This document shows, one piece after another, positions 1-64,000 of a stretch of 64,000 nucleotides of DNA. The notes below the pieces were generated by a model. The model ran no database searches. It was not told the DNA's origin and saw nothing but the letters and a program-made list of their open reading frames with translations. The position numbers and the translations under genes were made by a program. How positions within the stretch are numbered: the first letter of the stretch is position 1; each line of letters starts with the position of its first letter. The stretch is taken from positions 1-64,000 of the forward strand of contig NZ_FOPJ01000014.1 in NCBI RefSeq assembly GCF_900113445.1, given 5' to 3'. This stretch comes from Corynebacterium spheniscorum (GTDB lineage: Bacteria > Actinomycetota > Actinomycetes > Mycobacteriales > Mycobacteriaceae).

Positions 1-108
1 CGTTCGCCACTCGAGTACCCCAACAAAGTTGGAGCCTTTCCGTTCGACTTGCATGTGTTAAGCACGCCGCCAGCGTTCGTCCTGAGCCAGGATCAAACTC
101 TCCACAAA
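1..108 (-). rRNA. rrs: 16S rRNA, 5' end only (partial)
   Basis: Read on the minus strand, this stretch holds the universal 16S start (AGAGTTTGATCCTGGCTCAG complement at about 82-101), followed by the conserved GACGAACGCTGGCGGCGTGC block and the variable V1 loop. The mature 5' end should lie about seven bases upstream of AGAGTTTG, near 108. The gene runs off the left edge, so only about 108 bases are present. Confidence 0.97.
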
Positions 109-426
109 AAATCAGTTCAATCAGAACAAGACCCTAATTTGATAAAGAGCCCAACACCTGACAAAAACAACTGGTCATCAATCAAAAAAACGTTCAGTCG
201 GCATCCGACGAGGAAAAACCCAACCAAACAAAATTTCTGCACACAGAAAAATCCATGCCCATGACAACACAGTGAAATCATGCACCAAACAAGACAATAT
301 TTTCATGGCCCCTCGAAAACACACCCTTCACAAAAAAGGATGCCAGTGCTTCAAGGCCACCCGGCACACAACCACACACGGTCACAAACACAAACACCAT
401 GCACAAAACAAACAAAAGTACATCAA

Positions 427-450
427 CACACTATTGAGTTCTCAAACATC
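427..450 (-). promoter_or_regulatory. boxA-like antitermination element in the rRNA leader
   Basis: The minus strand reads TTTGAGAACTCAATAGTGTG here. This motif recurs in actinobacterial rRNA leaders and spacers, where it is taken as the NusB/NusE (boxA) region of antitermination. It sits about 320 bases upstream of the mature 16S end. The match to the mycobacterial/corynebacterial form is from memory. Confidence 0.55.
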
Positions 451-573
451 AAGACCAACACCCACACCAACCCGCCAACCAAGACAGGAGATGAAGATGA
501 GTCAAAAATACCAGCAGACCAACACACAAACCTCCGCAAACGAAGGCCGCAACCAGTCATGCTGACCCCCATA

Positions 574-602
574 AAGTTACACACCCCCACAACACTTCAC
601 AA
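574..602 (-). promoter_or_regulatory. Probable rRNA operon promoter
   Basis: On the minus strand a -35-like TTGTGA (597-602) and a -10-like TAACTT (574-579) are separated by exactly 17 bases. This predicts a start near 567 and a leader of roughly 460 bases before 16S. A T-poor, A-rich stretch (CCTAAAAAACC, about 624-634 on the minus strand) upstream could act as an UP element. A second TTGACC (610-615) has no good -10 partner at normal spacing. Only a sequence match supports this call. Confidence 0.45.
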
Positions 603-1042
603 ACCCCCAGGTCAACCACGGTTTTTTAGGCACAATCTCGCGCCTTAAGAGCAATTGGTGCGGATAACGGCGTCCTATGCTCAGCATTGAGCGGAATTGG
701 AGACCGTCGGGGCTTCGATCTCGGGGATAGCTCTGTACCTTTGCCCCGCGGGGAGCGGGCGTGGTGTGTGGGCGCTAGCCTCGGGAGACAGTGTTAAATG
801 CACCCCCTGTGCAGTGCGTTGAGATGGACTGAAATTTTGTACGCCCGTACCCTTATTTATGCGAGCTTGAAGCGCACTGCATAATCTTGAGATGTACGTC
901 TGCTCTGCGGTCGTGCCCTAGTGGCGGGAATATGAGGAGGCACCTTTAGTGTTTCCCATGCTCCTCGTTGATGGGGTTGGTGGATACGAGGGCATGGTTA
1001 AGTTTTGTCTTCGCAGCCAGTATCGAAGAGATGCAGGCGTAC

Positions 1043-1056
1043 AGGTGTTAACACCT
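1043..1056. promoter_or_regulatory. 14-bp perfect palindrome upstream of the NYN gene
   Basis: AGGTGTTAACACCT reads the same on both strands. It lies 23 bases before the ATG of the NYN-domain gene, just upstream of a tandem GAATTAG-GAATTAG that leads into the ribosome binding site. Position and symmetry suggest an operator for a dimeric repressor. No regulator can be named. Confidence 0.4.
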
Positions 1057-1079
1057 CTATGAATTAGGAATTAGGAGCC

Positions 1080-2702
1080 ATGCTTGAACGCACACTGCTT
1101 TTTGTGGATACCTCATATCTACTGGCGAGCTTTTACAACTCGTGGGAGACCGGGGCCCGCGCACAATTAGAAATTGATCTTCCGGAGGTCGTTAATGTTT
1201 TAGGTCAGATGGTCCAAACTCAGCTGGACCAGCCCGTTCACCGACAATTATGGTACGACGGCATCCCAGATTCCGGGCCTCACCGTTATCAACGTTCTTT
1301 GCGCACTTGTGAGGGTGTGCAATTAAGAGCTGGGCATTTAATTGAATGGGGAGAACGCCGTACCCAGAAGGCGGTAGATACTCGCCTGGTAGCCGACATG
1401 GTTTTATCAGCTGCTCGTGGGCAAGTTTCTGACTTTGTGTTAGTTTCCGGCGACGCCGATATGATTCCGGGCGTAGAGGAAGCGGTAACTGCAGGTATTC
1501 GCGTTCACCTTTACGGGTTCGGCTGGGATTCGATGTCCTCGCTTTTGCGTCACGCCTGTGATTCCACGACCATTTTGGATCCGCGCGAAGACTTTGCCGA
1601 GTGCATGCAATTGCAGGTACTCGAAGGTCCACTGCCACCGGTGGTCCGTTCGCGCACTACCCCCGAGGATGCTGAAGATGCTTCGGGGGATACCGCCTGC
1701 GAGGCCTCGCAGGCGACTTCGGGTGAAGCCTCCGAAGTGCAGTCTTCGGATAGCTGCTGCGCACCAAACAGCAGCACTGAGTCTGCACAGCCGGGCTCTG
1801 CTGACAGCAGCGAAAAATCCAGCGACACCGATACCTCGCAGGTCGAGGGTAGTTCTTCTTGTTGCCAAGAAATCGCAGGCCCCGCAGCCGGTGCTACCAG
1901 CACCGCGTTGGGGCAACAAGCGAAGCGTACTGAAGAAGGCCAGGCGGGAGCTTCGGCTTCGAAGGGTTCGATTCGGCGGGATCATTCTGCGCAGCAGGAT
2001 GCCGACACCGATAGCGAGCCTTTAAAGCCTGCTTCCCCGCAACCTGGGGAAAGCATTCGCCGCAGCACCACCCCGGCCGCTACCCCAGCAGCGATCCCCG
2101 GCGCGCATGCACGCTTGGATGCAGAGACCGAAGAACATGCCCCGGCTATACCGGAGCCCAAGCATGAGCAGCCGGCTGAAACCATTGATCCGGCCGCTGA
2201 GGTGGCGGCAAGTACCTCAAGTACCCCGCGTACGGTTGCTGAAACATCCGGCACCTCGAACGCTAATGCCGAGACGGCTAAGGATGCTACGGCCACCAAG
2301 GATGCTTCGAGCAGCAGCGAGTCTGCCACAAGCAGCACTGAGGCTCCGAAGCCCACTGCGGTGCCGAAGCCTTCAATGATGGCGCCGCGCAGGAAATTGC
2401 GTTCGCGTTATGTACCGCTACCCAATGAGGTGTGGGCCTCTGGTGGTTATCAAACCCCGTTTGATGTGGGCCAACAGTACGCATCGTGGTGGTATGAGCA
2501 TGCGGCGACCACGGATCAGCGCGATAATGCGCACTTGCTTTCTGGTGGTGGTTTGCCCCCAGAGATCGACCGTCCGCTATTGCAATTCGCCTGTGAAACT
2601 TTGCATGAGTACACGCTCAGCGAAACGCAGCGCGTGAGTCTGCGCGATGGTTTCCACTCCGGTATCCGCGGGGTGTTGATTAATGTGTCGCGCAGAAATT
2701 AG
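1080..2702 (+). CDS. NYN (PIN-like) domain protein with long acidic Ser/Ala-rich linker
   Basis: Residues 1-170 look like a NYN/LabA-type domain of the PIN-like nuclease fold. A first-strand FVDTSYL with an acidic residue and a later VSGDADMIPGVE strand-loop supply the expected metal-binding acids. The family is thought to act on RNA as a nuclease; activity here is inferred only. Residues about 190-420 are low complexity, rich in Ser, Glu, Ala, Thr and Pro, with several CC pairs. A conserved-looking globular tail of about 110 residues follows (from RRKLRSRYVPLPNEVWASGG). The ATG is preceded by AGGAG at a good distance. The gene is monocistronic, divergent from the rRNA operon, and ends at a strong terminator. 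Confidence 0.85.
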   Translation: MLERTLLFVDTSYLLASFYNSWETGARAQLEIDLPEVVNVLGQMVQTQLDQPVHRQLWYDGIPDSGPHRYQRSLRTCEGVQLRAGHLIEWGERRTQKAVDTRLVADMVLSAARGQVSDFVLVSGDADMIPGVEEAVTAGIRVHLYGFGWDSMSSLLRHACDSTTILDPREDFAECMQLQVLEGPLPPVVRSRTTPEDAEDASGDTACEASQATSGEASEVQSSDSCCAPNSSTESAQPGSADSSEKSSDTDTSQVEGSSSCCQEIAGPAAGATSTALGQQAKRTEEGQAGASASKGSIRRDHSAQQDADTDSEPLKPASPQPGESIRRSTTPAATPAAIPGAHARLDAETEEHAPAIPEPKHEQPAETIDPAAEVAASTSSTPRTVAETSGTSNANAETAKDATATKDASSSSESATSSTEAPKPTAVPKPSMMAPRRKLRSRYVPLPNEVWASGGYQTPFDVGQQYASWWYEHAATTDQRDNAHLLSGGGLPPEIDRPLLQFACETLHEYTLSETQRVSLRDGFHSGIRGVLINVSRRN

Positions 2703-2713
2703 GCGCTAACACT

Positions 2714-2755
2714 AAAAGCGGCGTTGGAGATCAATCATTCCCCAACGCCGCTTTT
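2714..2755 (+). terminator. Rho-independent terminator after the NYN gene
   Basis: Arms AAAAGCGGCGTTGG (2714-2727) and CCAACGCCGCTTTT (2742-2755) form a 14-bp perfect stem that ends in a T tract, 12 bases after the stop codon. The A-rich left arm could let it work in both directions. Confidence 0.85.
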
Positions 2756-2798
2756 GCTTTGGTTCGGATACTTAGGCTCAGTGTCTAAAAACGCCAGC

Positions 2799-2832
2799 GC
2801 CCCGGCAACACCGTCTCTTTTGTTGCCGGGGC
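2799..2832. repeat. 11-bp GC-rich inverted repeat
   Basis: GCCCCGGCAAC (2799-2809) and GTTGCCGGGGC (2822-2832) are perfect inverted arms around a 12-base loop. No T tract follows on either strand, so it is not a standard terminator. It lies between the NYN gene and the end of pspA. Confidence 0.5.
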
Positions 2833-2963
2833 TTGCTAGCGAAACCTCGTACCTAACGCTACCTTGCTTAAGGGCTTCCAGGAAGAGGACTCGCCTGCAA
2901 TTTTTAGGCGAAACACCGCCCTAGGCCTGCGAGGTTTTCCTAAGGTTATCCCCGATCGCTGCC

Positions 2964-3932
2964 CTAGTTAGCGGGCTTATCCGTTGTACCCTGCGCTTCT
3001 GGGTTCTCCTTAGCCTCAAATTCAGTGGAGTTCGCGGCATCGGCATCTGCGGGATCCTGCGAAAGATCCTCAGCGCCGGCGGCCTCCTTGGCCCCCTGCT
3101 TGGGTGTAGTTTCCTCCACAACAGCATCTTGGGGCTCGGCGGCGACCTCAGCGCCAGCGCCAGCATCAGCAGCTTCCTCAGCTCCGCGTTCTAACTCACC
3201 CGGGGCCTTATCGGATTTACCGGCATTAAGCTCGGCGCGCAGCTCCTCCAGTCGGGCCGCGGCCTTCATATCAGTGCCGGAGCTTTGGATCTCAGCCATA
3301 TGCCCACCCACCGAACTCTGGGTTAGTTCTTGGGCGCCCAAAGCATCGGCATAGCGGCGCTCAATCTTTTCACGCACCGCATCCAAGGTGGGTACCGCAT
3401 CATCGGGCTTGAAAGTGCCCATGGTGTCCATGGCTTGGGTGGCGGTTTCTTGCATGGCGGCTTGATCCGCTTGGGAGCGCAGCTCATTAATCTGGCTGAG
3501 CTGTTCTTGGAGCTTGGCTTCAGATTCGCTTTGCTGCTGGCGGGCCTGCTCCGCGGCGGTTTTCGCCTGGGAGTGAAGGGCAGCGGTTTCTTCTACCTGT
3601 CGTTCCACCGACACCAGCTGCGTGGCCAGCACCTCAGCGGTATTGCTGAACTGTTGGGCCTTTTCTGGGGTTTCGGCGGTATCGGCGGCGCGAAGTGCAT
3701 CGCGGGCTTGTTGCTGCAGGCGTTCTTGATCCTTGCGCAGGCGATCAAGCTTCATTTCCAATTGCTTTTGGTTGCCGATCACGCGAGCGGCTTGTTCGCT
3801 AATCGCCTGGTGCTGGGCTTTCACGGCTTCAACGGCCTGTTGGATTTGTACCTTCGGATCCGCATTTTCATCGATTTTCTGATCCAAGGATGCCTTGAGG
3901 TATTTCCAGCCCTTGCTCAAAGGATTCGCCAT
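2964..3932 (-). CDS. pspA: PspA/IM30 family envelope-stress protein
   Basis: The protein starts MANPLSKGWKYLKASLDQKI and continues as an almost unbroken coiled coil to about residue 225, with the Ala/Gln/Glu/Arg pattern of PspA/IM30 (the actinobacterial 35-kDa antigen group). Members form oligomers on the inner face of the membrane and buffer envelope stress. The last 90 or so residues are acidic low complexity (Glu, Ala, Asp), a tail beyond the usual 220-270 residue family length. The gene stands alone. A 10-base direct repeat with 13-base period lies just upstream. The function follows from the family. Confidence 0.88.
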   Translation of the reverse strand: MANPLSKGWKYLKASLDQKIDENADPKVQIQQAVEAVKAQHQAISEQAARVIGNQKQLEMKLDRLRKDQERLQQQARDALRAADTAETPEKAQQFSNTAEVLATQLVSVERQVEETAALHSQAKTAAEQARQQQSESEAKLQEQLSQINELRSQADQAAMQETATQAMDTMGTFKPDDAVPTLDAVREKIERRYADALGAQELTQSSVGGHMAEIQSSGTDMKAAARLEELRAELNAGKSDKAPGELERGAEEAADAGAGAEVAAEPQDAVVEETTPKQGAKEAAGAEDLSQDPADADAANSTEFEAKENPEAQGTTDKPAN

Positions 3933-4264
3933 GATATGTACGCCTTTCTTCGCGCGAACGCTAAGCGCGAACGCAGAGTCTGTCTATGCTCATCACCCGC
4001 ACAAATAAAAGCTACAGCGCGCGGGCAATCAGAATCAGGGCCTAGTCTACGTGCGCTGTACATATCAGCGTCGGCTTATACACTGCCCCGCCATACCCCC
4101 ATCTCTACCCCCATTCCCTCGGGCTACTCCGGCCCAAGGCACTATCCCGGCGCGGCAGACCCCTGCACCGGCCCTCCCCGGCGGGGAAAGTGCCGGGGCT
4201 TAGCCCGCGGGTCTCGGGGAAAGCTCACAGCCTAAAACCCCAAGACCCAAAGGGCCCTCACACA
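3933..4264. other. Intergenic region upstream of pspA
   Basis: No gene is seen. Two copies of GCGCGAACGC (3952-3961 and 3965-3974) lie 20-40 bases before the pspA start and could be a regulator site. A motif AGCCCGCGGGTCTCGGG (4202-4218), shared with other intergenic regions of this window, lies near the end of trxA. No clear terminator follows trxA. Confidence 0.5.
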
Positions 4265-4633
4265 CTACTGCGCTTCGTTTTGCTCCTTGAGCTGGCGGCG
4301 CACATCTTCCATATCCAGGGCCTTGACCTGGTTAATCAGGTCGGTGAGCACCGGTAAAGGCAAAGCGCCGGCGTCGCGATACACCATAATGCCGTCGCGG
4401 AAAATCATCAGCGTAGGGATCGACTGGATCTCCAGGGCCGCGGCCAACGCCTGGTTAGCTTCGGTATCTAGCTTCGCGAAGATGATCTCGGGGTTTTCTT
4501 CACTGGCCTTCTCAAAGGTGGGGGCGAAGGCGCGGCACGGGCCACACCAGGATGCCCAGCAGTCCACAATAACGATTCCTTCACCGCTCACGGTGGCTTC
4601 GAAAGTGTCCTCAGTGATGTCGATGGTTGCCAT
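4265..4633 (-). CDS. trxA: Thioredoxin
   Basis: This is a 122-residue thioredoxin: the fold starts at MATIDITEDTF, the redox site is WCGPC (WASWCGPCRAF), and the cis-proline lies in SIPTLMIF. It reduces protein disulfides in the cytosol with electrons from thioredoxin reductase. A longer frame extends upstream to 4771, but family length and the CAGGAGT ribosome site set the start at 4633. The C-terminus carries about 12 extra charged residues beyond the usual fold. A SigH-type promoter lies about 135 bases upstream, which fits disulfide-stress control. Confidence 0.92.
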   Translation of the reverse strand: MATIDITEDTFEATVSGEGIVIVDCWASWCGPCRAFAPTFEKASEENPEIIFAKLDTEANQALAAALEIQSIPTLMIFRDGIMVYRDAGALPLPVLTDLINQVKALDMEDVRRQLKEQNEAQ

Positions 4634-4767
4634 TTTTGGGGTGACTCCTGTCAGTTTTGGAATGTTGCGAGTAGCTTGCAGGTGTGGCGCATCGCGTGCT
4701 CCTGCGGGCCTCACGCACATCGCTTGCGATCTGTCTATGGTCGATGGGTACACGCCACTTATTAGGG

Positions 4768-4796
4768 TCAACCGACCGCGTGGCGCTGATTATTCC
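4768..4796 (-). promoter_or_regulatory. SigH-type (disulfide/heat stress) promoter for trxA
   Basis: On the minus strand GGGGAATA (GGAATA at 4791-4796) is followed after 18 bases by GTTGA (4768-4772). The known corynebacterial SigH consensus is GGAATA, 16-20 bases, then GTT, and thioredoxin-system genes belong to that regulon in C. glutamicum. The predicted start is near 4762, which gives a leader of about 130 bases. Confidence 0.6.
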
Positions 4797-4881
4797 CCAT
4801 CCTTCCAAGCTTTGCTGAAGGAAGCTCGCGGAAACCCAGAAATAAACCTGCGAACTATTGACATGAAAGGAAGGGTCAACA

Positions 4882-5088
4882 ATGACCAAGAACTATCGCA
4901 TTAAGGGCATGACCTGCGAACATTGCAGCAATGCCGTGACTGAAGAAGTCAGCGAAATCGACGGCGTGACTGATGTCACTGTGGAGCTGGAGTCCGGGAT
5001 CGCTCGGGTCAGCGGCCATGATTTCACCGACGCCCAGGTCACCGCGGCCGTCGAGGAAGCCGGCTATGAAGTGATCGAAGAGGACTAA
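4882..5088 (+). CDS. copZ: Copper chaperone, HMA domain (CopZ-like)
   Basis: This 68-residue protein is a single heavy-metal-associated domain with the metal site GMTCEHC near the N-terminus and the usual beta-alpha-beta-beta-alpha-beta pattern. It probably carries Cu(I) in the cytosol and hands it to the P-type ATPase encoded 28 bases downstream. The ribosome site AAAGGAAGGG lies about 8 bases before the ATG. No copper-sensing repressor gene (CsoR or CueR) is next to it in the window. Confidence 0.9.
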   Translation: MTKNYRIKGMTCEHCSNAVTEEVSEIDGVTDVTVELESGIARVSGHDFTDAQVTAAVEEAGYEVIEED

Positions 5089-5116
5089 CTTTTAGCGCGA
5101 AAGGACTCGCTACCTG

Positions 5117-7726
5117 ATGAAGCAACACGTTGACCTCGCCGTCAGCGGGATGACTTGTACTTCTTGTTCATCCCGGGTGGAGCGCAAGCTCAATAAACTC
5201 GATGGGGTTGAGGCCAGCGTGAACTTCGCGACCGAAACTGCGTCGATCGACTTTAATCCCGAGCAGGTTTCCTGCGAAGAGCTCATCGAGGTGGTAAAGA
5301 AAACCGGGTATGGGGCGAACGTAGTGCCTGGGGCGACCGTAGTGCCTGGGGCATCCGAGGAGGCAGCTGAGGCCCCTGCTTCCCAACCCACCTCACGCAC
5401 CGTGGAGCTGGCGATTAGTGGGATGACCTGCACCTCCTGCTCCTCGCGGGTGGAGCGCAAGCTCAATAAACTCCCCGGGGTTGAAGCCACCGTCAACTTC
5501 GCCACGGAAAGCGCGAATGTGCAGCTAGAAGGTGGTGCCGCCAGCAATGAGGAGCTCCTTGCCCTCATCGAGAAGACTGGTTATGGCGCCACGGTAGTTT
5601 CTGACTCTGCCTCCCCCGAGACCCGCGGGCACAGCACGCAGGATGCTGCGGGTACGGCGGTTGAGGGGTTTGCCGCACCTGGCACCTCTGCACCGGCGAA
5701 TGCGGATACACACGTAGAAGAAAGAGACGTGTTAGGCCGCCGCCTGGTGATCTCTGCGGTGTTGGCTTTGCCGGTGATGTTGATTTGTATGATCCCGGCG
5801 TTGCAATTCGACTATTGGCAGTGGGTGGCCTTGGTGTTGGCCACCCCGGTGTACCTGTGGGGCGGGTGGCCCTTCCACCGCGCCGCGGTGATTAACCTGC
5901 GCCATGGTGCCTTCACCATGGACACCCTGGTATCGCTGGGCACCACTGCTGCTTATGTGTGGTCATTATGGGCGCTCTTCTTCGGCGAAGCCGGGGAGAT
6001 TGGCATGCATATGCATATGAGTTTGAGTACTCGTGCTGCTGATAGTGCTTCCCATATTTATTTAGAAACCTCCGCCATGGTGGTGGTGTTCCTGCTTCTC
6101 GGACGCTGGTTCGAACACCGCGCCAAGCGACGCTCCTCGGCAGCCCTACGCGCGCTGCTCAGCCTTCGCCCAACTGAGGCCACCGCTTTAATCGATGGCA
6201 AAGAAAAGCGCATCGCCGCGCACCTTTTGCAGGTAGATGACCTATTCCTGGTGCGTCCCGGCGAGAAGATCGCCACCGATGGGGTGATTGTGGAAGGGGC
6301 GTCCGCGGTTGATGAATCCATGTTGACCGGGGAATCCGTACCGGTGGAAGTCACCGTGGGTGATGAGGTGACTGGCGCGACCATGAATACCTCAGGCCGG
6401 CTGGTAGTGCGCACCACCAGGGTTGGTTCTGATACCACCTTGGCGAAGATTGCCGCCTTAGTTACTGAAGCCCAGGCTGGGAAATCCCCGGTGCAAAAAC
6501 TGGTGGATCGTATCTCCCAGGTGTTTGTGCCGCTGGTGATTCTGGCTGCCATCCTCACCTTGGTGTTGCACCTATGGCTAAGTGATGCCCCCACCACCCA
6601 AGCTTTTGCTGCCGCCGTGGCGGTAGTAGTGATTGCCTGCCCCTGTGCTTTGGGGTTGGCTACTCCTACTGCCCTGCTGGTGGGGACTGGGCGCGGTGCG
6701 CAGCTGGGGCTTTTGATTAAGGGCCCGGAGGTGCTGGAGAACTCCCGCAAGGTAGACACCATCTTGTTGGATAAGACCGGCACCGTGACCACCGGGGTAA
6801 TGACATTGAGGGAAATCATCCCGGCGCGCAACACCACTAAAGATGATGTGCTGCTTACGGCCGCTGCCGTGGAGGCCGGTAGTGAACACCCCATTGCTGC
6901 CGCAATTCTGCGGGCCTGGGAAGAAAGCCCCGCAGCACATGCTGGCCGCGCATTACCGGCGGTGGATAATTTCAAAGCCCATGCCGGAAGTGGCGTAAGC
7001 GGGTTGATTAATGGCCACCGTGTGGAAGTAAGCAAACCACGGGCGCTAAGCCGTGTGGAAGCTTTTAGCCCAGAATCAGCCGCCCTGGTGGATGCAGAAC
7101 GTGCCTCCGGCGCCACGATTGTGGAATTGCAGGTAGATGACCAGCTGATTGGCGCTTTAAGCATGCGCGATGAGGTGCGCGAAGAATCCGCCAGCGCCAT
7201 TAGCCACTTCCGCGAGTTAGGGCTTCACCCGGTACTTTTAACCGGTGATGCGGCTGAACCAGCCGCCGCGGTAGCTGCTGAAGTGGATATTGCCCCACAG
7301 GATGTGATGAGTGGAGTCACCCCCGCCGATAAGGTGCAGGCGGTGCGTGATCACCAGCGCCAAGGCCAGGTAGTGGCCATGGTCGGTGATGGTGTCAATG
7401 ATGCTGCTGCCCTTACCCAAGCTGATTTAGGTATTGCGATGGGTGGTGGCACGGATGTGGCCGTGGAGGCCTCCGATATCACCTTGATGCGGGAGAACCT
7501 CGAAGCCGTGGTTGATGCCATGCGGCTAGCGCGCCGCACGGTCGCTACCATCCGCGGGAACCTCTTCTGGGCTTTTGGCTACAACATCATCCTCATCCCG
7601 GTAGCGGCCCTCGGGTTGCTCAACCCCATGCTGGCGGGTGCGGCGATGGCATTATCTTCTGTTTTTGTGGTCACCAATTCGCTTCGCCTGCGCGGCTTCC
7701 AGGCGCACTCCGCGCCGGATCTTTAA
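5117..7726 (+). CDS. copA: Cu(I)-exporting P1B-type ATPase with two HMA domains
   Basis: The 869-residue protein shows two N-terminal HMA domains (CTSC at 14-17 and 105-108). The membrane pump then shows TGES (about 404), the CPC ion site at 508-510, the phosphorylated Asp of DKTGT (D552), the SEHP nucleotide loop and GDGVND (757-762). This is the complete set for a P1B-1 copper exporter. The two HMA domains share an identical stretch around [18 protein letters not shown], pointing to internal duplication. Between them is a tandem [12 protein letters not shown] encoded by a short DNA repeat. The linker before the first membrane helix is long and variable. It is co-oriented with copZ, 28 bases apart, and likely in the same operon. 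Confidence 0.93.
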
Positions 7727-8129
7727 AGCGCACGTACCGCACGCACACCGCGCGCTGGTGGCGCCAGCGGCGCCCTTGAACCCCCTCCGAAACCGCTACT
7801 TTAAGGTTCCTACCACCGACCCCTTACTACCCCGAGATGGGGTCAACCCTCAGCCCGAATTCCTTGGGTTTTGTCCCCCGCTTAGCCAAACTACCCCCAC
7901 CCAGTGCTAACTTGTGGTTCACGCCACAAGTGTGGTGCCGAGTGCGGGGTAGTTTCCATTTCTATGATCTTCACCGCAGCCGCTCCACACCCTTGTGCTT
8001 AAGCAGCTTAGTAACCAACTAAGCAACTACCCATAACTACCCATACCCGCACAACCCCTAACCTGAGCGAACGCAATCACTGACCGCGTTCTCCACAGGC
8101 CTGCACCGCGAAGGGAGGCATCACCCGAC
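7727..8129. other. Intergenic region between copA and an MFS gene
   Basis: No gene is seen. The main feature is a nested inverted repeat at 7888-7955, listed separately. Near 8020-8050 the phrase AACTACCCA occurs twice in tandem (ACTACCCATAACTACCCATA). The ribosome site GGGAGG for the next gene lies at about 8114-8119. Confidence 0.5.
7888..7955. repeat. Nested inverted repeat (10-bp outer and 7-bp inner arms)
   Basis: Outer arms AAACTACCCC (7888-7897) and GGGGTAGTTT (7946-7955) are perfect inverted copies. Inside them CTTGTGG (7911-7917) and CCACAAG (7924-7930) pair around a 6-base loop. The whole unit could fold as one long hairpin ending in GTTT, so it might terminate copA transcripts from 160 bases downstream, or serve as a double operator for the MFS gene. 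Confidence 0.5.
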
Positions 8130-9302
8130 ATGCTGAAAGCAGATTGGTTCCGCGTTGCCCTAGGAATGTTCTCCATCGGCTTCGGGGCGAACCTCTTCGC
8201 ACCTCTTCTCCCCAGCTACCGCGTCATCGACGACCTCTCCCAATCCCAAGTCACCTGGCTCCTAGGTGTCTATGTCCTCGGGCTAGTACCCGCCTTGATC
8301 ATCGGCGGCCCACTATCGGATGTCCGCGGACGCCGCGCCATTGTGCGGCCGTCACTCGTCACCATCTTCATCGGCTCCATTGTGTTGGCCGCCGGCATGA
8401 CCGGCTCCTTCCTCATCTTGAGTGTGGGCCGGTTCATCGTTGGCGTTGCCGTGGGATTGATGATGGCCGCCGGTGCTGCCTGGCTAAAAGAACTCTCCCC
8501 CGGCTCCGATAGCCAAGGTGCGCGCCGCGCCACCGCCGCACTTTCAGCAGGCTTTGGCTCCGGCCCGCTAATCTCCGGGGCAATCGCCCAATGGTTCCCA
8601 CACCCCGATCTTTTCCCCTATATCGTCCACATCGGCCTGATGATGGTGGTCATCCCCCTGGTATGGAACCTCCCCTCTCCAGAAATCCAAGCCAGCCCCT
8701 CGCGCACCTACTTCCCCCGCACGGCTCTGAGCCCCCGCTTCCTACTCGCGGTCGCCGCCTGGGCGCCCTGGGTATTCGGCACCGCCACCACCTCCTTTGC
8801 GGCACTGACCAGCCTGGTCGTCGGCGAAGTCTCCATCCCGGTGGCTTATACCGGACTCATCGCCAGCATCACCATGCTCACCGGCGCGCTCATCCAACCG
8901 CTCGCCACCCGCTTCGGCACTGACCTCATCCCCCCAGCGGTCATCGGCCTGCTCTTTACTGCCGCCGGCATGGCGCTTGGTGTGATCGTCACCATCACGC
9001 TGAACCCACTATGGGTCATCCCCGCCGCCTTCATGCTGGGCGCCGCCTACGGCACGATGATGGTTTCCGGCCTCCGCGAAGTCCAAATGATCGCCCCGCG
9101 CAGCGAACTCGGCGCACTCACCGCCATCTACTACGCGCTCACCTACGTCGGCTTCTTCGCCCCTTTCGTGCTCAGCTTCCTCGGCCCACGCTTTGGCTAC
9201 ACCCAATGCCTCATCGCCGGCATCTTCGTCGCACTACTATCCATCGTCCCGGTGGCACGCGCCGCCGTCACCGCCGCCAAAGGCGGGCGCGCAGAGGCTT
9301 AA
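8130..9302 (+). CDS. MFS transporter (drug/metabolite exporter type)
   Basis: This 390-residue protein has about 12 predicted membrane helices and the MFS loop motif GGPLSDVRGRRAIVRP between helices 2 and 3. It is probably a proton-coupled exporter in the cytoplasmic membrane. The substrate cannot be read from the sequence. The ATG has GGGAGG about 11 bases upstream. It is a single gene that converges on dnaB. The only clue to its regulation is the inverted repeat about 180 bases upstream. Confidence 0.82.
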   Translation: MLKADWFRVALGMFSIGFGANLFAPLLPSYRVIDDLSQSQVTWLLGVYVLGLVPALIIGGPLSDVRGRRAIVRPSLVTIFIGSIVLAAGMTGSFLILSVGRFIVGVAVGLMMAAGAAWLKELSPGSDSQGARRATAALSAGFGSGPLISGAIAQWFPHPDLFPYIVHIGLMMVVIPLVWNLPSPEIQASPSRTYFPRTALSPRFLLAVAAWAPWVFGTATTSFAALTSLVVGEVSIPVAYTGLIASITMLTGALIQPLATRFGTDLIPPAVIGLLFTAAGMALGVIVTITLNPLWVIPAAFMLGAAYGTMMVSGLREVQMIAPRSELGALTAIYYALTYVGFFAPFVLSFLGPRFGYTQCLIAGIFVALLSIVPVARAAVTAAKGGRAEA

Positions 9303-9375
9303 ACCCGTGCCTTCCCCGAGATCGGGTGATGCATGCTGTGCGGGCATCGAACCCCCGTGATCAAGGGGCTGGGGG

Positions 9376-11019
9376 TTAGCCGCGCGCCATATCCACGAAA
9401 CGCGAGAAGCGCAGCTGATGGGCCACGGTCACGGTATCGATCGGGCCACCACGGTGCTTAGCCAAAATAATGTCAGCTTCACCACCACGCGGATCATCCT
9501 TATTCTGCGAATCAGGGCGATAGAGCAACATCACCATATCCGCATCCTGTTCCAGCGAACCTGATTCACGCAAGTCCGCTAGCTGCGGGCGCTTATCGGT
9601 ACGCGATTCCGGGCCACGGTTCAGCTGCGAAATGGCCACCACCGGAACATCCAATTCCTTCGCCAATAGCTTGAGTTGGCGGGAGAATTCCGAGACTTCC
9701 TGCTGACGCGATTCCACACGCTTACCGGAGCTCATCAGCTGCAGGTAGTCCACCACCACCATTTGCAGGTCATGCTTTTGTTTCAACCGGCGCGCCTTAG
9801 AGCGAATCTCCATCATGGTCAGGTTCGAAGAATCATCAATATAGAGCGGCGCATCAGCGATTTGCCCCACGCGGTTAGCCAGCTTCGCCCACGCCTCATC
9901 GGTCATCCGGCCGGAACGCATATCAGATAGCGGGATCTCTGTTTCCGCGGAGAGCAAACGCATGACGATCTCAGATTTGCTCATTTCCAAGGAGAAGATC
10001 ACCGAGGCTTTATTGTTCTTAATGGAACAGCTACGCATAAAGTCCAAGGCCAAGGTGGATTTACCCACACCAGGGCGCGCAGCCACAATGATCATCTGGC
10101 CGCCATGCAAACCATTGGTCACATTGTCTAGGTCAATAAACCCCGTGGGGATACCGGCCGCTAAACCACCATGGGTTGCGATCTCATCAATCTCATCCAT
10201 GGTGGGCTGCAAAATATCGGCTAACACCGCATAGTCTTCGGTGACATTGCGTTGAGCAATGGCGAAGACTTCTTGTTGGGCCATATCCAACACGGTGTCC
10301 GCATCGGCAGCTTCCACGCCTTCAAAGCCCAATTGTGCAATCCGGGTGCCGGCATTAACAATGCGGCGCAAAGTGGCTTGCTCAGCGATGATTTCGGCAT
10401 GGTAGCGGGCATTGGCTGCGGTGGTGACTGATTCCAGCAGCTCCATGAGGTACATGTGCCCGCCGACGCGCTCAAGTTCTTTATTTTGCTTAAGGCGGTC
10501 AGCCACAATCACCGCGTCGATCTTCTTATTTTCACTAAAAAGATCAATGATGGCTTTGTAGATCAGTTGATGCCGTGGCTCATAGAAATCTTCTGGGGTC
10601 AGGGTGTCGAGGACATCCATCACCACCCCTGGGCTAAGAATCATGGCACCCAGCACACCGGTTTCGGCATGCGAGTCATGCGGCATACGGCGATAGTCGC
10701 CGCTACTTCCTTGGTTCATTCCGTAGTTCCCCCTGTCTTGCCGGAATTTTTTGCGACCCGAGCTGCCGTGGCTCGAGCTTCCCCCATATCCACCATCGCC
10801 ATAGCGGTTTAAAGCCGCATCATCGAAGCTGCCATAGCCCGGCCCACCATAGGGTGTAGGGCTAGCAGCTCCTAGGACAGAGAAGTCCGGTGCGGCAGCT
10901 AGCCCATCAAGGTCTGGTGTATAGATCTCTTCGGGCACTGGTGCTTCTGGAGCTTCTGGCGGAGGTGGCACCTGCGCATTGTCATCAAAGCTGGGTGAAG
11001 GATTCTCGGATGCACTCAT
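9376..11019 (-). CDS. dnaB: Replicative DNA helicase DnaB
   Basis: The DnaB N-terminal domain starts near residue 112 (HDSHAETGVLGAMILSPG). The RecA-like motor carries Walker A ARPGVGKSTLA near residue 315, Walker B VVVDYLQLM near 425 and a conserved SQLNRGPESR loop. The hexamer unwinds DNA at the replication fork. At 547 residues it is longer than typical DnaB because of a 110-residue Gly/Ser/Tyr-rich, disordered-looking N-terminal extension. No intein is present. It is the last gene of the rpsF-ssb-rplI-dnaB block, but 724 bases separate it from rplI, and a DnaA-box cluster fills much of that gap. Confidence 0.96.
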   Translation of the reverse strand: MSASENPSPSFDDNAQVPPPPEAPEAPVPEEIYTPDLDGLAAAPDFSVLGAASPTPYGGPGYGSFDDAALNRYGDGGYGGSSSHGSSGRKKFRQDRGNYGMNQGSSGDYRRMPHDSHAETGVLGAMILSPGVVMDVLDTLTPEDFYEPRHQLIYKAIIDLFSENKKIDAVIVADRLKQNKELERVGGHMYLMELLESVTTAANARYHAEIIAEQATLRRIVNAGTRIAQLGFEGVEAADADTVLDMAQQEVFAIAQRNVTEDYAVLADILQPTMDEIDEIATHGGLAAGIPTGFIDLDNVTNGLHGGQMIIVAARPGVGKSTLALDFMRSCSIKNNKASVIFSLEMSKSEIVMRLLSAETEIPLSDMRSGRMTDEAWAKLANRVGQIADAPLYIDDSSNLTMMEIRSKARRLKQKHDLQMVVVDYLQLMSSGKRVESRQQEVSEFSRQLKLLAKELDVPVVAISQLNRGPESRTDKRPQLADLRESGSLEQDADMVMLLYRPDSQNKDDPRGGEADIILAKHRGGPIDTVTVAHQLRFSRFVDMARG

Positions 11020-11181
11020 ATCGCTGTGGTGTTCCTCAACCTTTCTTCATGAACAAGAGGCGCTAGCGAGCACTAGCCTACGTGGGTCTTTCACCGCTAT
11101 GAAACAGCCGGGGGCACAAGCCCCGTACCTCCTATGTTGCGGTGGCGATAATTTCAGCAGAAGCACCGAGTTTCACACAAC

Positions 11182-11493
11182 TTATCCACAACCGCCTGTG
11201 GATACGTTCGGTAGCGTAAAAGGAGTTATCCCCAGATTTCTCAGAATATGGGAGGCCGCTTGTGGATAACCTGTGGATAACTCTTGGCATCTGCCGGCAG
11301 TGATCATCGTTATCGCAGGTCAACTATGGTTTCTAGTTGTGGACAACTGGGGTTCCAATTGAGGATAACCCTTCTACGCTGCAGGTTTGCATTCGTGTTC
11401 CTTGGGAGCTAAGGGCCCTTTAAGGTTCTGAGCTGGCAGAATCTTCACATCAAGAAAAGGGGTTTCTCCACATTTTTGAAGAAGTTATCCACA
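11182..11493. promoter_or_regulatory. DnaA-box cluster upstream of dnaB
   Basis: Four exact TTATCCACA 9-mers occur within 312 bases: 11182-11190 (+), 11261-11269 (-), 11272-11280 (-) and 11485-11493 (+). One-mismatch forms lie at 11197-11205 (TGTGGATAC), 11226-11234 (TTATCCCCA) and 11338-11346 (TGTGGACAA), with weaker ones near 11310 and 11361. Such density resembles oriC, datA or DARS loci rather than chance. DnaA could here control dnaB transcription, titrate DnaA, or mark an accessory initiator site. Neither dnaA nor dnaN is nearby. Confidence 0.8.
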
Positions 11494-11581
11494 GGCCTTG
11501 GGACAGCTGAGGAATGTGGGAAACTTGGGGAATTCCGGGTGCCGAGAAGACACTCCGATTAAGCCGCGGTGCAACGTCGCT

Positions 11582-11609
11582 AAAAAAAATTTCCGTAGTT
11601 CCCCTACCG
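11582..11609 (-). terminator. Possible terminator of the rpsF-ssb-rplI transcript
   Basis: On the minus strand a short hairpin, CGGTAG-GGGAA-CTACGG with one mismatch, is followed by AAATTTTTTTTAG. It lies about 135 bases beyond the rplI stop, after a stronger hairpin (11639-11679) that lacks a T tract. The stem is weak, so this is a moderate call. Confidence 0.45.
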
Positions 11610-11743
11610 CGAATACACATGGGGTGTAGAGACACGTAGAGACCCTCACTTTCCGACTCAATGTGGAAAGAGGGGTCTCGCAGTGCGCTGTTGTCGTTGG
11701 GCTTCGCGTTATAAACGGAAGCCGTCGTGGCATTGGTGCCTAA

Positions 11744-12196
11744 TTAGGCGGCCACGACCTCAAAGTTCACCTTGGCTGCAATGTCTTCGTGCAGCTTGAC
11801 GTCAACCTGGTAGGAACCGGTGGTCTTCACCAGGCCCTTGGGCACAATGATGTTGCGCTTATCCAGGGTGGGGCCGCCAGCCTGCTTGACAGCATCGGCA
11901 ATGTCGTCTGCCTTTACCGAGCCGAAGAGCTTGCCCTTGTCGGAGGTGCGCATCTTGATGGTCACACCTTCCAGGTTATTAAGCTGCTCGCGGACTTCGC
12001 GAGCGTGGTCGATATCGCGGATCGCGCGGGCCTCTTGGGCACGCTTGATTCCCTCGATCTGCTTCTCAGCGCCACGGGTAGCCACAATGGCGACGCCGCG
12101 CGGAAGCAGGTAGTTGCGTCCGTAGCCGTCCTTGACCTCAACGATGTCGCCAGCGACACCGAGGTTCTCAACGGCGGCGGTGAGGATCAGTTTCAT
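11744..12196 (-). CDS. rplI: 50S ribosomal protein L9
   Basis: This 150-residue protein starts MKLILTAAVENLGVAGDIVEVKDGYGRNYLLP, the diagnostic N-terminal domain of L9. A long connecting helix and the C-terminal rRNA-binding domain follow. It binds 23S rRNA near the base of the L1 stalk. AAAGGCAGGG precedes the ATG. It follows ssb by 137 bases. As in other corynebacteria, rpsR is not inserted between ssb and rplI, unlike the mycobacterial order. Confidence 0.97.
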   Translation of the reverse strand: MKLILTAAVENLGVAGDIVEVKDGYGRNYLLPRGVAIVATRGAEKQIEGIKRAQEARAIRDIDHAREVREQLNNLEGVTIKMRTSDKGKLFGSVKADDIADAVKQAGGPTLDKRNIIVPKGLVKTTGSYQVDVKLHEDIAAKVNFEVVAA

Positions 12197-12333
12197 GATC
12201 CCTGCCTTTCTGCTTGCTTCACCTCACTTAGCCTGCAAAAGCTAAGGAGATGCTTGAAGTGTGTGGAGTTTTTAACAGTGCTGAACTGCGTTAGGTTTGC
12301 ACAGCGCGGAAAGTGCCTGATGCGGACAGCTAT

Positions 12334-12942
12334 TTAGAAGGGAGGCTCATCATTGGGGTCGAAACCGCCAGATTGAGGGGCGCTATTCCAGGGGTCCTGC
12401 TGGGCTTGGTCATTGGCGGAAGAACCGCCTCCGAAACCACCCTGCGGGGCACCGCCACCGAAGCCACCACCGAAGCCGCCCTGCGGCGCACCTTGAGGAG
12501 CACCGCCGCCGAACCCACCTTGGGGAGCACCCTGCGGGGCGTTGAATCCGCCACCACCTGGGCCGCCACCTTGGGGGGCATTGCGTTGGACATTGGCTGT
12601 GGCATTGCGCAAAGCGGGGCCGACTTCGTCGACTTCCACTTCGAATACGGTGCGCTTTTCGCCTTCGCGGGTCTCATAAGAGCGCTGGCGAAGACGGCCG
12701 GTAACAATAACGCGCATACCCTTGGTCAGGGATTCCTTGACATTTTCCGCTGCTTGGCGCCACACATTGCAGGTAAGGAAGAGGGCTTCGCCGTCTTCCC
12801 ACTGGTTAGTTTGGCTATTGAAACGCCGAGGCGTTGAAGCAACGCGGAAATTAGCTACTGCGATAGAAGACGCGGTGTAGCGCAATTCCGGGTCAGCAAC
12901 GAGGTTGCCGACGATCGTAATGTTGGTATCTCCCTGTGCCAT
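12334..12942 (-). CDS. ssb: Single-stranded DNA-binding protein
   Basis: The OB-fold domain covers residues 1-115 ([23 protein letters not shown], then [14 protein letters not shown]). A Gly/Gln/Pro-rich linker with repeated PQGGFGGG-type units runs to the acidic tip DPNDEPPF, which recruits replication and repair partners. The tetramer coats single-stranded DNA at forks. The ribosome site GGAAGG lies 8 bases upstream. Its place between rpsF and rplI is conserved. The linker repeats make the DNA here locally repetitive. Confidence 0.97.
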
Positions 12943-13145
12943 GCTGGGTACCTTCCCTGATATTGAAAGCTAGTGATGTGTTGATTAGGTCTTTTGTCCA
13001 CTTGGCTTAGAAGCGTAGTGAGTTTTAGCAACTCGCGTCAGCACACCAAGCCCTTGAGCGTGGGGGTTGTTAATAAAAGTCCTCAACACGTCTTTTGTGC
13101 ACACCTTGGTGCAGGTGCGCGCAGCTGTCAGGCTGAAGCTTTCAC

Positions 13146-13433
13146 TTAGCTGTCGGTGCGCAGGACCTTGGTGCGCAGAATGTTGTCATTCAGGTTCAGC
13201 AGACGGTCGAATTCCTGCACGGTGGCAGGTTCGCAGTCCAGATTGACGACGACGTAGACGCCTTCGTCCTTCTTGTTGATCGGGTACGCAAGCTTGCGCT
13301 TACCCCACACATCAACCTTTTCGACAGTGCCATTTTCTTTACGGACAACTTCGAGGAACTTGTCCAGGGACGGGGCTACAGTGCGTTCGTCCTGGGTAGG
13401 ATCCAGGATGATCATAATTTCGTAGTGACGCAC
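13146..13433 (-). CDS. rpsF: 30S ribosomal protein S6
   Basis: This is a 95-residue S6 ([11 protein letters not shown], then a [14 protein letters not shown] block) that binds S18 on the 30S platform. An in-frame GTGATG lies further upstream, but it touches the AGGAGG ribosome site. The GTG at 13431-13433, 11 bases after AGGAGG, gives the family-typical start (V/M)RHYEI, so I chose it. It is the first gene of the rpsF-ssb-rplI set. A hairpin about 40 bases upstream could be a leader control element. Confidence 0.95.
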
Positions 13434-13469
13434 GGACCTCATCACCTCCTGTGGTCTAGTAGTAGTTCG

Positions 13470-13492
13470 GCTGCTTCCCTGTTGGATGCAGC
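13470..13492 (-). promoter_or_regulatory. Leader hairpin upstream of rpsF
   Basis: GCTGC (13470-13474) and GCAGC (13488-13492) pair with an inner TCC/GGA helix, followed on the transcript by CCGAAC. Bacterial rpsF leaders can be bound by the S6:S18 complex through a hairpin with a CCG element. The resemblance is only partial, so this is a candidate. Confidence 0.3.
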
Positions 13493-13559
13493 AGGAGGAT
13501 TCGTTGCGTCAGCAACCCCTTCAACCTACCCCAAGACCTTGAGCTTGTGAAGTTAGCGC

Positions 13560-13973
13560 TTAGCGGTCCACATCGCGCACGGTGCCATCCGGGTAAATCT
13601 CCACTTCGATGTCACCCCACTCGATCTCCCAATAGCCGTCATTATCCCACTTCGCGGCAGTACAACCTTGGCGAAGCACCTCATCTACTTCTTCTTTGGT
13701 GACACCCTCATCAACCAGGTCTTTTTCAGCATCCGGGGTATAAGAGCTGGCAGCACAGGGTACCTCCCCATGATCTGCGCTGGTCGGTGCGGCCGCTGCA
13801 GGTACAGAAGCAGCATCAGGTGCTTCGGTAACGGTGGTGGTGAAGCTGGCGGTTTCGGTGACGGTGACACTGGAGCTAGAAGAGCTTAAGGAAGAACAGG
13901 ACACCAGCGAAGGAATCATTAAGACGGTGACACCGAGAACCACAGCGGTGCGGGCGCGTTGCGGGGTAAGCAT
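13560..13973 (-). CDS. Putative lipoprotein, corynebacterial, unknown function
   Basis: A signal peptide (QRARTAVVLGVTVLMIP) ends in the lipobox SLVSC, so the Cys should be lipidated and the protein anchored on the outer face of the membrane. A Ser/Thr-rich stretch with VTVTETASFTTTVTEA follows. Then comes a folded tail with two Cys and an Asp/Glu/Trp-rich end (YWEIEWGDIEVEIYPDGTVRDVD) that resembles secreted corynebacterial proteins of unknown role. The start at 13973 has AAGGAGG about 11 bases upstream. A frame nine residues longer is less likely. It lies between rpsF and the GT87-like gene but has its own spacing. Confidence 0.75.
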   Translation of the reverse strand: MLTPQRARTAVVLGVTVLMIPSLVSCSSLSSSSSSVTVTETASFTTTVTEAPDAASVPAAAAPTSADHGEVPCAASSYTPDAEKDLVDEGVTKEEVDEVLRQGCTAAKWDNDGYWEIEWGDIEVEIYPDGTVRDVDR

Positions 13974-14074
13974 GGACAGTAGGCCTCCTTCATAGGGCAA
14001 TAGCAGAACAAGGCTATGAATGCACTATCCCTGAGCCTAACAATTCAATGTGGTGCGGCAAGCCCCCGGGCACC

Positions 14075-15760
14075 CTAGGTGCCGGAACTATGCCTGCCGC
14101 CGCGGGCGCGGTTCTCGGGGGAAGCAAAATCAGTGCCAGCAACCTGCACCGGTGTTGTTGGCGGCAGTGCTGCCTCCGCGGGGATGACCTCGGCGCTGAG
14201 GGTTTTGGGTGCGCTTGTGGGAGTGTGGAAGCAGCCGGCGAGGCGATCGTAGTGCGGGTCGGTGCTGCTGGTGACGCGGACTTTGTCGGTGGTTTTGGCG
14301 AGCATTTGGCGGATCACCAGCACCACGATGGCGATGATGAATGCATCGCGGATCAGCACGATGAGGTTAAGTAGTGCGCCAGGTGCGCCTTTGTTGTCCG
14401 CACCGAGGAAGAACCAGAAGAGGATGCGCCACACCAGAATTTCGGTGACTCCCCAGGCGAAAAGGAGGCGCCAGCGGGGCAGCGCGAAGGCCGCGGGGAT
14501 GAGTAACCAGAGTGAATACTGCGGGCTCCAGACCTTATTGAAAATAAGGAAGGCGGCGATGATGAGCACCATTAATTCGGCGGCGCGGGGCGTGCGGTTA
14601 AGGCGGATACCGAAGAAGAAAATGGCGGCGCAGGAGAGCGCGAAGAGCAGAAAACTCAGGGTATTGATGAGTTTTGGTTCGAAGAAATGGGGCTCGGTAC
14701 TGGAACCGATGAGTCGGCTGGCGACCGCCCAGATGGTGGTCCATTCAGGCCCGCGGGTGCGGTTGAGGCGGAAGAATTCGTGCCAGGCTTCGGGGTAAAG
14801 GTAGTAGATGGGGGCGTTGACAACCACCCAGCTGATGACCGTAACCCCCAGCATGCGGAGGAATTCCGGCCAGCGGCGGGTGCGCCAAGTAAGGACCAGA
14901 TAGGCGCCGAGGAGGAAAAGTGGCCAGAGTTTGAATGCGGTGCCTAGCCCAATGAAAAGTCCGGCGAGGCCGGGGCGGTTGCGGGCCACGCAGTACATGG
15001 CGAGGGTGGCCAGCAAGATGGAGGGGATATCCCAGTTGGTGAAGGCGTGGACGATGAGCATGGGGCTGCCGGCGACGATCATGGTGTCCCAGATGCGCGG
15101 GCCCATCAGACGGGCAACCAGATTTAAGGTGGCCAGCCACATGAATCCCAAGATCACGCAGGTGATGATGAAGTACCAGGAGGCTGGGGGAATGGCGAAG
15201 GCGGAGAATTGGGGGACTAGCCCGAAGGTAGCCCGCGAGATGCTGCTGACAAGACCTTGGAAGAGTCCGGCAAGTACCGGGTATTCCATGTAGCGGGTGA
15301 TGTCGCCTTCGGTCCAGGAGTAGGCGTAGGGGAAGCCGGGTTGGTCGAGGCCGCGGCCGCCGAAGAGCGGGATGATGTCGTTGTAGCAGCCCCAGACGTT
15401 TTGGCGGTGCCCCGGCCAGCTGAGGTAGGGGGTGCCTTCTTCATTGATGGCGCCGGGGACGCAATGCGCTTTGCTGAGGAAACCGAGGGAGAGCAGGAAG
15501 GAGCCGACCAGGACGATAAGGCGCCAGGGGGTCCAATAGCGTTGGGTGCCGCGCAGGCCGTGGTCGCCGAGGTTCCCGCCGATGAAATTAGTCCAAGCGC
15601 GAGCGAAAGGCTCGGTGGTGGAGGGTTCGACGTAGCGGTGCGAGATTGGGGCGCTGGTGGAGGTGGTTGCCGTGGGCGCGGTGGCTTCGGTGGCCTTGGG
15701 CGCGGTGGCCTTTGGGGCAGCGGCTTGGTTCTCGGGTACCTGTCCATCGCTGGGGGTCAC
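14075..15760 (-). CDS. GT87/DUF2029-type polyprenyl-sugar mannosyltransferase-like membrane protein
   Basis: After about 55 residues of Pro/Ala/Thr-rich cytosolic tail come roughly 10-12 hydrophobic helices, with WDTMIVAGSPMLIVHAFTNWD and the conserved ENxxxW-like loops of the GT87/DUF2029 group. Relatives in Corynebacteriales use polyprenyl-phosphate sugars to elongate lipomannan or arabinogalactan. The exact acceptor is unknown. The GTG at 15758-15760 with GAGGAG 8 bases upstream is chosen over a far upstream ATG (15904). Its place between ponA and rpsF equals that of Rv0051 in M. tuberculosis, which supports a cell-wall role. Confidence 0.82.
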   Translation of the reverse strand: MTPSDGQVPENQAAAPKATAPKATEATAPTATTSTSAPISHRYVEPSTTEPFARAWTNFIGGNLGDHGLRGTQRYWTPWRLIVLVGSFLLSLGFLSKAHCVPGAINEEGTPYLSWPGHRQNVWGCYNDIIPLFGGRGLDQPGFPYAYSWTEGDITRYMEYPVLAGLFQGLVSSISRATFGLVPQFSAFAIPPASWYFIITCVILGFMWLATLNLVARLMGPRIWDTMIVAGSPMLIVHAFTNWDIPSILLATLAMYCVARNRPGLAGLFIGLGTAFKLWPLFLLGAYLVLTWRTRRWPEFLRMLGVTVISWVVVNAPIYYLYPEAWHEFFRLNRTRGPEWTTIWAVASRLIGSSTEPHFFEPKLINTLSFLLFALSCAAIFFFGIRLNRTPRAAELMVLIIAAFLIFNKVWSPQYSLWLLIPAAFALPRWRLLFAWGVTEILVWRILFWFFLGADNKGAPGALLNLIVLIRDAFIIAIVVLVIRQMLAKTTDKVRVTSSTDPHYDRLAGCFHTPTSAPKTLSAEVIPAEAALPPTTPVQVAGTDFASPENRARGGRHSSGT

Positions 15761-16146
15761 GGGAGCGCTCCTCGTTTTCTCAGGGGGGGGCAGTGTCTTA
15801 GGGACAACTGCGTCACCCTTGTATTTATACCCGGCCACGTGGCATCCCAGGGCCTGAAGGTGGTGATAAATAGCGGGGCTGCTGATTAAAACGAATGAAG
15901 ACAAGAAGCAGGCGGGGGTATTGGTGGCGGCTTACCGAGCGGATTGCGGGATGCAGGAGCCTCGGGAGACAGCGGCGCTCAGGGCACGCGCACCTATCGG
16001 GGCAGATCCCACTCAGCTCCTCATATAAAGAAACCTCCGTGGGTGCTGAGCTAAAAGAGATAGTTCAGCACCCACGGAGGCTATGCGGGCCAGCTCTCTC
16101 GGGACCAACCCTTCAGAAAAGCTCCCTTTCGGTTTAACCCCTGGCC
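15761..16146. other. Intergenic region between ponA and the GT87-like gene
   Basis: The only structure seen is the ponA terminator at 16034-16080. The rest holds the ribosome site GAGGAG (about 15768-15773) of the GT87-like gene and presumably its promoter, which I cannot place. Confidence 0.5.
16034..16080 (-). terminator. Strong terminator of ponA
   Basis: CCTCCGTGGGTGCTGA (16034-16049) and TCAGCACCCACGGAGG (16065-16080) form a 16-bp perfect stem with a 15-base loop. On the minus strand it is followed by TTTCTTTATATG, which suits termination of ponA 67 bases after its stop. Confidence 0.85.
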
Positions 16147-18411
16147 TTAACCCTGCCGTTGTGGCGGTGCCGGAAGGAACACGCCCGGCAGTATCTCAAT
16201 GCCCTGCTGGGGTGCCGGCTGTGGCGCCGGTTGCCCCGGCTGGCCTGGTTGCCCCGGGTGCCCCGGCGCGGGAGCCCCAGGTTGACCCGGCTCAGCGGGG
16301 TTTTGCGGGTTCTCCGGATCCTGTCCTTCTTCCCCTTCACCAGGTTCGGCGCTGGGGTCAGCTTCTTGGGTCGGTTGGGTAATCACCGGCGGCACATAAG
16401 GCGTACCGGCCTTATTGCCAATGCCATAGTTAATGGGCTTCGGGGGATTGAAGTTGCGGATCTCCTTGCCCTCCAAGGCACCATCCATGGTGGCTTTCCA
16501 AATGCTGGCCGGCAGCCCCGCGCCATACATCAACCCACCCCAAGGCGTGGTGATCGGGGAGTTATCATCCGAACCCACCCACACCGCGGTGGATAGCTGC
16601 GGAGTCGCGCCAATCATCCAAGCATCCTTATTTTGGCCAGTATCACCCAGCTGTGCGGTACCGGTTTTTGCTGCAGAAGGCCGTCCCCCAGCCAGGTTAT
16701 TGCCATTGGACCAGCCCGCGATCGGCAGCATTGCGTCCAGCACATTATTAGCCACATTGGTGTCCACGCGGCGCTCACCGGGGCCATCTTCATGCTCATA
16801 GAGCACTTCCCCATTGGCGGTTTCCACGCGCTGCACAAAGTGCGGGTCATGCCACACACCCTCATTCGCCAGGGTGGCCATCGCCACGGCCATATCAATG
16901 GGGCGAGAAAGGTACTGCCCCAAAATCACACCGGCATAGGGGGCATCCCCATCACCTTCACTTAAGGTGTGTGGAATTCCCGGTAGCGAACGCTCCACGC
17001 CCAAAGCATGCGCCATATCGGCGGTGTCCTTTGGGCCATATTTGAGGTCTTCTTGGAGTCGGATGAAGCTGGTGTTCAGCGATTCCTTCAGCGCTTGCTT
17101 AATGCTGCAATAGCCGCAGTCCTCGCCCTCCACATTGGTGATGGTCAAATCCCCAATGGTCACCGGGGAGGATTCATAAATGGTGCTGGTGGGAATGCCC
17201 TGCTGCAGGGCAGCTGCCAACCCAAACACCTTGAAGGTCGAACCGGTTTGCAAAGCCGAGGTGCCATAATCCCAGCCGCCGGCATCATCGCCGCCATAGT
17301 AGGCACGCACCCCACCGGTTGCGGGATCCACGCTCACCGCGGCGGTGCGCAGGTTATCGTTTTGGCCTTCTAGCTGCGAACGCATTGCCTCAATCACGGC
17401 ATGTTGTGCTTGGGCATCAATGGTGGTGGTGATCTGCAGGCCGCGGGTGCTCACGTCTGCTTCGGTGATGCCCTTTTCCTCTAGCTCAGCAATCACATGG
17501 TTCTTCACCAGGGAGTTCGGGCCATCCGCCTCAGTGTTCGTGCGGTTTAACGCAGGGTCGGTGGTTTCGGGGTACTCCATCGCGTCGCGCTCAGCTTGGG
17601 TGATGGCCCCGGTGGTCACCATGCCATCTAGCACATAGTTCCAGCGGGCATGCGCGCCTTCGGGGTTTTGCCAGGGATCCAATTGGCTGGGGCGCTGAAT
17701 ACTGGCCGCCAGCACCGCCCCTTCTGCGGGGCCCAGGTCAGACACGGATTTCCCAAAATAGGCATGCGCGGCGGATTCCACACCATAGGCATTGCGGCCG
17801 AAATAAACAGTATTAAGGTATGCCGCCAACACGTCATCCTTGGACCATTCATTGGCCATCTTCACGGAGTACACCAGCTCCTTGGCTTTACGCTCATAGG
17901 AGCGTTCATTACCCACCAAGGCGTTCTTCACATATTGCTGGGTAATCGTCGAGCCGCCACCTAAGGTCGGGTTACCGGTGAGCTGCCCAATCACGGCACG
18001 CCCAAACCCGCTAAAAGAAAAACCTTGGTTGGTATAAAACTCACGGTCTTCGGCGGCGAGCACGGCGTTGCGCACCGCGGTGGGGATCTGCTCAATTTTC
18101 ACGATCCGCCGATTACCTTCCGGCGGCACAATGCGCGCCAGCTCAGTGGTGGAATCAGCGGCATAAATCTGGGAGACCTGCTTGACCGTCAATTCTTCCG
18201 GTTCCGGCACATCCACCATGATGTACGCCGCCAAAAATCCGCCCAGCGGCAGCAATACTAGGCCCAGAACCAGCGCCAGTAGCCCACGCTTGAGGCCCTT
18301 ATGCTTCTTCTTCTGCGCCTGTGCGCGCCGCGAGCGCCGCGGCTTTGTCGAAGAATCCTTCTTCTCCGTCACCATATGCCCCTGTTCTTCATCGCGTCGT
18401 ACCCTGTCCAA
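16147..18411 (-). CDS. ponA: Bifunctional class A penicillin-binding protein (PonA)
   Basis: This 754-residue protein has a Lys/Arg-rich cytosolic start, one membrane anchor (GLLALVLGLVLLPLGGFLAAYIMV) and a GT51 glycosyltransferase domain with EDREFY near residue 120 and GGSTITQQYVKN. The transpeptidase has STFK near 390, SLNTS and KTGTAQ near 582. It polymerises and cross-links peptidoglycan outside the membrane. The C-terminal 90 residues are Pro/Gly/Gln/Glu-rich and low complexity. Its position next to DUF5318 and ino1 matches mycobacterial ponA1 synteny. An internal ATG (18375) is an alternative start. Confidence 0.95.
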   Translation of the reverse strand: MDRVRRDEEQGHMVTEKKDSSTKPRRSRRAQAQKKKHKGLKRGLLALVLGLVLLPLGGFLAAYIMVDVPEPEELTVKQVSQIYAADSTTELARIVPPEGNRRIVKIEQIPTAVRNAVLAAEDREFYTNQGFSFSGFGRAVIGQLTGNPTLGGGSTITQQYVKNALVGNERSYERKAKELVYSVKMANEWSKDDVLAAYLNTVYFGRNAYGVESAAHAYFGKSVSDLGPAEGAVLAASIQRPSQLDPWQNPEGAHARWNYVLDGMVTTGAITQAERDAMEYPETTDPALNRTNTEADGPNSLVKNHVIAELEEKGITEADVSTRGLQITTTIDAQAQHAVIEAMRSQLEGQNDNLRTAAVSVDPATGGVRAYYGGDDAGGWDYGTSALQTGSTFKVFGLAAALQQGIPTSTIYESSPVTIGDLTITNVEGEDCGYCSIKQALKESLNTSFIRLQEDLKYGPKDTADMAHALGVERSLPGIPHTLSEGDGDAPYAGVILGQYLSRPIDMAVAMATLANEGVWHDPHFVQRVETANGEVLYEHEDGPGERRVDTNVANNVLDAMLPIAGWSNGNNLAGGRPSAAKTGTAQLGDTGQNKDAWMIGATPQLSTAVWVGSDDNSPITTPWGGLMYGAGLPASIWKATMDGALEGKEIRNFNPPKPINYGIGNKAGTPYVPPVITQPTQEADPSAEPGEGEEGQDPENPQNPAEPGQPGAPAPGHPGQPGQPGQPAPQPAPQQGIEILPGVFLPAPPQRQG

Positions 18412-18604
18412 ACCCTACTTCCTCGTACACAATTCAGGGGAATTACCCTGGCCTATTCCCAGTAGAAATGCGACCATTTCCCTGGTTTCTTTGCTTCACC
18501 CGAGACCCGCGGGCTGCGGTGTGCGGTATCCCCTGTGCGACAGTCAGGGGGTGAAGGCTATGCCACACCTTGGCTGTTTTAGTACGCGAGATTGGGTTTT
18601 TAAT

Positions 18605-19015
18605 TTAGCCGCGTACTGCTTCAGCGGTGGCGTTAAGGAAATTCCACCGACAGCGCGGACATACCTCCACCCAATGCACGCTTAAGGGTTCGGCCTTGGA
18701 AGAACGCTGAAAAACTTGGTCAATCAGTGCTTCTAATTCCGCTTCACTTCGGGCAGTCCCAGATGGGTTTTCCACTAGCTCCCCAGCCACCGTGGCACTT
18801 GGTGCGGAGGCCCCATACACCCACATCACGTCTTTTAAGGGTTTGCCGCAGATCGGGCAGGGTGTGGGGCTTTCTTCGCCATGAAATTCCGCGGCCGCCA
18901 CCAAGATGCCATCGGCATCGCAGACATCTTCTCTTTCAATCAGCCCAGCTTTGAGCCGGCGCAGTACGCGACGGCGTTGCAGCGCATGGGAGAGAAGATT
19001 GCGATAAGCGGGCAC
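18605..19015 (-). CDS. DUF5318 family protein, zinc-ribbon-like
   Basis: The protein has the N-terminal SHALQRRRVL seen in DUF5318 and two cysteine pairs, CPIC and CPRC, that could bind zinc. A central WVYG and a C-terminal HWVEVCPRCRWNFL motif match the family from memory. The function is unknown. In M. tuberculosis the homologue (Rv0049) also lies next to ponA1. The reading frame extends to 19171, but homologues begin only about 7-12 residues before SHALQRR. GTG codons at 19033 and 19015 are both possible starts and neither has an ideal ribosome site. Divergent from ino1. Confidence 0.78.
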   Translation of the reverse strand: MPAYRNLLSHALQRRRVLRRLKAGLIEREDVCDADGILVAAAEFHGEESPTPCPICGKPLKDVMWVYGASAPSATVAGELVENPSGTARSEAELEALIDQVFQRSSKAEPLSVHWVEVCPRCRWNFLNATAEAVRG

Positions 19016-19207
19016 GGTACCCCATCTAAGCACACTCCCTTTAAGTGGTGAGGGTGAGAGGAAGCACAGCGGATCTTGAACGGTACAGGCAGTGGCCCTT
19101 CCCCCAAAGCCCAGTTTGCTGGCATAACGTTGCCTCCGGGTAGCACGAGTCTTTCGCGTGCCCATTTTCAATTACGCAAGACCACTCTTCATAAGGAGCA
19201 ATTCATC

Positions 19208-20296
19208 GTGGGCAAGAAGGTCAGGGTAGCCATCGCCGGCGTCGGCAACTGTGCTACCTCGCTGGTGCAGGGCGTCGAGTTCTACCGGGATACCCCGGAT
19301 GATCAGAAGGTCCCTGGGCTCATGCATGTGCGCTTTGGTGACTATCACATCAGCGATGTTGAATTCGTCGCTGCTTTCGATGTGGATGCCGCCAAGGTCG
19401 GCAAAGACCTATCCGAGGCACTGGATGCCTCCCGCAACTGCACCATCAAAATCGCAGATGTGCCCAACACCGGTGTCACCGTTCAGCGCGGCCCCACCTA
19501 CGACGGCTTGGGCACGCACTACCACCAAGCCATCACCGAATCTGATGCAGAGCCGGTAGATGTGGCCCAGGCACTGAAGGATGCCAAGGTGGATGTGTTG
19601 GTCTCCTATCTGCCGGTGGGTTCGGAAGAAGCCGATAAGTTCTATGCCCAAGCTGCCATCGACGCGGGCTGTGCCTTCGTCAATGCGCTGCCGGTATTTA
19701 TTGCTTCTGATCCGGAGTGGGCCAAGAAATTCGAAGACGCTGGTCTGCCCATCGTTGGTGATGACATTAAGTCCCAGGTGGGGGCCACTATTACGCACCG
19801 CGTGCTCGCCAAGCTCTTTGAAGACCGTGGCGTGCGCCTAGAGCGCACCATGCAGCTCAATGTGGGCGGCAATATGGACTTCATGAATATGTTGGACCGC
19901 AACCGCCTGGAGTCCAAGAAGATCTCCAAGACCCAAGCGGTGACCTCCAACCTCAAGGAAGGTCCACTGGCCGGCAAGATCAATGACCGCAATGTCCACA
20001 TTGGCCCCAGTGACTATGTGGAATGGCTCGATGACCGCAAGTGGGCTTATGTGCGCCTAGAAGGCTCCGCCTTCGGCGAGGTTCCTTTGAACCTGGAGTA
20101 CAAGCTTGAGGTCTGGGACTCTCCTAACTCCGCCGGCATCATCATTGATGCGGTGCGCGCCGCCAAGATCGCTCTTGATCGTGGGGTTGCTGGCCCGGTT
20201 CTGCCCGCTAGCTCCTATTTGATGAAGTCCCCGCCAGAGCAGCTCGGTGATGATGAAGCGCGTGCTCGCCTGGAGAAGTTCATCTCCGAGGAGTAG
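19208..20296 (+). CDS. ino1: Inositol-3-phosphate synthase
   Basis: This 362-residue enzyme turns glucose 6-phosphate into 1L-myo-inositol 1-phosphate with NAD. That is the first step to inositol for phosphatidylinositol, PIMs and mycothiol in Corynebacteriales. The dinucleotide loop is [13 protein letters not shown] at the N-terminus, and the family blocks [15 protein letters not shown] and [15 protein letters not shown] are present. The GTG start has AAGGAG nine bases upstream and gives the size of the C. glutamicum enzyme. A longer frame to 19076 is rejected. Single gene, divergent from DUF5318. Confidence 0.96.
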
Positions 20297-20995
20297 TCCA
20301 TACGCTGTGAGCCACTCTAAGGCGCGGGAGCTCCATACCCCCTTACTCCCCCGCCTGTGGGTGGCACTACCCCACTGTCTCATAAAGTCCTATGAAATCC
20401 GGACCTTAGATAGCTTCTTGGTGTGCCCCACCACATTCAGATAGCCCCTCTTGAACTCTGTTCCCACCTTTGAGAGTAACTAATCACCGGGTCACCAAAG
20501 GACTTCCAGGCGCCTCCCTACCGGAACTAATAGTTAAGACTCCGAAAACTCGAAAGCCGGACTTAAGTAAGTTCACAAGCGCGTTCCTAACGTTAGGTCA
20601 CCCCAGTTCAGCCGATGTTTCCACCAGGTGCACATTCACGCCTAGCGCCCACCACAGCACCTCAATAGTTCAAGTGACTTATTTGGTTTGTAGCGAGAAA
20701 CTATCGCTGTTTAAGTACCGGCCTTGCGCTTTGGGGTAGCTTATGCACATCGTTTAGCCAGCAGGTAAAGAAAGCTTTTAGTTAGCCCAAAATTAGCACT
20801 GTACAAATTAGCTCTAAATTGTATCGCCAGTTCCGCACTTGACGCGTTTAACCAATATTTTCGCAGGTCACGGCTAAGGCAACCATTAGTGTGCAGACGC
20901 TTAGGTTACTTAGATACTGCGGTGGAAGAACTTCTGAACCGCCGTGTAGCGCGAGTGAATATCACGAACCTAGAATTTCGGTCTATCATGAACAC
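20297..20995. other. 699-base intergenic region upstream of the MarR gene
   Basis: No gene is seen; an 89-codon frame at 20470 has neither ribosome site nor family features. The region is A/T-richer than its neighbours. Symmetric sites are CCTAACGTTAGG (20586-20597, perfect palindrome) and GTGA-ATA-TCAC (20955-20965). The second lies just upstream of a -10-like TAGAAT (20971-20976) that would start a nearly leaderless malR transcript. Confidence 0.5.
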
Positions 20996-21460
20996 ATGAG
21001 TTCCCCCAGTCCAGAGGATATTGCTCGCCGCATCCGTCCGGCGATGACGAAGCTATATGTCATGTATTTCCGTATTGCTGAGCAATCGGATCTCACCGGC
21101 CCACAGTTATCGATCATGACGCGGCTTCAGGAAAACGGCCCCTCCCGCATTAGTCAGATAGCGCGCGAGGAAGGCATCCGCATGCCTACCGCCTCGAATG
21201 CGCTGCACCAACTTGAGCAGCGTGGCCTCGTTGAGCGCCTCCGCGATACCTCCGACCGCCGCGGCGTTCGAGTTCGCCTCACCGTCCAAGGCTCCGATGA
21301 GCTTGCCCGCGTAGGCGAAGAGCGCATCCAATACCTAGCGGAGATGCTTTCTTCCCTTAATGAAGAGCAACTACGCGCCGCTGATGAAATCACCGACGTC
21401 ATTAATGCGCTGGCTGAATCCTACGGTGGACAGCACCTGCTCAAACCCGAGGCTTCCTAA
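20996..21460 (+). CDS. malR: MarR family regulator, MalR-like
   Basis: This 154-residue winged-helix protein has the MarR pattern: LTGPQLSIMTRLQE, the recognition region ISQIAREEGIRMPTASNALHQLEQRGLV and the wing DRRGVRVRLT. It resembles C. glutamicum MalR (Cg3315), an envelope-stress regulator also found near ino1 and next to a universal stress gene. The orthology is inferred from context and memory. There is no ribosome site. A -10-like TAGAAT lies 20 bases before the ATG, and a three-codon frame ATGAACACATGA overlaps the start. Confidence 0.8.
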   Translation: MSSPSPEDIARRIRPAMTKLYVMYFRIAEQSDLTGPQLSIMTRLQENGPSRISQIAREEGIRMPTASNALHQLEQRGLVERLRDTSDRRGVRVRLTVQGSDELARVGEERIQYLAEMLSSLNEEQLRAADEITDVINALAESYGGQHLLKPEAS

Positions 21461-21695
21461 GAGGAATCCCAGCGCGGAACTCTGTAACCACTGCTCTGAA
21501 GCTTTCGCTCTCGTCATCTTCACCACGTCTTTCACCCTCGTACTCGCCCCAGGTGAGTATGGGGGTTGTTTTTCTTGAGTTCTTCCCACAACCTTCCCGA
21601 CATGTTTAAGCTAGGAAGCAGCATGATGAAGTCCCGTAGGGCACATGCGTACAGCGCAGAGATTCTCATGCTGGAATCCTTCCTTCCCTCTCGTG

Positions 21696-22724
21696 ATGAG
21701 TGAGGCAACACCCAATATGTCGGAAGAGGCATTAGCCGCCACGCCGGAACCCACGGCTAGCGCAAAGTCGAGCAACACCCGGCTTATCGCACCCCAGGAA
21801 TGCATCCGCGTTCTCGTGGCTCTCCGCCCCGGTGATGATGGAGCTGAGCCCTGCGAGTTCGCAGCGTGGATCGCTCGCACCTCAAAAATGCGGGTTAGGG
21901 TGCGTGCGGTGACCACTTTCGTTCGCCCTTGGCCGGCTGTCTCCTTAGCCAAGCTCGGCGGCAAATACCGCAAGTGGGTGAAAAAAGAAGCCCATACCTC
22001 ACGCGCCACCGTGAAAAAAGCACTCCATAATGCTGGTATCCCCAAGGAACAGTGGGATGAAGAATTCTCGGTTTTCCGCGATGGCCCTTCTGAGTCCTTA
22101 TTGCTCACTGAAGAAGCCAATGCTTTCCACGCAGACCTCATCATTCTTGGTTCCGATGCCGCCGCAGCTAAGGGACGTTTCTTAGTCAGCAGCACCGCCG
22201 ATGCCATGTTGCACTCCTCCCCACAACCCTTAGGGCTGGTACCTCGTGCCGTAAAGCTCAGCAAACGTGGTGTCACACGCGTGAACTTCGCTTTCTTGGA
22301 GACCTTCGAGATCGACGAACCCTCTCTCCTGCTTGCTGCTGCCTGGGCTGATCTTTGGGAAGTTCCACTACGGCTGCTCGCCTTCTCCCCCGAAGGCCTG
22401 GTGGATTCGCCACGTACCGACACTTTGGATCTTGCCGCAGAGCTGGGAGATCCCTGGCGGGAACATTCCCTGGCAATGTTGGATCGTGGCGGCGATATTG
22501 TCGGTCAGCACTTCCCGAAGCTCACCGTAAATACCGATATTGGTACCGGCACCGGATGGTCCGGCGCGGTGGATTCCTTGAAGTGGAAGAAGGGCGATCT
22601 GCTCTATCTCGCCTCTCATCCCATGGGGCCCCTGGAGCGCGTATTTATTGGCTCGACGGCCACCGAGTTCCTCCGGCACGTCAGCGTTCCCGTGGTGGTG
22701 CACCCCACCGCACATAATGCTTAA
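21696..22724 (+). CDS. Universal stress protein, two Usp domains
   Basis: Two Usp (adenine nucleotide alpha-hydrolase-like) domains can be seen. The first runs about residues 35-185 (IRVLVALRPGDDG to LIILGSDAAAAKGRF...STADAMLHSSPQPLGLVP). The second runs about 195-340 and ends GSTATEFLRHVSVPVVVHP. The protein is probably a cytosolic stress/energy-state factor. The start is uncertain: ATG 21696 is followed by another in-frame ATG at 21717 with GTGAGG upstream. It lies 235 bases after malR in the same direction, matching the C. glutamicum malR-usp arrangement. Confidence 0.8.
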   Translation: MSEATPNMSEEALAATPEPTASAKSSNTRLIAPQECIRVLVALRPGDDGAEPCEFAAWIARTSKMRVRVRAVTTFVRPWPAVSLAKLGGKYRKWVKKEAHTSRATVKKALHNAGIPKEQWDEEFSVFRDGPSESLLLTEEANAFHADLIILGSDAAAAKGRFLVSSTADAMLHSSPQPLGLVPRAVKLSKRGVTRVNFAFLETFEIDEPSLLLAAAWADLWEVPLRLLAFSPEGLVDSPRTDTLDLAAELGDPWREHSLAMLDRGGDIVGQHFPKLTVNTDIGTGTGWSGAVDSLKWKKGDLLYLASHPMGPLERVFIGSTATEFLRHVSVPVVVHPTAHNA

Positions 22725-22753
22725 AACAAAACCTCAAAGGACACCCTAGATCT

Positions 22754-23413
22754 ATGAAAGCCCTCGTTACTGGTGCTAGCAGCGGCGTTGGTTTAGCAAT
22801 TACCCGCGAACTTCTCAATACCTACCCAGATATCGAAATCATCGCGCAATATAACTCCCAACGCCCAGAGATAGAAGATGAACGCCTGCACACCTGGCAA
22901 TCAGATTTCACCCAACCCCTAGCAGACCTTCCTGCTGTGGGCGATAGCCTTGACCTACTCATTCACTGCGCCGGGGTATGCCCACTAGGTAGTTGTGCCG
23001 AGAGCACCAGGGCACAGTGGGAAGAGGCCATGTCAGTTAACCTGCATTCCCCTGCTGAACTTACCGCTGCACTTCTCCCTCAGCTTAAGAAAGCCGGTGC
23101 GCACGTTATCTACATCAACTCCGGGGCGGGCATGAACACCCGCCCACTATGGGGCGCTTACTCGGCTAGTAAATTCGCGGCCCGCGCCTGGTGTGAGGCT
23201 TTACGCCAAGAAAACCCAGAGATCCGCGTGAGCTCTATTTACCCCGGTCGCATCGCTACCCCAATGCAAGAAAAGGTAGTGGAGTTCCTCGGCGAAACTT
23301 GGAATCCGAGTAAGTATCTTTCCGTTGATAGCGTGAAGGCCGCGGCCATGGCTTTAGTAAAGGCGCCGGCGGATTGCCAACCCCAGGATATTGTTCTGCG
23401 CCCCCGGGGCTAG
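22754..23413 (+). CDS. Short-chain dehydrogenase/reductase
   Basis: This compact 219-residue SDR has the NAD(P) loop TGASSGVG, the NxAG-like HCAG, the catalytic Ser (INSGAG) and YSASK, followed by YPGRIATPM. The substrate is unknown. At 219 residues it is shorter than the usual 250, lacking some C-terminal substrate-loop sequence. It begins 29 bases after the universal stress gene with AAAGGA upstream and may be co-transcribed with it. Confidence 0.85.
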   Translation: MKALVTGASSGVGLAITRELLNTYPDIEIIAQYNSQRPEIEDERLHTWQSDFTQPLADLPAVGDSLDLLIHCAGVCPLGSCAESTRAQWEEAMSVNLHSPAELTAALLPQLKKAGAHVIYINSGAGMNTRPLWGAYSASKFAARAWCEALRQENPEIRVSSIYPGRIATPMQEKVVEFLGETWNPSKYLSVDSVKAAAMALVKAPADCQPQDIVLRPRG

Positions 23414-23479
23414 CTCTTTGGGGGTCAGTGAAATGTACGAATGCGCGATTGGGGGCTGAGACTCTGGCCTTAAGGGGCT

Positions 23480-23989
23480 ATGCTCAATCACATGGCTAAG
23501 GACAGGCGAAAGGGTTTCCTCGAACATCCGGAAAATGATCTGAGCATCGACGCGGATTTTGCGAACCTTCGACCCCCGGAGCCGCACTCTTTAGAGGAGC
23601 TTGCGACCTCGGAGGATCCGGTGGTTGCCTTTGAGCGCAACCAGTATTCCACGCGCCAAGCCATCATCTATGCCGTGGCTTCCCCGGTGATCCTGCTTGT
23701 TTTTGCCGCGATTTTGGCATTTATCTTCCGGCTCCAGGGCGGGGAGTTCTGCGATAACGGGCCGGCACGTTTTATTTGTAGCCGCCAAGCACAACTGTGG
23801 TGGCCGATTATGACCAGTATTGTTGCACTCGCCAGCCCGATCGGCTGCGCCATCATCATGGTTTATAAACTGCGACACTACACTCGCTGGCGCCCCTGGA
23901 TGGGAGCGTTCTGGTTCTTGGTTCCCATGAGCATGCTGTGGATGACCACAGTGCTGCCCATCGCTATCCTGGGCAAGACCATGTTCTAA
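23480..23989 (+). CDS. Small membrane protein of unknown function
   Basis: I do not recognise a family. The N-terminal 60 residues are hydrophilic and acidic. Then come three likely membrane helices (AIIYAVASPVILLVFAAILAFIF; MTSIVALASPIGCAIIMVY; AFWFLVPMSMLWMTTVLPIAIL) with two Cys in the loop between the first and second. The ATG at 23492 is an alternative start. A strong terminator follows 26 bases after the stop. Confidence 0.7.
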   Translation: MLNHMAKDRRKGFLEHPENDLSIDADFANLRPPEPHSLEELATSEDPVVAFERNQYSTRQAIIYAVASPVILLVFAAILAFIFRLQGGEFCDNGPARFICSRQAQLWWPIMTSIVALASPIGCAIIMVYKLRHYTRWRPWMGAFWFLVPMSMLWMTTVLPIAILGKTMF

Positions 23990-24015
23990 GTCTATGGCCT
24001 AAAGTCATCACTAGA

Positions 24016-24051
24016 GGGCACGTACACCACTGAAGGTGCACGTGCCCTTTT
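24016..24051 (+). terminator. Terminator after the small membrane protein gene
   Basis: GGGCACGTACACC (24016-24028) pairs with GGTGCACGTGCCC (24035-24047) with one mismatch, and TTTT follows directly. Confidence 0.85.
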
Positions 24052-24162
24052 CAATAAGAAAACTAGTTGCCCGTGAGGTATTGGGGAAATACCGACTTTA
24101 ACTAGCAAAGTTCGCACAATTGCGCCACAGTCCTCACGCACCGAGGAACCCCCCTTATTGAA

Positions 24163-24202
24163 AATACCCGGTTTGCACACTGTGGTGGGCAAACCGGGTA
24201 TT
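24163..24202 (-). terminator. Terminator of the DUF1846 gene
   Basis: AATACCCGGTTTGC (24163-24176) and GCAAACCGGGTATT (24189-24202) form a 14-bp perfect stem. On the minus strand it runs into TTTTC. It lies 20 bases beyond the stop codon of the DUF1846 gene. Confidence 0.85.
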
Positions 24203-24221
24203 GGTCTGAATTCTTCAGCGC

Positions 24222-25739
24222 TTAGCGCTTGCGATATAGCGCCTTGCGTTGGTACTTCGCTTCGCTGGTGACCAACATGCCGAGGTTGCGGAAGATCCCT
24301 TCATCCACGGAACCCAAGATGGTCGTGGTGTGCACATCGCAGCCACGCAGGTTCTTTAATTCCGCTAATGCTTGGCGTGCATATTCATCATTGGCAGCAC
24401 TTACTGATAAAGCGATGAGCACTTCGTCTGTGTGCAGGCGGGGGTTTCGTGAACCCAGGTGCCTGGTTTTAAGGGTTTGGATGGGCTCGATCGCTGCCGG
24501 GGCTAGAAGATCAATATTCGTCGGGATATTGGCCAGATGCTTCAACGCATTGAGCAACATCGCAGCAGAGCATCCTAGAAGCTCAGAGGTTTTACCAACA
24601 ATGACGGTGCCATCCGCTAATTCCATGGCACTAGCTGGGGCGCCGGTTTCTTCCTCGAGTGCCACAGCAGGGGCAACCACTCGGCGGTCGGAGGTAGTGC
24701 AGCCGGCTTTACTCATCACCATGGCGACGCGGTGGCTGAAGGTGTCATCACGTTCATTGCGGCGTTCATCTACCAAGGCTTGGTAGTAGCGCCGGATAAT
24801 CTCCTGGTGTGCAGCATCCCGGCAGACCTCATCATCGCTAATGCAATAGCCCGCCATATTCACGCCCATATCAGTGGGGGATTGATAAGGGGAGTGGCCA
24901 GATAGTTTTTCTAGCAGCACCTTAAGCAGCGGGAAGACTTCCACATCGCGGTTATAGCTGGTGACTTGTTCACCATAGGCTGCCAGGTGGAAGGGGTCGA
25001 TGAGATTAATGTCATCAAGATCCACGGTGGCTGCCTCATAGGCGAGGTTCACCGGATGCTCCAGCGGAAGATTCCAAATGGGGAAGGTCTCAAACTTGGC
25101 ATAACCGGCGGTAATGCCGCGCTGATGGTCGTGGTAAATCTGCGAGAGGCAGGTGGCGAGCTTGCCTGATCCTGGTCCCGGCGCAGTAATCACAATGAGT
25201 TCGCGGCTGGTTTCCACATACTCGTTTAAGCCGAAGCCTTCATCAGAGACAATGCGTTCAGTGTTGCTGGGGTAGCCGGGGATAATGCGGTGGCGAGCCA
25301 CTTTGATGCCTAGGCGGGTGAGGCGCTCAATGAATTCGCGGGCTACCTGGTTATCGTCTTTAAGCTGGGTGATCACCACATTGTCGACCATGAATCCGCG
25401 TTCCCGGAACACATCAATGAGCCGCAGGACGTCTTCCTCATAGGGGATATTGAGGTCGGCGCGCATTTTCTTGCGCTCTAGGTCTTTGGCGTTAACGCAG
25501 ACAATGATTTCCATATCATCGCGGAGCTTTTCCAGCATGGCGATTTTATTGTCTGGGGTAAAGCCTGGGAGGACGCGGGAGGCGTGCAGATCATCGAAGA
25601 GTTTGCCACCCATTTCTAGGTAGAGTTTGCCGCCGATTTCTTCGCGTCTTTCGTGGATATGCTGCGATTGCATCTCGATATAGCGTTCGCGGTCAAAGCC
25701 GATCGCATGGTTGGTGCTCTTCGGCGGGTGCTGCGGCAT
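24222..25739 (-). CDS. DUF1846 domain protein
   Basis: The 505-residue protein shows the DUF1846 pattern: [20 protein letters not shown] near the start, the loop [22 protein letters not shown], and [23 protein letters not shown]. Members are about 500 residues and structurally resemble nucleotide-binding proteins, but no reaction is firmly assigned. The ATG at 25739 has GGAGAG eight bases upstream. A 30-residue longer frame is unlikely. Single gene, divergent from the glycosylase gene and followed by a strong terminator. Confidence 0.88.
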
Positions 25740-25957
25740 AACGTAGCTCTCCAAAATGTGGTGAGGATGTGTCTCTGGTGAGCTGCCTTGAGAAGTGGAT
25801 GTGGGCACCAGTTGGTGATGTCCTGACAACCCCAGCTAAGCAGTCTCTGTACACCCTACCCCGGGCACTGTGGTACTCCCGAAAGAATTGTGGTTGAGCT
25901 GCACAGATGGCGTTCTTCTGCGCGAAGTAGCTGAAGGAGCGCTTAGAATCGGGTGAT

Positions 25958-26824
25958 GTGCCTGAAGGTCATGTTATTCATCGTCTTGCCCGGGAATTCA
26001 ATGCTGCCTTCATGGGGCAATCACCGCATCTGAGTTCCCCGCAGGGCCGCTTCGGTGTGGAAGCCGCCAGCTTAGATGGAGCGGCCTTTGATCATGCTTC
26101 TGCTCATGGCAAGCATCTTTTCTTACACTTCGATAGCCCACACCCGGCGAATATCATTTGGGTGCATTTGGGCCTGATTGGTTCCTTCAGGTTTAGTGCC
26201 CTGGGTGAGCCGGAGGGGCAGGTGCGCCTGCGAATTAATAATGATGATGTGGCTGCGGATCTGCGGGGGCCGCAGTGGTGTCGCTTGATTACGGAGGCGG
26301 AGGAGGAAGCGGCCTTAGCGAAGTTGGGTGCGGATCCTTTGCGAGAGGATGCTGATCCCACGGCAACGCATAAGAAGGTGTTGGCTTCTAAGCGCAGCAT
26401 TGGATCTTTGTTGATGGATCAGTCGTTATATGCCGGGGTCGGAAACATTTATCGGGCGGAGGTGCTGTTTCGACAAGGGATTGATCCGCGGACTGAAGGG
26501 CGGCAGCTAAAACCTGCAGAGTTGCGTAAGATCTGGGATGACTTAGTTGAGCTCATGCACGAGGGGGTGCTGCAGGGCAGGATTGACACGGTGTATCCAC
26601 AACACACACCAGAGGCGATGCATCGTGCACCACGTAAAGATGACCACGGTGGGGAAGTGTATGTGTATCGGCGGACGGGCCAACCGTGCTTAGTGTGCGG
26701 GAACCCAATCAGAATTGCGGAGCTCGAGGGACGCAATCTTTTCTGGTGCGCGCGGTGTCAGCGCCGCGGGCGGAACCGCAAGATAAAGACAACCCCAGCC
26801 ACACGATCTCGAAAATGCAATTAA
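25958..26824 (+). CDS. nei: Fpg/Nei family DNA glycosylase (Nei-like)
   Basis: The mature N-terminus Pro-Glu (M-PEGHVIHRLAREF) supplies the catalytic proline and glutamate of this family. GSLLMDQSLYAGVGNIYRAEVL is the helix-two-turn-helix, and the C-terminal zinc finger has CLVC and CARC pairs. It cuts oxidised bases from DNA and nicks the strand as a bifunctional glycosylase/AP lyase. The PEGH start suggests the Nei2 type of actinobacteria. The start is GTG. The end overlaps the leader of the next gene by only 10 bases of spacing, so they are probably co-transcribed. Confidence 0.92.
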   Translation: MPEGHVIHRLAREFNAAFMGQSPHLSSPQGRFGVEAASLDGAAFDHASAHGKHLFLHFDSPHPANIIWVHLGLIGSFRFSALGEPEGQVRLRINNDDVAADLRGPQWCRLITEAEEEAALAKLGADPLREDADPTATHKKVLASKRSIGSLLMDQSLYAGVGNIYRAEVLFRQGIDPRTEGRQLKPAELRKIWDDLVELMHEGVLQGRIDTVYPQHTPEAMHRAPRKDDHGGEVYVYRRTGQPCLVCGNPIRIAELEGRNLFWCARCQRRGRNRKIKTTPATRSRKCN

Positions 26825-26834
26825 AGGAGAACCT

Positions 26835-28787
26835 ATGGCTAGGCCTTGTTATAACGTCGAACAAATTCGTGAGGTAGAAAAAGACCTACTGGATAGGCAG
26901 CGGAAACCAGATGAGTTAATGATTGTGGCGTCGCGAGCGGTGGCGACCATTTCTGCGCAGATTTTGGAGAAAATGTGGCGGCCGTATACGGGGTCGGGTT
27001 CGACGATTTTGGTTTTGGCGGGTGCGGGCGGCAATGGAGGGGATGCGTTGTATGCGGGCGCATTAATGGCGAAGAATCTGGAGAGAGCTGAAGTTATTGG
27101 TGTTTTGACTGATGATCGGCAGCGGGTGCATGCCCCGGCGTTGAAAGCGTTTAAGGAGGCTGGGTGCCGGGTGTGGGATCCGAAGTTTAAGGCTGAGGAT
27201 CTGATGGAGCGATTCCCCTTTGACCTGATCATTGATGGAATGTTAGGGATTGGGGGCAAGGGTGCGTTGCGGGGGCGCGCGAAGGAGTGGGCGAAGCAAG
27301 TAAATATTTTTGCCGCGGATCCGAAGCATCATGCGAAGGTGATTGCGGTGGATATACCTTCGGGAATTGATACGGATACCGGGAATGCGGGGGCGGAACC
27401 GGCGACATTAAGTGAGATTAAGAAGCTGGGTTGTGGCTGGAAGAAGCCGAGCCCTTATGAGGGGGATTTTATTTCCGCGGATTACACCATCAGTTTTGGT
27501 GGGCCGAAGCGCGCGAATGCAGTGAACCCGCATTGTGGGCGGGTCATCGTGACGCAATTGCATTTAGATATTGATGCTTATACCCCGCCACAGGATGATA
27601 TTTGGGAGATGCAGTTTGAGTTAAGGCGTCGTTTTGATCCGGTGCGGCAGGTGCATTTGCTGCAGATTAATCCCTGGAAATCCGGCGATATTGGGTTGCG
27701 TGTTAATGAGGGCGAGATTTTGGAGCCTTCGGCGACGGCCAATAAATACAGTGGGGGAGTGGTGGCTATCCATGCTGGTAGCCAGGCGTATCCGGGGGCT
27801 GCGGTCTTAGCTTGTGGTGGGGCGGTGCATGCGACATCCTCGATGGTGCGTTATGTGGGCCCGCATAGTGAGGGGGTGATTGCGCGCTATCCGGAGGTAG
27901 TGGTTGCACCCGATTTTGATTCCTGTGGCAGTGTGCAGGCCCGGGTGGTGGGGCCGGGGAGTTTTGATGCAGATGGTCGCATCCCGGATTTTGAGAAGAT
28001 TCTTTTGGCCCCGGAGACGGTGGTGATTGACGCGGATGCTTTAACGGCTTTGGCTAAGGATGAGCAACTGCGCCGGCTGCTGCAGGAACGTCAAGGACAG
28101 GGAGTCTTAACCCCGCATGATGGAGAATTCCTTCGCCTCTTAGAGGGCTTTGGGATTGATATCAATCCGGGGGCGGATCGGATTGGGGCGGCCCAGGCCT
28201 TGGCGGCGGCTACTGGCTGCGCGGTGGTGGTGAAAGGCCGGGTGACGTTGTTGGCGGCACCGCCGTCGCGGAAGGATTCCCTGTGGAACACCAAGCCTTA
28301 TGTGGTGGGGGTGGATGTGGGCCATAGTTGGTTGGCGACCCCGGGTTCTGGGGATGTGTTTGCTGGCATGTTAGGTGCTTTTGTGGCGCGCCGGCAATGG
28401 AATGGTGAGCCGGTTGACTATCTGGCTGCCACTGAGCGGGTCATTGCGATGCATGCCATTGCGGGTCGGCTAGCTGCGCAAACACCTTTTGGGCAGGGGC
28501 CGATTGCAGCGAGTGAGATTATTAAGCACATCCAATCAGCCGCTGCGTTGACCAGTATTCAACCGGTACGCCGCGGGCTGGGGATGGCTTTGGAGGGCAT
28601 CACCGCGGTGGGTTTGACCCCCGATGGTCCAGAAGATGAAACCGGAATTGATAGTGGCGGAAACCTGGAAGAAAAGCTCACCCCGGAGCAATTCCAGAAG
28701 CTTAAGAAGCTGACCGCCACGGATTCCTTGGAGCGGCTACTCGCCGAGCTGGGGCTTTCCTTGCGGGATCTTCAAGAAGATGAGTAG
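26835..28787 (+). CDS. nnr: Bifunctional NAD(P)HX epimerase / ADP-dependent dehydratase
   Basis: The N-terminal YjeF-type epimerase domain (residues 1-230) has LAGAGGNGGDALYAG and AVDIPSGIDTDTG. The C-terminal ribokinase-like dehydratase domain (about 270-590) has VIDADALTAL, LTPHDGEFLRLL and TPGSGDVFAGMLGAF. Together they repair hydrated NADH/NADPH. At 650 residues it exceeds the usual 500-550. The excess is partly an insertion around residues 215-270 and a 50-residue charged tail (LEEKLTPEQFQKLKKL). AAAGGAG precedes the ATG. Operon with the glycosylase gene. Confidence 0.9.
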   Translation: MARPCYNVEQIREVEKDLLDRQRKPDELMIVASRAVATISAQILEKMWRPYTGSGSTILVLAGAGGNGGDALYAGALMAKNLERAEVIGVLTDDRQRVHAPALKAFKEAGCRVWDPKFKAEDLMERFPFDLIIDGMLGIGGKGALRGRAKEWAKQVNIFAADPKHHAKVIAVDIPSGIDTDTGNAGAEPATLSEIKKLGCGWKKPSPYEGDFISADYTISFGGPKRANAVNPHCGRVIVTQLHLDIDAYTPPQDDIWEMQFELRRRFDPVRQVHLLQINPWKSGDIGLRVNEGEILEPSATANKYSGGVVAIHAGSQAYPGAAVLACGGAVHATSSMVRYVGPHSEGVIARYPEVVVAPDFDSCGSVQARVVGPGSFDADGRIPDFEKILLAPETVVIDADALTALAKDEQLRRLLQERQGQGVLTPHDGEFLRLLEGFGIDINPGADRIGAAQALAAATGCAVVVKGRVTLLAAPPSRKDSLWNTKPYVVGVDVGHSWLATPGSGDVFAGMLGAFVARRQWNGEPVDYLAATERVIAMHAIAGRLAAQTPFGQGPIAASEIIKHIQSAAALTSIQPVRRGLGMALEGITAVGLTPDGPEDETGIDSGGNLEEKLTPEQFQKLKKLTATDSLERLLAELGLSLRDLQEDE

Positions 28788-28813
28788 CGCAGGGGAGGGT
28801 TAAGCTAATACCC

Positions 28814-29662
28814 TTATTCTGGCTGCATAACGGTATCCGGAATGGGGATGCGCCTTCCGGAATACGGGTCAGTGACATTAAGGCAATCCACTTGGAAGAT
28901 CTCTTTAATGAGGTCTTCCGTGAGGGTGCCATTGACCTCTCCGGCGCGAATGATTTCCCCGGAGTGCATGGCCACCACATGCTCAGCAAAGCGTGCTGCT
29001 TGGCTCATGTCATGCAGCACCATCACCACGGTGCGGCCTTCTTTACCTAAGGAAGCCACCAGCTCCAAGACCCCCAATTGGTAGGCGGGGTCCAGGTAGG
29101 TGGTGGGTTCATCAAGCAGCAGGATGGGTGCGTCTTGGGCCAAGGTCATGGCGATCCACACGCGTTGTTGCTGGCCACCGGATAAACCTTCGGCCGGTTC
29201 GTGGAGAAGGTCGGTCACCCCGGCACGTTCAGCGGCGGCGTGGACGATCTGCCAATCCTGCTTCCTTAAAGAGGCAAAGGCGCCGGTGTAGGCATAGCGC
29301 CCATAGGCAATGAGCTCTTCTACCAGCAGCCCGTCTGGTGGGATGGGTTGTTGGGGGAGGAAAGCCACGTGGCGAGCGAACTCCCTCGATGGGATCGACC
29401 AGGTGGCGCGTTGTCCAAGGAAGGCATCACCAGCACTGGGTTTTAGTTGCCGTCCCAGTACCCGCAATAGGGTTGATTTACCGCAACCATTCGGCCCAAT
29501 CAATGCAGTAACTTTGCCTTGGGGGATCTCAAGGTCCACGCTGTTTAAGATCAGTGGACCACCGTAGCCAGCGGAGACACCCTCCACGCGCAGCTGTTCC
29601 GAAGAGATAGGTGCAGCAGAGCTACTCCTTGAGTTCTTCTGATACTTCGGGTTTGTGGTCAT
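28814..29662 (-). CDS. ABC transporter ATPase, iron-siderophore type
   Basis: This 282-residue ATPase has Walker A GPNGCGKSTLLRVLG, the signature LSGGQQQRVWIA, Walker B LLLDEPTTYLD and the switch His in VLHDMSQAARF. These fit the FecE/FhuC family that powers uptake of Fe(III)-siderophores or heme. It is the last gene of a four-gene operon. Its start overlaps the stop of the upstream permease by four bases. Confidence 0.93.
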   Translation of the reverse strand: MTTNPKYQKNSRSSSAAPISSEQLRVEGVSAGYGGPLILNSVDLEIPQGKVTALIGPNGCGKSTLLRVLGRQLKPSAGDAFLGQRATWSIPSREFARHVAFLPQQPIPPDGLLVEELIAYGRYAYTGAFASLRKQDWQIVHAAAERAGVTDLLHEPAEGLSGGQQQRVWIAMTLAQDAPILLLDEPTTYLDPAYQLGVLELVASLGKEGRTVVMVLHDMSQAARFAEHVVAMHSGEIIRAGEVNGTLTEDLIKEIFQVDCLNVTDPYSGRRIPIPDTVMQPE

Positions 29663-30672
29663 GCGGCACGCACCTTCGTTAAACGCAGCAAAAGATAAAT
29701 GAAGTAGGGGGCACCAACAATGGCAATCAGTGCGCCCACCGGGATCTCAGTGGGGGCAAAAGCCCAACGCCCAAAGGCATCACAGCCCACCACCAAGGTG
29801 GCGCCGGCAAGCAAAGCCACCGGGATTTGACGGCGGAGTTTCCGGCCCACCAACATGCGGGCGGCATGCGGCACGATCAGCCCAGCAAAACCCAACACCC
29901 CAGCCCCAGCAACTGCGCCGGCGCTGGCAATAATCGCCAACCCAATGGCCACTAAACGCCACACCGCGGCGCGCCCACCAATACCGGCCATGGTGGAGTC
30001 ATCGAGCGACAAAATATCCAGGTGCTTCGCCAAAATCAGCACCATCACCGCAACCCCTAAAATCAGTGGGGAAGTGATGATGGCATCCGGCAGGGTGCGA
30101 GCATAAAGCGAACCTTTTAGCCAGGTCATCGCCGCACCAGCTTCCGGTGCGGCGCGCACCAAAAGCAACTTTGTCAGCGCAGCTAAGCCCACGGATAGGG
30201 CCACACCGGTCAGCGTTAAACGCACCGGGGAGGACACTCCCTTCCCGGATAAAATAATCACGATCAAAGCCCCGACTAGCGACCCCACCAAAGCCGCGGG
30301 AGTAAGTATCCAAGCCGGTGGGTTAACAGAGGTCAACAGCACAACGACCGCAGCTAACCCACCACCAGCGGTCACGCCAACAGTATCGGGGGCGGCCATC
30401 GGGTTTCTTAAACCCAGCTGCAATAAACATCCAGATATCGCCATACCCATGCCCGCTAAGGCACCCACCAACAAGCGGGGGAAGCGGTATTTCCAAATTA
30501 AAGAATCACCCTGCACCAGGCCTTGGATTACTTCCCGCGGTGGTGTGTGTACGGCACCTAAGCCTAGGGCCAACACCACGGTCGCTAAAAAGGCCACCAG
30601 CAGGATCCCCAGGATCACACTTAAAGAACGTGCCGATGTCGCGGTCGGGGGGTGTGCTTTGCGAGGTGTCAT
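29659..30672 (-). CDS. FecCD-type ABC permease, second subunit
   Basis: This 337-residue protein has nine to ten predicted membrane helices and the family phrases RFPRLLVGALAGMGMAISGCLLQ, NPMAAPDTVGVTAG and GFAGLIVPHAARMLVG. It forms the membrane channel with the other permease. It overlaps the first permease by four bases at its start and the ATPase at its end, a tightly coupled operon. Confidence 0.93.
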   Translation of the reverse strand: MTPRKAHPPTATSARSLSVILGILLVAFLATVVLALGLGAVHTPPREVIQGLVQGDSLIWKYRFPRLLVGALAGMGMAISGCLLQLGLRNPMAAPDTVGVTAGGGLAAVVVLLTSVNPPAWILTPAALVGSLVGALIVIILSGKGVSSPVRLTLTGVALSVGLAALTKLLLVRAAPEAGAAMTWLKGSLYARTLPDAIITSPLILGVAVMVLILAKHLDILSLDDSTMAGIGGRAAVWRLVAIGLAIIASAGAVAGAGVLGFAGLIVPHAARMLVGRKLRRQIPVALLAGATLVVGCDAFGRWAFAPTEIPVGALIAIVGAPYFIYLLLRLTKVRAA

Positions 30673-31832
30673 ACGCGCTCACCTCCTATGGTGGCCCTGG
30701 CTGCACCCGCAGCTACCTTGGCAGTACCCACGGTGCCACTGGCGCCAACGTGGTTCTTGGCGCTTCGCCCGTGGCGGCGTTGTACCTGCCTAATACCCCA
30801 GAGCAGCACCGGTACTCCAACGATGGAGGTCACAATGCCCACCGGAGTTTCCGCTGGTGCCCACAACCATTGCGCAATGGAATCAGCCAAAAGCAAAACC
30901 GCCGCACCGCTAAGCGCCGCAACCGGGATACCCCAACGGTGTCGCGGCCCGCATAAGCGGTGCGCCACCACCGCAGAAAGCAAGCCTAGAAAACCAATCG
31001 GTCCGGCGGCCGCCACACAAGGTGCAATTAATAGCACTGCCACCGTCGTGGCAATCAGCCGCAGCCGTGCCGGGCGCGCACCGATGGCGCTGGCCACGGA
31101 ATCCCCAATGGCTAGGGCATCGAAACCGCGCGCACCCCACCACACCACCGGCACCACCAGCACGCTGATCACCAAGGCTGGGATCAGATCAGGCAGGCGG
31201 ATACCACCCAGTTTGCCGGAAAGCCAGGACAACACTGTCACTAATTGGGCTTCATCTAACACCAAAACAATGGCGGTAATGGCACTGAGCATGGCAGATA
31301 CCGCTAAACCTAAAAGCAGCATGCGTTGGATCGCCACCACGCCACTGAGATCCCCGTGCCCGCCGCGCAAGCCCACCATCACGGTGATGCTGGCAGCAGC
31401 AATCGCCCCCAGCAGTCCACCAGGTAGTAATGCGGCAGCGCCTTGGGCTGGGGTGAGTGCCGCCACCGCCACCACGCCTAGGGCTGCGCCAGCATTTACC
31501 CCAGTAATTTCGGGGTCAGCTAGCGGGTTACTTGAGGCGGTGCGCAGTAATAACCCCGCGATTCCCAGCACCGCACCCACAATCGTTCCGGCAAGCAGTC
31601 GATCGCGCACAATGGCCTGCATTTCCGGGGCTAACCAGGTCGCCTCGGCGGGGACCTCAATATGTGTGAGCCGCCATGCCCACATCATCCCAATGATCAG
31701 CAAGCACCCGCCTACCCACAGGGCAAGCGCGACCCGCTGAATGCTAGTGGCAGGGGAGTGCGCGGCAGCAACCGAGTGCGCCTCAGCTACCGAGTCCGCC
31801 GCCCCAGCACCAAGCGAGGAGCCTAAGGTCAC
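30669..31832 (-). CDS. FecCD-type ABC permease, first subunit
   Basis: This 387-residue permease has the family hallmarks RDRLLAGTIVGAVLGIAGLLLRT, NPLADPEITGVNAGAALG and GFLGLLSAVVAHRLCG. The reading frame starts at 31898, but the GTG at 31832 overlaps the binding-protein stop as GTGA, which is the expected coupled start. An Ala/Ser-rich cytosolic tail of about 35 residues precedes the first helix, longer than in most FecCD proteins. Confidence 0.9.
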   Translation of the reverse strand: MTLGSSLGAGAADSVAEAHSVAAAHSPATSIQRVALALWVGGCLLIIGMMWAWRLTHIEVPAEATWLAPEMQAIVRDRLLAGTIVGAVLGIAGLLLRTASSNPLADPEITGVNAGAALGVVAVAALTPAQGAAALLPGGLLGAIAAASITVMVGLRGGHGDLSGVVAIQRMLLLGLAVSAMLSAITAIVLVLDEAQLVTVLSWLSGKLGGIRLPDLIPALVISVLVVPVVWWGARGFDALAIGDSVASAIGARPARLRLIATTVAVLLIAPCVAAAGPIGFLGLLSAVVAHRLCGPRHRWGIPVAALSGAAVLLLADSIAQWLWAPAETPVGIVTSIVGVPVLLWGIRQVQRRHGRSAKNHVGASGTVGTAKVAAGAARATIGGERV

Positions 31833-32785
31833 TTGGCTGTTTCGATAATCTGATCCAGCATCGCTTCTGCCGCTAAGGGACCGCGCGCACGAGACCACAC
31901 GTCTTGTTCAACCCCGACAATTGTGGGAACTGCCTGCGCGAATGGGGTTTCACGGAAACCATCTACATCCAAATACATGAACAGGACGTCTAGGTTCATC
32001 TCCGGCAACTTATCCGCGGTCAACTCCGCTACATCCGTCTTGGACTCAATGTTGGACTTCTCGCCCTCATAGCCATACTCAAAACCAGCATCCTTCAACA
32101 AAGACGCCGGGAAGGACGCGTCCACCCAGGTATATAGCGTGTTCTTAGTCCACCCCGCCAACGCGGCACGGGTCCCTGGCTTCACAGCCTTCTTCGCTTC
32201 CTCCAGCTTGGCCTTGAGGTCCTCACGAACCTTCTTCGCCTCATCTTCCTTACCCACTTTCGCGGCGATCTCATCCATGGATTTCAGCACATCTTGGTAG
32301 GTGGCATCGGAGTACGCCTCGGTCGGAGCGATCTCCTTTAGTTGATCCATAATCGCAGCGTGCCGGGTGGGGCTCGCCAAAATCAGGTCCGGCTCCAGCG
32401 AAGAAATAATCTCCAAATTAGGCTGCTTTGCCTGCCCCACAGAGGTGATTTCCGTCAATTTCCCCGCCAAAGTACCGGGCTCCTTGGACTTGCCAATTTC
32501 CACAATGCCCACTGGCTTTACGCCCAGCGCGGTCAAAATTTCCTCATAGCGCCAGTCCAGCGCCACAATCTTCTCGACCTTCGAGGTTCCGGTCTCTTGC
32601 TTCTCATCCTTCTTATCCGCAGCCCTGCTGGTGGCAGCAGCGTCCTTAGATCCACTGCTACTTTCGGAATTACCACAGGCACTCAACCCAAATGTCAGGG
32701 CAACAATTGCAATGATGGCCAGGAGAATTTTCCCGAGAGTGGCAGGTGCGGCTTTTACTATGCTTAGGCTATCCAAATTCTGCAT
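31829..32785 (-). CDS. Iron-siderophore type substrate-binding lipoprotein
   Basis: The signal peptide ends in lipobox FGLSAC, so the protein is lipid-anchored outside the membrane. A Ser/Lys/Asp-rich linker is followed by a class III (FecB/FhuD) binding fold with VEKIVALDWRYEEILTALGVKPVG and the long helix MDEIAAKVGKEDEAKKV. The ligand cannot be read from sequence; siderophore or heme is most likely. The ATG at 32785 has no ribosome site. A promoter (TTGCTG, 18 bases, TACGCT) ends seven bases before it, so the mRNA is probably leaderless. A DtxR-like box lies just inside the gene. Confidence 0.88.
   Translation of the reverse strand: MQNLDSLSIVKAAPATLGKILLAIIAIVALTFGLSACGNSESSSGSKDAAATSRAADKKDEKQETGTSKVEKIVALDWRYEEILTALGVKPVGIVEIGKSKEPGTLAGKLTEITSVGQAKQPNLEIISSLEPDLILASPTRHAAIMDQLKEIAPTEAYSDATYQDVLKSMDEIAAKVGKEDEAKKVREDLKAKLEEAKKAVKPGTRAALAGWTKNTLYTWVDASFPASLLKDAGFEYGYEGEKSNIESKTDVAELTADKLPEMNLDVLFMYLDVDGFRETPFAQAVPTIVGVEQDVWSRARGPLAAEAMLDQIIETAK
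32759..32777 (-). promoter_or_regulatory. DtxR-box-like site inside the first codons of the binding-protein gene
   Basis: TTTGGATAGCCTAAGCATA matches the DtxR/IdeR consensus (TTAGGTTAGCCTAACCTAA) at 14 of 19 positions, including the core TAGCCTAA. It begins six bases after the ATG, which is about +7 of the predicted transcript. Repression by iron-loaded DtxR would fit the transporter's likely role. Confidence 0.45.
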
Positions 32786-32792
32786 GTGGATG

Positions 32793-32822
32793 AGCGTAGG
32801 CGCAACACCGTGCGAACAGCAA
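32793..32822 (-). promoter_or_regulatory. Promoter of the iron-type ABC operon
   Basis: On the minus strand TTGCTG (32817-32822) and TACGCT (32793-32798) are spaced by 18 bases. The start should fall at or next to the A of the ATG at 32785, which predicts a leaderless message. Confidence 0.5.
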
Positions 32823-32915
32823 GGGTTTTGACCTCGCACAGGGAAAATCTCACTTGATTATTCAAGCTCTCTGATCAAGAGCAACCACCAAAGATGTACT
32901 TGTGTGTATCAATCA

Positions 32916-33641
32916 TTACTTCTCGCACGCTATGCCATCCCCATCACGATCTAAGTGCGGAGCATAACCAGGCTCCCCACGGTAAATCGGGGCGGCCCCG
33001 GCATTTTTAGCTTCCTGGCAATTCCGATAATGCACGCTTGCCGGCTGCTGCGCGGGAGGCTGTGCCGGCTGCTGTGCGGGGGGTTGCGCAGGTTCAACTG
33101 CCGCAGGTTTAACTACCTCGGGGGCCGGGGCGGGAGCCGGAGGTTCACTGCTGGGTTCTTGATAGAGCAACCCGTGTTGGACCTTTTCCACTGGTTCTTC
33201 GGTGGTTGGGGCGGTTTCGGTAGTCGACGTTGCTGAGGAAGAACTCGCAGTTTGTGTACGCGAGGTGGTGCTGAGAACCGTGGTGGATACTTGCGTCGTC
33301 ACGGTGCTGGTGGTTGTCGCACTATCGCTCTTTGACTGTGCACCTGGGACAATCACCCAACCCACAATGAATAAGAGAACGGGGACGAGAAACACTTTCA
33401 TGGCGCCGCTGGCAGAAAGCTGTTGGTTTCCGCGCAGACGATCGCGCAGCATCATCGCGAGGATAAAGAAAACAGCAAAAGCACCCACACCCATCAAGAT
33501 GCACCCAATGAAATTCCCAATGCCACCGCTAAACGCGGCAACTAGGAAGATGAGGCCAATAAAGGCCCCAATCCCAAGGATGATCGTTGGTAGGACACCT
33601 AATTTGGAGCCAGTGGTGGGTTGCTGAGAAGGCGTGGGCAT
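32916..33641 (-). CDS. Membrane protein with C-terminal excalibur calcium-binding domain
   Basis: Three membrane helices lie in the first 100 residues. A Ser/Thr-rich then Pro/Ala/Gln-rich linker of about 95 residues with PAQQPAQPPAQQP repeats follows. The last 38 residues are an excalibur domain (YRNCQEAKNAGAAPI, then DRDGDGIACEK), an extracellular Ca-binding module with two Cys. The protein probably displays this domain in the cell wall. Its function is unknown. It is downstream of, and in the same direction as, the MHS transporter but separated by a hairpin. Confidence 0.88.
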   Translation of the reverse strand: MPTPSQQPTTGSKLGVLPTIILGIGAFIGLIFLVAAFSGGIGNFIGCILMGVGAFAVFFILAMMLRDRLRGNQQLSASGAMKVFLVPVLLFIVGWVIVPGAQSKSDSATTTSTVTTQVSTTVLSTTSRTQTASSSSATSTTETAPTTEEPVEKVQHGLLYQEPSSEPPAPAPAPEVVKPAAVEPAQPPAQQPAQPPAQQPASVHYRNCQEAKNAGAAPIYRGEPGYAPHLDRDGDGIACEK

Positions 33642-33754
33642 TCGTTATCTCTCAGGAGTTGGATGTGTTCATCAACTTATATAAACGATATACCCTGGTT
33701 CTTCCAAACTGAGCCCAACCATTGGTTCCAGTTTTCTCCTAATTAATGAGGAAT

Positions 33755-33806
33755 CCCCCGCTATCTTTGCTACGGCTGCTTAAGCAGCCAGAAGAAGACG
33801 CGGGGG
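33755..33806. terminator. Nested hairpin between the MHS transporter and the excalibur gene
   Basis: CCCCCGC (33755-33761) and GCGGGGG (33800-33806) enclose the perfect 16-base palindrome GGCTGCTTAAGCAGCC (33774-33789). It lies 20 bases after the stop of the minus-strand transporter and probably acts as its terminator. The T tract is poor, so an operator role for the inner palindrome cannot be excluded. Confidence 0.5.
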
Positions 33807-33825
33807 AGCCCCTGGAGGAAAACTT

Positions 33826-35208
33826 TTAGTGCAGGGAACGCTCCTGGATTCCCTTGGGAACCATCAGAGAGCCGACCAGCGAGACAGCACAGACCGCGGC
33901 GATATAGATGCCGATGGAGGTGGTGTTGCCGGTGCTTTCCAACAGGAGCGCCGCGATCATCGGGGCGAAGGCGCCACCAATAATGGAGCCGGAGGCGTAG
34001 CCGATGGAGACACCGGAGAGGCGCACCTTGGCAGGGAACATTTCGGCGTACATGGCCGATTGTGGACCATAGCTAGCACCGAGCATACTTGCCAGCACGA
34101 AGAGCGCGACTGCATACCAGACAATGGATCCGGTATCGATCAGCCACCAGGTGGGTACTGCCCAGATCATCGCGAAGATATAGCCCCAGACAAAGGTGCG
34201 TTTACGACCAACTTTGTCAGAAAGAGCACCGAAGCCAAGGGTGGATATACCCCAGAGCACCGACGCAGCCAAGGAGACGGCCAACACGGTGGGACGATCA
34301 TGGCCTAGGACCTTGGTGGCATAGGACATAAAGTAGGCAATCAGCATGTAGCCAGCCGCGTTATTGCCAGCAAAGATGATGGCGGCGAGGAAGACCGGCT
34401 TGCGATGTTCGCGAATGAGGATGGACAGTGGGGCGGATTCAGTGCGGGCGAGGGCTTCCAGCTCTTCGAAGACTGGGGATTCACCCACCAGGCGACGAAT
34501 CCAAAAACCAATAGCAATAAGCACCAAGGAGGAAATGAAGGGGATACGCCAGCCCCAAGATTCAAATTGCTCAGGAGTTAAGGTAGCGGCAATAACCAGC
34601 ATAAAGATGGTGGCCAAGAACATACCACTGGGAACACCGATCTGAGGGAAGGCACCGAAGAGGCCACGCTTATTCACCGGAGCATGTTCCACGGAGAGCA
34701 GCGCTGCGCCACCCCATTCGCCACCGGCAGAAAGTCCCTGCAGGATGCGCAACAGCACCAAGATCAGCGGGGCAGCAATGCCGATTGATTCATAGGTGGG
34801 CAGCACACCGATAAGGACAGTAGCTCCACCCATGCCAAGCAAGGTGAGCACCAACACTGGTTTACGGCCCAGTCGGTCACCGAGGTGACCAGCCAGGATG
34901 GCGCCTAGTGGACGGAAGAGGAAGCTAATACCCAAGGAAGCCCACGCCACGATTTGGGCTAGTCCGGGACGATCATTCGCAGCGGGGTTGAAGTAATGCT
35001 GGGCGAAGATTAAGCCGGCTGCTTGGGCGTAGATGAAGAAGTCGAACCACTCGATGGTGGTGCCCACCATCGCGCCAGCGAGGACGCGACGATGTTCTTT
35101 GGTGACATTACCGGGAGTGGGTGGAAACTCTGGGATGGGGTGTTTCTCAGCTTCAGTGGTGGAGCTACTGTTAGCTGATAGGTCGTGCTCAGGCTGGTGC
35201 GATGTCAT
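33826..35208 (-). CDS. MHS-family (MFS) transporter next to the paa genes
   Basis: This 460-residue protein has 12 predicted helices. It has the MHS signature GTTIEWFDFFIYAQAAGLIF at helix 1, RPLGAILAGHLGDRLGRKPVL in loop 2-3 and LQGLSAGGEWGGAALLSVEH. MHS members are proton symporters of organic or aromatic acids. Its place downstream of paaK suggests uptake of phenylacetate or a relative, which is inference. The frame opens with TTG at 35214, but the ATG at 35208 with AGCAGG eight bases upstream is preferred. Confidence 0.88.
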   Translation of the reverse strand: MTSHQPEHDLSANSSSTTEAEKHPIPEFPPTPGNVTKEHRRVLAGAMVGTTIEWFDFFIYAQAAGLIFAQHYFNPAANDRPGLAQIVAWASLGISFLFRPLGAILAGHLGDRLGRKPVLVLTLLGMGGATVLIGVLPTYESIGIAAPLILVLLRILQGLSAGGEWGGAALLSVEHAPVNKRGLFGAFPQIGVPSGMFLATIFMLVIAATLTPEQFESWGWRIPFISSLVLIAIGFWIRRLVGESPVFEELEALARTESAPLSILIREHRKPVFLAAIIFAGNNAAGYMLIAYFMSYATKVLGHDRPTVLAVSLAASVLWGISTLGFGALSDKVGRKRTFVWGYIFAMIWAVPTWWLIDTGSIVWYAVALFVLASMLGASYGPQSAMYAEMFPAKVRLSGVSIGYASGSIIGGAFAPMIAALLLESTGNTTSIGIYIAAVCAVSLVGSLMVPKGIQERSLH

Positions 35209-35389
35209 CGTCAAGACCTGCTTTCTGGTGTCAGTGAAGGCAACGCATGTGTTGTCTTGGCTTCGGCATTAATGCGGGTGAACTAATGCCATCAGGCAGG
35301 AGCGAGCAGAGAAGCGCTACGGTTTCATCTGGGGACGGAGGATGGGAAAAAGATGAAGAAATACTGCAAGAGCTGGTGTGGGAAATTTT

Positions 35390-35409
35390 GGGGAGGGAAG
35401 TGCCTCCCC
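35390..35409. repeat. 7-bp GC-rich hairpin downstream of paaK
   Basis: GGGGAGG (35390-35396) and CCTCCCC (35403-35409) pair around a 6-base loop. TTTT follows on the plus strand and AAAATTT on the other. It may end paaK transcription about 70 bases beyond the stop. The orientation of the T tract fits the opposite strand better, so the role is unclear. Confidence 0.35.
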
Positions 35410-35477
35410 TTTTCCTAAGGGGGAGTTCAGCATCCAAAGGATCGCAGTGTGCCTGTGGGAGCACAATGCATGCGGCT

Positions 35478-36791
35478 TTATTCCTTGGCGCGGTTATCAA
35501 CGATGCGCTTGGCTTTACCTTCGCCGGTGCCGACCTCTGCTTGGAGTTCCACATCAACGGTGACACCGATGCGGTCCTTGATTTGCTTACGGAGGTGACG
35601 TTGGGTTTCGGCTAGCTCATCGGCAGTGCGGTCCGGGGCGTGTTCGACGACCAAGGTGAGGTGGTCCATGCGGCCTCGCTTGCTGAGCACGCATTGGTAG
35701 CGCGGGCGCAGGTTGGAGTCTTGGGTGATGAGTTCTTCGAATTGGGAAGGGAAGCAATTCACACCGCGCAGGATGATCATGTCATCATCACGAGCCGAGA
35801 TGCGTTCTAGCCGACGCATGGAAAAAGCGGTGCCCGGCAGCAATCGGGTGAGGTCGTGGGTACGGTAGCGGACAACCGGGAAGGCCTCTTTGGTCAGCGG
35901 GGTGATAACCAATTCGCCAACTTCACCTTCAGCAACGGGCTCGAGGGTTTCTGGGTCGATGATTTCTGGGTAGAAATGATCTTCCCAGACGGTTAAACCA
36001 TCTTTCGTTTCGATGGATTCTTGAGCAACACCGGGGCCCATGACTTCCGAAAGGCCATAAATATCGGTGGCATCGATGCCGAAACCATCCTGGAGATCGC
36101 GGCGCATCCCTTCACTCCAGGGTTCTGAACCGAAGATACCAACGCGGATGGAGCTTTCACGTGGGTCTTGACCGTCAGCTCGCAGACGATCGAGCACGTT
36201 GAGCATATAAGAAGGGGTTCCCATGATGGCGTCCGGCTGGAAATCTTTCATGATCTGCAACTGGCGTTCGGTTTGACCACCGGAGGTTGGGATAGCGGTG
36301 GCACCGAGTTTTTCCACACCATAGTGAGCGCCAAGGCCACCAGTGAAAAGTCCATAACCGAAGGTAACCTGGACGCGATCACCGGGGCGAACACCACCAG
36401 CCCGCAGCGACCGGGCCATCAAATCGGCCCAGACTTCGATGTCATTGCGGGTATAGCCCACAACGGTAGGTAGACCCGTGGTTCCGGAAGAAGCATGGAC
36501 GCGAACGAGCTGGTGTTTTTGCACGGCGAACATGCCGAAGGGATAGTTTTCGCGCAAGTCACTTTTATCGGTGAGCGGGAATTTTGCGAAATCAGCTAGT
36601 TCTTTGAAGTCATCAGGGTGAACACCCTTTTCATCAAAGGCCTTCTTATAGTGCGGCACATTGAAGTAGGCGTGGCGCAGGGTGTTCTTAGCGCGGGCGG
36701 TCTGCAAAGCGGTGATCTCATCGCGCGAGGCGTACTCAATACCGGTTTGGGGGCCGTGATGGGTGGAAGTGATATCTGCTGTAGAGGCCAC
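35478..36791 (-). CDS. paaK: Phenylacetate-CoA ligase
   Basis: This 437-residue AMP-forming ligase has the P-loop-like HASSGTTGLPTVVGYT, GTPSYMLNVLDRLRADG, IYGLSEVMGPGVA and the C-terminal GRMDHLTLVVEH domain of PaaK. It activates phenylacetate to phenylacetyl-CoA, the first step of the pathway. The frame opens upstream, but the GTG at 36791 with AAAGGA seven bases before it is the best start. A promoter with a PaaR palindrome lies about 240-300 bases upstream, leaving a long leader. It is separated from the other paa genes by paaR. Confidence 0.95.
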   Translation of the reverse strand: MASTADITSTHHGPQTGIEYASRDEITALQTARAKNTLRHAYFNVPHYKKAFDEKGVHPDDFKELADFAKFPLTDKSDLRENYPFGMFAVQKHQLVRVHASSGTTGLPTVVGYTRNDIEVWADLMARSLRAGGVRPGDRVQVTFGYGLFTGGLGAHYGVEKLGATAIPTSGGQTERQLQIMKDFQPDAIMGTPSYMLNVLDRLRADGQDPRESSIRVGIFGSEPWSEGMRRDLQDGFGIDATDIYGLSEVMGPGVAQESIETKDGLTVWEDHFYPEIIDPETLEPVAEGEVGELVITPLTKEAFPVVRYRTHDLTRLLPGTAFSMRRLERISARDDDMIILRGVNCFPSQFEELITQDSNLRPRYQCVLSKRGRMDHLTLVVEHAPDRTADELAETQRHLRKQIKDRIGVTVDVELQAEVGTGEGKAKRIVDNRAKE

Positions 36792-37030
36792 TCGGCGTTC
36801 CTTTCTGGGCGAGGATGCCATGGGCACACGCCTGTATCTTCACCGCCATCGTGGGCTACACAACTGCGGGGTTTAATTTCATGATCTCCCGTTTGAGCTG
36901 GTAATGCGCGATGGCTTAGGCGGGGAACCAATGCACACCTTCGTCAGTCTTAGATTGCTCAGCCCGCGGTTCTCGGGAAAGCGCCGAGGCTAAACAAAGT
37001 ATCTGACGCGAGTATGCGTCATACAGGCTT

Positions 37031-37048
37031 ACTGACCGAGCGGTCAGT
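37031..37048. promoter_or_regulatory. TetR-type operator at paaK
   Basis: ACTGACCG-AG-CGGTCAGT is a perfect inverted repeat with 8-base arms. It lies about 9-26 bases downstream of the predicted paaK start. A near copy sits at the paaA promoter (38951-38968), so both probably bind the TetR protein encoded between them. Confidence 0.75.
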
Positions 37049-37063
37049 CATGGCATGTGATTC

Positions 37064-37092
37064 AGGCTACATACTGAGCTAGTGAGCCGCAA
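37064..37092 (-). promoter_or_regulatory. Probable paaK promoter
   Basis: On the minus strand TTGCGG (37087-37092) and TAGCCT (37064-37069) are separated by 17 bases, which places the start near 37057, just before the TetR-type operator. Confidence 0.4.
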
Positions 37093-37261
37093 CACATTCC
37101 ATAGGTTATTTGCACGTTCGCCTACCCCTATTGCCTGATAGACAGAAGGAGAGGTGCACCGGTTCACATAATCCTGACCTGGTTGTTTTCCGGACCTATC
37201 TAGCTGGCATACCAAGCTGAAGAATTACCCCCATCCGAATCCCCCCCGGAGGCCGCGTCGA

Positions 37262-38017
37262 CTAGTTTTTAAGCGCGGCAGAACTATTAAAAATCGAGTG
37301 CTCGCCCCCCTCCGCGCGCACCCCATCGAAAATAATGGCGGGAACAGTCTTCGCGAGCTCTTCGGAGCCATGCGGGCCGCCGGGGCGATACCACTCGACG
37401 ATGGAATTAATCATGCCAAACATGAGACGGCTAATTGCGCCGGCATTCAGGTCGGTGCGCACGCTGCCCTCTTCCTGAGCGCGGCGGACGACTTCCTCGC
37501 TTTGGCGAGTTAATTCGCGGCGACGGTGAAGTAATTCCAGCTCAACATCCGTATTGCCGCGGAGCCTGAGCAGCAGGGTCACGCATTCGGGATTCTCGCA
37601 GAGCACGCGAACCGAGCCTTCGACCATGACTTCAAGCTGCTCGATAGCGGGACCACGGGTCATGGTTGCTGTGTCGATAACAGCACCTAAGCCGCGCAGG
37701 GCACGGTCGGTAGCTTCGACCAGAATTTCTTCTTTGCTGGAAACATGGTGGTAGAGGGCAGATTTACTCACCCCCAAAGATTTTGCCAGAAGCCCCATGC
37801 TGGTGGCCTCATAACCATGATGATTAAAAGCGGCTACAGCACGGGCGATCACATCATCACGGGTGTAACCGGGACGGCCACGGCCGGGTCCAGGGACCGG
37901 GGTGCCGGGCAGTTCAGAATTAGCCGCGGAAAGAGATTGCGCATTCATTTGTGGGTTCTTTCTCGGTGCGCCAGAGGCACGGGCGGCGACCGAATTGGAC
38001 GCCATAGGGTCAGCCAT
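37262..38017 (-). CDS. paaR: TetR family regulator of the phenylacetate genes
   Basis: The DNA-binding domain begins near residue 50 (TRDDVIARAVAAFNHHGYEATSM) with the helix-turn-helix LAKSLGVSKSALYHHVSSKEEIL. The rest is a ligand-binding helical domain of the TetR_C class. The first 45 residues are a flexible Ala/Pro/Ser-rich tail. The ATG at 38017 has GAGGAG five bases upstream. It lies between paaK and the divergent paaI. It probably represses until phenylacetyl-CoA appears, as known for TetR-type PaaR proteins; effector and targets here are inferred. Confidence 0.85.
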   Translation of the reverse strand: MADPMASNSVAARASGAPRKNPQMNAQSLSAANSELPGTPVPGPGRGRPGYTRDDVIARAVAAFNHHGYEATSMGLLAKSLGVSKSALYHHVSSKEEILVEATDRALRGLGAVIDTATMTRGPAIEQLEVMVEGSVRVLCENPECVTLLLRLRGNTDVELELLHRRRELTRQSEEVVRRAQEEGSVRTDLNAGAISRLMFGMINSIVEWYRPGGPHGSEELAKTVPAIIFDGVRAEGGEHSIFNSSAALKN

Positions 38018-38307
38018 GAATACTCCTCGCTTTACTCCCAGAAGCATTTCAGTAGCTAGTCTCTATTCTAAAAGTACACTTCACTCCCATAACCGAACGA
38101 GAGGTTAGTCCAGCTCAGATTGCTCGCCGCCTGGGAAACCACGGCGATAGAACTGGCTTCCCAGCATACAGGTGAAAGTGACTTTATACAGCTCACATGC
38201 CGCACCAAGAACGTGAGCCTCCTACTGATCCCCTGGCCTAAAACTAAGCTTCTTTAATGCTACCAATTAGCCCAACCCGACCCTTCGTCAAGGAGAAATC
38301 AGACCTC
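38018..38307. other. Divergent region between paaR and paaI
   Basis: It must hold the promoters of both genes. An imperfect inverted repeat, TAACC-gaacgaga-GGTTA at about 38088-38105, could be a weaker regulator site. It is not a copy of the palindromes at paaK and paaA. Confidence 0.35.
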
Positions 38308-38769
38308 ATGAGCCATAATTCAATGAACAACGCGCACCCCATTTTGGGCGAAGGCGCAGCCAGCTCGGAACAATTCCAGCATGTTCGCGAGATGTTTGGC
38401 GCAGATATTGCCAGCCAGGCCATTGGCTTGAAGATCACCGTGCTAGAGGAGGGACACTGTGAGGGGGAATTCCTAGTCCGAGAGGACATGTGCAACGGTC
38501 ACGGTACCTGCCAGGGTGGTTTTATATTCACCTTCGCGGATTCTCTATTCGCCGGGGCCTGTAATTCCCATGGGGAGATTGCGGTGGCAGCGCAAGTAAC
38601 TATTCATTTCATCGCACCAGTGCTTAAAGGCCAGAAGGTTCACGGGGTTGCAGTGGAGAAGCAGCGTTACGGGCGAAACGGAATTACTGATGTGACCCTG
38701 TATTGCGAGGACAAGGTGGTGGCAGAATTCCGTGGGACCTCCCGGATCGTGCGAGGCGTGCCACAGTAG
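38308..38769 (+). CDS. paaI: Hotdog thioesterase PaaI
   Basis: This 153-residue hotdog protein has the PaaI motif NGHGTCQGGFIFTFADSLFAGACNSHG, in which Asn-Gly-His-Gly and Asp act in thioester hydrolysis. It removes CoA from dead-end ring-hydroxylated intermediates and frees trapped CoA. The frame opens at 38257, but the ATG at 38308 after AAGGAG is better. Divergent from paaR, upstream of and in the same direction as paaA. Confidence 0.9.
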   Translation: MSHNSMNNAHPILGEGAASSEQFQHVREMFGADIASQAIGLKITVLEEGHCEGEFLVREDMCNGHGTCQGGFIFTFADSLFAGACNSHGEIAVAAQVTIHFIAPVLKGQKVHGVAVEKQRYGRNGITDVTLYCEDKVVAEFRGTSRIVRGVPQ

Positions 38770-38923
38770 AGGTGGACAGGCACTCCGGGGCGCACTGAGG
38801 TTCTGCAAGGGTGTTTTAACCCCGGCGTTTCGGGGGTACGTTCTGAATCCTGCACCACCTGCGAATTCCAGCTAATAGTTACCCCCGTCACAATTAGCTG
38901 TCCTGGCGATTTTAAAGCGAAAT

Positions 38924-38939
38924 GTTGACCTATGTCACA
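38924..38939 (+). promoter_or_regulatory. GlxR (cAMP receptor) site candidate
   Basis: GTTGACCTATGTCACA matches the GlxR consensus TGTGANNTANNTCACA at 10 of 12 defined positions. It covers the -35 element of the paaA promoter, a position that would repress. Confidence 0.4.
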
Positions 38940-38953
38940 GATCGCCATATACT
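38925..38953 (+). promoter_or_regulatory. paaA operon promoter
   Basis: TTGACC (38925-38930) and TATACT (38948-38953) are 17 bases apart, close to the bacterial housekeeping consensus. The TetR-type operator overlaps the end of the -10 element, which fits tight repression. Confidence 0.75.
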
Positions 38954-38968
38954 GACCGCACGTTCAGT
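38951..38968. promoter_or_regulatory. TetR-type operator at paaA
   Basis: ACTGACCG-CA-CGTTCAGT is the same inverted repeat as at paaK with one arm mismatch. It overlaps the -10 region of the paaA promoter. Confidence 0.75.
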
Positions 38969-38970
38969 TA

Positions 38971-39032
38971 ATTGTTTTGTTGGATTGGATGCTTGCTCAC
39001 CCGCGAGTCACCATCCAATCCAACAAAACAAT
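38971..39032. repeat. 21-bp perfect inverted repeat at the 5' end of the paaA leader
   Basis: The arms at 38971-38991 and 39012-39032 are exact reverse complements (left arm ATTGTTTTGTT then GGATTGGATG) with a 20-base loop. The arms are A/T-rich and no T tract follows, so it is not a usual terminator. It starts about ten bases after the predicted transcription start and would form a hairpin at the very 5' end of the mRNA. mRNA stabilisation or attenuation are possible roles. Confidence 0.75.
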
Positions 39033-39177
39033 GTTTCACCCGCAGACTGCACCGGACAGAACGTGTTTCATCTCCCTGATTAGAGATGACGATACGTTGA
39101 CAGGGATATTCCGCAGCCGCGGACTGCACCTGAAAACCAGAAGTCTTCTCTTTTACACCTCACAGGAGGTCCGTCCC

Positions 39178-40251
39178 ATGACCACCACACCCCAGCCCAA
39201 TCACATCCCCATCGCAAAGAACAATGGTCTCAGCGCCGCACCCGACCCGCGGGTATCAGACGGCGAGACCAGCCCTCGTGAAGCTGACATCGCTGGTGAA
39301 AAGAATTTTGACCGGCTGATCGCCGAGGACTCTCGGGTTGAACCGACCGACTGGATGCCAGCTGGCTATCGCAAGACCTTGACCCGTCAGGTATCGCAAC
39401 ACGCGCACTCCGAAATCATCGGTATGCAGCCAGAAGCCAACTGGATTACCCGTGCACCATCACTTAAGCGCAAAGCTATCTTGATGGCGAAGGTCCAGGA
39501 CGAGGCAGGCCACGGCCTGTACCTGTACTCCGCTGCTGAGACCCTGGGGACCTCGCGCGATGAGCTCGTAGAGCAATTGCTTTCCGGACGCGCCAAGTAC
39601 TCCTCCATCTTCAATTACCCTGCCCGCACCTGGGCAGATATTGGGGCAATTGGGTGGCTGGTCGATGGCGCCGCGATTTGTAACCAGGTTCCCTTGTGCC
39701 GCGCTTCCTACGCGCCTTATGCACGTTCGATGGTGCGCATTTGTAAGGAGGAGTCCTTCCACCAGCGTCAAGGTTGGGAGATCCTCTATGAACTGTCCCA
39801 TGGCACTCCGGAACAAAAACAGATGGCACAAGAAGCGATTAACCGTTTCTATGGACCAGCCCTGCAGATGTTCGGGCCACCGGATAAGGATTCTCCGAAC
39901 TCCCAGAAGTCCATGAATTGGAAGATTAAGCGCTTCTCCAATGATGAATTGCGCCAGCGTTTTGTGGACATGATCGTTCCGCAGGTAGAGGCTTTGGGTC
40001 TGCATTTTGAAGACCCGGACCTGAAGTGGAATGAAGAGCGTGGCCACTATGACTATGGCGAGCTCGACTGGGACGAGTTCTTCAGCGTCATTAAGGGCCA
40101 TGGCCCCTGCAATGTGCAACGTATGCAACGTCGCCGCCAGGCCTTTGACGAAGGCGCTTGGGTACGCGAAGCCGCCGCCGCCTATGCCGAGAAATACGAG
40201 CGCCCCGGTGCAACGCGAGTGCTGGAAGAAGATTCCGCGCTTATTGCATAG
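39178..40251 (+). CDS. paaA: Ring 1,2-phenylacetyl-CoA epoxidase, catalytic subunit PaaA
   Basis: This di-iron ferritin-like oxygenase subunit has the metal-binding helix motifs [21 protein letters not shown] and [12 protein letters not shown], and closely follows E. coli PaaA across its length. It turns phenylacetyl-CoA into the 1,2-epoxide with O2. At 357 residues it has about 45 more N-terminal residues than the E. coli protein, of a Pro/Ser/Asp-rich type. The ATG with AGGAGG (39164-39169) is clear. The long upstream frame is only leader sequence. It is the first gene of the main paa operon. Confidence 0.97.
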
Positions 40252-40556
40252 ATGGCGGTTGGCAGGGTCTGCTGCTTAGGCCTGTTAACTCGACTTTGCA
40301 CGCGGGGTACGTGTTAGCTGAGGTGCTGCAACATCCTCTCAGCGACAATCCTCGTACCCCGCTTTCAGAGATCCTTTGTGCCCACTTGCCCTTCCCGTAT
40401 AAGAGCAAGCGCACATGAAACAACAATGCATGAGATAACGCACCCCGGCCCAAAGCGCCTCTGGTTTCCTGCCACCGAGGTTCGTAGCTCCCTGCGACAA
40501 CACTGATACTCACCCAAAAGATTTTTCCCTGTTAGGAAAGGACACCCCAGCCCGCC
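40252..40556. other. 305-base gap between paaA and paaB
   Basis: paaA and paaB normally abut, but here 305 bases separate them. The gap holds a long hairpin (40302-40362) and the ribosome site AGGAAAGGA before paaB. I see no gene. Confidence 0.6.
40302..40362 (+). terminator. Long hairpin, possible attenuator between paaA and paaB
   Basis: Outer arms GCGGGGTACG (40302-40311) and CGTACCCCGC (40353-40362) are perfect inverted copies, with an inner GCTGAGG / CCTCtCAGC helix. TTTC follows. It could end part of the transcripts after paaA or protect its 3' end, making more PaaA message than message of the downstream genes. Confidence 0.5.
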
Positions 40557-40859
40557 ATGTCCGAAAATAAGACACCAGACAATGAGTGGCCCATGTGGGA
40601 GGTTTTTGTTCGCTCCTCCCGCGGACTCTCCCACGTGCACGCCGGCAGCCTGCATGCCCCCGACGCTGCAATGGCTTTAAGAAACGCCCGCGACCTCTAC
40701 ACCCGCCGCAATGAAGGTACCAGCGTGTGGGTTGTTCCCACAGAAGTAATTACCGCCAGCGACCCTGATTCCAAGGGTGGGTTCTTCGAATCCGCGCAAG
40801 GCAAGAATTATCGCCACGCAACCTATTACGGAAAGTCTGAGGGGGTGCCACACCTATGA
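40557..40859 (+). CDS. paaB: Phenylacetyl-CoA epoxidase subunit PaaB
   Basis: This 100-residue protein has the PaaB core WEVFVRSSRGLSHVHAGSLHAPDAAMALRNARDLYTRR. It is a small subunit of the multicomponent epoxidase thought to bridge PaaA and PaaC. It overlaps paaC by four bases (ATGA), so translation is coupled. Confidence 0.95.
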   Translation: MSENKTPDNEWPMWEVFVRSSRGLSHVHAGSLHAPDAAMALRNARDLYTRRNEGTSVWVVPTEVITASDPDSKGGFFESAQGKNYRHATYYGKSEGVPHL

Positions 40860-41692
40860 GCGGTTTCGCAACCTCAGATTCTGCCACCAAACACACCCAA
40901 GGCCACGGGATCACCGCTGAAGATATTCAAAACGCGAATCTCCACGCCACTGAAGATGTCGCTCAATACGCACTGATTCTGGGTGATGATTCCTTAATGC
41001 TGGCCCAACGCCTCGGATGGTGGATTTCTCGTGCCCCGGAGATGGAAGAAGATATTGCTTTGGGCAATATCGCACTTGACCTCGTAGGACATGCACGTTT
41101 TTTCTACTCCTATGCCGGCACTGCCTGGGACAAGACCGAAGATGATTTAGCTTATTTCCGAGATGAAGAAGAGTTCCGCTCCGCGCGCCTGATGGAGCAG
41201 GAAAATGGCGACTTTGGTCAAACCATCGCCCGTCAATTATTGGTGAGCTACTACCACTACGGTTTGTACACCGCACTGCAGCAATCCGAGGATCAGACGC
41301 TCGCCGCAATTGCTGCAAAGGCCGTCAAGGAAGTGGAATACCACGTTGACCATGCCAGCCAGTGGATCCTGCGTCTCGGTTTAGGCACCGAGGAATCGAA
41401 GCGTCGGATCAGCAGCGGCCTGTACTACATGTGGCCCTACCTTGATGAACTTTTTGAAGACCTGGAAGTTCATCAGCGTCTAGCCGAGCAGAATATCGCC
41501 CCGCTGCCTTCCTCCTTAAAGGAGGAATTCGATACTCGCGTCGCTCACATCCTGGAGATGGCGGAACTGGACATCCCACAGGTTCACCCGGCCCGCAGCG
41601 CACAACGTACGGGAAAGTATTCAGAACATCGCGGCTATATCTTGGCCGAAATGCAATCCCTTGCTCGCCAGCACCCCGGCGCGACCTGGTAG
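40856..41692 (+). CDS. paaC: Phenylacetyl-CoA epoxidase subunit PaaC
   Basis: This 278-residue ferritin-like protein has LILGDDSLMLAQRLGWWISRAPEMEEDIALGNIALDLVGHAR and KEVEYHVDHASQW. It is the structural partner of PaaA in the heterotetrameric core. It has the fold but is not the main catalytic subunit. Coupled to paaB; 116 bases separate it from paaD. Confidence 0.95.
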   Translation: MSGFATSDSATKHTQGHGITAEDIQNANLHATEDVAQYALILGDDSLMLAQRLGWWISRAPEMEEDIALGNIALDLVGHARFFYSYAGTAWDKTEDDLAYFRDEEEFRSARLMEQENGDFGQTIARQLLVSYYHYGLYTALQQSEDQTLAAIAAKAVKEVEYHVDHASQWILRLGLGTEESKRRISSGLYYMWPYLDELFEDLEVHQRLAEQNIAPLPSSLKEEFDTRVAHILEMAELDIPQVHPARSAQRTGKYSEHRGYILAEMQSLARQHPGATW

Positions 41693-41808
41693 CAGACGCT
41701 ATGCGTCTCGCGGGATCACCCACAGCCACGGCCACCGCTCTTCAGGCCCTACTGATTGAACTTGCAATCTCGCACACCAGCCCCACCCTGTGTCAGGAGT
41801 GATCGTTT

Positions 41809-42591
41809 ATGACACACCCTTCTCGCAAAATTCGTAAGGTCCCCGAACACCTACCGAATTTCGAGGTCACTGAGCCAAAGACCTCTAAGTACGCCGGTGC
41901 CCCCAAACTCCTCAGCGACGCTGACCTGCTTGAGGCAGCTGGAAATCCACGAGGCCACCTGCCCGAACAAAGTCATGTGGAAGCAGTGGAGCGCGCTGAC
42001 CACGAGGCACATATACCCACCGGCAACCCGGTTGTTGGAATCAGCACCCGACACTCCGATACCCCACATGAGCTGCGCCCCACTGACCCTGAAGCCGCTA
42101 AAGTATGGGATATCGCGGCACATGTACCAGACCCCGAAATCCCCGTGATCTCTATTGCAGATTTGGGCATCCTTCGTGGTGTACGTATCGATGAAGTCCC
42201 GATTGTCACCATCACCCCGACTTACTCCGGGTGCCCGGCGATGGAGCACATCACTGATGATCTTCGTCGCAGCCTCCGCGATAAGGGTTATCCCGAAGCC
42301 AAGGTGGAGTTAGTACTCGATCCCGCGTGGAATACCGATTGGATTACCCCGCACGGCCGCGAAGTTCTACGCGAATATGGGATCGCCCCGCCCTCCGGTA
42401 GCTCTGCGATACAGGATGCTGGCCCTATTCCGTTGACCTTAGGCCTACGCCCCCCAGTTACTGAGGTGGCTTGTCCACGCTGCGGCTCCACTGAAACCCA
42501 AGAACTCAGCCATTTTGGCTCGACCTCCTGCAAAGCGCTCTACCGCTGCAATGCCTGCCTCGAGCCCTTCGACTACTTCAAGGTGCACTGA
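41809..42591 (+). CDS. paaD: PaaD, iron-sulfur assembly-type factor with an N-terminal extension
   Basis: Residues about 96-185 are the MIP18/DUF59 domain (VWDIAAHVPDPEIPVISIADLGILRGV, then TPTYSGCPAME). The last 45 residues are a Cys-rich PaaD tail (CPRC, SCK, CNAC). PaaD is needed for the epoxidase to work, probably through Fe-S or di-iron maturation. The protein is 260 residues, against about 165 in E. coli. The first 95 residues are hydrophilic and match no family I know. AGGAGTG precedes the ATG. paaE begins inside the stop codon (TGATG). Confidence 0.92.
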   Translation: MTHPSRKIRKVPEHLPNFEVTEPKTSKYAGAPKLLSDADLLEAAGNPRGHLPEQSHVEAVERADHEAHIPTGNPVVGISTRHSDTPHELRPTDPEAAKVWDIAAHVPDPEIPVISIADLGILRGVRIDEVPIVTITPTYSGCPAMEHITDDLRRSLRDKGYPEAKVELVLDPAWNTDWITPHGREVLREYGIAPPSGSSAIQDAGPIPLTLGLRPPVTEVACPRCGSTETQELSHFGSTSCKALYRCNACLEPFDYFKVH

Positions 42592-43802
42592 TGACCACTC
42601 CAACAACTGAAGCAAACACCGCACAGGATCCCAGCGCCGAAAGCCAAACCTCGACTCGTCGTCGCGCTATCTTCAACGCTCTCGAGGTCATGAGGGTTCG
42701 CCGTCTGACCGATGAAGCAGTGGAAGTCAGCTTCCATGTGCCTGAAGAACTCCAAGCCGACTACGACTATGTGCCTGGCCAATATGTGGCCCTACGCGCA
42801 GAGATCGACGGCCAGGAAGTCCGACGTTCCTATTCCATCTGCGATATCCCGCGCCCCGGCATCATCCGGGTAGCCATTAAGAAAAACTTGGGCGGGATCT
42901 TCTCTACCTGGGCGAATGAAGAACTCAAACCTGGTGATGTCATCGACGTGATGAATCCGCAGGGTGCCTTCACATCTAAAACGCATGTTACTGGGTTGAA
43001 TAACCCACAGGCCATTGCGGATGAAGCCGAAAGCATGCAAGAGCATAGTAACCTGGTGGCTATTGCCGCAGGTTCCGGTATTACGCCGATCATGGCGATC
43101 GCCCAAACCGTGCTCTCACAATCCCCAACCACCAGCTTTGAACTTGTGTATGCAAACAAGGGCGGCGGGGATGTCATGTTCGCAGAAGAGATCGGCGATC
43201 TCAAAGACAAGTACCCCTCCCGTTTCGCGGTCCACCATGTGCTCTCCCGTGAGCAGCGTGTGAACCCGCTCTTCTCCGGTCGCATTGACCAAGAAAAACT
43301 CAAGAGTCTACTTGATTCGGTGCTTCGCCCCAGCACAGTAGAGGAGTGGTTCCTCTGCGGCCCCTTCGAACTCGTGCAGCTATGTCGAGATGAGCTTGCC
43401 GAGCGTGGAGTGGATGCATCCGATGTGCGTTTCGAACTCTTCACCACGTCCGCGAACCCACAATCCGGGTCCGATTCCGGCAATACCGGCCGTGAGGTGG
43501 TGCTCGACCCAGAGGGCAAGAACATCACCATAAAATTCATGCTCGATGGGCTTTCCGGCAAAGTCGACTCTCCGGTGGCAGCCAAAGAAACCATCCTCAA
43601 CGCCGCCCTGCGCACCCGACCCGATGTGCCCTTCGCCTGTGCTGGCGGGGTATGTGGCACCTGCCGCGCCAAGGTCATCGAAGGTGGCTATGAGATGGAT
43701 GAAAACTACGCCTTGGAACCGGACGAAGTAGCTGCCGGATATGTGCTGACCTGCCAAACCAGGCCCACGGAAGATTCCATCACCGTCGACTACGACGCCT
43801 AA
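42591..43802 (+). CDS. paaE: Epoxidase reductase PaaE (FAD, 2Fe-2S)
   Basis: The N-terminal FNR-like domain has RRSYSICDIP for FAD and AAGSGITPIMAIAQT for NADPH. The C-terminal plant-type ferredoxin domain has CAGGVCGTCRAK and a last Cys in LTCQT. It passes electrons from NADPH to PaaA. At 403 residues it is longer than the E. coli protein (about 356) owing to an N-terminal tail and insertions such as one near residues 130-150 (GLNNPQAIADEAESMQ). Confidence 0.95.
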   Translation: MTTPTTEANTAQDPSAESQTSTRRRAIFNALEVMRVRRLTDEAVEVSFHVPEELQADYDYVPGQYVALRAEIDGQEVRRSYSICDIPRPGIIRVAIKKNLGGIFSTWANEELKPGDVIDVMNPQGAFTSKTHVTGLNNPQAIADEAESMQEHSNLVAIAAGSGITPIMAIAQTVLSQSPTTSFELVYANKGGGDVMFAEEIGDLKDKYPSRFAVHHVLSREQRVNPLFSGRIDQEKLKSLLDSVLRPSTVEEWFLCGPFELVQLCRDELAERGVDASDVRFELFTTSANPQSGSDSGNTGREVVLDPEGKNITIKFMLDGLSGKVDSPVAAKETILNAALRTRPDVPFACAGGVCGTCRAKVIEGGYEMDENYALEPDEVAAGYVLTCQTRPTEDSITVDYDA

Positions 43803-43832
43803 GCAAACGCCAATCAAAGGACCCCCAGCAGC

Positions 43833-44609
43833 ATGATTGATCTGCATATTGACAGCACCGCCAATACCGCCGAAGTGGTTCTGAATGACCCGCGTGCACT
43901 TAATTCCCTCGATGAAGCAGCGCTCAAAGAACTCTCCGAGGTCTACATCGAGGCCGCTGACGCAAAGGTACGAGCCCTCCTGCTCCGCGGCGAAGGCAAA
44001 GGTTTTTGCGCTGGCCGCAATATCAAAGGCCTCGACCCCAAGGACGACGACGCCACCGAATACCTTGCTGAGAAGGTCACCCCTGTACTCAAGCAAATGG
44101 CAGAGTTTCCGGCACCAACCTTCGCTGCGGCGCACGGGCCTTGTCTCGGTGTGGGTCTTGGTTTATTGATCGCCACAGACATTGTGTACGTCGCCGATAC
44201 TGCCACCATCGGTTCACCTTTTGCGAACCTCGGTGCCACCCTTGATTCCGGTGGTCATGCGCTCTTCGTGGAGCGCTTAGGCGCCCACCGTGCAATGGAC
44301 CTTATTGTCACCGCAGATCTTATGACCGGGGAAGAGGCTGTTCGCGCCGGGTTATTCTCCCGCGTTATCCCGGAGGTCGCCCTTTTGGACTTCACTCGCG
44401 AAAAAGTTCGCAATGCTGCCCGGGGCGCTACCCAAGCGTTCTTGGCCAGCCGTCGCCTGGTGCACCAGGTACGTGACGAGGGCTTGGGGCTGTGGGAATC
44501 AGTGGATCAAGAAAACATTGCCCAAGGTCAACTGTGTTCTTCCGAAGATTATCTCGAAGGCTTCGCAGCCTTTAATGAAAAACGTCGCCCCACATTCCAC
44601 GGCAAATAA
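43833..44609 (+). CDS. paaG: PaaG: oxepin-forming isomerase of the crotonase family
   Basis: This 258-residue crotonase-fold protein has GKGFCAGRNIKGLDP and the oxyanion region AAHGPCLGVGLGLLIATD. The two Glu residues of hydratases are replaced (GLGLL and SPFANLG), whereas Asp138 in TLDSGG is kept. That pattern is the isomerase type such as PaaG, which turns the ring epoxide into oxepin-CoA. The usual C-terminal FNEKRRPTF motif is present. It follows paaE by 30 bases. Confidence 0.88.
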   Translation: MIDLHIDSTANTAEVVLNDPRALNSLDEAALKELSEVYIEAADAKVRALLLRGEGKGFCAGRNIKGLDPKDDDATEYLAEKVTPVLKQMAEFPAPTFAAAHGPCLGVGLGLLIATDIVYVADTATIGSPFANLGATLDSGGHALFVERLGAHRAMDLIVTADLMTGEEAVRAGLFSRVIPEVALLDFTREKVRNAARGATQAFLASRRLVHQVRDEGLGLWESVDQENIAQGQLCSSEDYLEGFAAFNEKRRPTFHGK

Positions 44610-44799
44610 CCTCACTGTCTCACCCCACTATTTTCCATCCTTTCTGCACACCTTCTTCATCTCCTCGAACTGGCACTCCCCTTGCTACCCCTGGCACCCA
44701 CCGCAGGTCCTTAAGTTTCCGGACGCATAGCGGGCCAGCACCAGGGCAACAGCCCGCATATCGCGATGAGTGCCAGTGGAAAGACATAGGCATCACTTC

Positions 44800-46050
44800 A
44801 TGAGTTCTTCAAATGCATATCTGGTTTCTGGCCTTCGCACCCCGGTTGGCCGCTATGGTGGCGCCTTATCTTCGATTCGCCCCGATGATCTGGCAGCCAT
44901 GACGATCAAAGCCGTTGTCGAAGAGGCCGGCATCGACCCAGCCACGGTTGATGAGGTCATCTTCGGCAACGCCAATGGCGCCGGGGAAGAAAACCGCAAT
45001 GTGGCACGCATGGCCTGGCTGCTTGCCGGTTTCCCGGATACTGTGCCGGGCATAACCGTCAACCGACTCTGCGCTTCGGGTATGTCAGCTATTGGGTTGG
45101 CTGCAGCGATGATTGAATCCGGTCAGGCCGACATCGTTATCGCCGGTGGGGTGGAGTCCATGTCGCGGGCACCGTGGGTGATGGAAAAACCTGCGAAACC
45201 TTTCGCTAAACCCGGAGAAGTCTTCGATACCTCCATTGGGTGGCGTTTTGTGAATCCAATGTTCGCGAAAGAAGAAAAGACCACCTTCTCCATGCCTGAG
45301 ACCGCTGAAGAAGTCGCGCGGGTAAAGAACATTAGCCGCGAAGACGCAGATACTTTTGCGGCGCAGTCTCAAGAACTTGCGCTTAAGGCGATTGAAGAAG
45401 GAAAATTCAATGCCGAAATCATGCCGGTGCATGTCACTGACCGCAAGGGCAACGTCACGGTTATTAATCAGGATGAAGGACCACGCCCAGGTACCACCAC
45501 CGAGATCCTAGCGAAACTGCGTCCCGTGGTGCGCGATGGGAAAGTGGTGACCGCCGGCAACTCCAGCTCGTTAAATGATGGTGCCTCCGCGGTTATCGTT
45601 GCCAGTGAAACAGCCATTGAAAAATATGGGCTGCGTCCCCGCGCGAAGGTGGTGGGCAGTGCTCATGCTGGTCTTGCCCCAGAAATCATGGGTATGGGAC
45701 CTGTGCCGGCAACCCAGAAGCTCCTCAAGCGCATTGGTTGGGAGATTAATGATCTCGACGCTATGGAACTCAATGAAGCTTTCGCCACACAATCCTTAGC
45801 GTGCATGCGCGAACTTGAAGTAGACCCAAGCATCGTCAACCAATGGGGTGGAGCCATTGCCCTGGGGCACCCCTTAGGAAGCTCCGGCTCGCGTATCACC
45901 ATCACTTTGCTCAACCGCCTAGAAACTGAAGGTGGCACTCGCGGGGTAGCAACCATGTGCATTGGGGTGGGCCAAGGCGCCGCCATCGCCATTGAACGCC
46001 TCGACAATTCCATCACCCCCACCGACGCTCCTAATACGAAGGAGGTCTAA
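44800..46050 (+). CDS. paaJ: 3-oxoadipyl-CoA thiolase
   Basis: This 416-residue thiolase has the acylated Cys in NRLCASGMSAIGLAA, the His in NEAFATQ and the second Cys in MCIGVGQGAA. It cleaves the 3-oxo-acyl-CoA products of the pathway to acetyl-CoA and succinyl-CoA. It is followed by paaF after one base, with the ribosome site for paaF inside its end. A longer frame (44770) is possible but has no better site. Confidence 0.93.
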   Translation: MSSSNAYLVSGLRTPVGRYGGALSSIRPDDLAAMTIKAVVEEAGIDPATVDEVIFGNANGAGEENRNVARMAWLLAGFPDTVPGITVNRLCASGMSAIGLAAAMIESGQADIVIAGGVESMSRAPWVMEKPAKPFAKPGEVFDTSIGWRFVNPMFAKEEKTTFSMPETAEEVARVKNISREDADTFAAQSQELALKAIEEGKFNAEIMPVHVTDRKGNVTVINQDEGPRPGTTTEILAKLRPVVRDGKVVTAGNSSSLNDGASAVIVASETAIEKYGLRPRAKVVGSAHAGLAPEIMGMGPVPATQKLLKRIGWEINDLDAMELNEAFATQSLACMRELEVDPSIVNQWGGAIALGHPLGSSGSRITITLLNRLETEGGTRGVATMCIGVGQGAAIAIERLDNSITPTDAPNTKEV

Positions 46051-46051
46051 G

Positions 46052-46831
46052 GTGTCCGAGCATCTTTTCCCGCACTTCCAAGCCCTGAAGGTTAGTAGAC
46101 TGCATGATGGTGAGATCGTCCTCGCGCAACTTCACCGCCCTGAGGTGCGCAACGCTATCGACCACACCATGGTCACTGAGCTGCACGAATTATGTGCAGA
46201 TTTAGAAGAAACCCCCCGGATTCTCATTATTGCCGGGTGCACCACCGATAACGGTCGCAGCATTTTCGCCTCCGGCGCGGATATCGCACAGCTCAAAGAA
46301 CGCACTCACCAGGATGCCCTGCGCGGAATCAACAATATGATTTTCCAGCGCATCGCAGAGCTACCATTGCCCGTGATCGCGGCGGTAGATGGTTTTGCCC
46401 TAGGTGGTGGTTTGGAGCTCGCCTTATCTGCAGACTTCCGGGTTGCCACCGCTGAAGCAAAATTCGGACAGCCCGAAACTGGTTTGGGCATTATGGCAGC
46501 TGCTGGTGGCACCTGGCGTTTGCGTGCCGCCGTGGGCCAAACACTCGCCCGCGAGATTCTTCTGGCCGGTCGCGTCCTCAACGGTGAAGAAGCCCTAGAA
46601 CACCACTTGGTTTCCTCTCTGCATGAACCAACGCAGCTACTCGATGCGGCCGTGGAGCTTGCCCAAAACATTGCTAAGCAAGACTCCTTGGCCATCCAGA
46701 TCACCAAATCGGTGCTGGCGATGCCGGAATCCGCACACCCGCATGTGGACAATATCGCCCAAGCAATCCTCTTCGAATCTCCCGCAAAACACCAGCGTAT
46801 GCAGGCTTTTCTAGATCGCCGCAAGAAATAA
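46052..46831 (+). CDS. paaF: 2,3-dehydroadipyl-CoA hydratase PaaF
   Basis: This 259-residue crotonase-fold protein keeps both hydratase Glu residues (GGGLELALSADF and GQPETGLG). It hydrates 2,3-dehydroadipyl-CoA in the beta-oxidation-like end of the pathway. AAGGAGG (46039-46045) precedes the GTG at 46052, so this start is preferred over the longer frame into paaJ. Confidence 0.9.
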   Translation: MSEHLFPHFQALKVSRLHDGEIVLAQLHRPEVRNAIDHTMVTELHELCADLEETPRILIIAGCTTDNGRSIFASGADIAQLKERTHQDALRGINNMIFQRIAELPLPVIAAVDGFALGGGLELALSADFRVATAEAKFGQPETGLGIMAAAGGTWRLRAAVGQTLAREILLAGRVLNGEEALEHHLVSSLHEPTQLLDAAVELAQNIAKQDSLAIQITKSVLAMPESAHPHVDNIAQAILFESPAKHQRMQAFLDRRKK

Positions 46832-46852
46832 AAGGAGCCTTGTCCCTTCACT

Positions 46853-47746
46853 ATGAATAACTCCACCAACACCCAAGCCACTCACCCGGGTGATACCCCT
46901 GAACCGAATGTCCCCGCCATCGTCGGTGTCCTCGGTGGTGGTCGCATGGGCTCCGGTATCGCACACGCTTTCCTCACCGCCGGTGCGCAAGTACGAGTCG
47001 TCGATATTAATGATGACGCCATCGCCGCCGCTCAAGATCGCATCATCCGCGCCGTCGATGGATCCTTTGCTCGTGGTGCTCAAGGAGACCGCGAGGAATG
47101 GTTAAAGCGGTTGAGCTTAAGCACCGATGCCAACGCGGCTTTCGCCGATGCAGAACTCATCATTGAGGCAGTACCGGAAGATCCTCAGCTCAAAGCTCAG
47201 AGCTTTGAGAAGATCCAACACGCTGCTCCACAAGCCGTGGTGGCTACCAACACCTCCTCGCTTTCTGTTTCAGACCTAGCACGAACGATCAGCAATGATG
47301 TGATCGGCCTGCACTTCTTCAACCCGGTTCCCGCCAGCAAGCTCGTCGAAATTGTGGTCGCCGATAGCACCCCGGAAGAGTTGGTTGATCGCGCCCGCGG
47401 TTGGGTGACAGGCCTCAAGAAAACCCCCATCGTGGTTAAAGATGCTCCCGGTTTCGCTTCTTCCCGCCTCGGGGTAGTCATCGCCTTGGAAGCCATCCGC
47501 ATGGTGGAAGAGGGTGTTGCCAGCCCTAAGGACATTGATAACGCTATGGTGCTGGGCTATAAGTTCCCGGTCGGCCCCCTAGAACTCACTGACATTGTGG
47601 GGCTGGATGTGCGCCTCGGGATAGCGGAGTATCTGCACGAAACCTTAGGCGATCGTTTCGCTCCGCCGCAGCTCATGCGCGATATGGTGGCCCGCGGGGA
47701 GCTGGGCCGTAAATCCGGCAAAGGCTTCTATGATTACGGCGACTAA
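46853..47746 (+). CDS. paaH: 3-hydroxyadipyl-CoA dehydrogenase PaaH
   Basis: This 297-residue dehydrogenase has the NAD loop VGVLGGGRMGSGIAHAFLTAG, the HFFNPVP motif with catalytic His, and PGFASSRLGVVIALEAIRM. It oxidises the 3-hydroxyacyl-CoA before thiolysis. The protein is the short single-domain form with a 20-residue Asn/Thr/Pro tail. Last plus-strand gene of the operon. It starts 21 bases after paaF with AAAGGAG upstream. Confidence 0.93.
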   Translation: MNNSTNTQATHPGDTPEPNVPAIVGVLGGGRMGSGIAHAFLTAGAQVRVVDINDDAIAAAQDRIIRAVDGSFARGAQGDREEWLKRLSLSTDANAAFADAELIIEAVPEDPQLKAQSFEKIQHAAPQAVVATNTSSLSVSDLARTISNDVIGLHFFNPVPASKLVEIVVADSTPEELVDRARGWVTGLKKTPIVVKDAPGFASSRLGVVIALEAIRMVEEGVASPKDIDNAMVLGYKFPVGPLELTDIVGLDVRLGIAEYLHETLGDRFAPPQLMRDMVARGELGRKSGKGFYDYGD

Positions 47747-47831
47747 AGTCTCACGGGTCCAATGCACCCTGGTGCGCCAGTGGGCGACGGCAGCCCAAGG
47801 CGTCAACGCACCCCACACTGACACCAGCGTG

Positions 47832-48266
47832 CTAAGTCTTCGGCTCAATCACCGCATTACTAATCCGCGCGGTACACAGCCGCTGTCCTTGCTCGTTGCG
47901 CAACACCACCTCATGACTGCACATCCGTCGTCCCAGGTGCAGGGCAGTGGCCGTCGCCGTCACCCAACCTTCCTTCGTGGAACGGTGATGAGTCGCATTA
48001 ATATCTACGCCCACCACCACTTTGCCCAGCGTAGAGGCATGAATCAGGGCCGCCCAGCTGCCCACGGCCTCCGCGATCGCCACCATGGCCCCACCATGCA
48101 AAAGCCCCAGCGACTGCCGATTCCCCGCCACCGGCATTCGTGCCACTACTTTCTCAGCGGATTCCTCCACAATCTCCACCCCCATACGCTCATCCAACTC
48201 CCCCAACTGGATTTTCCACAGCTCAAATCCGCCGCCGTGTGGCTTCCAAGATTCTGGAGTCGACAT
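47832..48266 (-). CDS. Hotdog thioesterase, PaaI-like
   Basis: This 144-residue hotdog protein has the HGGAMVAIAEAVGSWAALIHA motif of 4-hydroxybenzoyl-CoA/PaaI-type thioesterases. It sits on the minus strand between paaH and paaZ, convergent with paaH. It may be a second safety thioesterase for the pathway or act on another acyl-CoA such as a menaquinone precursor, as many related proteins do (MenI type). Specificity cannot be read. Confidence 0.8.
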   Translation of the reverse strand: MSTPESWKPHGGGFELWKIQLGELDERMGVEIVEESAEKVVARMPVAGNRQSLGLLHGGAMVAIAEAVGSWAALIHASTLGKVVVGVDINATHHRSTKEGWVTATATALHLGRRMCSHEVVLRNEQGQRLCTARISNAVIEPKT

Positions 48267-48431
48267 TGAGCACCAACCTCTCTCATCTCTAGCCAGCAGG
48301 AAGTTCTCGACTATAAGTTCTCGAGAGCCCCACCGAGCGCTGGCACAATGTGACGTTAATTATACCGCCACGTCCCTCTCTCCGCCGTTAGTCCGGCAAC
48401 TATCTTTAGCCCAAAGGAGCACCCTCACCCA

Positions 48432-50528
48432 ATGACCACCAACACCACAAACCTGAACCTCAACCCCCTGCCCAGCTACCTCCAAGGCCAGTGGATCACC
48501 CCTACCGACACCACTGATGTCACCGCGATCCGCGATGCCAGCGCCACCCCCGACTCTCCTGCCGTCGCCACGGTTTCACGTGAAACATTAGATCTCGCCG
48601 GGGCAGTCCACTACGCCCGCGACACCGGCCAACGCGAGCTCGCCAAACTCTCCATTCACGAGCGCGCCCTCATCATTAAAAAACTCGCGCTCTACATGAA
48701 GGATCACCGCGACACCCTGCGCGAATTAGCTCATGCTACCGGTGCCACCAAGGCAGATAATTTCATCGACATCGATGGTGGAATCACCACCATGCTGGTA
48801 ATTTCCTCCAAAGCACGCCGCGAGTTACCCAATTCCAATGTCATTATCGATGGCGCCACCGAACAATTATCCCGCGATGGATCCTTCATCGGCACCCACA
48901 TTTACACCTGTATTCCCGGTGTTGCGGTGCAAATCAACGCCTTCAATTTCCCAGTATGGGGCATGCTCGAAAAATTCGCGCCCGCGTTTATCGCTGGTGT
49001 CCCCAGCATCGTGAAACCCGCCACCCCGACCGCTTTTGTCACCGCCGCCTGCGTCAAAGTCATGATCGACTCCGGCTTGCTCCCCGAAGGTTCTCTGCAA
49101 CTTATCTGCGGTCCCGCTCGCGAACTCCAGGATCACCTCGATTACCGCGATCACCTGGCCTTTACTGGTTCCGCCAGCACCGCCGCAACACTGCGTGCGC
49201 ATGATTCGGTGCAGCAGCGCGGCCTGCGTTTCAGTGCCGAAGCTGATTCCTTGAATGCCGCCATTATGGGGCCAGACATTCGCCCGGAGGACCCCGAATA
49301 TCAATTATTCATTGATACTGTGCTTTCCGAGATCGTGGCTAAAGCTGGGCAAAAATGTACCGCTATCCGGCGGGTACTGGTTGCCGCGCCTTATCGCGAA
49401 AAAGTGGCATCGGATATCGCCGACGCCTTAGCCGAAAAGGTCACGCTAGGTGATCCCCGTGATCCTGCCACTACCGTCGGCCCCTTGGTCTCTGAAGATC
49501 AACGCCAGGATGTTGCTGATGCTGTTCACACACTCATCGACGCCGGCGGCCAGGTCATCTGCGGTGGCACTGAGCGCCCTGAGAACCTCGAAGGCGCTTT
49601 CTTCCAACCCACCGTCCTAAGCTTCGATAACCCTGATGTGGATGCCATCCATGACACCGAAGCCTTCGGCCCGGTGGTCAGCGTGCTTGGCTACGAAGAC
49701 ATTCATGATGCGATTCGCCTTGCTGAACGCGGCAAAGGTTCTCTCGTCACCTCTGTGATTAGCCATGCCCCTCAGGTCACCCAAGAACTTGCCATGGGCA
49801 TTGCGCATTGCCATGGTCGCCTGCACTTCCTAGACCGTGGCGACGCGAAGACCTCTACCGGCCATGGTTCCCCGCTGCCGCATCTCGTGCACGGTGGACC
49901 CGGCCGCGCTGGCGGTGGCGAAGAACTCGGTGGTGTGCGTGGCATTAAGCACTATATGCAGCGCACCGCCTTGCAAGGCACCCCCGATCATCTCACCGCC
50001 ATCACCGGCCAATGGCACCAAGGCGCACAGGTCCAACGGGTTACCCGTGAAGATGTTGACCAGGGCAGGGGAGTGCACCCCTTCCGCAAGGATCTCGCCA
50101 CCTTGAAGGTGGGCGATCAATTCGCTTCCGAGCTGCGCACCGTGAGCCTTCAGGACATCACCGACTTCGCCAATGAAACCGGCGATACCTTCTACGCACA
50201 CACCGATGAAGAAGCCGCGATGGCCAACCCCTTCTTCCCACGCCGCGTAGCCCACGGCTACCTGCTGGTGTCCTGGGCAGCGGGTCTTTTCGTTGATCCT
50301 GCTCCCGGCCCGGTGCTCGCCAACTATGGCCTGGAAAACCTGCGCTTTATCACTCCGGTTACCTACGATGACTCCATTCGTGTGGAGCTCACCGCCAAGC
50401 GCATCACCCCGCGGGTAACCGAAGATTATGGCGAGGTCTGCTGGGATGCGGTGCTTTATAACCAGAATGATGAAATCTGCGCCATGTATGACGTACTTAC
50501 TCTCGTGGAGAAGAAGTCCTCCTACTAA
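48432..50528 (+). CDS. paaZ: Oxepin-CoA hydrolase / 3-oxo-5,6-dehydrosuberyl-CoA semialdehyde dehydrogenase PaaZ
   Basis: The aldehyde dehydrogenase domain (about 1-525) has [29 protein letters not shown] and catalytic Cys309 in GQKCTAIRR. The MaoC-type hydratase domain (about 555-690) has DxxxA...FFPRRVAHG with Asp592 and His608. It opens the oxepin ring and oxidises the resulting aldehyde, a fused form as in E. coli. AAAGGAG precedes the ATG. The DNA at codons 48-52 contains a parS site. It has its own promoter region, so it may be controlled apart from the main operon; no PaaR palindrome is visible there. Confidence 0.95.
48572..48587. other. parS site (ParB binding) inside paaZ
   Basis: GGTTTCACGTGAAACA matches the bacterial parS consensus TGTTTCACGTGAAACA at 15 of 16 positions, with the full 14-base palindrome core intact (48573-48586). 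In C. glutamicum several such sites cluster around oriC and load ParB for chromosome segregation. The site lies in frame in paaZ codons (VSRET). Confidence 0.85.
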
Positions 50529-50947
50529 AAAGCACTACGCTTAGCGCACCCCGCGCACATAACGTACACATACCCCGCATACCGGAAAATCTTGAGGTTC
50601 CACGCCCCAAGATAGCCCCAAGAAGGTCCACTCGAGGCCTCCAAAACGGCTTCCAGTACGCGGGGTTTTGTGCTTCCTTAAAATACAACTACATATCAGC
50701 TGAGCTGCTTAAACGTACAAGGAAGCTACTAACTTACTCATAAGTAGCTTTCTGTCTGGCCACACTCCTGCGGCTTTCTTGTTTTAGCCACCTATTTGAG
50801 GCAAGATTCACTCCATCTTTTCCTTTCACTTCTAGCTACCTCAACCACCATCCCCCACTGACACATCCGCTACCGGGGATCTTACCGCCCTATCAATCAC
50901 ACTAGACCGCCTTGCGGTCTCATCTCCGCAAAGAAGTCGCACACCAC
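50529..50947. other. Intergenic region after paaZ
   Basis: No gene is seen. CCCCGCATAC (50574-50583) and GTACGCGGGG followed by TTTT (50656-50669) could form a long-range terminator, with an inner ATCTTG/CAAGAT helix. A second hairpin AAGCTACT (50723-50730) / AGTAGCTT (50743-50750) is followed by TCTG. One of them probably ends paaZ transcription. The promoter of the next transporter must also lie here. Confidence 0.45.
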
Positions 50948-52324
50948 ATGCACAGCAGCACCGGCCCCGCCCTCGAACCACCAACACGCCCGCCGGCAAA
51001 ACGCCAACCAGAAACCCGCCTACAAGCAGAAACCTCGCAACAACCCCAATCAGCCCTGCGCACCATCTCCACCACCGGTGTCGGCAACGCCCTGGAATGG
51101 CTCGATTGGCATATCTACGCCATCTTCGCTGCCTTCTTCTCCACCCAACTCTTCGACAACAGCGATCCCGCTTCCGCCTTCCTGCACACCATGGCGGTCT
51201 TCGCCGTCGGCTTCATCGCCCGCCCCTTAGGCGGCATCTTCTTCGGCTGGCTTGCTGATCGCATCGGCCGCAAACAAGCCCTCACCCTCGCAGTCGCCGC
51301 AGCCTCGCTCGGCTCCCTCATGATCGCCCTTACCCCCACCTATCATCAGATTGGCTGGGTGGCCTCCGCGATCCTGGTCACCGCACGCCTCATCCAAGGC
51401 CTCGCACACGGCGGTGAACTCCCCGCCGCCCAAACCTATCTCGCTGAGCACGCCCCACCTGCTCACCGCGGCTTGTGGGCATCCTCGGTTTACATCACCG
51501 GCAACCTCGGCGCCCTGGCCGGCATGTGCCTTGGCCTTGGTCTCAACGCCGCACTGCCAGAAGGCGCCATGCACAGCTGGGGTTGGCGCATCCCCTTCGC
51601 ACTCGCAGCCGTCCTCGGCATCTTCGCCTGGTGGATGCGCATCAACATGGCCGAATCCCATATCTTCGAAACTCACAAACAGCGCGAAACACACACAACA
51701 AGCGCCCAAGGCACAACAGATACCACCAGCACCCTCCAAGCCCTCCGTGAAACCTGGCGCTCCGGCCTCCAAGTCATCGGCCTGACCTGCGGACTTACCG
51801 TCTGCTACTACATTTGGTCAGTCACCATGCCCTCCCTCGCGCAACGCGAATACGGCTACTCCGCACACGATGCCTTCCTCGCCAGCATCATCGGTACTCT
51901 CGTCTTCCTTATCTCGCTTCCCTTCTGGGGCGCGCTTTCTGATCGCATCGGTCGCAAGCCCTGCATGCTCATCTCGCTGATCAGCTGCTCCACGCTCTAC
52001 CTCCCGCTGAACTACTGGATCGAGCACAGTCATTCCCGCCCGGCTCTCACCATCTCCATCGCCCTCATGCTGGTCTTCATCGGCGCCTTCCTCGGCCACG
52101 GCCCCGCCACTTACGCTGAGATGTTCCCCACCAAACACCGTGCCACCGGCTTCGGCATCCCCTACGCTTTCGCTATCGCGCTCTTCGGCGGTACCGCTGC
52201 ATGGGTGCTGAGCTGGCTCAACAACAACACTTATTTCGCTTTCTACGCCATCGGCTTGATGATGTTGTCGATTCTCACGGTTCTTAGCCTTCCCGAGACC
52301 CGTGGGCGCGACCTGGCACATTGA
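50948..52324 (+). CDS. MHS-family transporter, copy A of a duplicated cassette
   Basis: This 458-residue protein has 12 predicted helices. It has the MHS start GVGNALEWLDWHIYAIFAAFFSTQLF, RPLGGIFFGWLADRIGRKQ, IQGLAHGGELPAAQTYLAEH and a C-terminal LPETRGRDL. It is clearly paralogous to the transporter at 53955-55310 along its whole length. It likely imports an organic acid or acylated amino acid for the M20 enzyme that follows. The ATG at 50948 has only a weak ribosome site (AAAGAAG). A TTG-started longer frame exists. Confidence 0.85.
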   Translation: MHSSTGPALEPPTRPPAKRQPETRLQAETSQQPQSALRTISTTGVGNALEWLDWHIYAIFAAFFSTQLFDNSDPASAFLHTMAVFAVGFIARPLGGIFFGWLADRIGRKQALTLAVAAASLGSLMIALTPTYHQIGWVASAILVTARLIQGLAHGGELPAAQTYLAEHAPPAHRGLWASSVYITGNLGALAGMCLGLGLNAALPEGAMHSWGWRIPFALAAVLGIFAWWMRINMAESHIFETHKQRETHTTSAQGTTDTTSTLQALRETWRSGLQVIGLTCGLTVCYYIWSVTMPSLAQREYGYSAHDAFLASIIGTLVFLISLPFWGALSDRIGRKPCMLISLISCSTLYLPLNYWIEHSHSRPALTISIALMLVFIGAFLGHGPATYAEMFPTKHRATGFGIPYAFAIALFGGTAAWVLSWLNNNTYFAFYAIGLMMLSILTVLSLPETRGRDLAH

Positions 52325-52542
52325 GTTCAGCGCGCGCGCTCTTCCGAGGCGTGGGCACGCACCTTCATCGCCCCTAGAACGCGAGTAGCCCTTGGCTTAA
52401 CCGCGTTCTTTTCTATGCATCCACTCCGCCACCTCGCTCAGCTCCCCAGGCTCCACCCGCTCCTTCTAGCCACCCCCGTCTGTGTTCCAAACCCACAGGT
52501 CATACGTCCACATATTGAGATACTCAACCCATACACACTCGA

Positions 52543-52548
52543 TATAGT
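52543..52548 (+). promoter_or_regulatory. -10-like element before the first M20 gene
   Basis: TATAGT lies 72 bases before the gene. An inverted repeat TTGAG-ATA-CTCAA (52515-52527) just upstream of it could be an operator. The rest of the 295-base gap (52325-52619) shows no gene. Confidence 0.35.
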
Positions 52549-52619
52549 GACCTGCACTACACCTGTGCCGTAGTTTGAACGCACACCCGGAACTTCAAGA
52601 AGGGAGTGTGAACACGCAT

Positions 52620-53891
52620 ATGGAAGCTAGCGCACAGGCCAATAAGGCGCTCCACAGCATCCCCGAGGCTGCCCAGGAATTGGCCCCGGAGCTCATTGCG
52701 CTTCGCCACGTACTCCACCAGATACCTGAGCTTGCCCTCGAGCTTCCCCACACCCAGAACGCCGTGCTGGAAGCCATCGCCGATTGCTCTGAACTAGAGA
52801 TCACGCACTGCAACTCCGCCACCGGCTTCGTCGCTGTCGTACGCGGCGGACATGCTCCCACCGGCGGCAGCCAACGGCCCATTATTTTGCTGCGCGCTGA
52901 TATGGATGCCCTCCCCGTGCAAGAAACCACCCAGCTTCCTTGGGCATCCACCAATGGCAATATGCATGCCTGCGGACATGATCTTCACATGGCCGGGCTT
53001 GTTGGGGCATTAAAAATTCTTTAGGTCCGCCGCCAGGAACTCGCCGGGGACATTATCTTCATGTTCCAATCCGGGGAAGAAGGCCACGATGGTGCCCAAC
53101 ACATGATTGATGAAGGCCTCCTCGAGGCCGCCGGGCGCACCCCAGATCATGCCTATGGCTTGCACGTATGGGCTTCCCGCTACCCAGCAGGGTTCATCGG
53201 CACTCGCCCCGGCGCGATGATGGCTTCCTCGGATACCGTGGCCATCACCATCAAAGGCCGCGGCGGTCATGGTTCCGCCCCGCATGAAACCTTAGACCCC
53301 ATCCCGGTTGCTGCGGAGATCATCACCCAAGCCCAGGTATTGGTCACTCGCGAGTTCAATGCCTTTGATCCGGTGGTGATTAGTTGCGGCCAGGTGCATT
53401 CCGGGCATGCCGCCAATGTCATTAATGATGACGCCTTCTTGGAGTTCACGCTGCGCGCCTTTAGCCCGAAGAACCGCGAGAACCTCATTCTTCGCCTGAA
53501 AGCATTAGCCGAAGACATCGCCCGCGCGCACCGCATGGAGGCGGAGGTTCACATCACCCGCCTCTACCCGGTGACTATGAATAACGCGCAAGAATACGAG
53601 TTCGCCAAAAACACCGTAGAGACCATCTTCCCGGGGCGTTGGCAGCTCCAAGAAACTCCCATGGCCGCAGCAGAGGACTTTTCCAAGGTTTTAGAGCGCA
53701 TCCCCGGTGTCTTCATTGGGGTTTCCGCGGTGGAAGCTGGCGGCGACCACACCTCCTTGCCTTTCAACCACTCCGGGGAGGCGCAATTTAGCGATCAGAC
53801 CGTCCCGGATTGCGCCGCGATTCTCGCCAGCTTGGCCTACCAACGCCTCACCACAACCAACACCGGAACCAACCCCGAAACGACCACCTAA
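52620..53891 (+). pseudogene. M20 amidohydrolase, copy A, interrupted by one amber codon
   Basis: An M20-family metallo-amidohydrolase lies in a single frame from 52620 to 53891. It has ADMDALPV, MHACGHDLHM, the catalytic FQSGEEGHDGAQHMIDEGL, RGGHGSAPHETLDP and MAAAEDFSKVL. The codon at 53022-53024 is TAG where the intact paralogue has a Tyr codon (VLYARREEL). Everything before and after is in frame and well conserved, so the damage looks recent. A downstream ATG (53061) has no ribosome site, so a separate gene is unlikely. Readthrough or a sequencing error are alternatives. Confidence 0.85.
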
Positions 53892-53954
53892 ACCAACCGC
53901 ACCCACATGCCTTAATCAACACACACCTCGTAGGGAAGGAATGTCCCAGAAGCT

Positions 53955-55310
53955 ATGAGCACTCCCAATAAAAATCCCGAACACGCACCCCCAACCAGCA
54001 CCCTTTCACGCAGCCAACAACGCAGAAAACCCGCCCGCACGCAGGCACAATCCACTGCCCGCACGCTCACCGGCACCGGCGTGGGTAATGCGCTTGAGTG
54101 GTTCGATTGGAATGTCTACGCCACCTTCGCGGTCTTCTTCTCCACGCAAATCTTCGATAAATCAGATCCCTCCTCCGCCTTCTTCCACACCATGGCGGTC
54201 TTCGCGGTGGGCTTCGTCGCCCGCCCCTTCGGCGGTTTCTTCTTCGGTTGGCTCGCCGACCACATTGGCCGCAAACACTCTCTCTCCGTGGCAGTCTTCG
54301 CCGCCTCACTCGGTTCACTAATCATCGCGATCACCCCCACCTACAACCAGGTCGGCTGGGTGGCTTCAGCAATCCTGGTGTTCGCACGCCTCATCCAAGG
54401 CCTGGCACATGGTGGTGAACTCCCGGCCGCCCAAACCTATCTTTCCGAACATGCACCCCGCAGAAGCCGCGGCCTGTGGGCTTCCTCGATCTACATCACC
54501 GGCACGCTCGGCATGTTGGTCGGCATGATTTTGGGCCTCATCCTCGAAACCACCCTCAATGATGCCCAAATGGCCAGCTGGGGTTGGCGCATTCCCTTCG
54601 CCATCGGCGCTGTCTTGGGCGTCTTCGCCTGGTGGATGCGCATGAACATGGAAGAAACTGAGGTCTTCGAGGCCGCCCGCAAAGCCCAATCCCACACCAA
54701 ACGGCCCAGCGTCCTGCTTGGCGTGATCCGCAATTGGCGTACCGCCCTCCAAGTCATCGGCATGACCTGCGGCTTAACCGTCTGCTATTACGTTTGGTCG
54801 GTCACCATGCCTTCGCTGGCGCAACGCTCCTACGGCTACACACCGCGCGATGCCTTCCTCGGCACCATTATCGGTAATATCGTGTTCATTATTGCGCTGC
54901 CCATTTGGGGCGCTATTTCGGATCGCATTGGCCGTAAACCCTGCATGCTCATCGCCATGATTGGTTGCTCGATCCTTTATATTCCGCTGAATAATTGGGT
55001 GGAAGCATCGCACTCGGTGGCTGCGTTGTGGGTCTCTATTTCGATTATGTTGATCCTGCTTGCGGCCTTCCTCGGCCACGCGCCCGCCACCTACGCAGAG
55101 ATGTTCAGCACCGGCCAACGCGCCTCTGGCTTCGGCATTCCCTACGCACTCGCCATCGCTGCCTTCGGTGGCACTGCCGCCGCGGTGATGGCCAAGATGG
55201 ACAATAATCTTCACTTCGCCTTCTATTCCATTGGTTTGATGATTATTTCCTCTCTCACCATTCTCACTCTCCCTGAAACGAAGGGAATCGACCTCCACAA
55301 GGAGCATTAA
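53955..55310 (+). CDS. MHS-family transporter, copy B
   Basis: This 451-residue paralogue of the transporter at 50948 has GVGNALEWFDWNVYATFAVFFSTQIF, RPFGGFFFGWLADHIGRKH, IQGLAHGGELPAAQTYLSEH and LPETKGIDL. It differs from copy A mainly in the N-terminal 40 residues and a shorter loop after helix 6. It follows the broken M20 gene by 63 bases and is ended by a strong terminator, so it may be co-transcribed with copy A of M20. Substrate unknown. Confidence 0.88.
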   Translation: MSTPNKNPEHAPPTSTLSRSQQRRKPARTQAQSTARTLTGTGVGNALEWFDWNVYATFAVFFSTQIFDKSDPSSAFFHTMAVFAVGFVARPFGGFFFGWLADHIGRKHSLSVAVFAASLGSLIIAITPTYNQVGWVASAILVFARLIQGLAHGGELPAAQTYLSEHAPRRSRGLWASSIYITGTLGMLVGMILGLILETTLNDAQMASWGWRIPFAIGAVLGVFAWWMRMNMEETEVFEAARKAQSHTKRPSVLLGVIRNWRTALQVIGMTCGLTVCYYVWSVTMPSLAQRSYGYTPRDAFLGTIIGNIVFIIALPIWGAISDRIGRKPCMLIAMIGCSILYIPLNNWVEASHSVAALWVSISIMLILLAAFLGHAPATYAEMFSTGQRASGFGIPYALAIAAFGGTAAAVMAKMDNNLHFAFYSIGLMIISSLTILTLPETKGIDLHKEH

Positions 55311-55453
55311 AGGAGCTTATTCGAGAGAGTCCTTCCGCACGCCGCAGCATTATTCATAGTCGGCAGGCGCAGGCTAGGGGTATGCCACACGCTGTTCTTC
55401 ATCCACGCGGATAGCAAGCACCCCGGGTCATGTTCCATCTCCCGCACATTCCT

Positions 55454-55488
55454 CAAGCGTCCCACCTGTTGGGACGCTTGTGTGTTTT
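55454..55488 (+). terminator. Terminator after transporter copy B
   Basis: CAAGCGTCCCA (55454-55464) and TGGGACGCTTG (55470-55480) form an 11-bp perfect stem with a 5-base loop, followed by TGTGTTTTC. The following M20 gene must therefore have its own promoter in 55490-55600. Confidence 0.8.
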
Positions 55489-55600
55489 CTGGGACATGCG
55501 CCTTTCACCGAGTAGATTCCTTAATTATGAGGGGCATGCCTTATCCGCCCCTGGCGATGAACAAAAGCAGCACAAGAATGGGAGTAGGTAGGTCGCAGTA

Positions 55601-56860
55601 ATGTCGCAGCAGATTCTTCAGCACACTAAGGAACTCGCCGAAGAGCTCATCGCCCTTCGACATGACCTCCACCAAATCCCCGAACTCGCCCTTAGCCTCC
55701 CCGAAACCCAAGAGCGCGTTCTTTCTGCCATCGCTGATTGCAGCGAGCTAGAAATCCACAAGTGCGAATCCGCCAGTGGTTTCATGGCGGTACTGCGTGG
55801 CAGCCAAGCCTCAGCAGATATCAATACCCGCCCCATTGTTTTGCTGCGTGCCGATATGGATGCACTTCCAGTGCCAGAAAAAACTGAGCTCACCTGGAAG
55901 TCCACCAATGGCCGGATGCATGCCTGCGGGCATGACCTGCACATGTCTGGCCTCGTTGGGGCAGTCAAAGTCCTTTATGCCCGGCGCGAAGAACTCTGCG
56001 GGGATGTTGTCTTCATGTTCCAATCCGGGGAGGAAGGCTACGACGGCGCCCAACACATGATTGATGAGGGCCTCCTCGATGCCGCTGGCCGCACCCCAGA
56101 TCATGCCTATGGCCTGCATGTGTGGTCGGCACGCTATCCCCATGGTTTTATCGGCACCCGCCCCGGCGCCATGATGGCTTCAGCCGACACCATGGCCATC
56201 ACCGTCAAAGGCCGCGGTGGTCATGGTTCTGCCCCGCATGAAACCTTAGATCCCATCCCGGTTGCCGCGGAGATCATTACTGAAGTCCAGGTGATGATCA
56301 CTCGCGAATTCAATGCTTTTGATCCGGTCGTCGCCAGTTGCGGGCAGATCCACTCCGGGCATGCCAGCAATGTCATCAATGATGAAGCCTTCATGGAATT
56401 CACCTTGCGTGCCTTTAGCCCGGAGTCCCGGGAACGTTTGGTGCGCCGCATGGGTGAATTGGCAGATGGGATTGCGCGGGCACACAATATGCAGGTTGAG
56501 GTTGATACCACTCGCCTTTACCCGGTGACCATGAATAACGCCGAAGAATATGACTTCGCCGCTTCCACCATTGAATCGGTCTTCCCGGGGCGCTGGGGTG
56601 TGCAAGAAACCCCCATGGCCGCAGCAGAGGATTTCTCCAAGGTCCTCGAACAGATCCCCGGTGTCTTCATTGGCGTGTCCGCAGTGGAACCAGGTGCTGA
56701 TCATGAGGCTTTGCCTTTTAACCACTCCGGTTATGCGCACTTCAGCGATAACACTGTGCCGGACTGCGCAGCGGTACTCGCTTCTCTGGCCTGGGCTCGT
56801 TTGCAAGGCACTGCCGCCAAGGGCAACACCCAAGCAAGCACAGCAGGGGAGGGTGCCTAA
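55601..56860 (+). CDS. M20-family N-acyl amino acid amidohydrolase, copy B (intact)
   Basis: This 419-residue metallohydrolase of the hippurate/IAA-amino acid hydrolase type has HQIPELALSLPETQ, ADMDALPV, MHACGHDLHMSG, FQSGEEGYDGAQHMIDEG (catalytic Glu pair), HGSAPHETLDPIPVA and the C-terminal MAAAEDFSKVLEQIPGVF. It should cut an amide bond between an acyl group and an amino acid in the cytosol with two metal ions. It is the intact paralogue of the interrupted copy at 52620. With a nearby transporter and the paa cluster, a phenylacetyl-amino acid is a tempting but unproven substrate. Confidence 0.88.
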   Translation: MSQQILQHTKELAEELIALRHDLHQIPELALSLPETQERVLSAIADCSELEIHKCESASGFMAVLRGSQASADINTRPIVLLRADMDALPVPEKTELTWKSTNGRMHACGHDLHMSGLVGAVKVLYARREELCGDVVFMFQSGEEGYDGAQHMIDEGLLDAAGRTPDHAYGLHVWSARYPHGFIGTRPGAMMASADTMAITVKGRGGHGSAPHETLDPIPVAAEIITEVQVMITREFNAFDPVVASCGQIHSGHASNVINDEAFMEFTLRAFSPESRERLVRRMGELADGIARAHNMQVEVDTTRLYPVTMNNAEEYDFAASTIESVFPGRWGVQETPMAAAEDFSKVLEQIPGVFIGVSAVEPGADHEALPFNHSGYAHFSDNTVPDCAAVLASLAWARLQGTAAKGNTQASTAGEGA

Positions 56861-56962
56861 GGCGATATCCCGCACACACCCGTCACGGCCGCTGACACAC
56901 TGTCCTTTCCCCTTTTCGGAAGAACACCTAACCCACAGCTCACGCCCTAGGGCTCACTCCAC

Positions 56963-56990
56963 AAAGTTTCACGCCCAAAGTTTCACGCCC
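56963..56990 (+). repeat. 14-bp tandem repeat, two copies
   Basis: AAAGTTTCACGCCC occurs twice head to tail (56963-56976, 56977-56990), about 40 bases before the next gene. Each unit contains GTTTCACG, the half site of parS, but the palindrome is not completed. The 170-base gap holds no LldR-type site that I can see. Confidence 0.7.
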
Positions 56991-57030
56991 CCTGTCCCAA
57001 CTTCGACGTAGAAATGATGATTCTCGCACC

Positions 57031-58440
57031 ATGACTACTCCTCCCAACCCTAATAATCACGAGGGCGAAGCTACATCACGGCCTCACACCACCACCGGGA
57101 CTCCACTTGAGTCCCCCATCAACAACACCGAACTCCACGACCCCAATAAACTCACCCCAGCCGGTCGCCGCGCATTATTCGCAGCCGTACTCGGCACGGT
57201 TATTGAGTGGTATGACTACGCGCTCTATGGTGCAGCCGCCGGCGTGGTCATCGGCCCACTATTCTTCAAAGATTTCACCACCGGCCAACAGCTCGCTACC
57301 TTCGCCACCTTCGCGGTGGGCTTCGTTGCCCGCCCCCTCGGTGGCCTAATCATCGGCCATATTGGCGACGCTTATGGCCGCCGCCCCGCCATGATGGCCT
57401 CCATCTTGATGATGGGCCTCGCCACTGTTGCCATCGGTCTTCTGCCCACCGCCGCCGCGGTCGGTATTCTCGCCCCCATTCTCCTAGTGCTCTTGCGGCT
57501 TATCCAGGGCCTCGGCGCTGGTGCCGAGCTCGCAGGTGCCATGACCTTGGTCGCCGAATTCGCCCCACCTGCTAAACGCGGGCTGCTCACCTCCGCGGTG
57601 CTCAGCATGCCCCCGCTGGGCATTGTGATCGCCACCGGCGCCTTCTTGGCGGTCTCCTCATTGGGGGATGCCACCTTATTGGGCTGGGCATGGCGTGTTC
57701 CCTTCCTCATCTCCGCGGTACTCTTTGCGCTAGCTGTGTTCATCCGCCGCCGTTTGGAAGAGACCCCGGAATATGTGGAGGCCATGGCCAAACGCATGGA
57801 AGCCGAAAAGCAGCGTGTCCCGGTTGTCGAGTTGTGGCGTAAACACGCCCGCTCGGTGATCACCGCCTTCATGGCTGTTACCGGCCACAATTGTCTCAAC
57901 TACGCCATGGCGGTGTTCGCCATTGGTTTCATGGTGTCCCCGGCGGTGGGCTTGGACCGATCCTCGGCGTTGGCGGCCGTGACCATCGGAACGCTTTTCG
58001 GTGTGGTCGCCACCCCCGTGGGTGGCGTGCTGGCAGATCGCTTCGGTTCCGGCAAGATTCTTGCCACCGGTTGTTTCGTCGGCGCCATCTACGCTTTCCC
58101 TTTCATGAAGGCACTCGCCAGCGGCAGTGCCGTGACCGCCGGTATCGCCATTGCCTTTGGTTATGGTGTGGTGATCGCCATGACTTCCGGCGCGCAGGGC
58201 TCTTACCTCGCCGGTCTTTTCCCAGCTGCCGAGCGTTTCAGTGGCATTGCTTTGGCCCGCGAAGCCAATGGTGCTGTGGTCGCAGGCTTCACGCCGTTGA
58301 TGTTGACGGCTATTCTTCGAGCAACGGATGGTTCCATTTACGCCGCAGCCACGGCGATCGCCATTTGTTTGATTCTGTCGCTTATCGCCATCGCGATTGG
58401 CACCCGCTCCTACGCAGCCACGGACGTGCGGGCCCGCTAA
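57031..58440 (+). CDS. MHS-family transporter, probably lactate-linked
   Basis: This 469-residue protein has 12 predicted helices, the MHS signature LGTVIEWYDYALYGAAAGVVIG and RPLGGLIIGHIGDAYGRRPAM. It precedes the L-lactate dehydrogenase by 118 bases in the same direction. In C. glutamicum a comparable MFS gene (cg3226) forms an operon with lldD, so a role in lactate or 2-hydroxy acid uptake is likely. It belongs to a different branch from the cassette transporters at 50948 and 53955. No ribosome site is obvious before the ATG. Confidence 0.85.
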   Translation: MTTPPNPNNHEGEATSRPHTTTGTPLESPINNTELHDPNKLTPAGRRALFAAVLGTVIEWYDYALYGAAAGVVIGPLFFKDFTTGQQLATFATFAVGFVARPLGGLIIGHIGDAYGRRPAMMASILMMGLATVAIGLLPTAAAVGILAPILLVLLRLIQGLGAGAELAGAMTLVAEFAPPAKRGLLTSAVLSMPPLGIVIATGAFLAVSSLGDATLLGWAWRVPFLISAVLFALAVFIRRRLEETPEYVEAMAKRMEAEKQRVPVVELWRKHARSVITAFMAVTGHNCLNYAMAVFAIGFMVSPAVGLDRSSALAAVTIGTLFGVVATPVGGVLADRFGSGKILATGCFVGAIYAFPFMKALASGSAVTAGIAIAFGYGVVIAMTSGAQGSYLAGLFPAAERFSGIALAREANGAVVAGFTPLMLTAILRATDGSIYAAATAIAICLILSLIAIAIGTRSYAATDVRAR

Positions 58441-58558
58441 TCACATATCTCCTCACGGCGAGCAGCAACAGCACAGCTCATGCTGACGCACACCCATATC
58501 AACGTACTCACCCGAACCCCCTGATAGTTTCCCTATTTCAAGGAAAGGTGGACCTGCG

Positions 58559-59809
58559 ATGAAGCGTCAACTCCCGCAGATCTCTGAGCTACGCCCCCTC
58601 ATGCGCTTCGAGGTTCCTAAGTTTGGGCGCCATGCCCGCCTCAGCAAGGTAACCAATGTCGAAGAGCTGCGTCGCATCGCCAAGCGCCGTACCCCCCAAC
58701 CTGCCTTCGACTACGTGGATGGCGCCGCGGTCGATGAAATCACGGCAAAGCGCAGCATGGAGGCCTTCCAGGCCTGCGAATTCGTCCCCAGTGTGCTGCG
58801 CGGCTATGAAACCGTGAACCTGGCCACCACCGTCGCCGGTGGTTCCAGCGCCCTGCCTTTTGGCATCGCCCCCACTGGCTTTACTCGCTTCATGCAAACC
58901 GAAGGTGAAGATGCTGGCTCCGGCGCTGCCGCAGCAGCCGGCATCCCCTTCTGTCTTTCCACCATGGGCACGCGTTCCCTCGAGGAAGTCACCGCCACCT
59001 CCACCGCGGAGGACCCCAATGCTCGCCGCTGGTTCCAGCTTTATCTTTGGCGCGATAAGGAACGCTCCCGCGAACTCCTCGACCGCGCCCAAGCTGCCGG
59101 CTATGACACCCTCATCGTCACCGTCGATACCCCAGTCGCCGGCCAGCGCCTCCGCGATAGCCGCAATGGCATGACCATCCCGCCGCGACTCACCATCAAA
59201 ACGGTGCTGGATGCCTCCTACCGCCCGGAGTGGTGGTTCAACTTCCTCACCACCGATCCGCTGAACTTCGCTTCGCTTTCCGATAGCGCCAGCGATGTCG
59301 CTTCGCTGATCAATGGCATGTTCGAGCCCACCCTCAACATGGATGACCTCGCCTGGATCCGCGATTATTGGCAGGGCCCGCTCTTCGTCAAAGGCATCCT
59401 CACCCCCGAAGATGCCCGCCGCGTGCTCGACGCCGGCGCCGATGGCATCATCGTCTCCACCCACGGCGGCCGCCAGCTGGACCGCTCGCCGATCCCGCTT
59501 CGTGCGCTGCAGGAAATCCGCCACGAGCTCGGCCCGGATGTAGAAATCATCTACGACTCCGGCATCCGCTCCGGCAATGATGTCCTCACCGCTCTCGCCT
59601 TGGGCGCCAACTTTGTGCTCATCGGCCGCGCCTACCTCTATGGCCTCATGGCCGGCGGCCGCGAGGGTGTCGACCGCGTCATCGAGCTCATCCGCGATGA
59701 ACTCGAGGTCAGCTTGCACCTGCTGGGTGTCGCCGGCGTAGAGGAACTCACCCCGGAGCATGTGCGCACTCCCTGGGATGATCGCAATAAGGTCAGCGAA
59801 CTTCCCTAA
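58559..59809 (+). CDS. lldD: L-lactate dehydrogenase (quinone), FMN-dependent
   Basis: This 416-residue alpha-hydroxy acid oxidase family member has PAFDYVDGAA, WFQLYLWRDKERSRELLDRA, the substrate-binding/catalytic STHGGRQLDRSP (His302) and the FMN phosphate site YDSGIRSGNDVLTALALGA. It oxidises L-lactate to pyruvate and passes electrons to menaquinone at the membrane. AAGGAAAGG precedes the ATG. Probably in one operon with the upstream transporter and ended by a strong terminator. Confidence 0.93.
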   Translation: MKRQLPQISELRPLMRFEVPKFGRHARLSKVTNVEELRRIAKRRTPQPAFDYVDGAAVDEITAKRSMEAFQACEFVPSVLRGYETVNLATTVAGGSSALPFGIAPTGFTRFMQTEGEDAGSGAAAAAGIPFCLSTMGTRSLEEVTATSTAEDPNARRWFQLYLWRDKERSRELLDRAQAAGYDTLIVTVDTPVAGQRLRDSRNGMTIPPRLTIKTVLDASYRPEWWFNFLTTDPLNFASLSDSASDVASLINGMFEPTLNMDDLAWIRDYWQGPLFVKGILTPEDARRVLDAGADGIIVSTHGGRQLDRSPIPLRALQEIRHELGPDVEIIYDSGIRSGNDVLTALALGANFVLIGRAYLYGLMAGGREGVDRVIELIRDELEVSLHLLGVAGVEELTPEHVRTPWDDRNKVSELP

Positions 59810-59825
59810 CCCCATCTGCCACCAC

Positions 59826-59853
59826 AGCCCCCTTCACTCCGAAGGGGGCTTTG
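59826..59853 (+). terminator. Terminator of lldD
   Basis: AGCCCCCTTC (59826-59835) and GAAGGGGGCT (59841-59850) form a 10-bp perfect stem with a 5-base loop, followed by TTG and, ten bases on, TTTTT. Confidence 0.85.
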
Positions 59854-60313
59854 TGCTGCGTTTTTGGGCTTTATTCGAGTCCCGCCTCCCGCAACTCAGC
59901 GCAGCCTCCCGCACTCCAGGGGAAAAGCTCTGCCACACCAACTCCCACATAAACGGGCATAGCCAGACATATTCTCGCTATTTGGTTCCCTATTTAAGAA
60001 ATATTCATATGGCTTATTTCCGGGACCCAACTTAATTGCGCGCCAAATTGTTCCCCTGAGCTACCCGGCCAGCATTCTTTTACCCCCGCCACCACACTGC
60101 ACCACCAGGCTCGCGCCCCAAAGTCACACTCTTCGTACTTTACCCCTGCTTATCCTGCGGCTTTAAGGTTAAGTCTAGGTATTTTTATCGGCGATCACCC
60201 CCAATATCCGGCATTATTCGCCGGGTATTTCTTGGCAATTTAGGCATCAATAATCTTTACCCCCGCGCCTGCTTCGCTATGCCTGGGATCACTATTTCAG
60301 GGCTTCTGTGGTG

Positions 60314-60319
60314 TAAACT
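60314..60319 (+). promoter_or_regulatory. -10 element of the lactate permease promoter
   Basis: TAAACT with an upstream TGG-TG context fits an extended -10. The -35 is poor. The predicted start near 60326 puts the operator directly downstream. Confidence 0.45.
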
Positions 60320-60328
60320 TCATGGCCT

Positions 60329-60359
60329 GACCATATGGTCCGACCGTACGGTCTGACCA
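60329..60359. promoter_or_regulatory. LldR/FadR-type tandem operator
   Basis: GACCATATGGTC (60329-60340) and GACCGTACGGTC (60342-60353) are two perfect 12-base palindromes with one base between. The junctions create TGGTCCGACCG (60336-60346) and CGGTCTGACCA (60349-60359), each close to the LldR consensus TNGTNNNACNA and 13 bases apart. The LldR-type regulator encoded after the permease is the likely binder. Confidence 0.7.
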
Positions 60360-60420
60360 AGCCAGGAGTGTGTGTTTTCGCGCTCCTGAGTAACCAAATT
60401 AGAAATGCAGGAGAAAGCCC

Positions 60421-62085
60421 GTGCAGACTTTCACCCCCACCACCGATGCGGTGGGCGGCAGCGTGATGTGGACCGCCTTGGTCTCACTCATCCCGCTGCT
60501 GACCTTCTTCATCATGTTGGTCGGCTTCAAAGCTAAAGCCCATATCGCCGGCGCATGTGCTTTGATTGCCGCCATCGCGATCGCCATTTTCGCCATGTCC
60601 ATGCCAGCAGGTTTCGCCCTCCTGGCAGCCACCGAAGGCGCAGTCTTCGGTGCACACCCCGTGCTCTTCATCGTTATTTCCGCGATCTGGCTATATCAAG
60701 TCACAGTCATTTCCGGACGCTTTGAGGATCTCCGCTCCATCTTCGACCAAATTGGCCAAGGTGACGTCCGCGTCCAGGCCCTGCTGATCGCCTTCTGCTT
60801 CGGTGGCTTGCTGGAAGCCCTCGCCGGCTTCGGCGCCCCGGTTGCCATTACAGCCACCATGGTTATGGCCCTAGGCATTAAACCGCTACGCGCTGCCTGC
60901 GCGGTGCTGCTGGCTAATACCGCACCCGTTGCTTATGGCGCAGTCGCCATCCCGATTACCACCGCTGGTCGCCTGACCGGCATCGACCCGGCCCACATTG
61001 GTGCCATCGTTGGTCGTCAGGCCCCGCTCTTGGCTCTTATCGTGCCCTTCATTTTGCTGTGGATCCTCGATGGCCGTCGCGGCCTGAAGGATGCCTGGCC
61101 CGTGGGCCTAGTCGTGGCACTATCCTTCTCTGCTTCGCAGTACTGGTGCTCCAACCACTTCTCCTACGAGCTCACCGACATCGTCGCCTCCCTCGTTGGC
61201 TTGGCTTCCGCTGTCATCTTCATGCGCTTCTGGAAGCCCCGCGGTGGTGACGAGGCCCGCAAGCGCCTCGATATCAAGCCCGCTATCCCTGCCTCCGCCC
61301 TGGGTGCTTCCCGCACCACCTTGGCGCTGGCCCCCTACGTGCTGGTCATCATCGTCTTCGGTGCCGCCAAGCTGGGTTCCCATATCCCCGCCTGGTTGTC
61401 CTCCACCGACATCAAGATCCCCTGGCCCATCATCTCCAAGGGCATCGTCGATGCCAGTGGCGATCCCCTCGGGTCTACCACCTACACCCTCAGCTGGCTC
61501 TCCTCGCCAGGTACCCTGCTGATCATCACCGGCTTGTTGGTGGCCCTTCTCTACTCCATTGCCGGCAAGAAGGATGAACAATTCCGCCTTCACTTCGGCA
61601 ACGCGGTCGTGGAATACGTTCGAGTTATCTACCGCATGCGCTGGGCAGCCGTCACCATCATGATGGTGCTCGCCCTGGCCTATGTCATGAACCTTTCTGG
61701 CCAAACCACCTCCATCGGTGTGTGGATGGCCGGCACCGGTGCCGCTTATGCCTTCATCTCGCCGATCCTCGGCTGGATTGGTACCGCCGTGACCGGCTCC
61801 GATACCTCCGCGAATGCGCTCTTCGCCAAGCTGCAGCAGACCGCTGCTACTAACGCCGGCATTGATCCTTCGCTGACAGTTGCCGCCAACACCGCTGGTG
61901 GTGTGGTTGGTAAGTTGATCTCCCCGCAGAACCTGGCCATTGCCGCCACCGCCGCGGGTATCCCGAACCAAGAATCCGAAATTCTGCGCAAGGTCATGGG
62001 CTGGTCTGTCTTCCTGCTCCTGATCCTCTGCTGCCTGGTTTATCTACAATCCGACATTCTTGCGGGTATGCTGCCTGTTCAGTAA
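60421..62085 (+). CDS. lldP: L-lactate permease (LctP/LldP family)
   Basis: This 554-residue protein has about 14 membrane helices. It has the family phrases AFCFGGLLEALAGFGAPVAITATM, ANTAPVAYGAVAIPITT, TGSDTSANALFAKLQQTAA and AANTAGGVVGKLISPQNLAIA. It imports L- or D-lactate with protons. The start is GTG with AGGAG seven bases upstream. It sits 335 bases of leader/promoter region after the lldD terminator and 51 bases before lldR, so lldP-lldR is one unit under the tandem operator. Confidence 0.93.
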   Translation: MQTFTPTTDAVGGSVMWTALVSLIPLLTFFIMLVGFKAKAHIAGACALIAAIAIAIFAMSMPAGFALLAATEGAVFGAHPVLFIVISAIWLYQVTVISGRFEDLRSIFDQIGQGDVRVQALLIAFCFGGLLEALAGFGAPVAITATMVMALGIKPLRAACAVLLANTAPVAYGAVAIPITTAGRLTGIDPAHIGAIVGRQAPLLALIVPFILLWILDGRRGLKDAWPVGLVVALSFSASQYWCSNHFSYELTDIVASLVGLASAVIFMRFWKPRGGDEARKRLDIKPAIPASALGASRTTLALAPYVLVIIVFGAAKLGSHIPAWLSSTDIKIPWPIISKGIVDASGDPLGSTTYTLSWLSSPGTLLIITGLLVALLYSIAGKKDEQFRLHFGNAVVEYVRVIYRMRWAAVTIMMVLALAYVMNLSGQTTSIGVWMAGTGAAYAFISPILGWIGTAVTGSDTSANALFAKLQQTAATNAGIDPSLTVAANTAGGVVGKLISPQNLAIAATAAGIPNQESEILRKVMGWSVFLLLILCCLVYLQSDILAGMLPVQ

Positions 62086-62136
62086 ACAAAACTAATGGCA
62101 TAAGCCATCACAGTGCCCCAAGAAGGACCCCGCCTC

Positions 62137-62853
62137 ATGCCCTCACGCGCCTCCGAACAGGTCATCAACCTCATCGAAGCAGGACTGCGTGATGGAAGCT
62201 TGAAGGCGGGGTCTCGCATTCCCGGAGAAAGAACACTCTGCATGGAATGCGGAGTAGGACGCTCCAGTGTCCGCGAGGGCCTCCGAGTCCTCGAAGCTTT
62301 TGGCATTATCCGTTCTTCCGCCGGTACCGGCCCGGATGCTGGTTCCTTCATCGCCTCGGAACCCCAAGAAGGTTTCTCCCGGGCCATGGCCATGCACCTT
62401 CTCGTTCGCAGCTTCAATGTTGCCGACACCATCGAATTCCGTGAACTCGTGGAAGGCTGGTCCGCTGCCCAAGCTGCCCACTGCGAAGATTCCGCCCAGC
62501 GCGATGCCGCGCTCGCAGAAGCCGCCGCACTTCTTGATCGCATGGATGATCCTAAGATCAACCAAGAAACCTTCCACGATCTCGATATGCAATTCCACAC
62601 CCTCATCTCCGCCCTAGGCGGCAATGCGGTGGTGGACACCACCTTAGGTGCCTTGCGTTCCTCGGTATTGGGTTATGTTCTCGCTGCCGTCAAGCAACTT
62701 CCAGACTGGCGTGCTGAGGTAGAGATCCTCCAAAAAGAACATCGCTTATTACTCGCCGCGGTACATAACCGCGACTCAGCAGAAGCCCAACGCATCGCGG
62801 TGCAACATATCCGTGGCTTCGCCGAACGCGCGAAGATCGGCCTCCAACAATAA
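62137..62853 (+). CDS. lldR: GntR/FadR-family regulator, LldR-like
   Basis: The N-terminal winged helix (ASEQVINLIEAGLRDGSLKAGSRIPGERTL, then GRSSVREGLRVLEAFGIIRS) is followed by an FCD ligand domain with the metal/ligand His and Asp pattern (DLDMQFHTLISALGG, EHRLLLAAVHNRD). The family includes LldR, which is released from DNA by L-lactate. The ATG at 62137 after AAGGA is preferred over the GTG at 62113. It directly follows the permease gene and probably represses it through the palindromes at 60329-60359. Confidence 0.88.
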   Translation: MPSRASEQVINLIEAGLRDGSLKAGSRIPGERTLCMECGVGRSSVREGLRVLEAFGIIRSSAGTGPDAGSFIASEPQEGFSRAMAMHLLVRSFNVADTIEFRELVEGWSAAQAAHCEDSAQRDAALAEAAALLDRMDDPKINQETFHDLDMQFHTLISALGGNAVVDTTLGALRSSVLGYVLAAVKQLPDWRAEVEILQKEHRLLLAAVHNRDSAEAQRIAVQHIRGFAERAKIGLQQ

Positions 62854-62899
62854 AAAATTCGCTCTGTCCTCCCAAGAAAAAGGAAACAGAGCGATTTTT
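62852..62899. terminator. Bidirectional terminator between lldR and the membrane protein gene
   Basis: CGCTCTGT (62860-62867) and ACAGAGCG (62886-62893) form a stem flanked by AAAAAATT on the left and ATTTTTT on the right, so each strand ends in a T tract. It serves the convergent genes on both sides. Confidence 0.8.
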
Positions 62900-62905
62900 T
62901 ATGCC

Positions 62906-63829
62906 CTAAGCCCGCGGCTTACGCACAATATCCACCACTGTCGCAGTCAGCAGTGAAGCCACCGCCACCGAGGCCGTGATCCTCGCCGTGCGTTTCACCG
63001 CCGCGCTAGTCTTTGCTCGCGGCACCGCAGCCGGGGTGTTCTCCCGGCGTTTGCGGCCAAATTTTTGCCGCAGCGCCCCATAGGCCTTGGAGTCTCGTAC
63101 CCGGCGCGCCATCCCACCACCCTGGTTTTTATTTTCACCCACCAGGTACCAGGGCCAGGTCATCAGCACAGCCCAGGCAAAAGCTAAAAGTCCCATTCCC
63201 ACAAAGAGGTAGGTGGGCCATGGCCCCATAAAGTCCAAGGCCGAGGGCCCCGGGGGAGCACCATTGAGGTAGCCATAGTTAGAGCCGATAAGGAAGTTCA
63301 CGCTCATCGCCGTCAGCGCCCAAATCCCGGTAATGCCATAGGCGGTGCCAAAGCCCTTCCAGGTGGGGCGATAGCCTTCGCCCCACACCAAGAGGATCGG
63401 CCCCAACAGCACCGCGATATGCAAGAACCAATACATGGAAAATTCCAGCGCCGGCACGCTGCGATAATCACAGTCCGGGGTCAGGATCGCTTGCACATTA
63501 AGCGTCAGCCCACAGTAGTAGGCGGTAGAGATCGCCCACCCGGAACGGGTAATCATGGCATAGGCGGTAATGAAGCGGAGCCAATCGGACAATTCCAAAG
63601 GGAAGGAAACTTGGGGATCGAAATAACGCGGCATCAAATCCCAAGAAGTCCACGCCGTTGTAATAAACAACAACGCCCACCCCGCACGAGTCACCGCTTT
63701 TTCGTTAATGCGATCTTTCCGGGCCAAATAAATGATCCCAATGACCAGGATGGTGGCCAAGACCAGCATTGATATATGCTCGGGCCCGAAATTCTCCATC
63801 CGGCCAATGCGCTCATAGTCCCGTTCCAT
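62906..63829 (-). CDS. TIGR02206 (YwaF-like) integral membrane protein
   Basis: This 307-residue protein has seven predicted helices. It has the family motifs NFGPEHISMLV near the start, ELSDWLRFITAYAMITRS, FSMYWFLHIAVLLGPILL and SNYGYLNGAPPGPSALDFMGPWPTYL. The C-terminal 70 residues are Lys/Arg-rich and end in one more hydrophobic stretch. The function of the family is unknown. No ribosome site precedes the ATG, but a TATACT (63838-63843) lies eight bases upstream, so the message is probably leaderless. Confidence 0.85.
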   Translation of the reverse strand: MERDYERIGRMENFGPEHISMLVLATILVIGIIYLARKDRINEKAVTRAGWALLFITTAWTSWDLMPRYFDPQVSFPLELSDWLRFITAYAMITRSGWAISTAYYCGLTLNVQAILTPDCDYRSVPALEFSMYWFLHIAVLLGPILLVWGEGYRPTWKGFGTAYGITGIWALTAMSVNFLIGSNYGYLNGAPPGPSALDFMGPWPTYLFVGMGLLAFAWAVLMTWPWYLVGENKNQGGGMARRVRDSKAYGALRQKFGRKRRENTPAAVPRAKTSAAVKRTARITASVAVASLLTATVVDIVRKPRA

Positions 63830-63837
63830 GAGGCGTA

Positions 63838-63843
63838 AGTATA
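63838..63843 (-). promoter_or_regulatory. -10 element of a leaderless promoter
   Basis: TATACT on the minus strand ends eight bases before the ATG of the TIGR02206-type gene. The -35 region is poor. Confidence 0.45.
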
Positions 63844-63873
63844 AACCTCCAACACCCCAGAACCCTTATTTTC

Positions 63874-64000
63874 TTAATAGGAACTTCCTGGGAATATCTC
63901 CCCATCAACCAATGACAGAACCCGATCAGCCACGCCCACTTGGTTCTGATCATGTGTGATTACCACGCTGGCGCAGTTAATCTCCCTGGTTAAGCGCGCA
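63874..64000 (-). CDS. ABC transporter ATP-binding protein, C-terminal end only
   Basis: The minus strand encodes, in one open frame up to a TAA at 63874-63876, REINCASVVITHDQ followed by VADRVLSLVDGEIFPGS. This is the switch-His region and end of an ABC ATPase of the exporter or LolD/MacB-like type. Only 41 codons are in the window; the gene continues beyond the right edge. Confidence 0.75.
   Translation of the reverse strand, partial: ARLTREINCASVVITHDQNQVGVADRVLSLVDGEIFPGSSY

Follow-up and report, generated by a model that had tools for sequence, protein, structure and literature searches.

DnaA is known to bind upstream of dnaB in mycobacteria. The available part of PMC7738170 gives five regions that are bound by M. 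tuberculosis DnaA in vitro, i.e. oriC, rpmH-dnaA, Rv0010c-Rv0011c, Rv0057 upstream of dnaB and Rv3843c-RVnc0040, and the homologues of these five are bound by DnaA in M. smegmatis as seen by ChIP-seq. The Rv0010c-Rv0011c region contains a palindrome of two DnaA-like boxes. The M. tuberculosis DnaA mutant I282T binds more weakly upstream of dnaB and expression of dnaB is lower, and the same source cites a Caulobacter precedent for DnaA binding upstream of dnaB (PMC7738170). In many bacteria, including mycobacteria, no regulators of DnaA and no helicase loaders have been identified, according to the accessible portion of PMC5720831. The cluster of DnaA boxes described here bears on how initiation is limited in actinobacteria.

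The Rv0057 region presumably lies between rplI and dnaB. The window (the whole stretch of 64 kb of Corynebacterium spheniscorum DNA that was analysed) contains a cluster of DnaA boxes in the same place relative to dnaB as that region (PMC7738170). Judged from its sequence, this is best explained as the corynebacterial counterpart of the mycobacterial DnaA-binding region upstream of dnaB.

Motif scanning found nine DnaA boxes in 312 bp between rplI and dnaB, four of them exact and five with one mismatch, lying 171-474 bp upstream of the dnaB start (Table 1). The preliminary description of this DNA had noted four exact boxes in both orientations, two of them 11 bases apart; these were recovered at 11182 (+), 11261 (-), 11272 (-) and 11485 (+), and the two minus-strand boxes start 11 bases apart. 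Its at least three one-mismatch boxes become five on counting. Pfam confirmed both rplI and dnaB as the flanking genes, and dnaA, said not to be near, is on a different contig (C15). A genome-wide count of the 9-mer, suggested at the same time, gave 66 exact boxes in 2.455 Mb compared with 8 for the reversed pattern; the four exact boxes of the dnaB cluster equal the four found at dnaA-dnaN.

Table 1. Features of the rplI-dnaB interval and neighbouring genes, numbered from the first nucleotide of the window.
Feature	Position	Strand	Basis and remarks
dnaB, replicative helicase	9376-11019	-	Pfam DnaB, DnaB_C
Exact DnaA box TTATCCACA, closest to dnaB	11182-11190	+	motif scan; head-on pair with 11197-11205
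One-mismatch DnaA box GTATCCACA	11197-11205	-	motif scan; 15 bp from box at 11182
One-mismatch DnaA box TTATCCCCA	11226-11234	+	motif scan
Exact DnaA box, tandem pair no. 2	11261-11269	-	motif scan
Exact DnaA box, tandem pair no. 1	11272-11280	-	motif scan; 11 bp spacing
Second conserved motif, TGACCTGC on dnaB strand (GCAGGTCA on +)	11315-11322	-	42 bp before tandem pair, T to T
One-mismatch DnaA box TTGTCCACA	11338-11346	-	motif scan
One-mismatch DnaA box TTATCCTCA	11360-11368	-	motif scan
ACCTGC, core of second motif	11381-11386	-	motif scan
One-mismatch DnaA box TTCTCCACA	11464-11472	+	motif scan
Exact DnaA box TTATCCACA, closest to rplI	11485-11493	+	motif scan
Stem-loop directly 3′ of rplI	11632-11686	-	predicted -26.1 kcal/mol; no T run
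rplI, ribosomal protein L9	11744-12196	-	Pfam
ssb	12334-12942	-	Pfam SSB
rpsF	13146-13445	-	Pfam Ribosomal_S6

Such a cluster might arise by chance or base composition, given the general excess of the 9-mer in the C. spheniscorum genome and nothing further. However, the window has 26 boxes with at most one mismatch, compared with 8.7 expected over its whole 64 kb and a maximum of 15 in 100 shuffles, and nine of the 26 are inside the 312 bp. A Poisson estimate from the genome-wide box density predicts 6e-6 occurrences per genome of at least four exact boxes in 312 bp. These shuffles, the reversed and scrambled motifs, the flanks and the conservation discussed below all contradict this explanation, which we regard as refuted and to which we assign virtually no probability.

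The genes rpsF, ssb, rplI and dnaB are all on the minus strand. The stem-loop that follows rplI is absent from the output of the terminator scan, and since it has no T run we can only guess that it acts as a terminator or attenuator. Downstream of the last box, 20 of 52 loci have a -10-like hexamer, where 12.2 are expected, and a sigma-70 promoter scan gave no match. With so weak an excess and an empty scan, we do not claim a conserved promoter for dnaB at this place.

Conservation was analysed in the dnaB regions of 60 Corynebacterium genomes, a single unselected draw that excluded C. spheniscorum itself. The interval scored was that from rplI to dnaB, or 1 kb upstream of dnaB where rplI was not found. 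These intervals contain 147 exact boxes and 298 with at most one mismatch in 88,757 bp, while the flanks in the same genomes have 16 and 152 respectively in 1,002,080 bp; 40 scrambled 9-mers gave a mean of 0.1 and a maximum of two exact matches in the intervals. At least one exact box is present in 54 of the 60. Taking three or more boxes within 450 bp as the threshold, a cluster is found in 55 genomes, and the remaining five (L073, L100, L108, L118 and L126) fall below it; L126 is G046, in which a contig end truncates the locus.

Outside the genus, the 600 bp preceding dnaB were searched for TTRTCCACA, allowing one mismatch. In the family (29 other genera, one genome each) the enrichment is 29-fold, with at least two boxes in 24 loci and none lacking a box. 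It is 19-fold in the class (31 loci; at least two boxes in 20, no box in six), 20-fold in named Actinomycetota other than Corynebacterium (43 loci; at least two in 20, none in 15) and 4.9-fold outside the phylum (23 loci; at least two in six, none in six). M. fortunisiensis and Klenkia terrae are among those with no boxes before dnaB. The preliminary description had made its claim depend on conservation in relatives, and it withstood this comparison, the boxes being enriched before dnaB in genus, family and class. We note that eight Bacteroidota loci (L273, L280, L284, L285, L287, L288, L291 and L296) have a single DnaA-like box 61-62 bp before the called dnaB start, which may reflect the relatedness of these loci.

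The arrangement of the boxes is also conserved. Read towards dnaB, most clusters in the genus have one or more minus boxes followed by plus boxes that include a tandem pair 11 bp apart, and in most the closing minus box follows a plus box at a distance of 14-15 bp, or of about 68 or 79 bp. The order in C. spheniscorum is the same. The commonest same-strand spacing in the genus is 11 bp, and the 14-15 bp spacing of a plus then a minus box in the dnaB sense occurs 24 times in the genus intervals. Same-strand spacings have a period of 10.75-11 bp. After similar intervals had been dropped (leaving 46 of 60 for the genus and 58 of 60 for family plus class, with some relatedness remaining), the length of the phasing vector was 0.71 for the genus, compared with 0.07 (maximum 0.20) for random placement. 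The corresponding values were 0.86 against 0.11 (maximum 0.26) for the family and 0.74 against 0.15 (maximum 0.56) for the class; note that four periods were tried for the observed values, of which the best is given, whereas the null refers to one period. Spacings phased in this way make it probable that DnaA assembles at the cluster in an ordered fashion, along one side of the helix.

A second motif accompanies the boxes. Once the boxes are masked, the clusters show a 13.8-fold enrichment of TGACCTGC, with 34 copies in 25 of 56. Over 106 pairs in the genus, the distance from RCCTGC to a plus box is mostly 39-41 or 50-51 bp (11 pairs at 40 bp, eight at 39, eight at 50 and five at 51). In the family RCCTGC lies 40 bp before a plus box in 7 of 21 pairs, and the class has four pairs in all, with zero at 40 bp. 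In many species there is an inverted repeat whose left arm is TGACCTGC and whose arms are 13 or 16 bp apart. Across 61 whole genomes, exact inverted repeats of TGACCTGC with 6-18 bp between the arms were located 11 times, and five of these fall by their coordinates in the dnaB cluster (G001, G010, G011, G036 and G051). Allowing up to three mismatches, the repeat is present in 28 of 61 intervals, where mononucleotide shuffles gave a mean of 2.25 and a maximum of six. As a stricter control, 1,466 flanking fragments of 700 bp were scanned and 205 contained it, corresponding to about 8.5 expected in 61. The second arm is weak in C. spheniscorum. The sequence TGTCAAA is present as one copy in each of 22 of the 56 clusters (52-fold). 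A general partnership of TGACCTGC with DnaA clusters was considered and rejected; just 2 of 30 dnaA-side clusters carry the motif, which is therefore mainly a feature of the dnaB cluster. The dnaA-dnaN region of C. spheniscorum has one GACCTGCGG.

Rearranged genomes provide a natural separation of the cluster from its neighbours. Positions of rplI and dnaB were obtained in 141 genomes of the genus, each gene being matched in 139. Boxes were inspected in 89, i.e. the 60 unselected genomes and 29 picked for having rplI and dnaB far apart, so that proportions are drawn only from the 60. At the split loci the gene calls come from a greedy longest-ORF list, in which wrong-strand ORFs (L079, L098, L358 and L382) were replaced using protein matches. 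A cluster was found in 84 of the 89. It adjoins dnaB in 63, lies behind a same-strand GH15 (trehalase-like) gene in 17, and is cut off from dnaB in four. In the unselected draw 48 of 55 clusters are within 900 bp of dnaB and five more are behind the GH15 gene, which could be read through together with dnaB. In 29 of the 89 (14 of the 60 plus 15 selected) the cluster stays at dnaB while inserted genes separate it from rplI. For two of them, G232 and G279, this distance is uncertain, as rplI falls beyond a contig end or on a separate contig. One genome (G058) has no cluster at either rplI or dnaB.

In the four decoupled genomes the cluster is beside rplI. An opposite-strand alpha-amylase gene separates it from dnaB in G045 and G245; their DnaB proteins are 76% identical, and this arrangement is therefore old if it arose once. 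In G011 the intervening genes are of the TatD and ThiF families on the opposite strand, and in G227 an inversion has left rplI and the cluster together with dnaB 10 kb away. All four clusters retain 5-7 boxes, 2-4 of them exact. Within 700 bp of dnaB there are no boxes in G045 and G011, and one one-mismatch box in each of G245 and G227. Convergent genes flank the cluster in G045, G011 and G227. Its retention suggests that part of its role is independent of dnaB. In Nesterenkonia (L256, L258 and L259) the boxes are some 2.8-3.0 kb upstream of dnaB, and in L256 and L258 a hydrolase-like gene on the opposite strand intervenes; this is possibly a further decoupling outside the genus.

The dnaB cluster is one of several near the origin. 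In all 30 relatives picked for few contigs, dnaA is separated from dnaB by 34-183 kb, or 1.1-7.8% of the chromosome, with a median of 85 kb. Clusters of exact boxes flank dnaA in C. spheniscorum, with three at C15:55486-55641 and four at C15:58171-58361. A further cluster at C26:10199-10406 (L032:7200-7444), between crgA and a rhomboid gene, has five exact and three one-mismatch boxes and is denser than that at dnaB; we read the genes beyond it as probably ppiA and pknB-like. Rv0011c we take to be crgA. The crgA-side cluster is the positional counterpart of the Rv0010c-Rv0011c DnaA site of M. tuberculosis that is linked to isoniazid tolerance. It is also present in G019 and G005, complete chromosomes that were searched for three or more exact boxes within 350 bp. 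G019 has clusters on both sides of dnaA, in the dnaB interval and by crgA. G005 has them upstream of dnaA, in the dnaB interval and on the crgA side, with just two exact boxes downstream of dnaA. In G005 the cluster is beside the rhomboid gene about 2 kb from crgA. Most of 30 relatives had no cluster in a search of 1.5 kb around crgA, but this span was too narrow, as the G005 distance indicates, and the loci were not oriented along crgA, so that this does not show absence.

G019 also contains five isolated inverted pairs of TGTGGATAA and TTATCCACA (L392-L396), all spaced by 16 bp and three of them in similar flanking sequence. In C. spheniscorum such pairs (L034-L037) are spaced by 16, 27 or 28 bp, and one is near a DUF222/HNH-like gene; they look like a dispersed repeat. 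The ends of contigs C20 (end of L034) and C12 (start of L037) share a sequence of about 80 bp in opposite orientation by a DnaA box, which is either a repeat or an assembly break.

The preliminary description had offered several roles, of which a regulatory or DnaA-handling one is credible for so conserved a cluster, while an accessory initiation site is unlikely. We favour a DnaA-responsive control region for dnaB, since 80 of the 84 clusters stay with the dnaB transcription unit and in view of the mycobacterial mutant. The full reading, in which an ordered DnaA complex with a probable second protein controls dnaB and also withholds DnaA near the origin, seems to us about evenly balanced between right and wrong. 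DnaA would occupy the nine boxes in ordered form along one helix face, and a second protein would probably sit on the TGACCTGC motif. Depending on how much DnaA there is, or on its nucleotide state, the complex would tune transcription of dnaB, either alone or, in some species, behind the GH15 gene. From the position of the boxes 171-474 bp upstream of the dnaB start it would most likely act as an activator; the direction of the effect is drawn by analogy with one mutant in another genus. The complex would also withhold DnaA close to the origin. Against dnaB control stand the four decoupled genomes, the lack of a demonstrable conserved promoter, and the five of 60 genomes that fall below the cluster threshold. 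The same genomes would fit a site that handles DnaA independently of dnaB, by titration or by changing its nucleotide state in the manner of E. coli datA/DARS, with the location at dnaB incidental. The E. coli datA and DARS2 loci carry sites for partner proteins, and datA/DARS change the nucleotide state of DnaA. The second motif, about 40-42 bp from the boxes, recalls this trait of a partner-protein site at fixed distance, and the 5-7 boxes (2-4 exact) kept in G045, G245, G011 and G227, the convergent genes around three of these clusters and the 34-183 kb between dnaB and dnaA in all 30 genomes are further points in its favour. Yet most rearrangements keep the cluster with dnaB, and I282T links binding to dnaB expression in M. 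tuberculosis (PMC7738170). With 4 of the 66 exact genomic boxes, the cluster would by number be a small share of any titration. Moreover, only four genomes are decoupled, at least two of them probably by one shared event, and in G011 and G227 the separation may be too recent for decay. We consider DnaA handling independent of dnaB a serious alternative, though the less likely one; control of dnaB and DnaA handling may also both be true together. Somewhat more speculative is a composite actinobacterial switch of phased boxes and a partner-protein inverted repeat that would reset or store DnaA near the origin and mostly also drive dnaB. Its first task would be to act on DnaA, which is why the cluster would survive separation from dnaB, and it would then be the missing actinobacterial counterpart of datA or DARS.

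Bound DnaA might instead bridge the cluster to oriC or other origin-proximal clusters, as a site of DNA-DNA contact or chromosome organization. Ordered, phased boxes would suit this, as would the three further origin-near clusters in C. spheniscorum and the same set in two complete relatives, but no sequence feature demands contact and we think it improbable. An accessory replication origin is still more improbable, and was rejected on GC skew and A+T content. It could draw on the equal number of exact boxes at dnaA-dnaN (four each) and on DnaB being the protein that an origin must load. Against it, the cumulative GC skew of the window has its extremes at 29.4 and 64 kb, with only a small local dip near 11.2 kb; the lowest 40-bp GC content is 0.325 at the cluster compared with 0.275 at dnaA-dnaN, which is a weak test, and dnaA is within 34-183 kb of dnaB in all 30 relatives with few contigs. 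DnaA-trio-like repeats were found neither at the cluster nor at dnaA-dnaN, and so are uninformative on origin function. The control region for dnaB remains the reading that we prefer. The cluster probably links the supply of helicase or of DnaA to the replication cycle. As the site is compact and conserved, has a fixed geometry and a candidate partner motif, and is naturally separated from dnaB in some species, regulation of dnaB and control of DnaA can be told apart experimentally, with C. glutamicum as a harmless laboratory organism.

The cluster is real and conserved, and was largely anticipated by the mycobacterial work; what is new is how its boxes are laid out, the second motif and the genomes in which it is decoupled from dnaB. 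The preliminary description knew of no such locus. This holds for corynebacteria, where we recognized no description of the dnaB cluster in the literature searched (mostly non-subscription papers), but binding of DnaA in front of dnaB has already been reported for both M. tuberculosis and M. smegmatis (available part of PMC7738170). Nor did that literature yield an earlier description of the helical phasing of boxes, of a second motif about 41 bp before the tandem boxes, or of the four decoupled genomes.

With the mycobacterial region the cluster shares its rplI-dnaB location, several lineage-conserved boxes and membership of a set with oriC, dnaA and crgA. The order rplI, boxes, dnaB of C. 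spheniscorum recurs in M. aurum (L232). Four of the five mycobacterial regions have positional counterparts in C. spheniscorum; for Rv3843c-RVnc0040 none with three or more exact boxes was found. By the same scoring mycobacterial boxes are fewer and weaker, with two in M. aurum, one in M. wolinskyi and zero in M. fortunisiensis. The Rv0057 region similarly belongs to a small set of clusters with oriC, the dnaA upstream region and the crgA-side site, although DnaA binding is measured in mycobacteria and predicted in C. spheniscorum (PMC7738170). B. subtilis also has several DnaA-box clusters outside oriC that may hold DnaA; it differs in that joint loss of six advances initiation while single losses matter little, as reported in the accessible part of PMC5295017. 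The datA, DARS1 and DARS2 loci of E. coli resemble the cluster, in a comparison of arrangement only, as non-coding conserved groups of boxes at conserved distance from oriC (available parts of PMC12371093 and PMC5010248). The excess of boxes near the E. coli origin is likewise comparable, such boxes being copied early, which suits titration; that excess is broad and regional, whereas the boxes in Corynebacterium form compact clusters of fixed layout (PMC12371093, part available).
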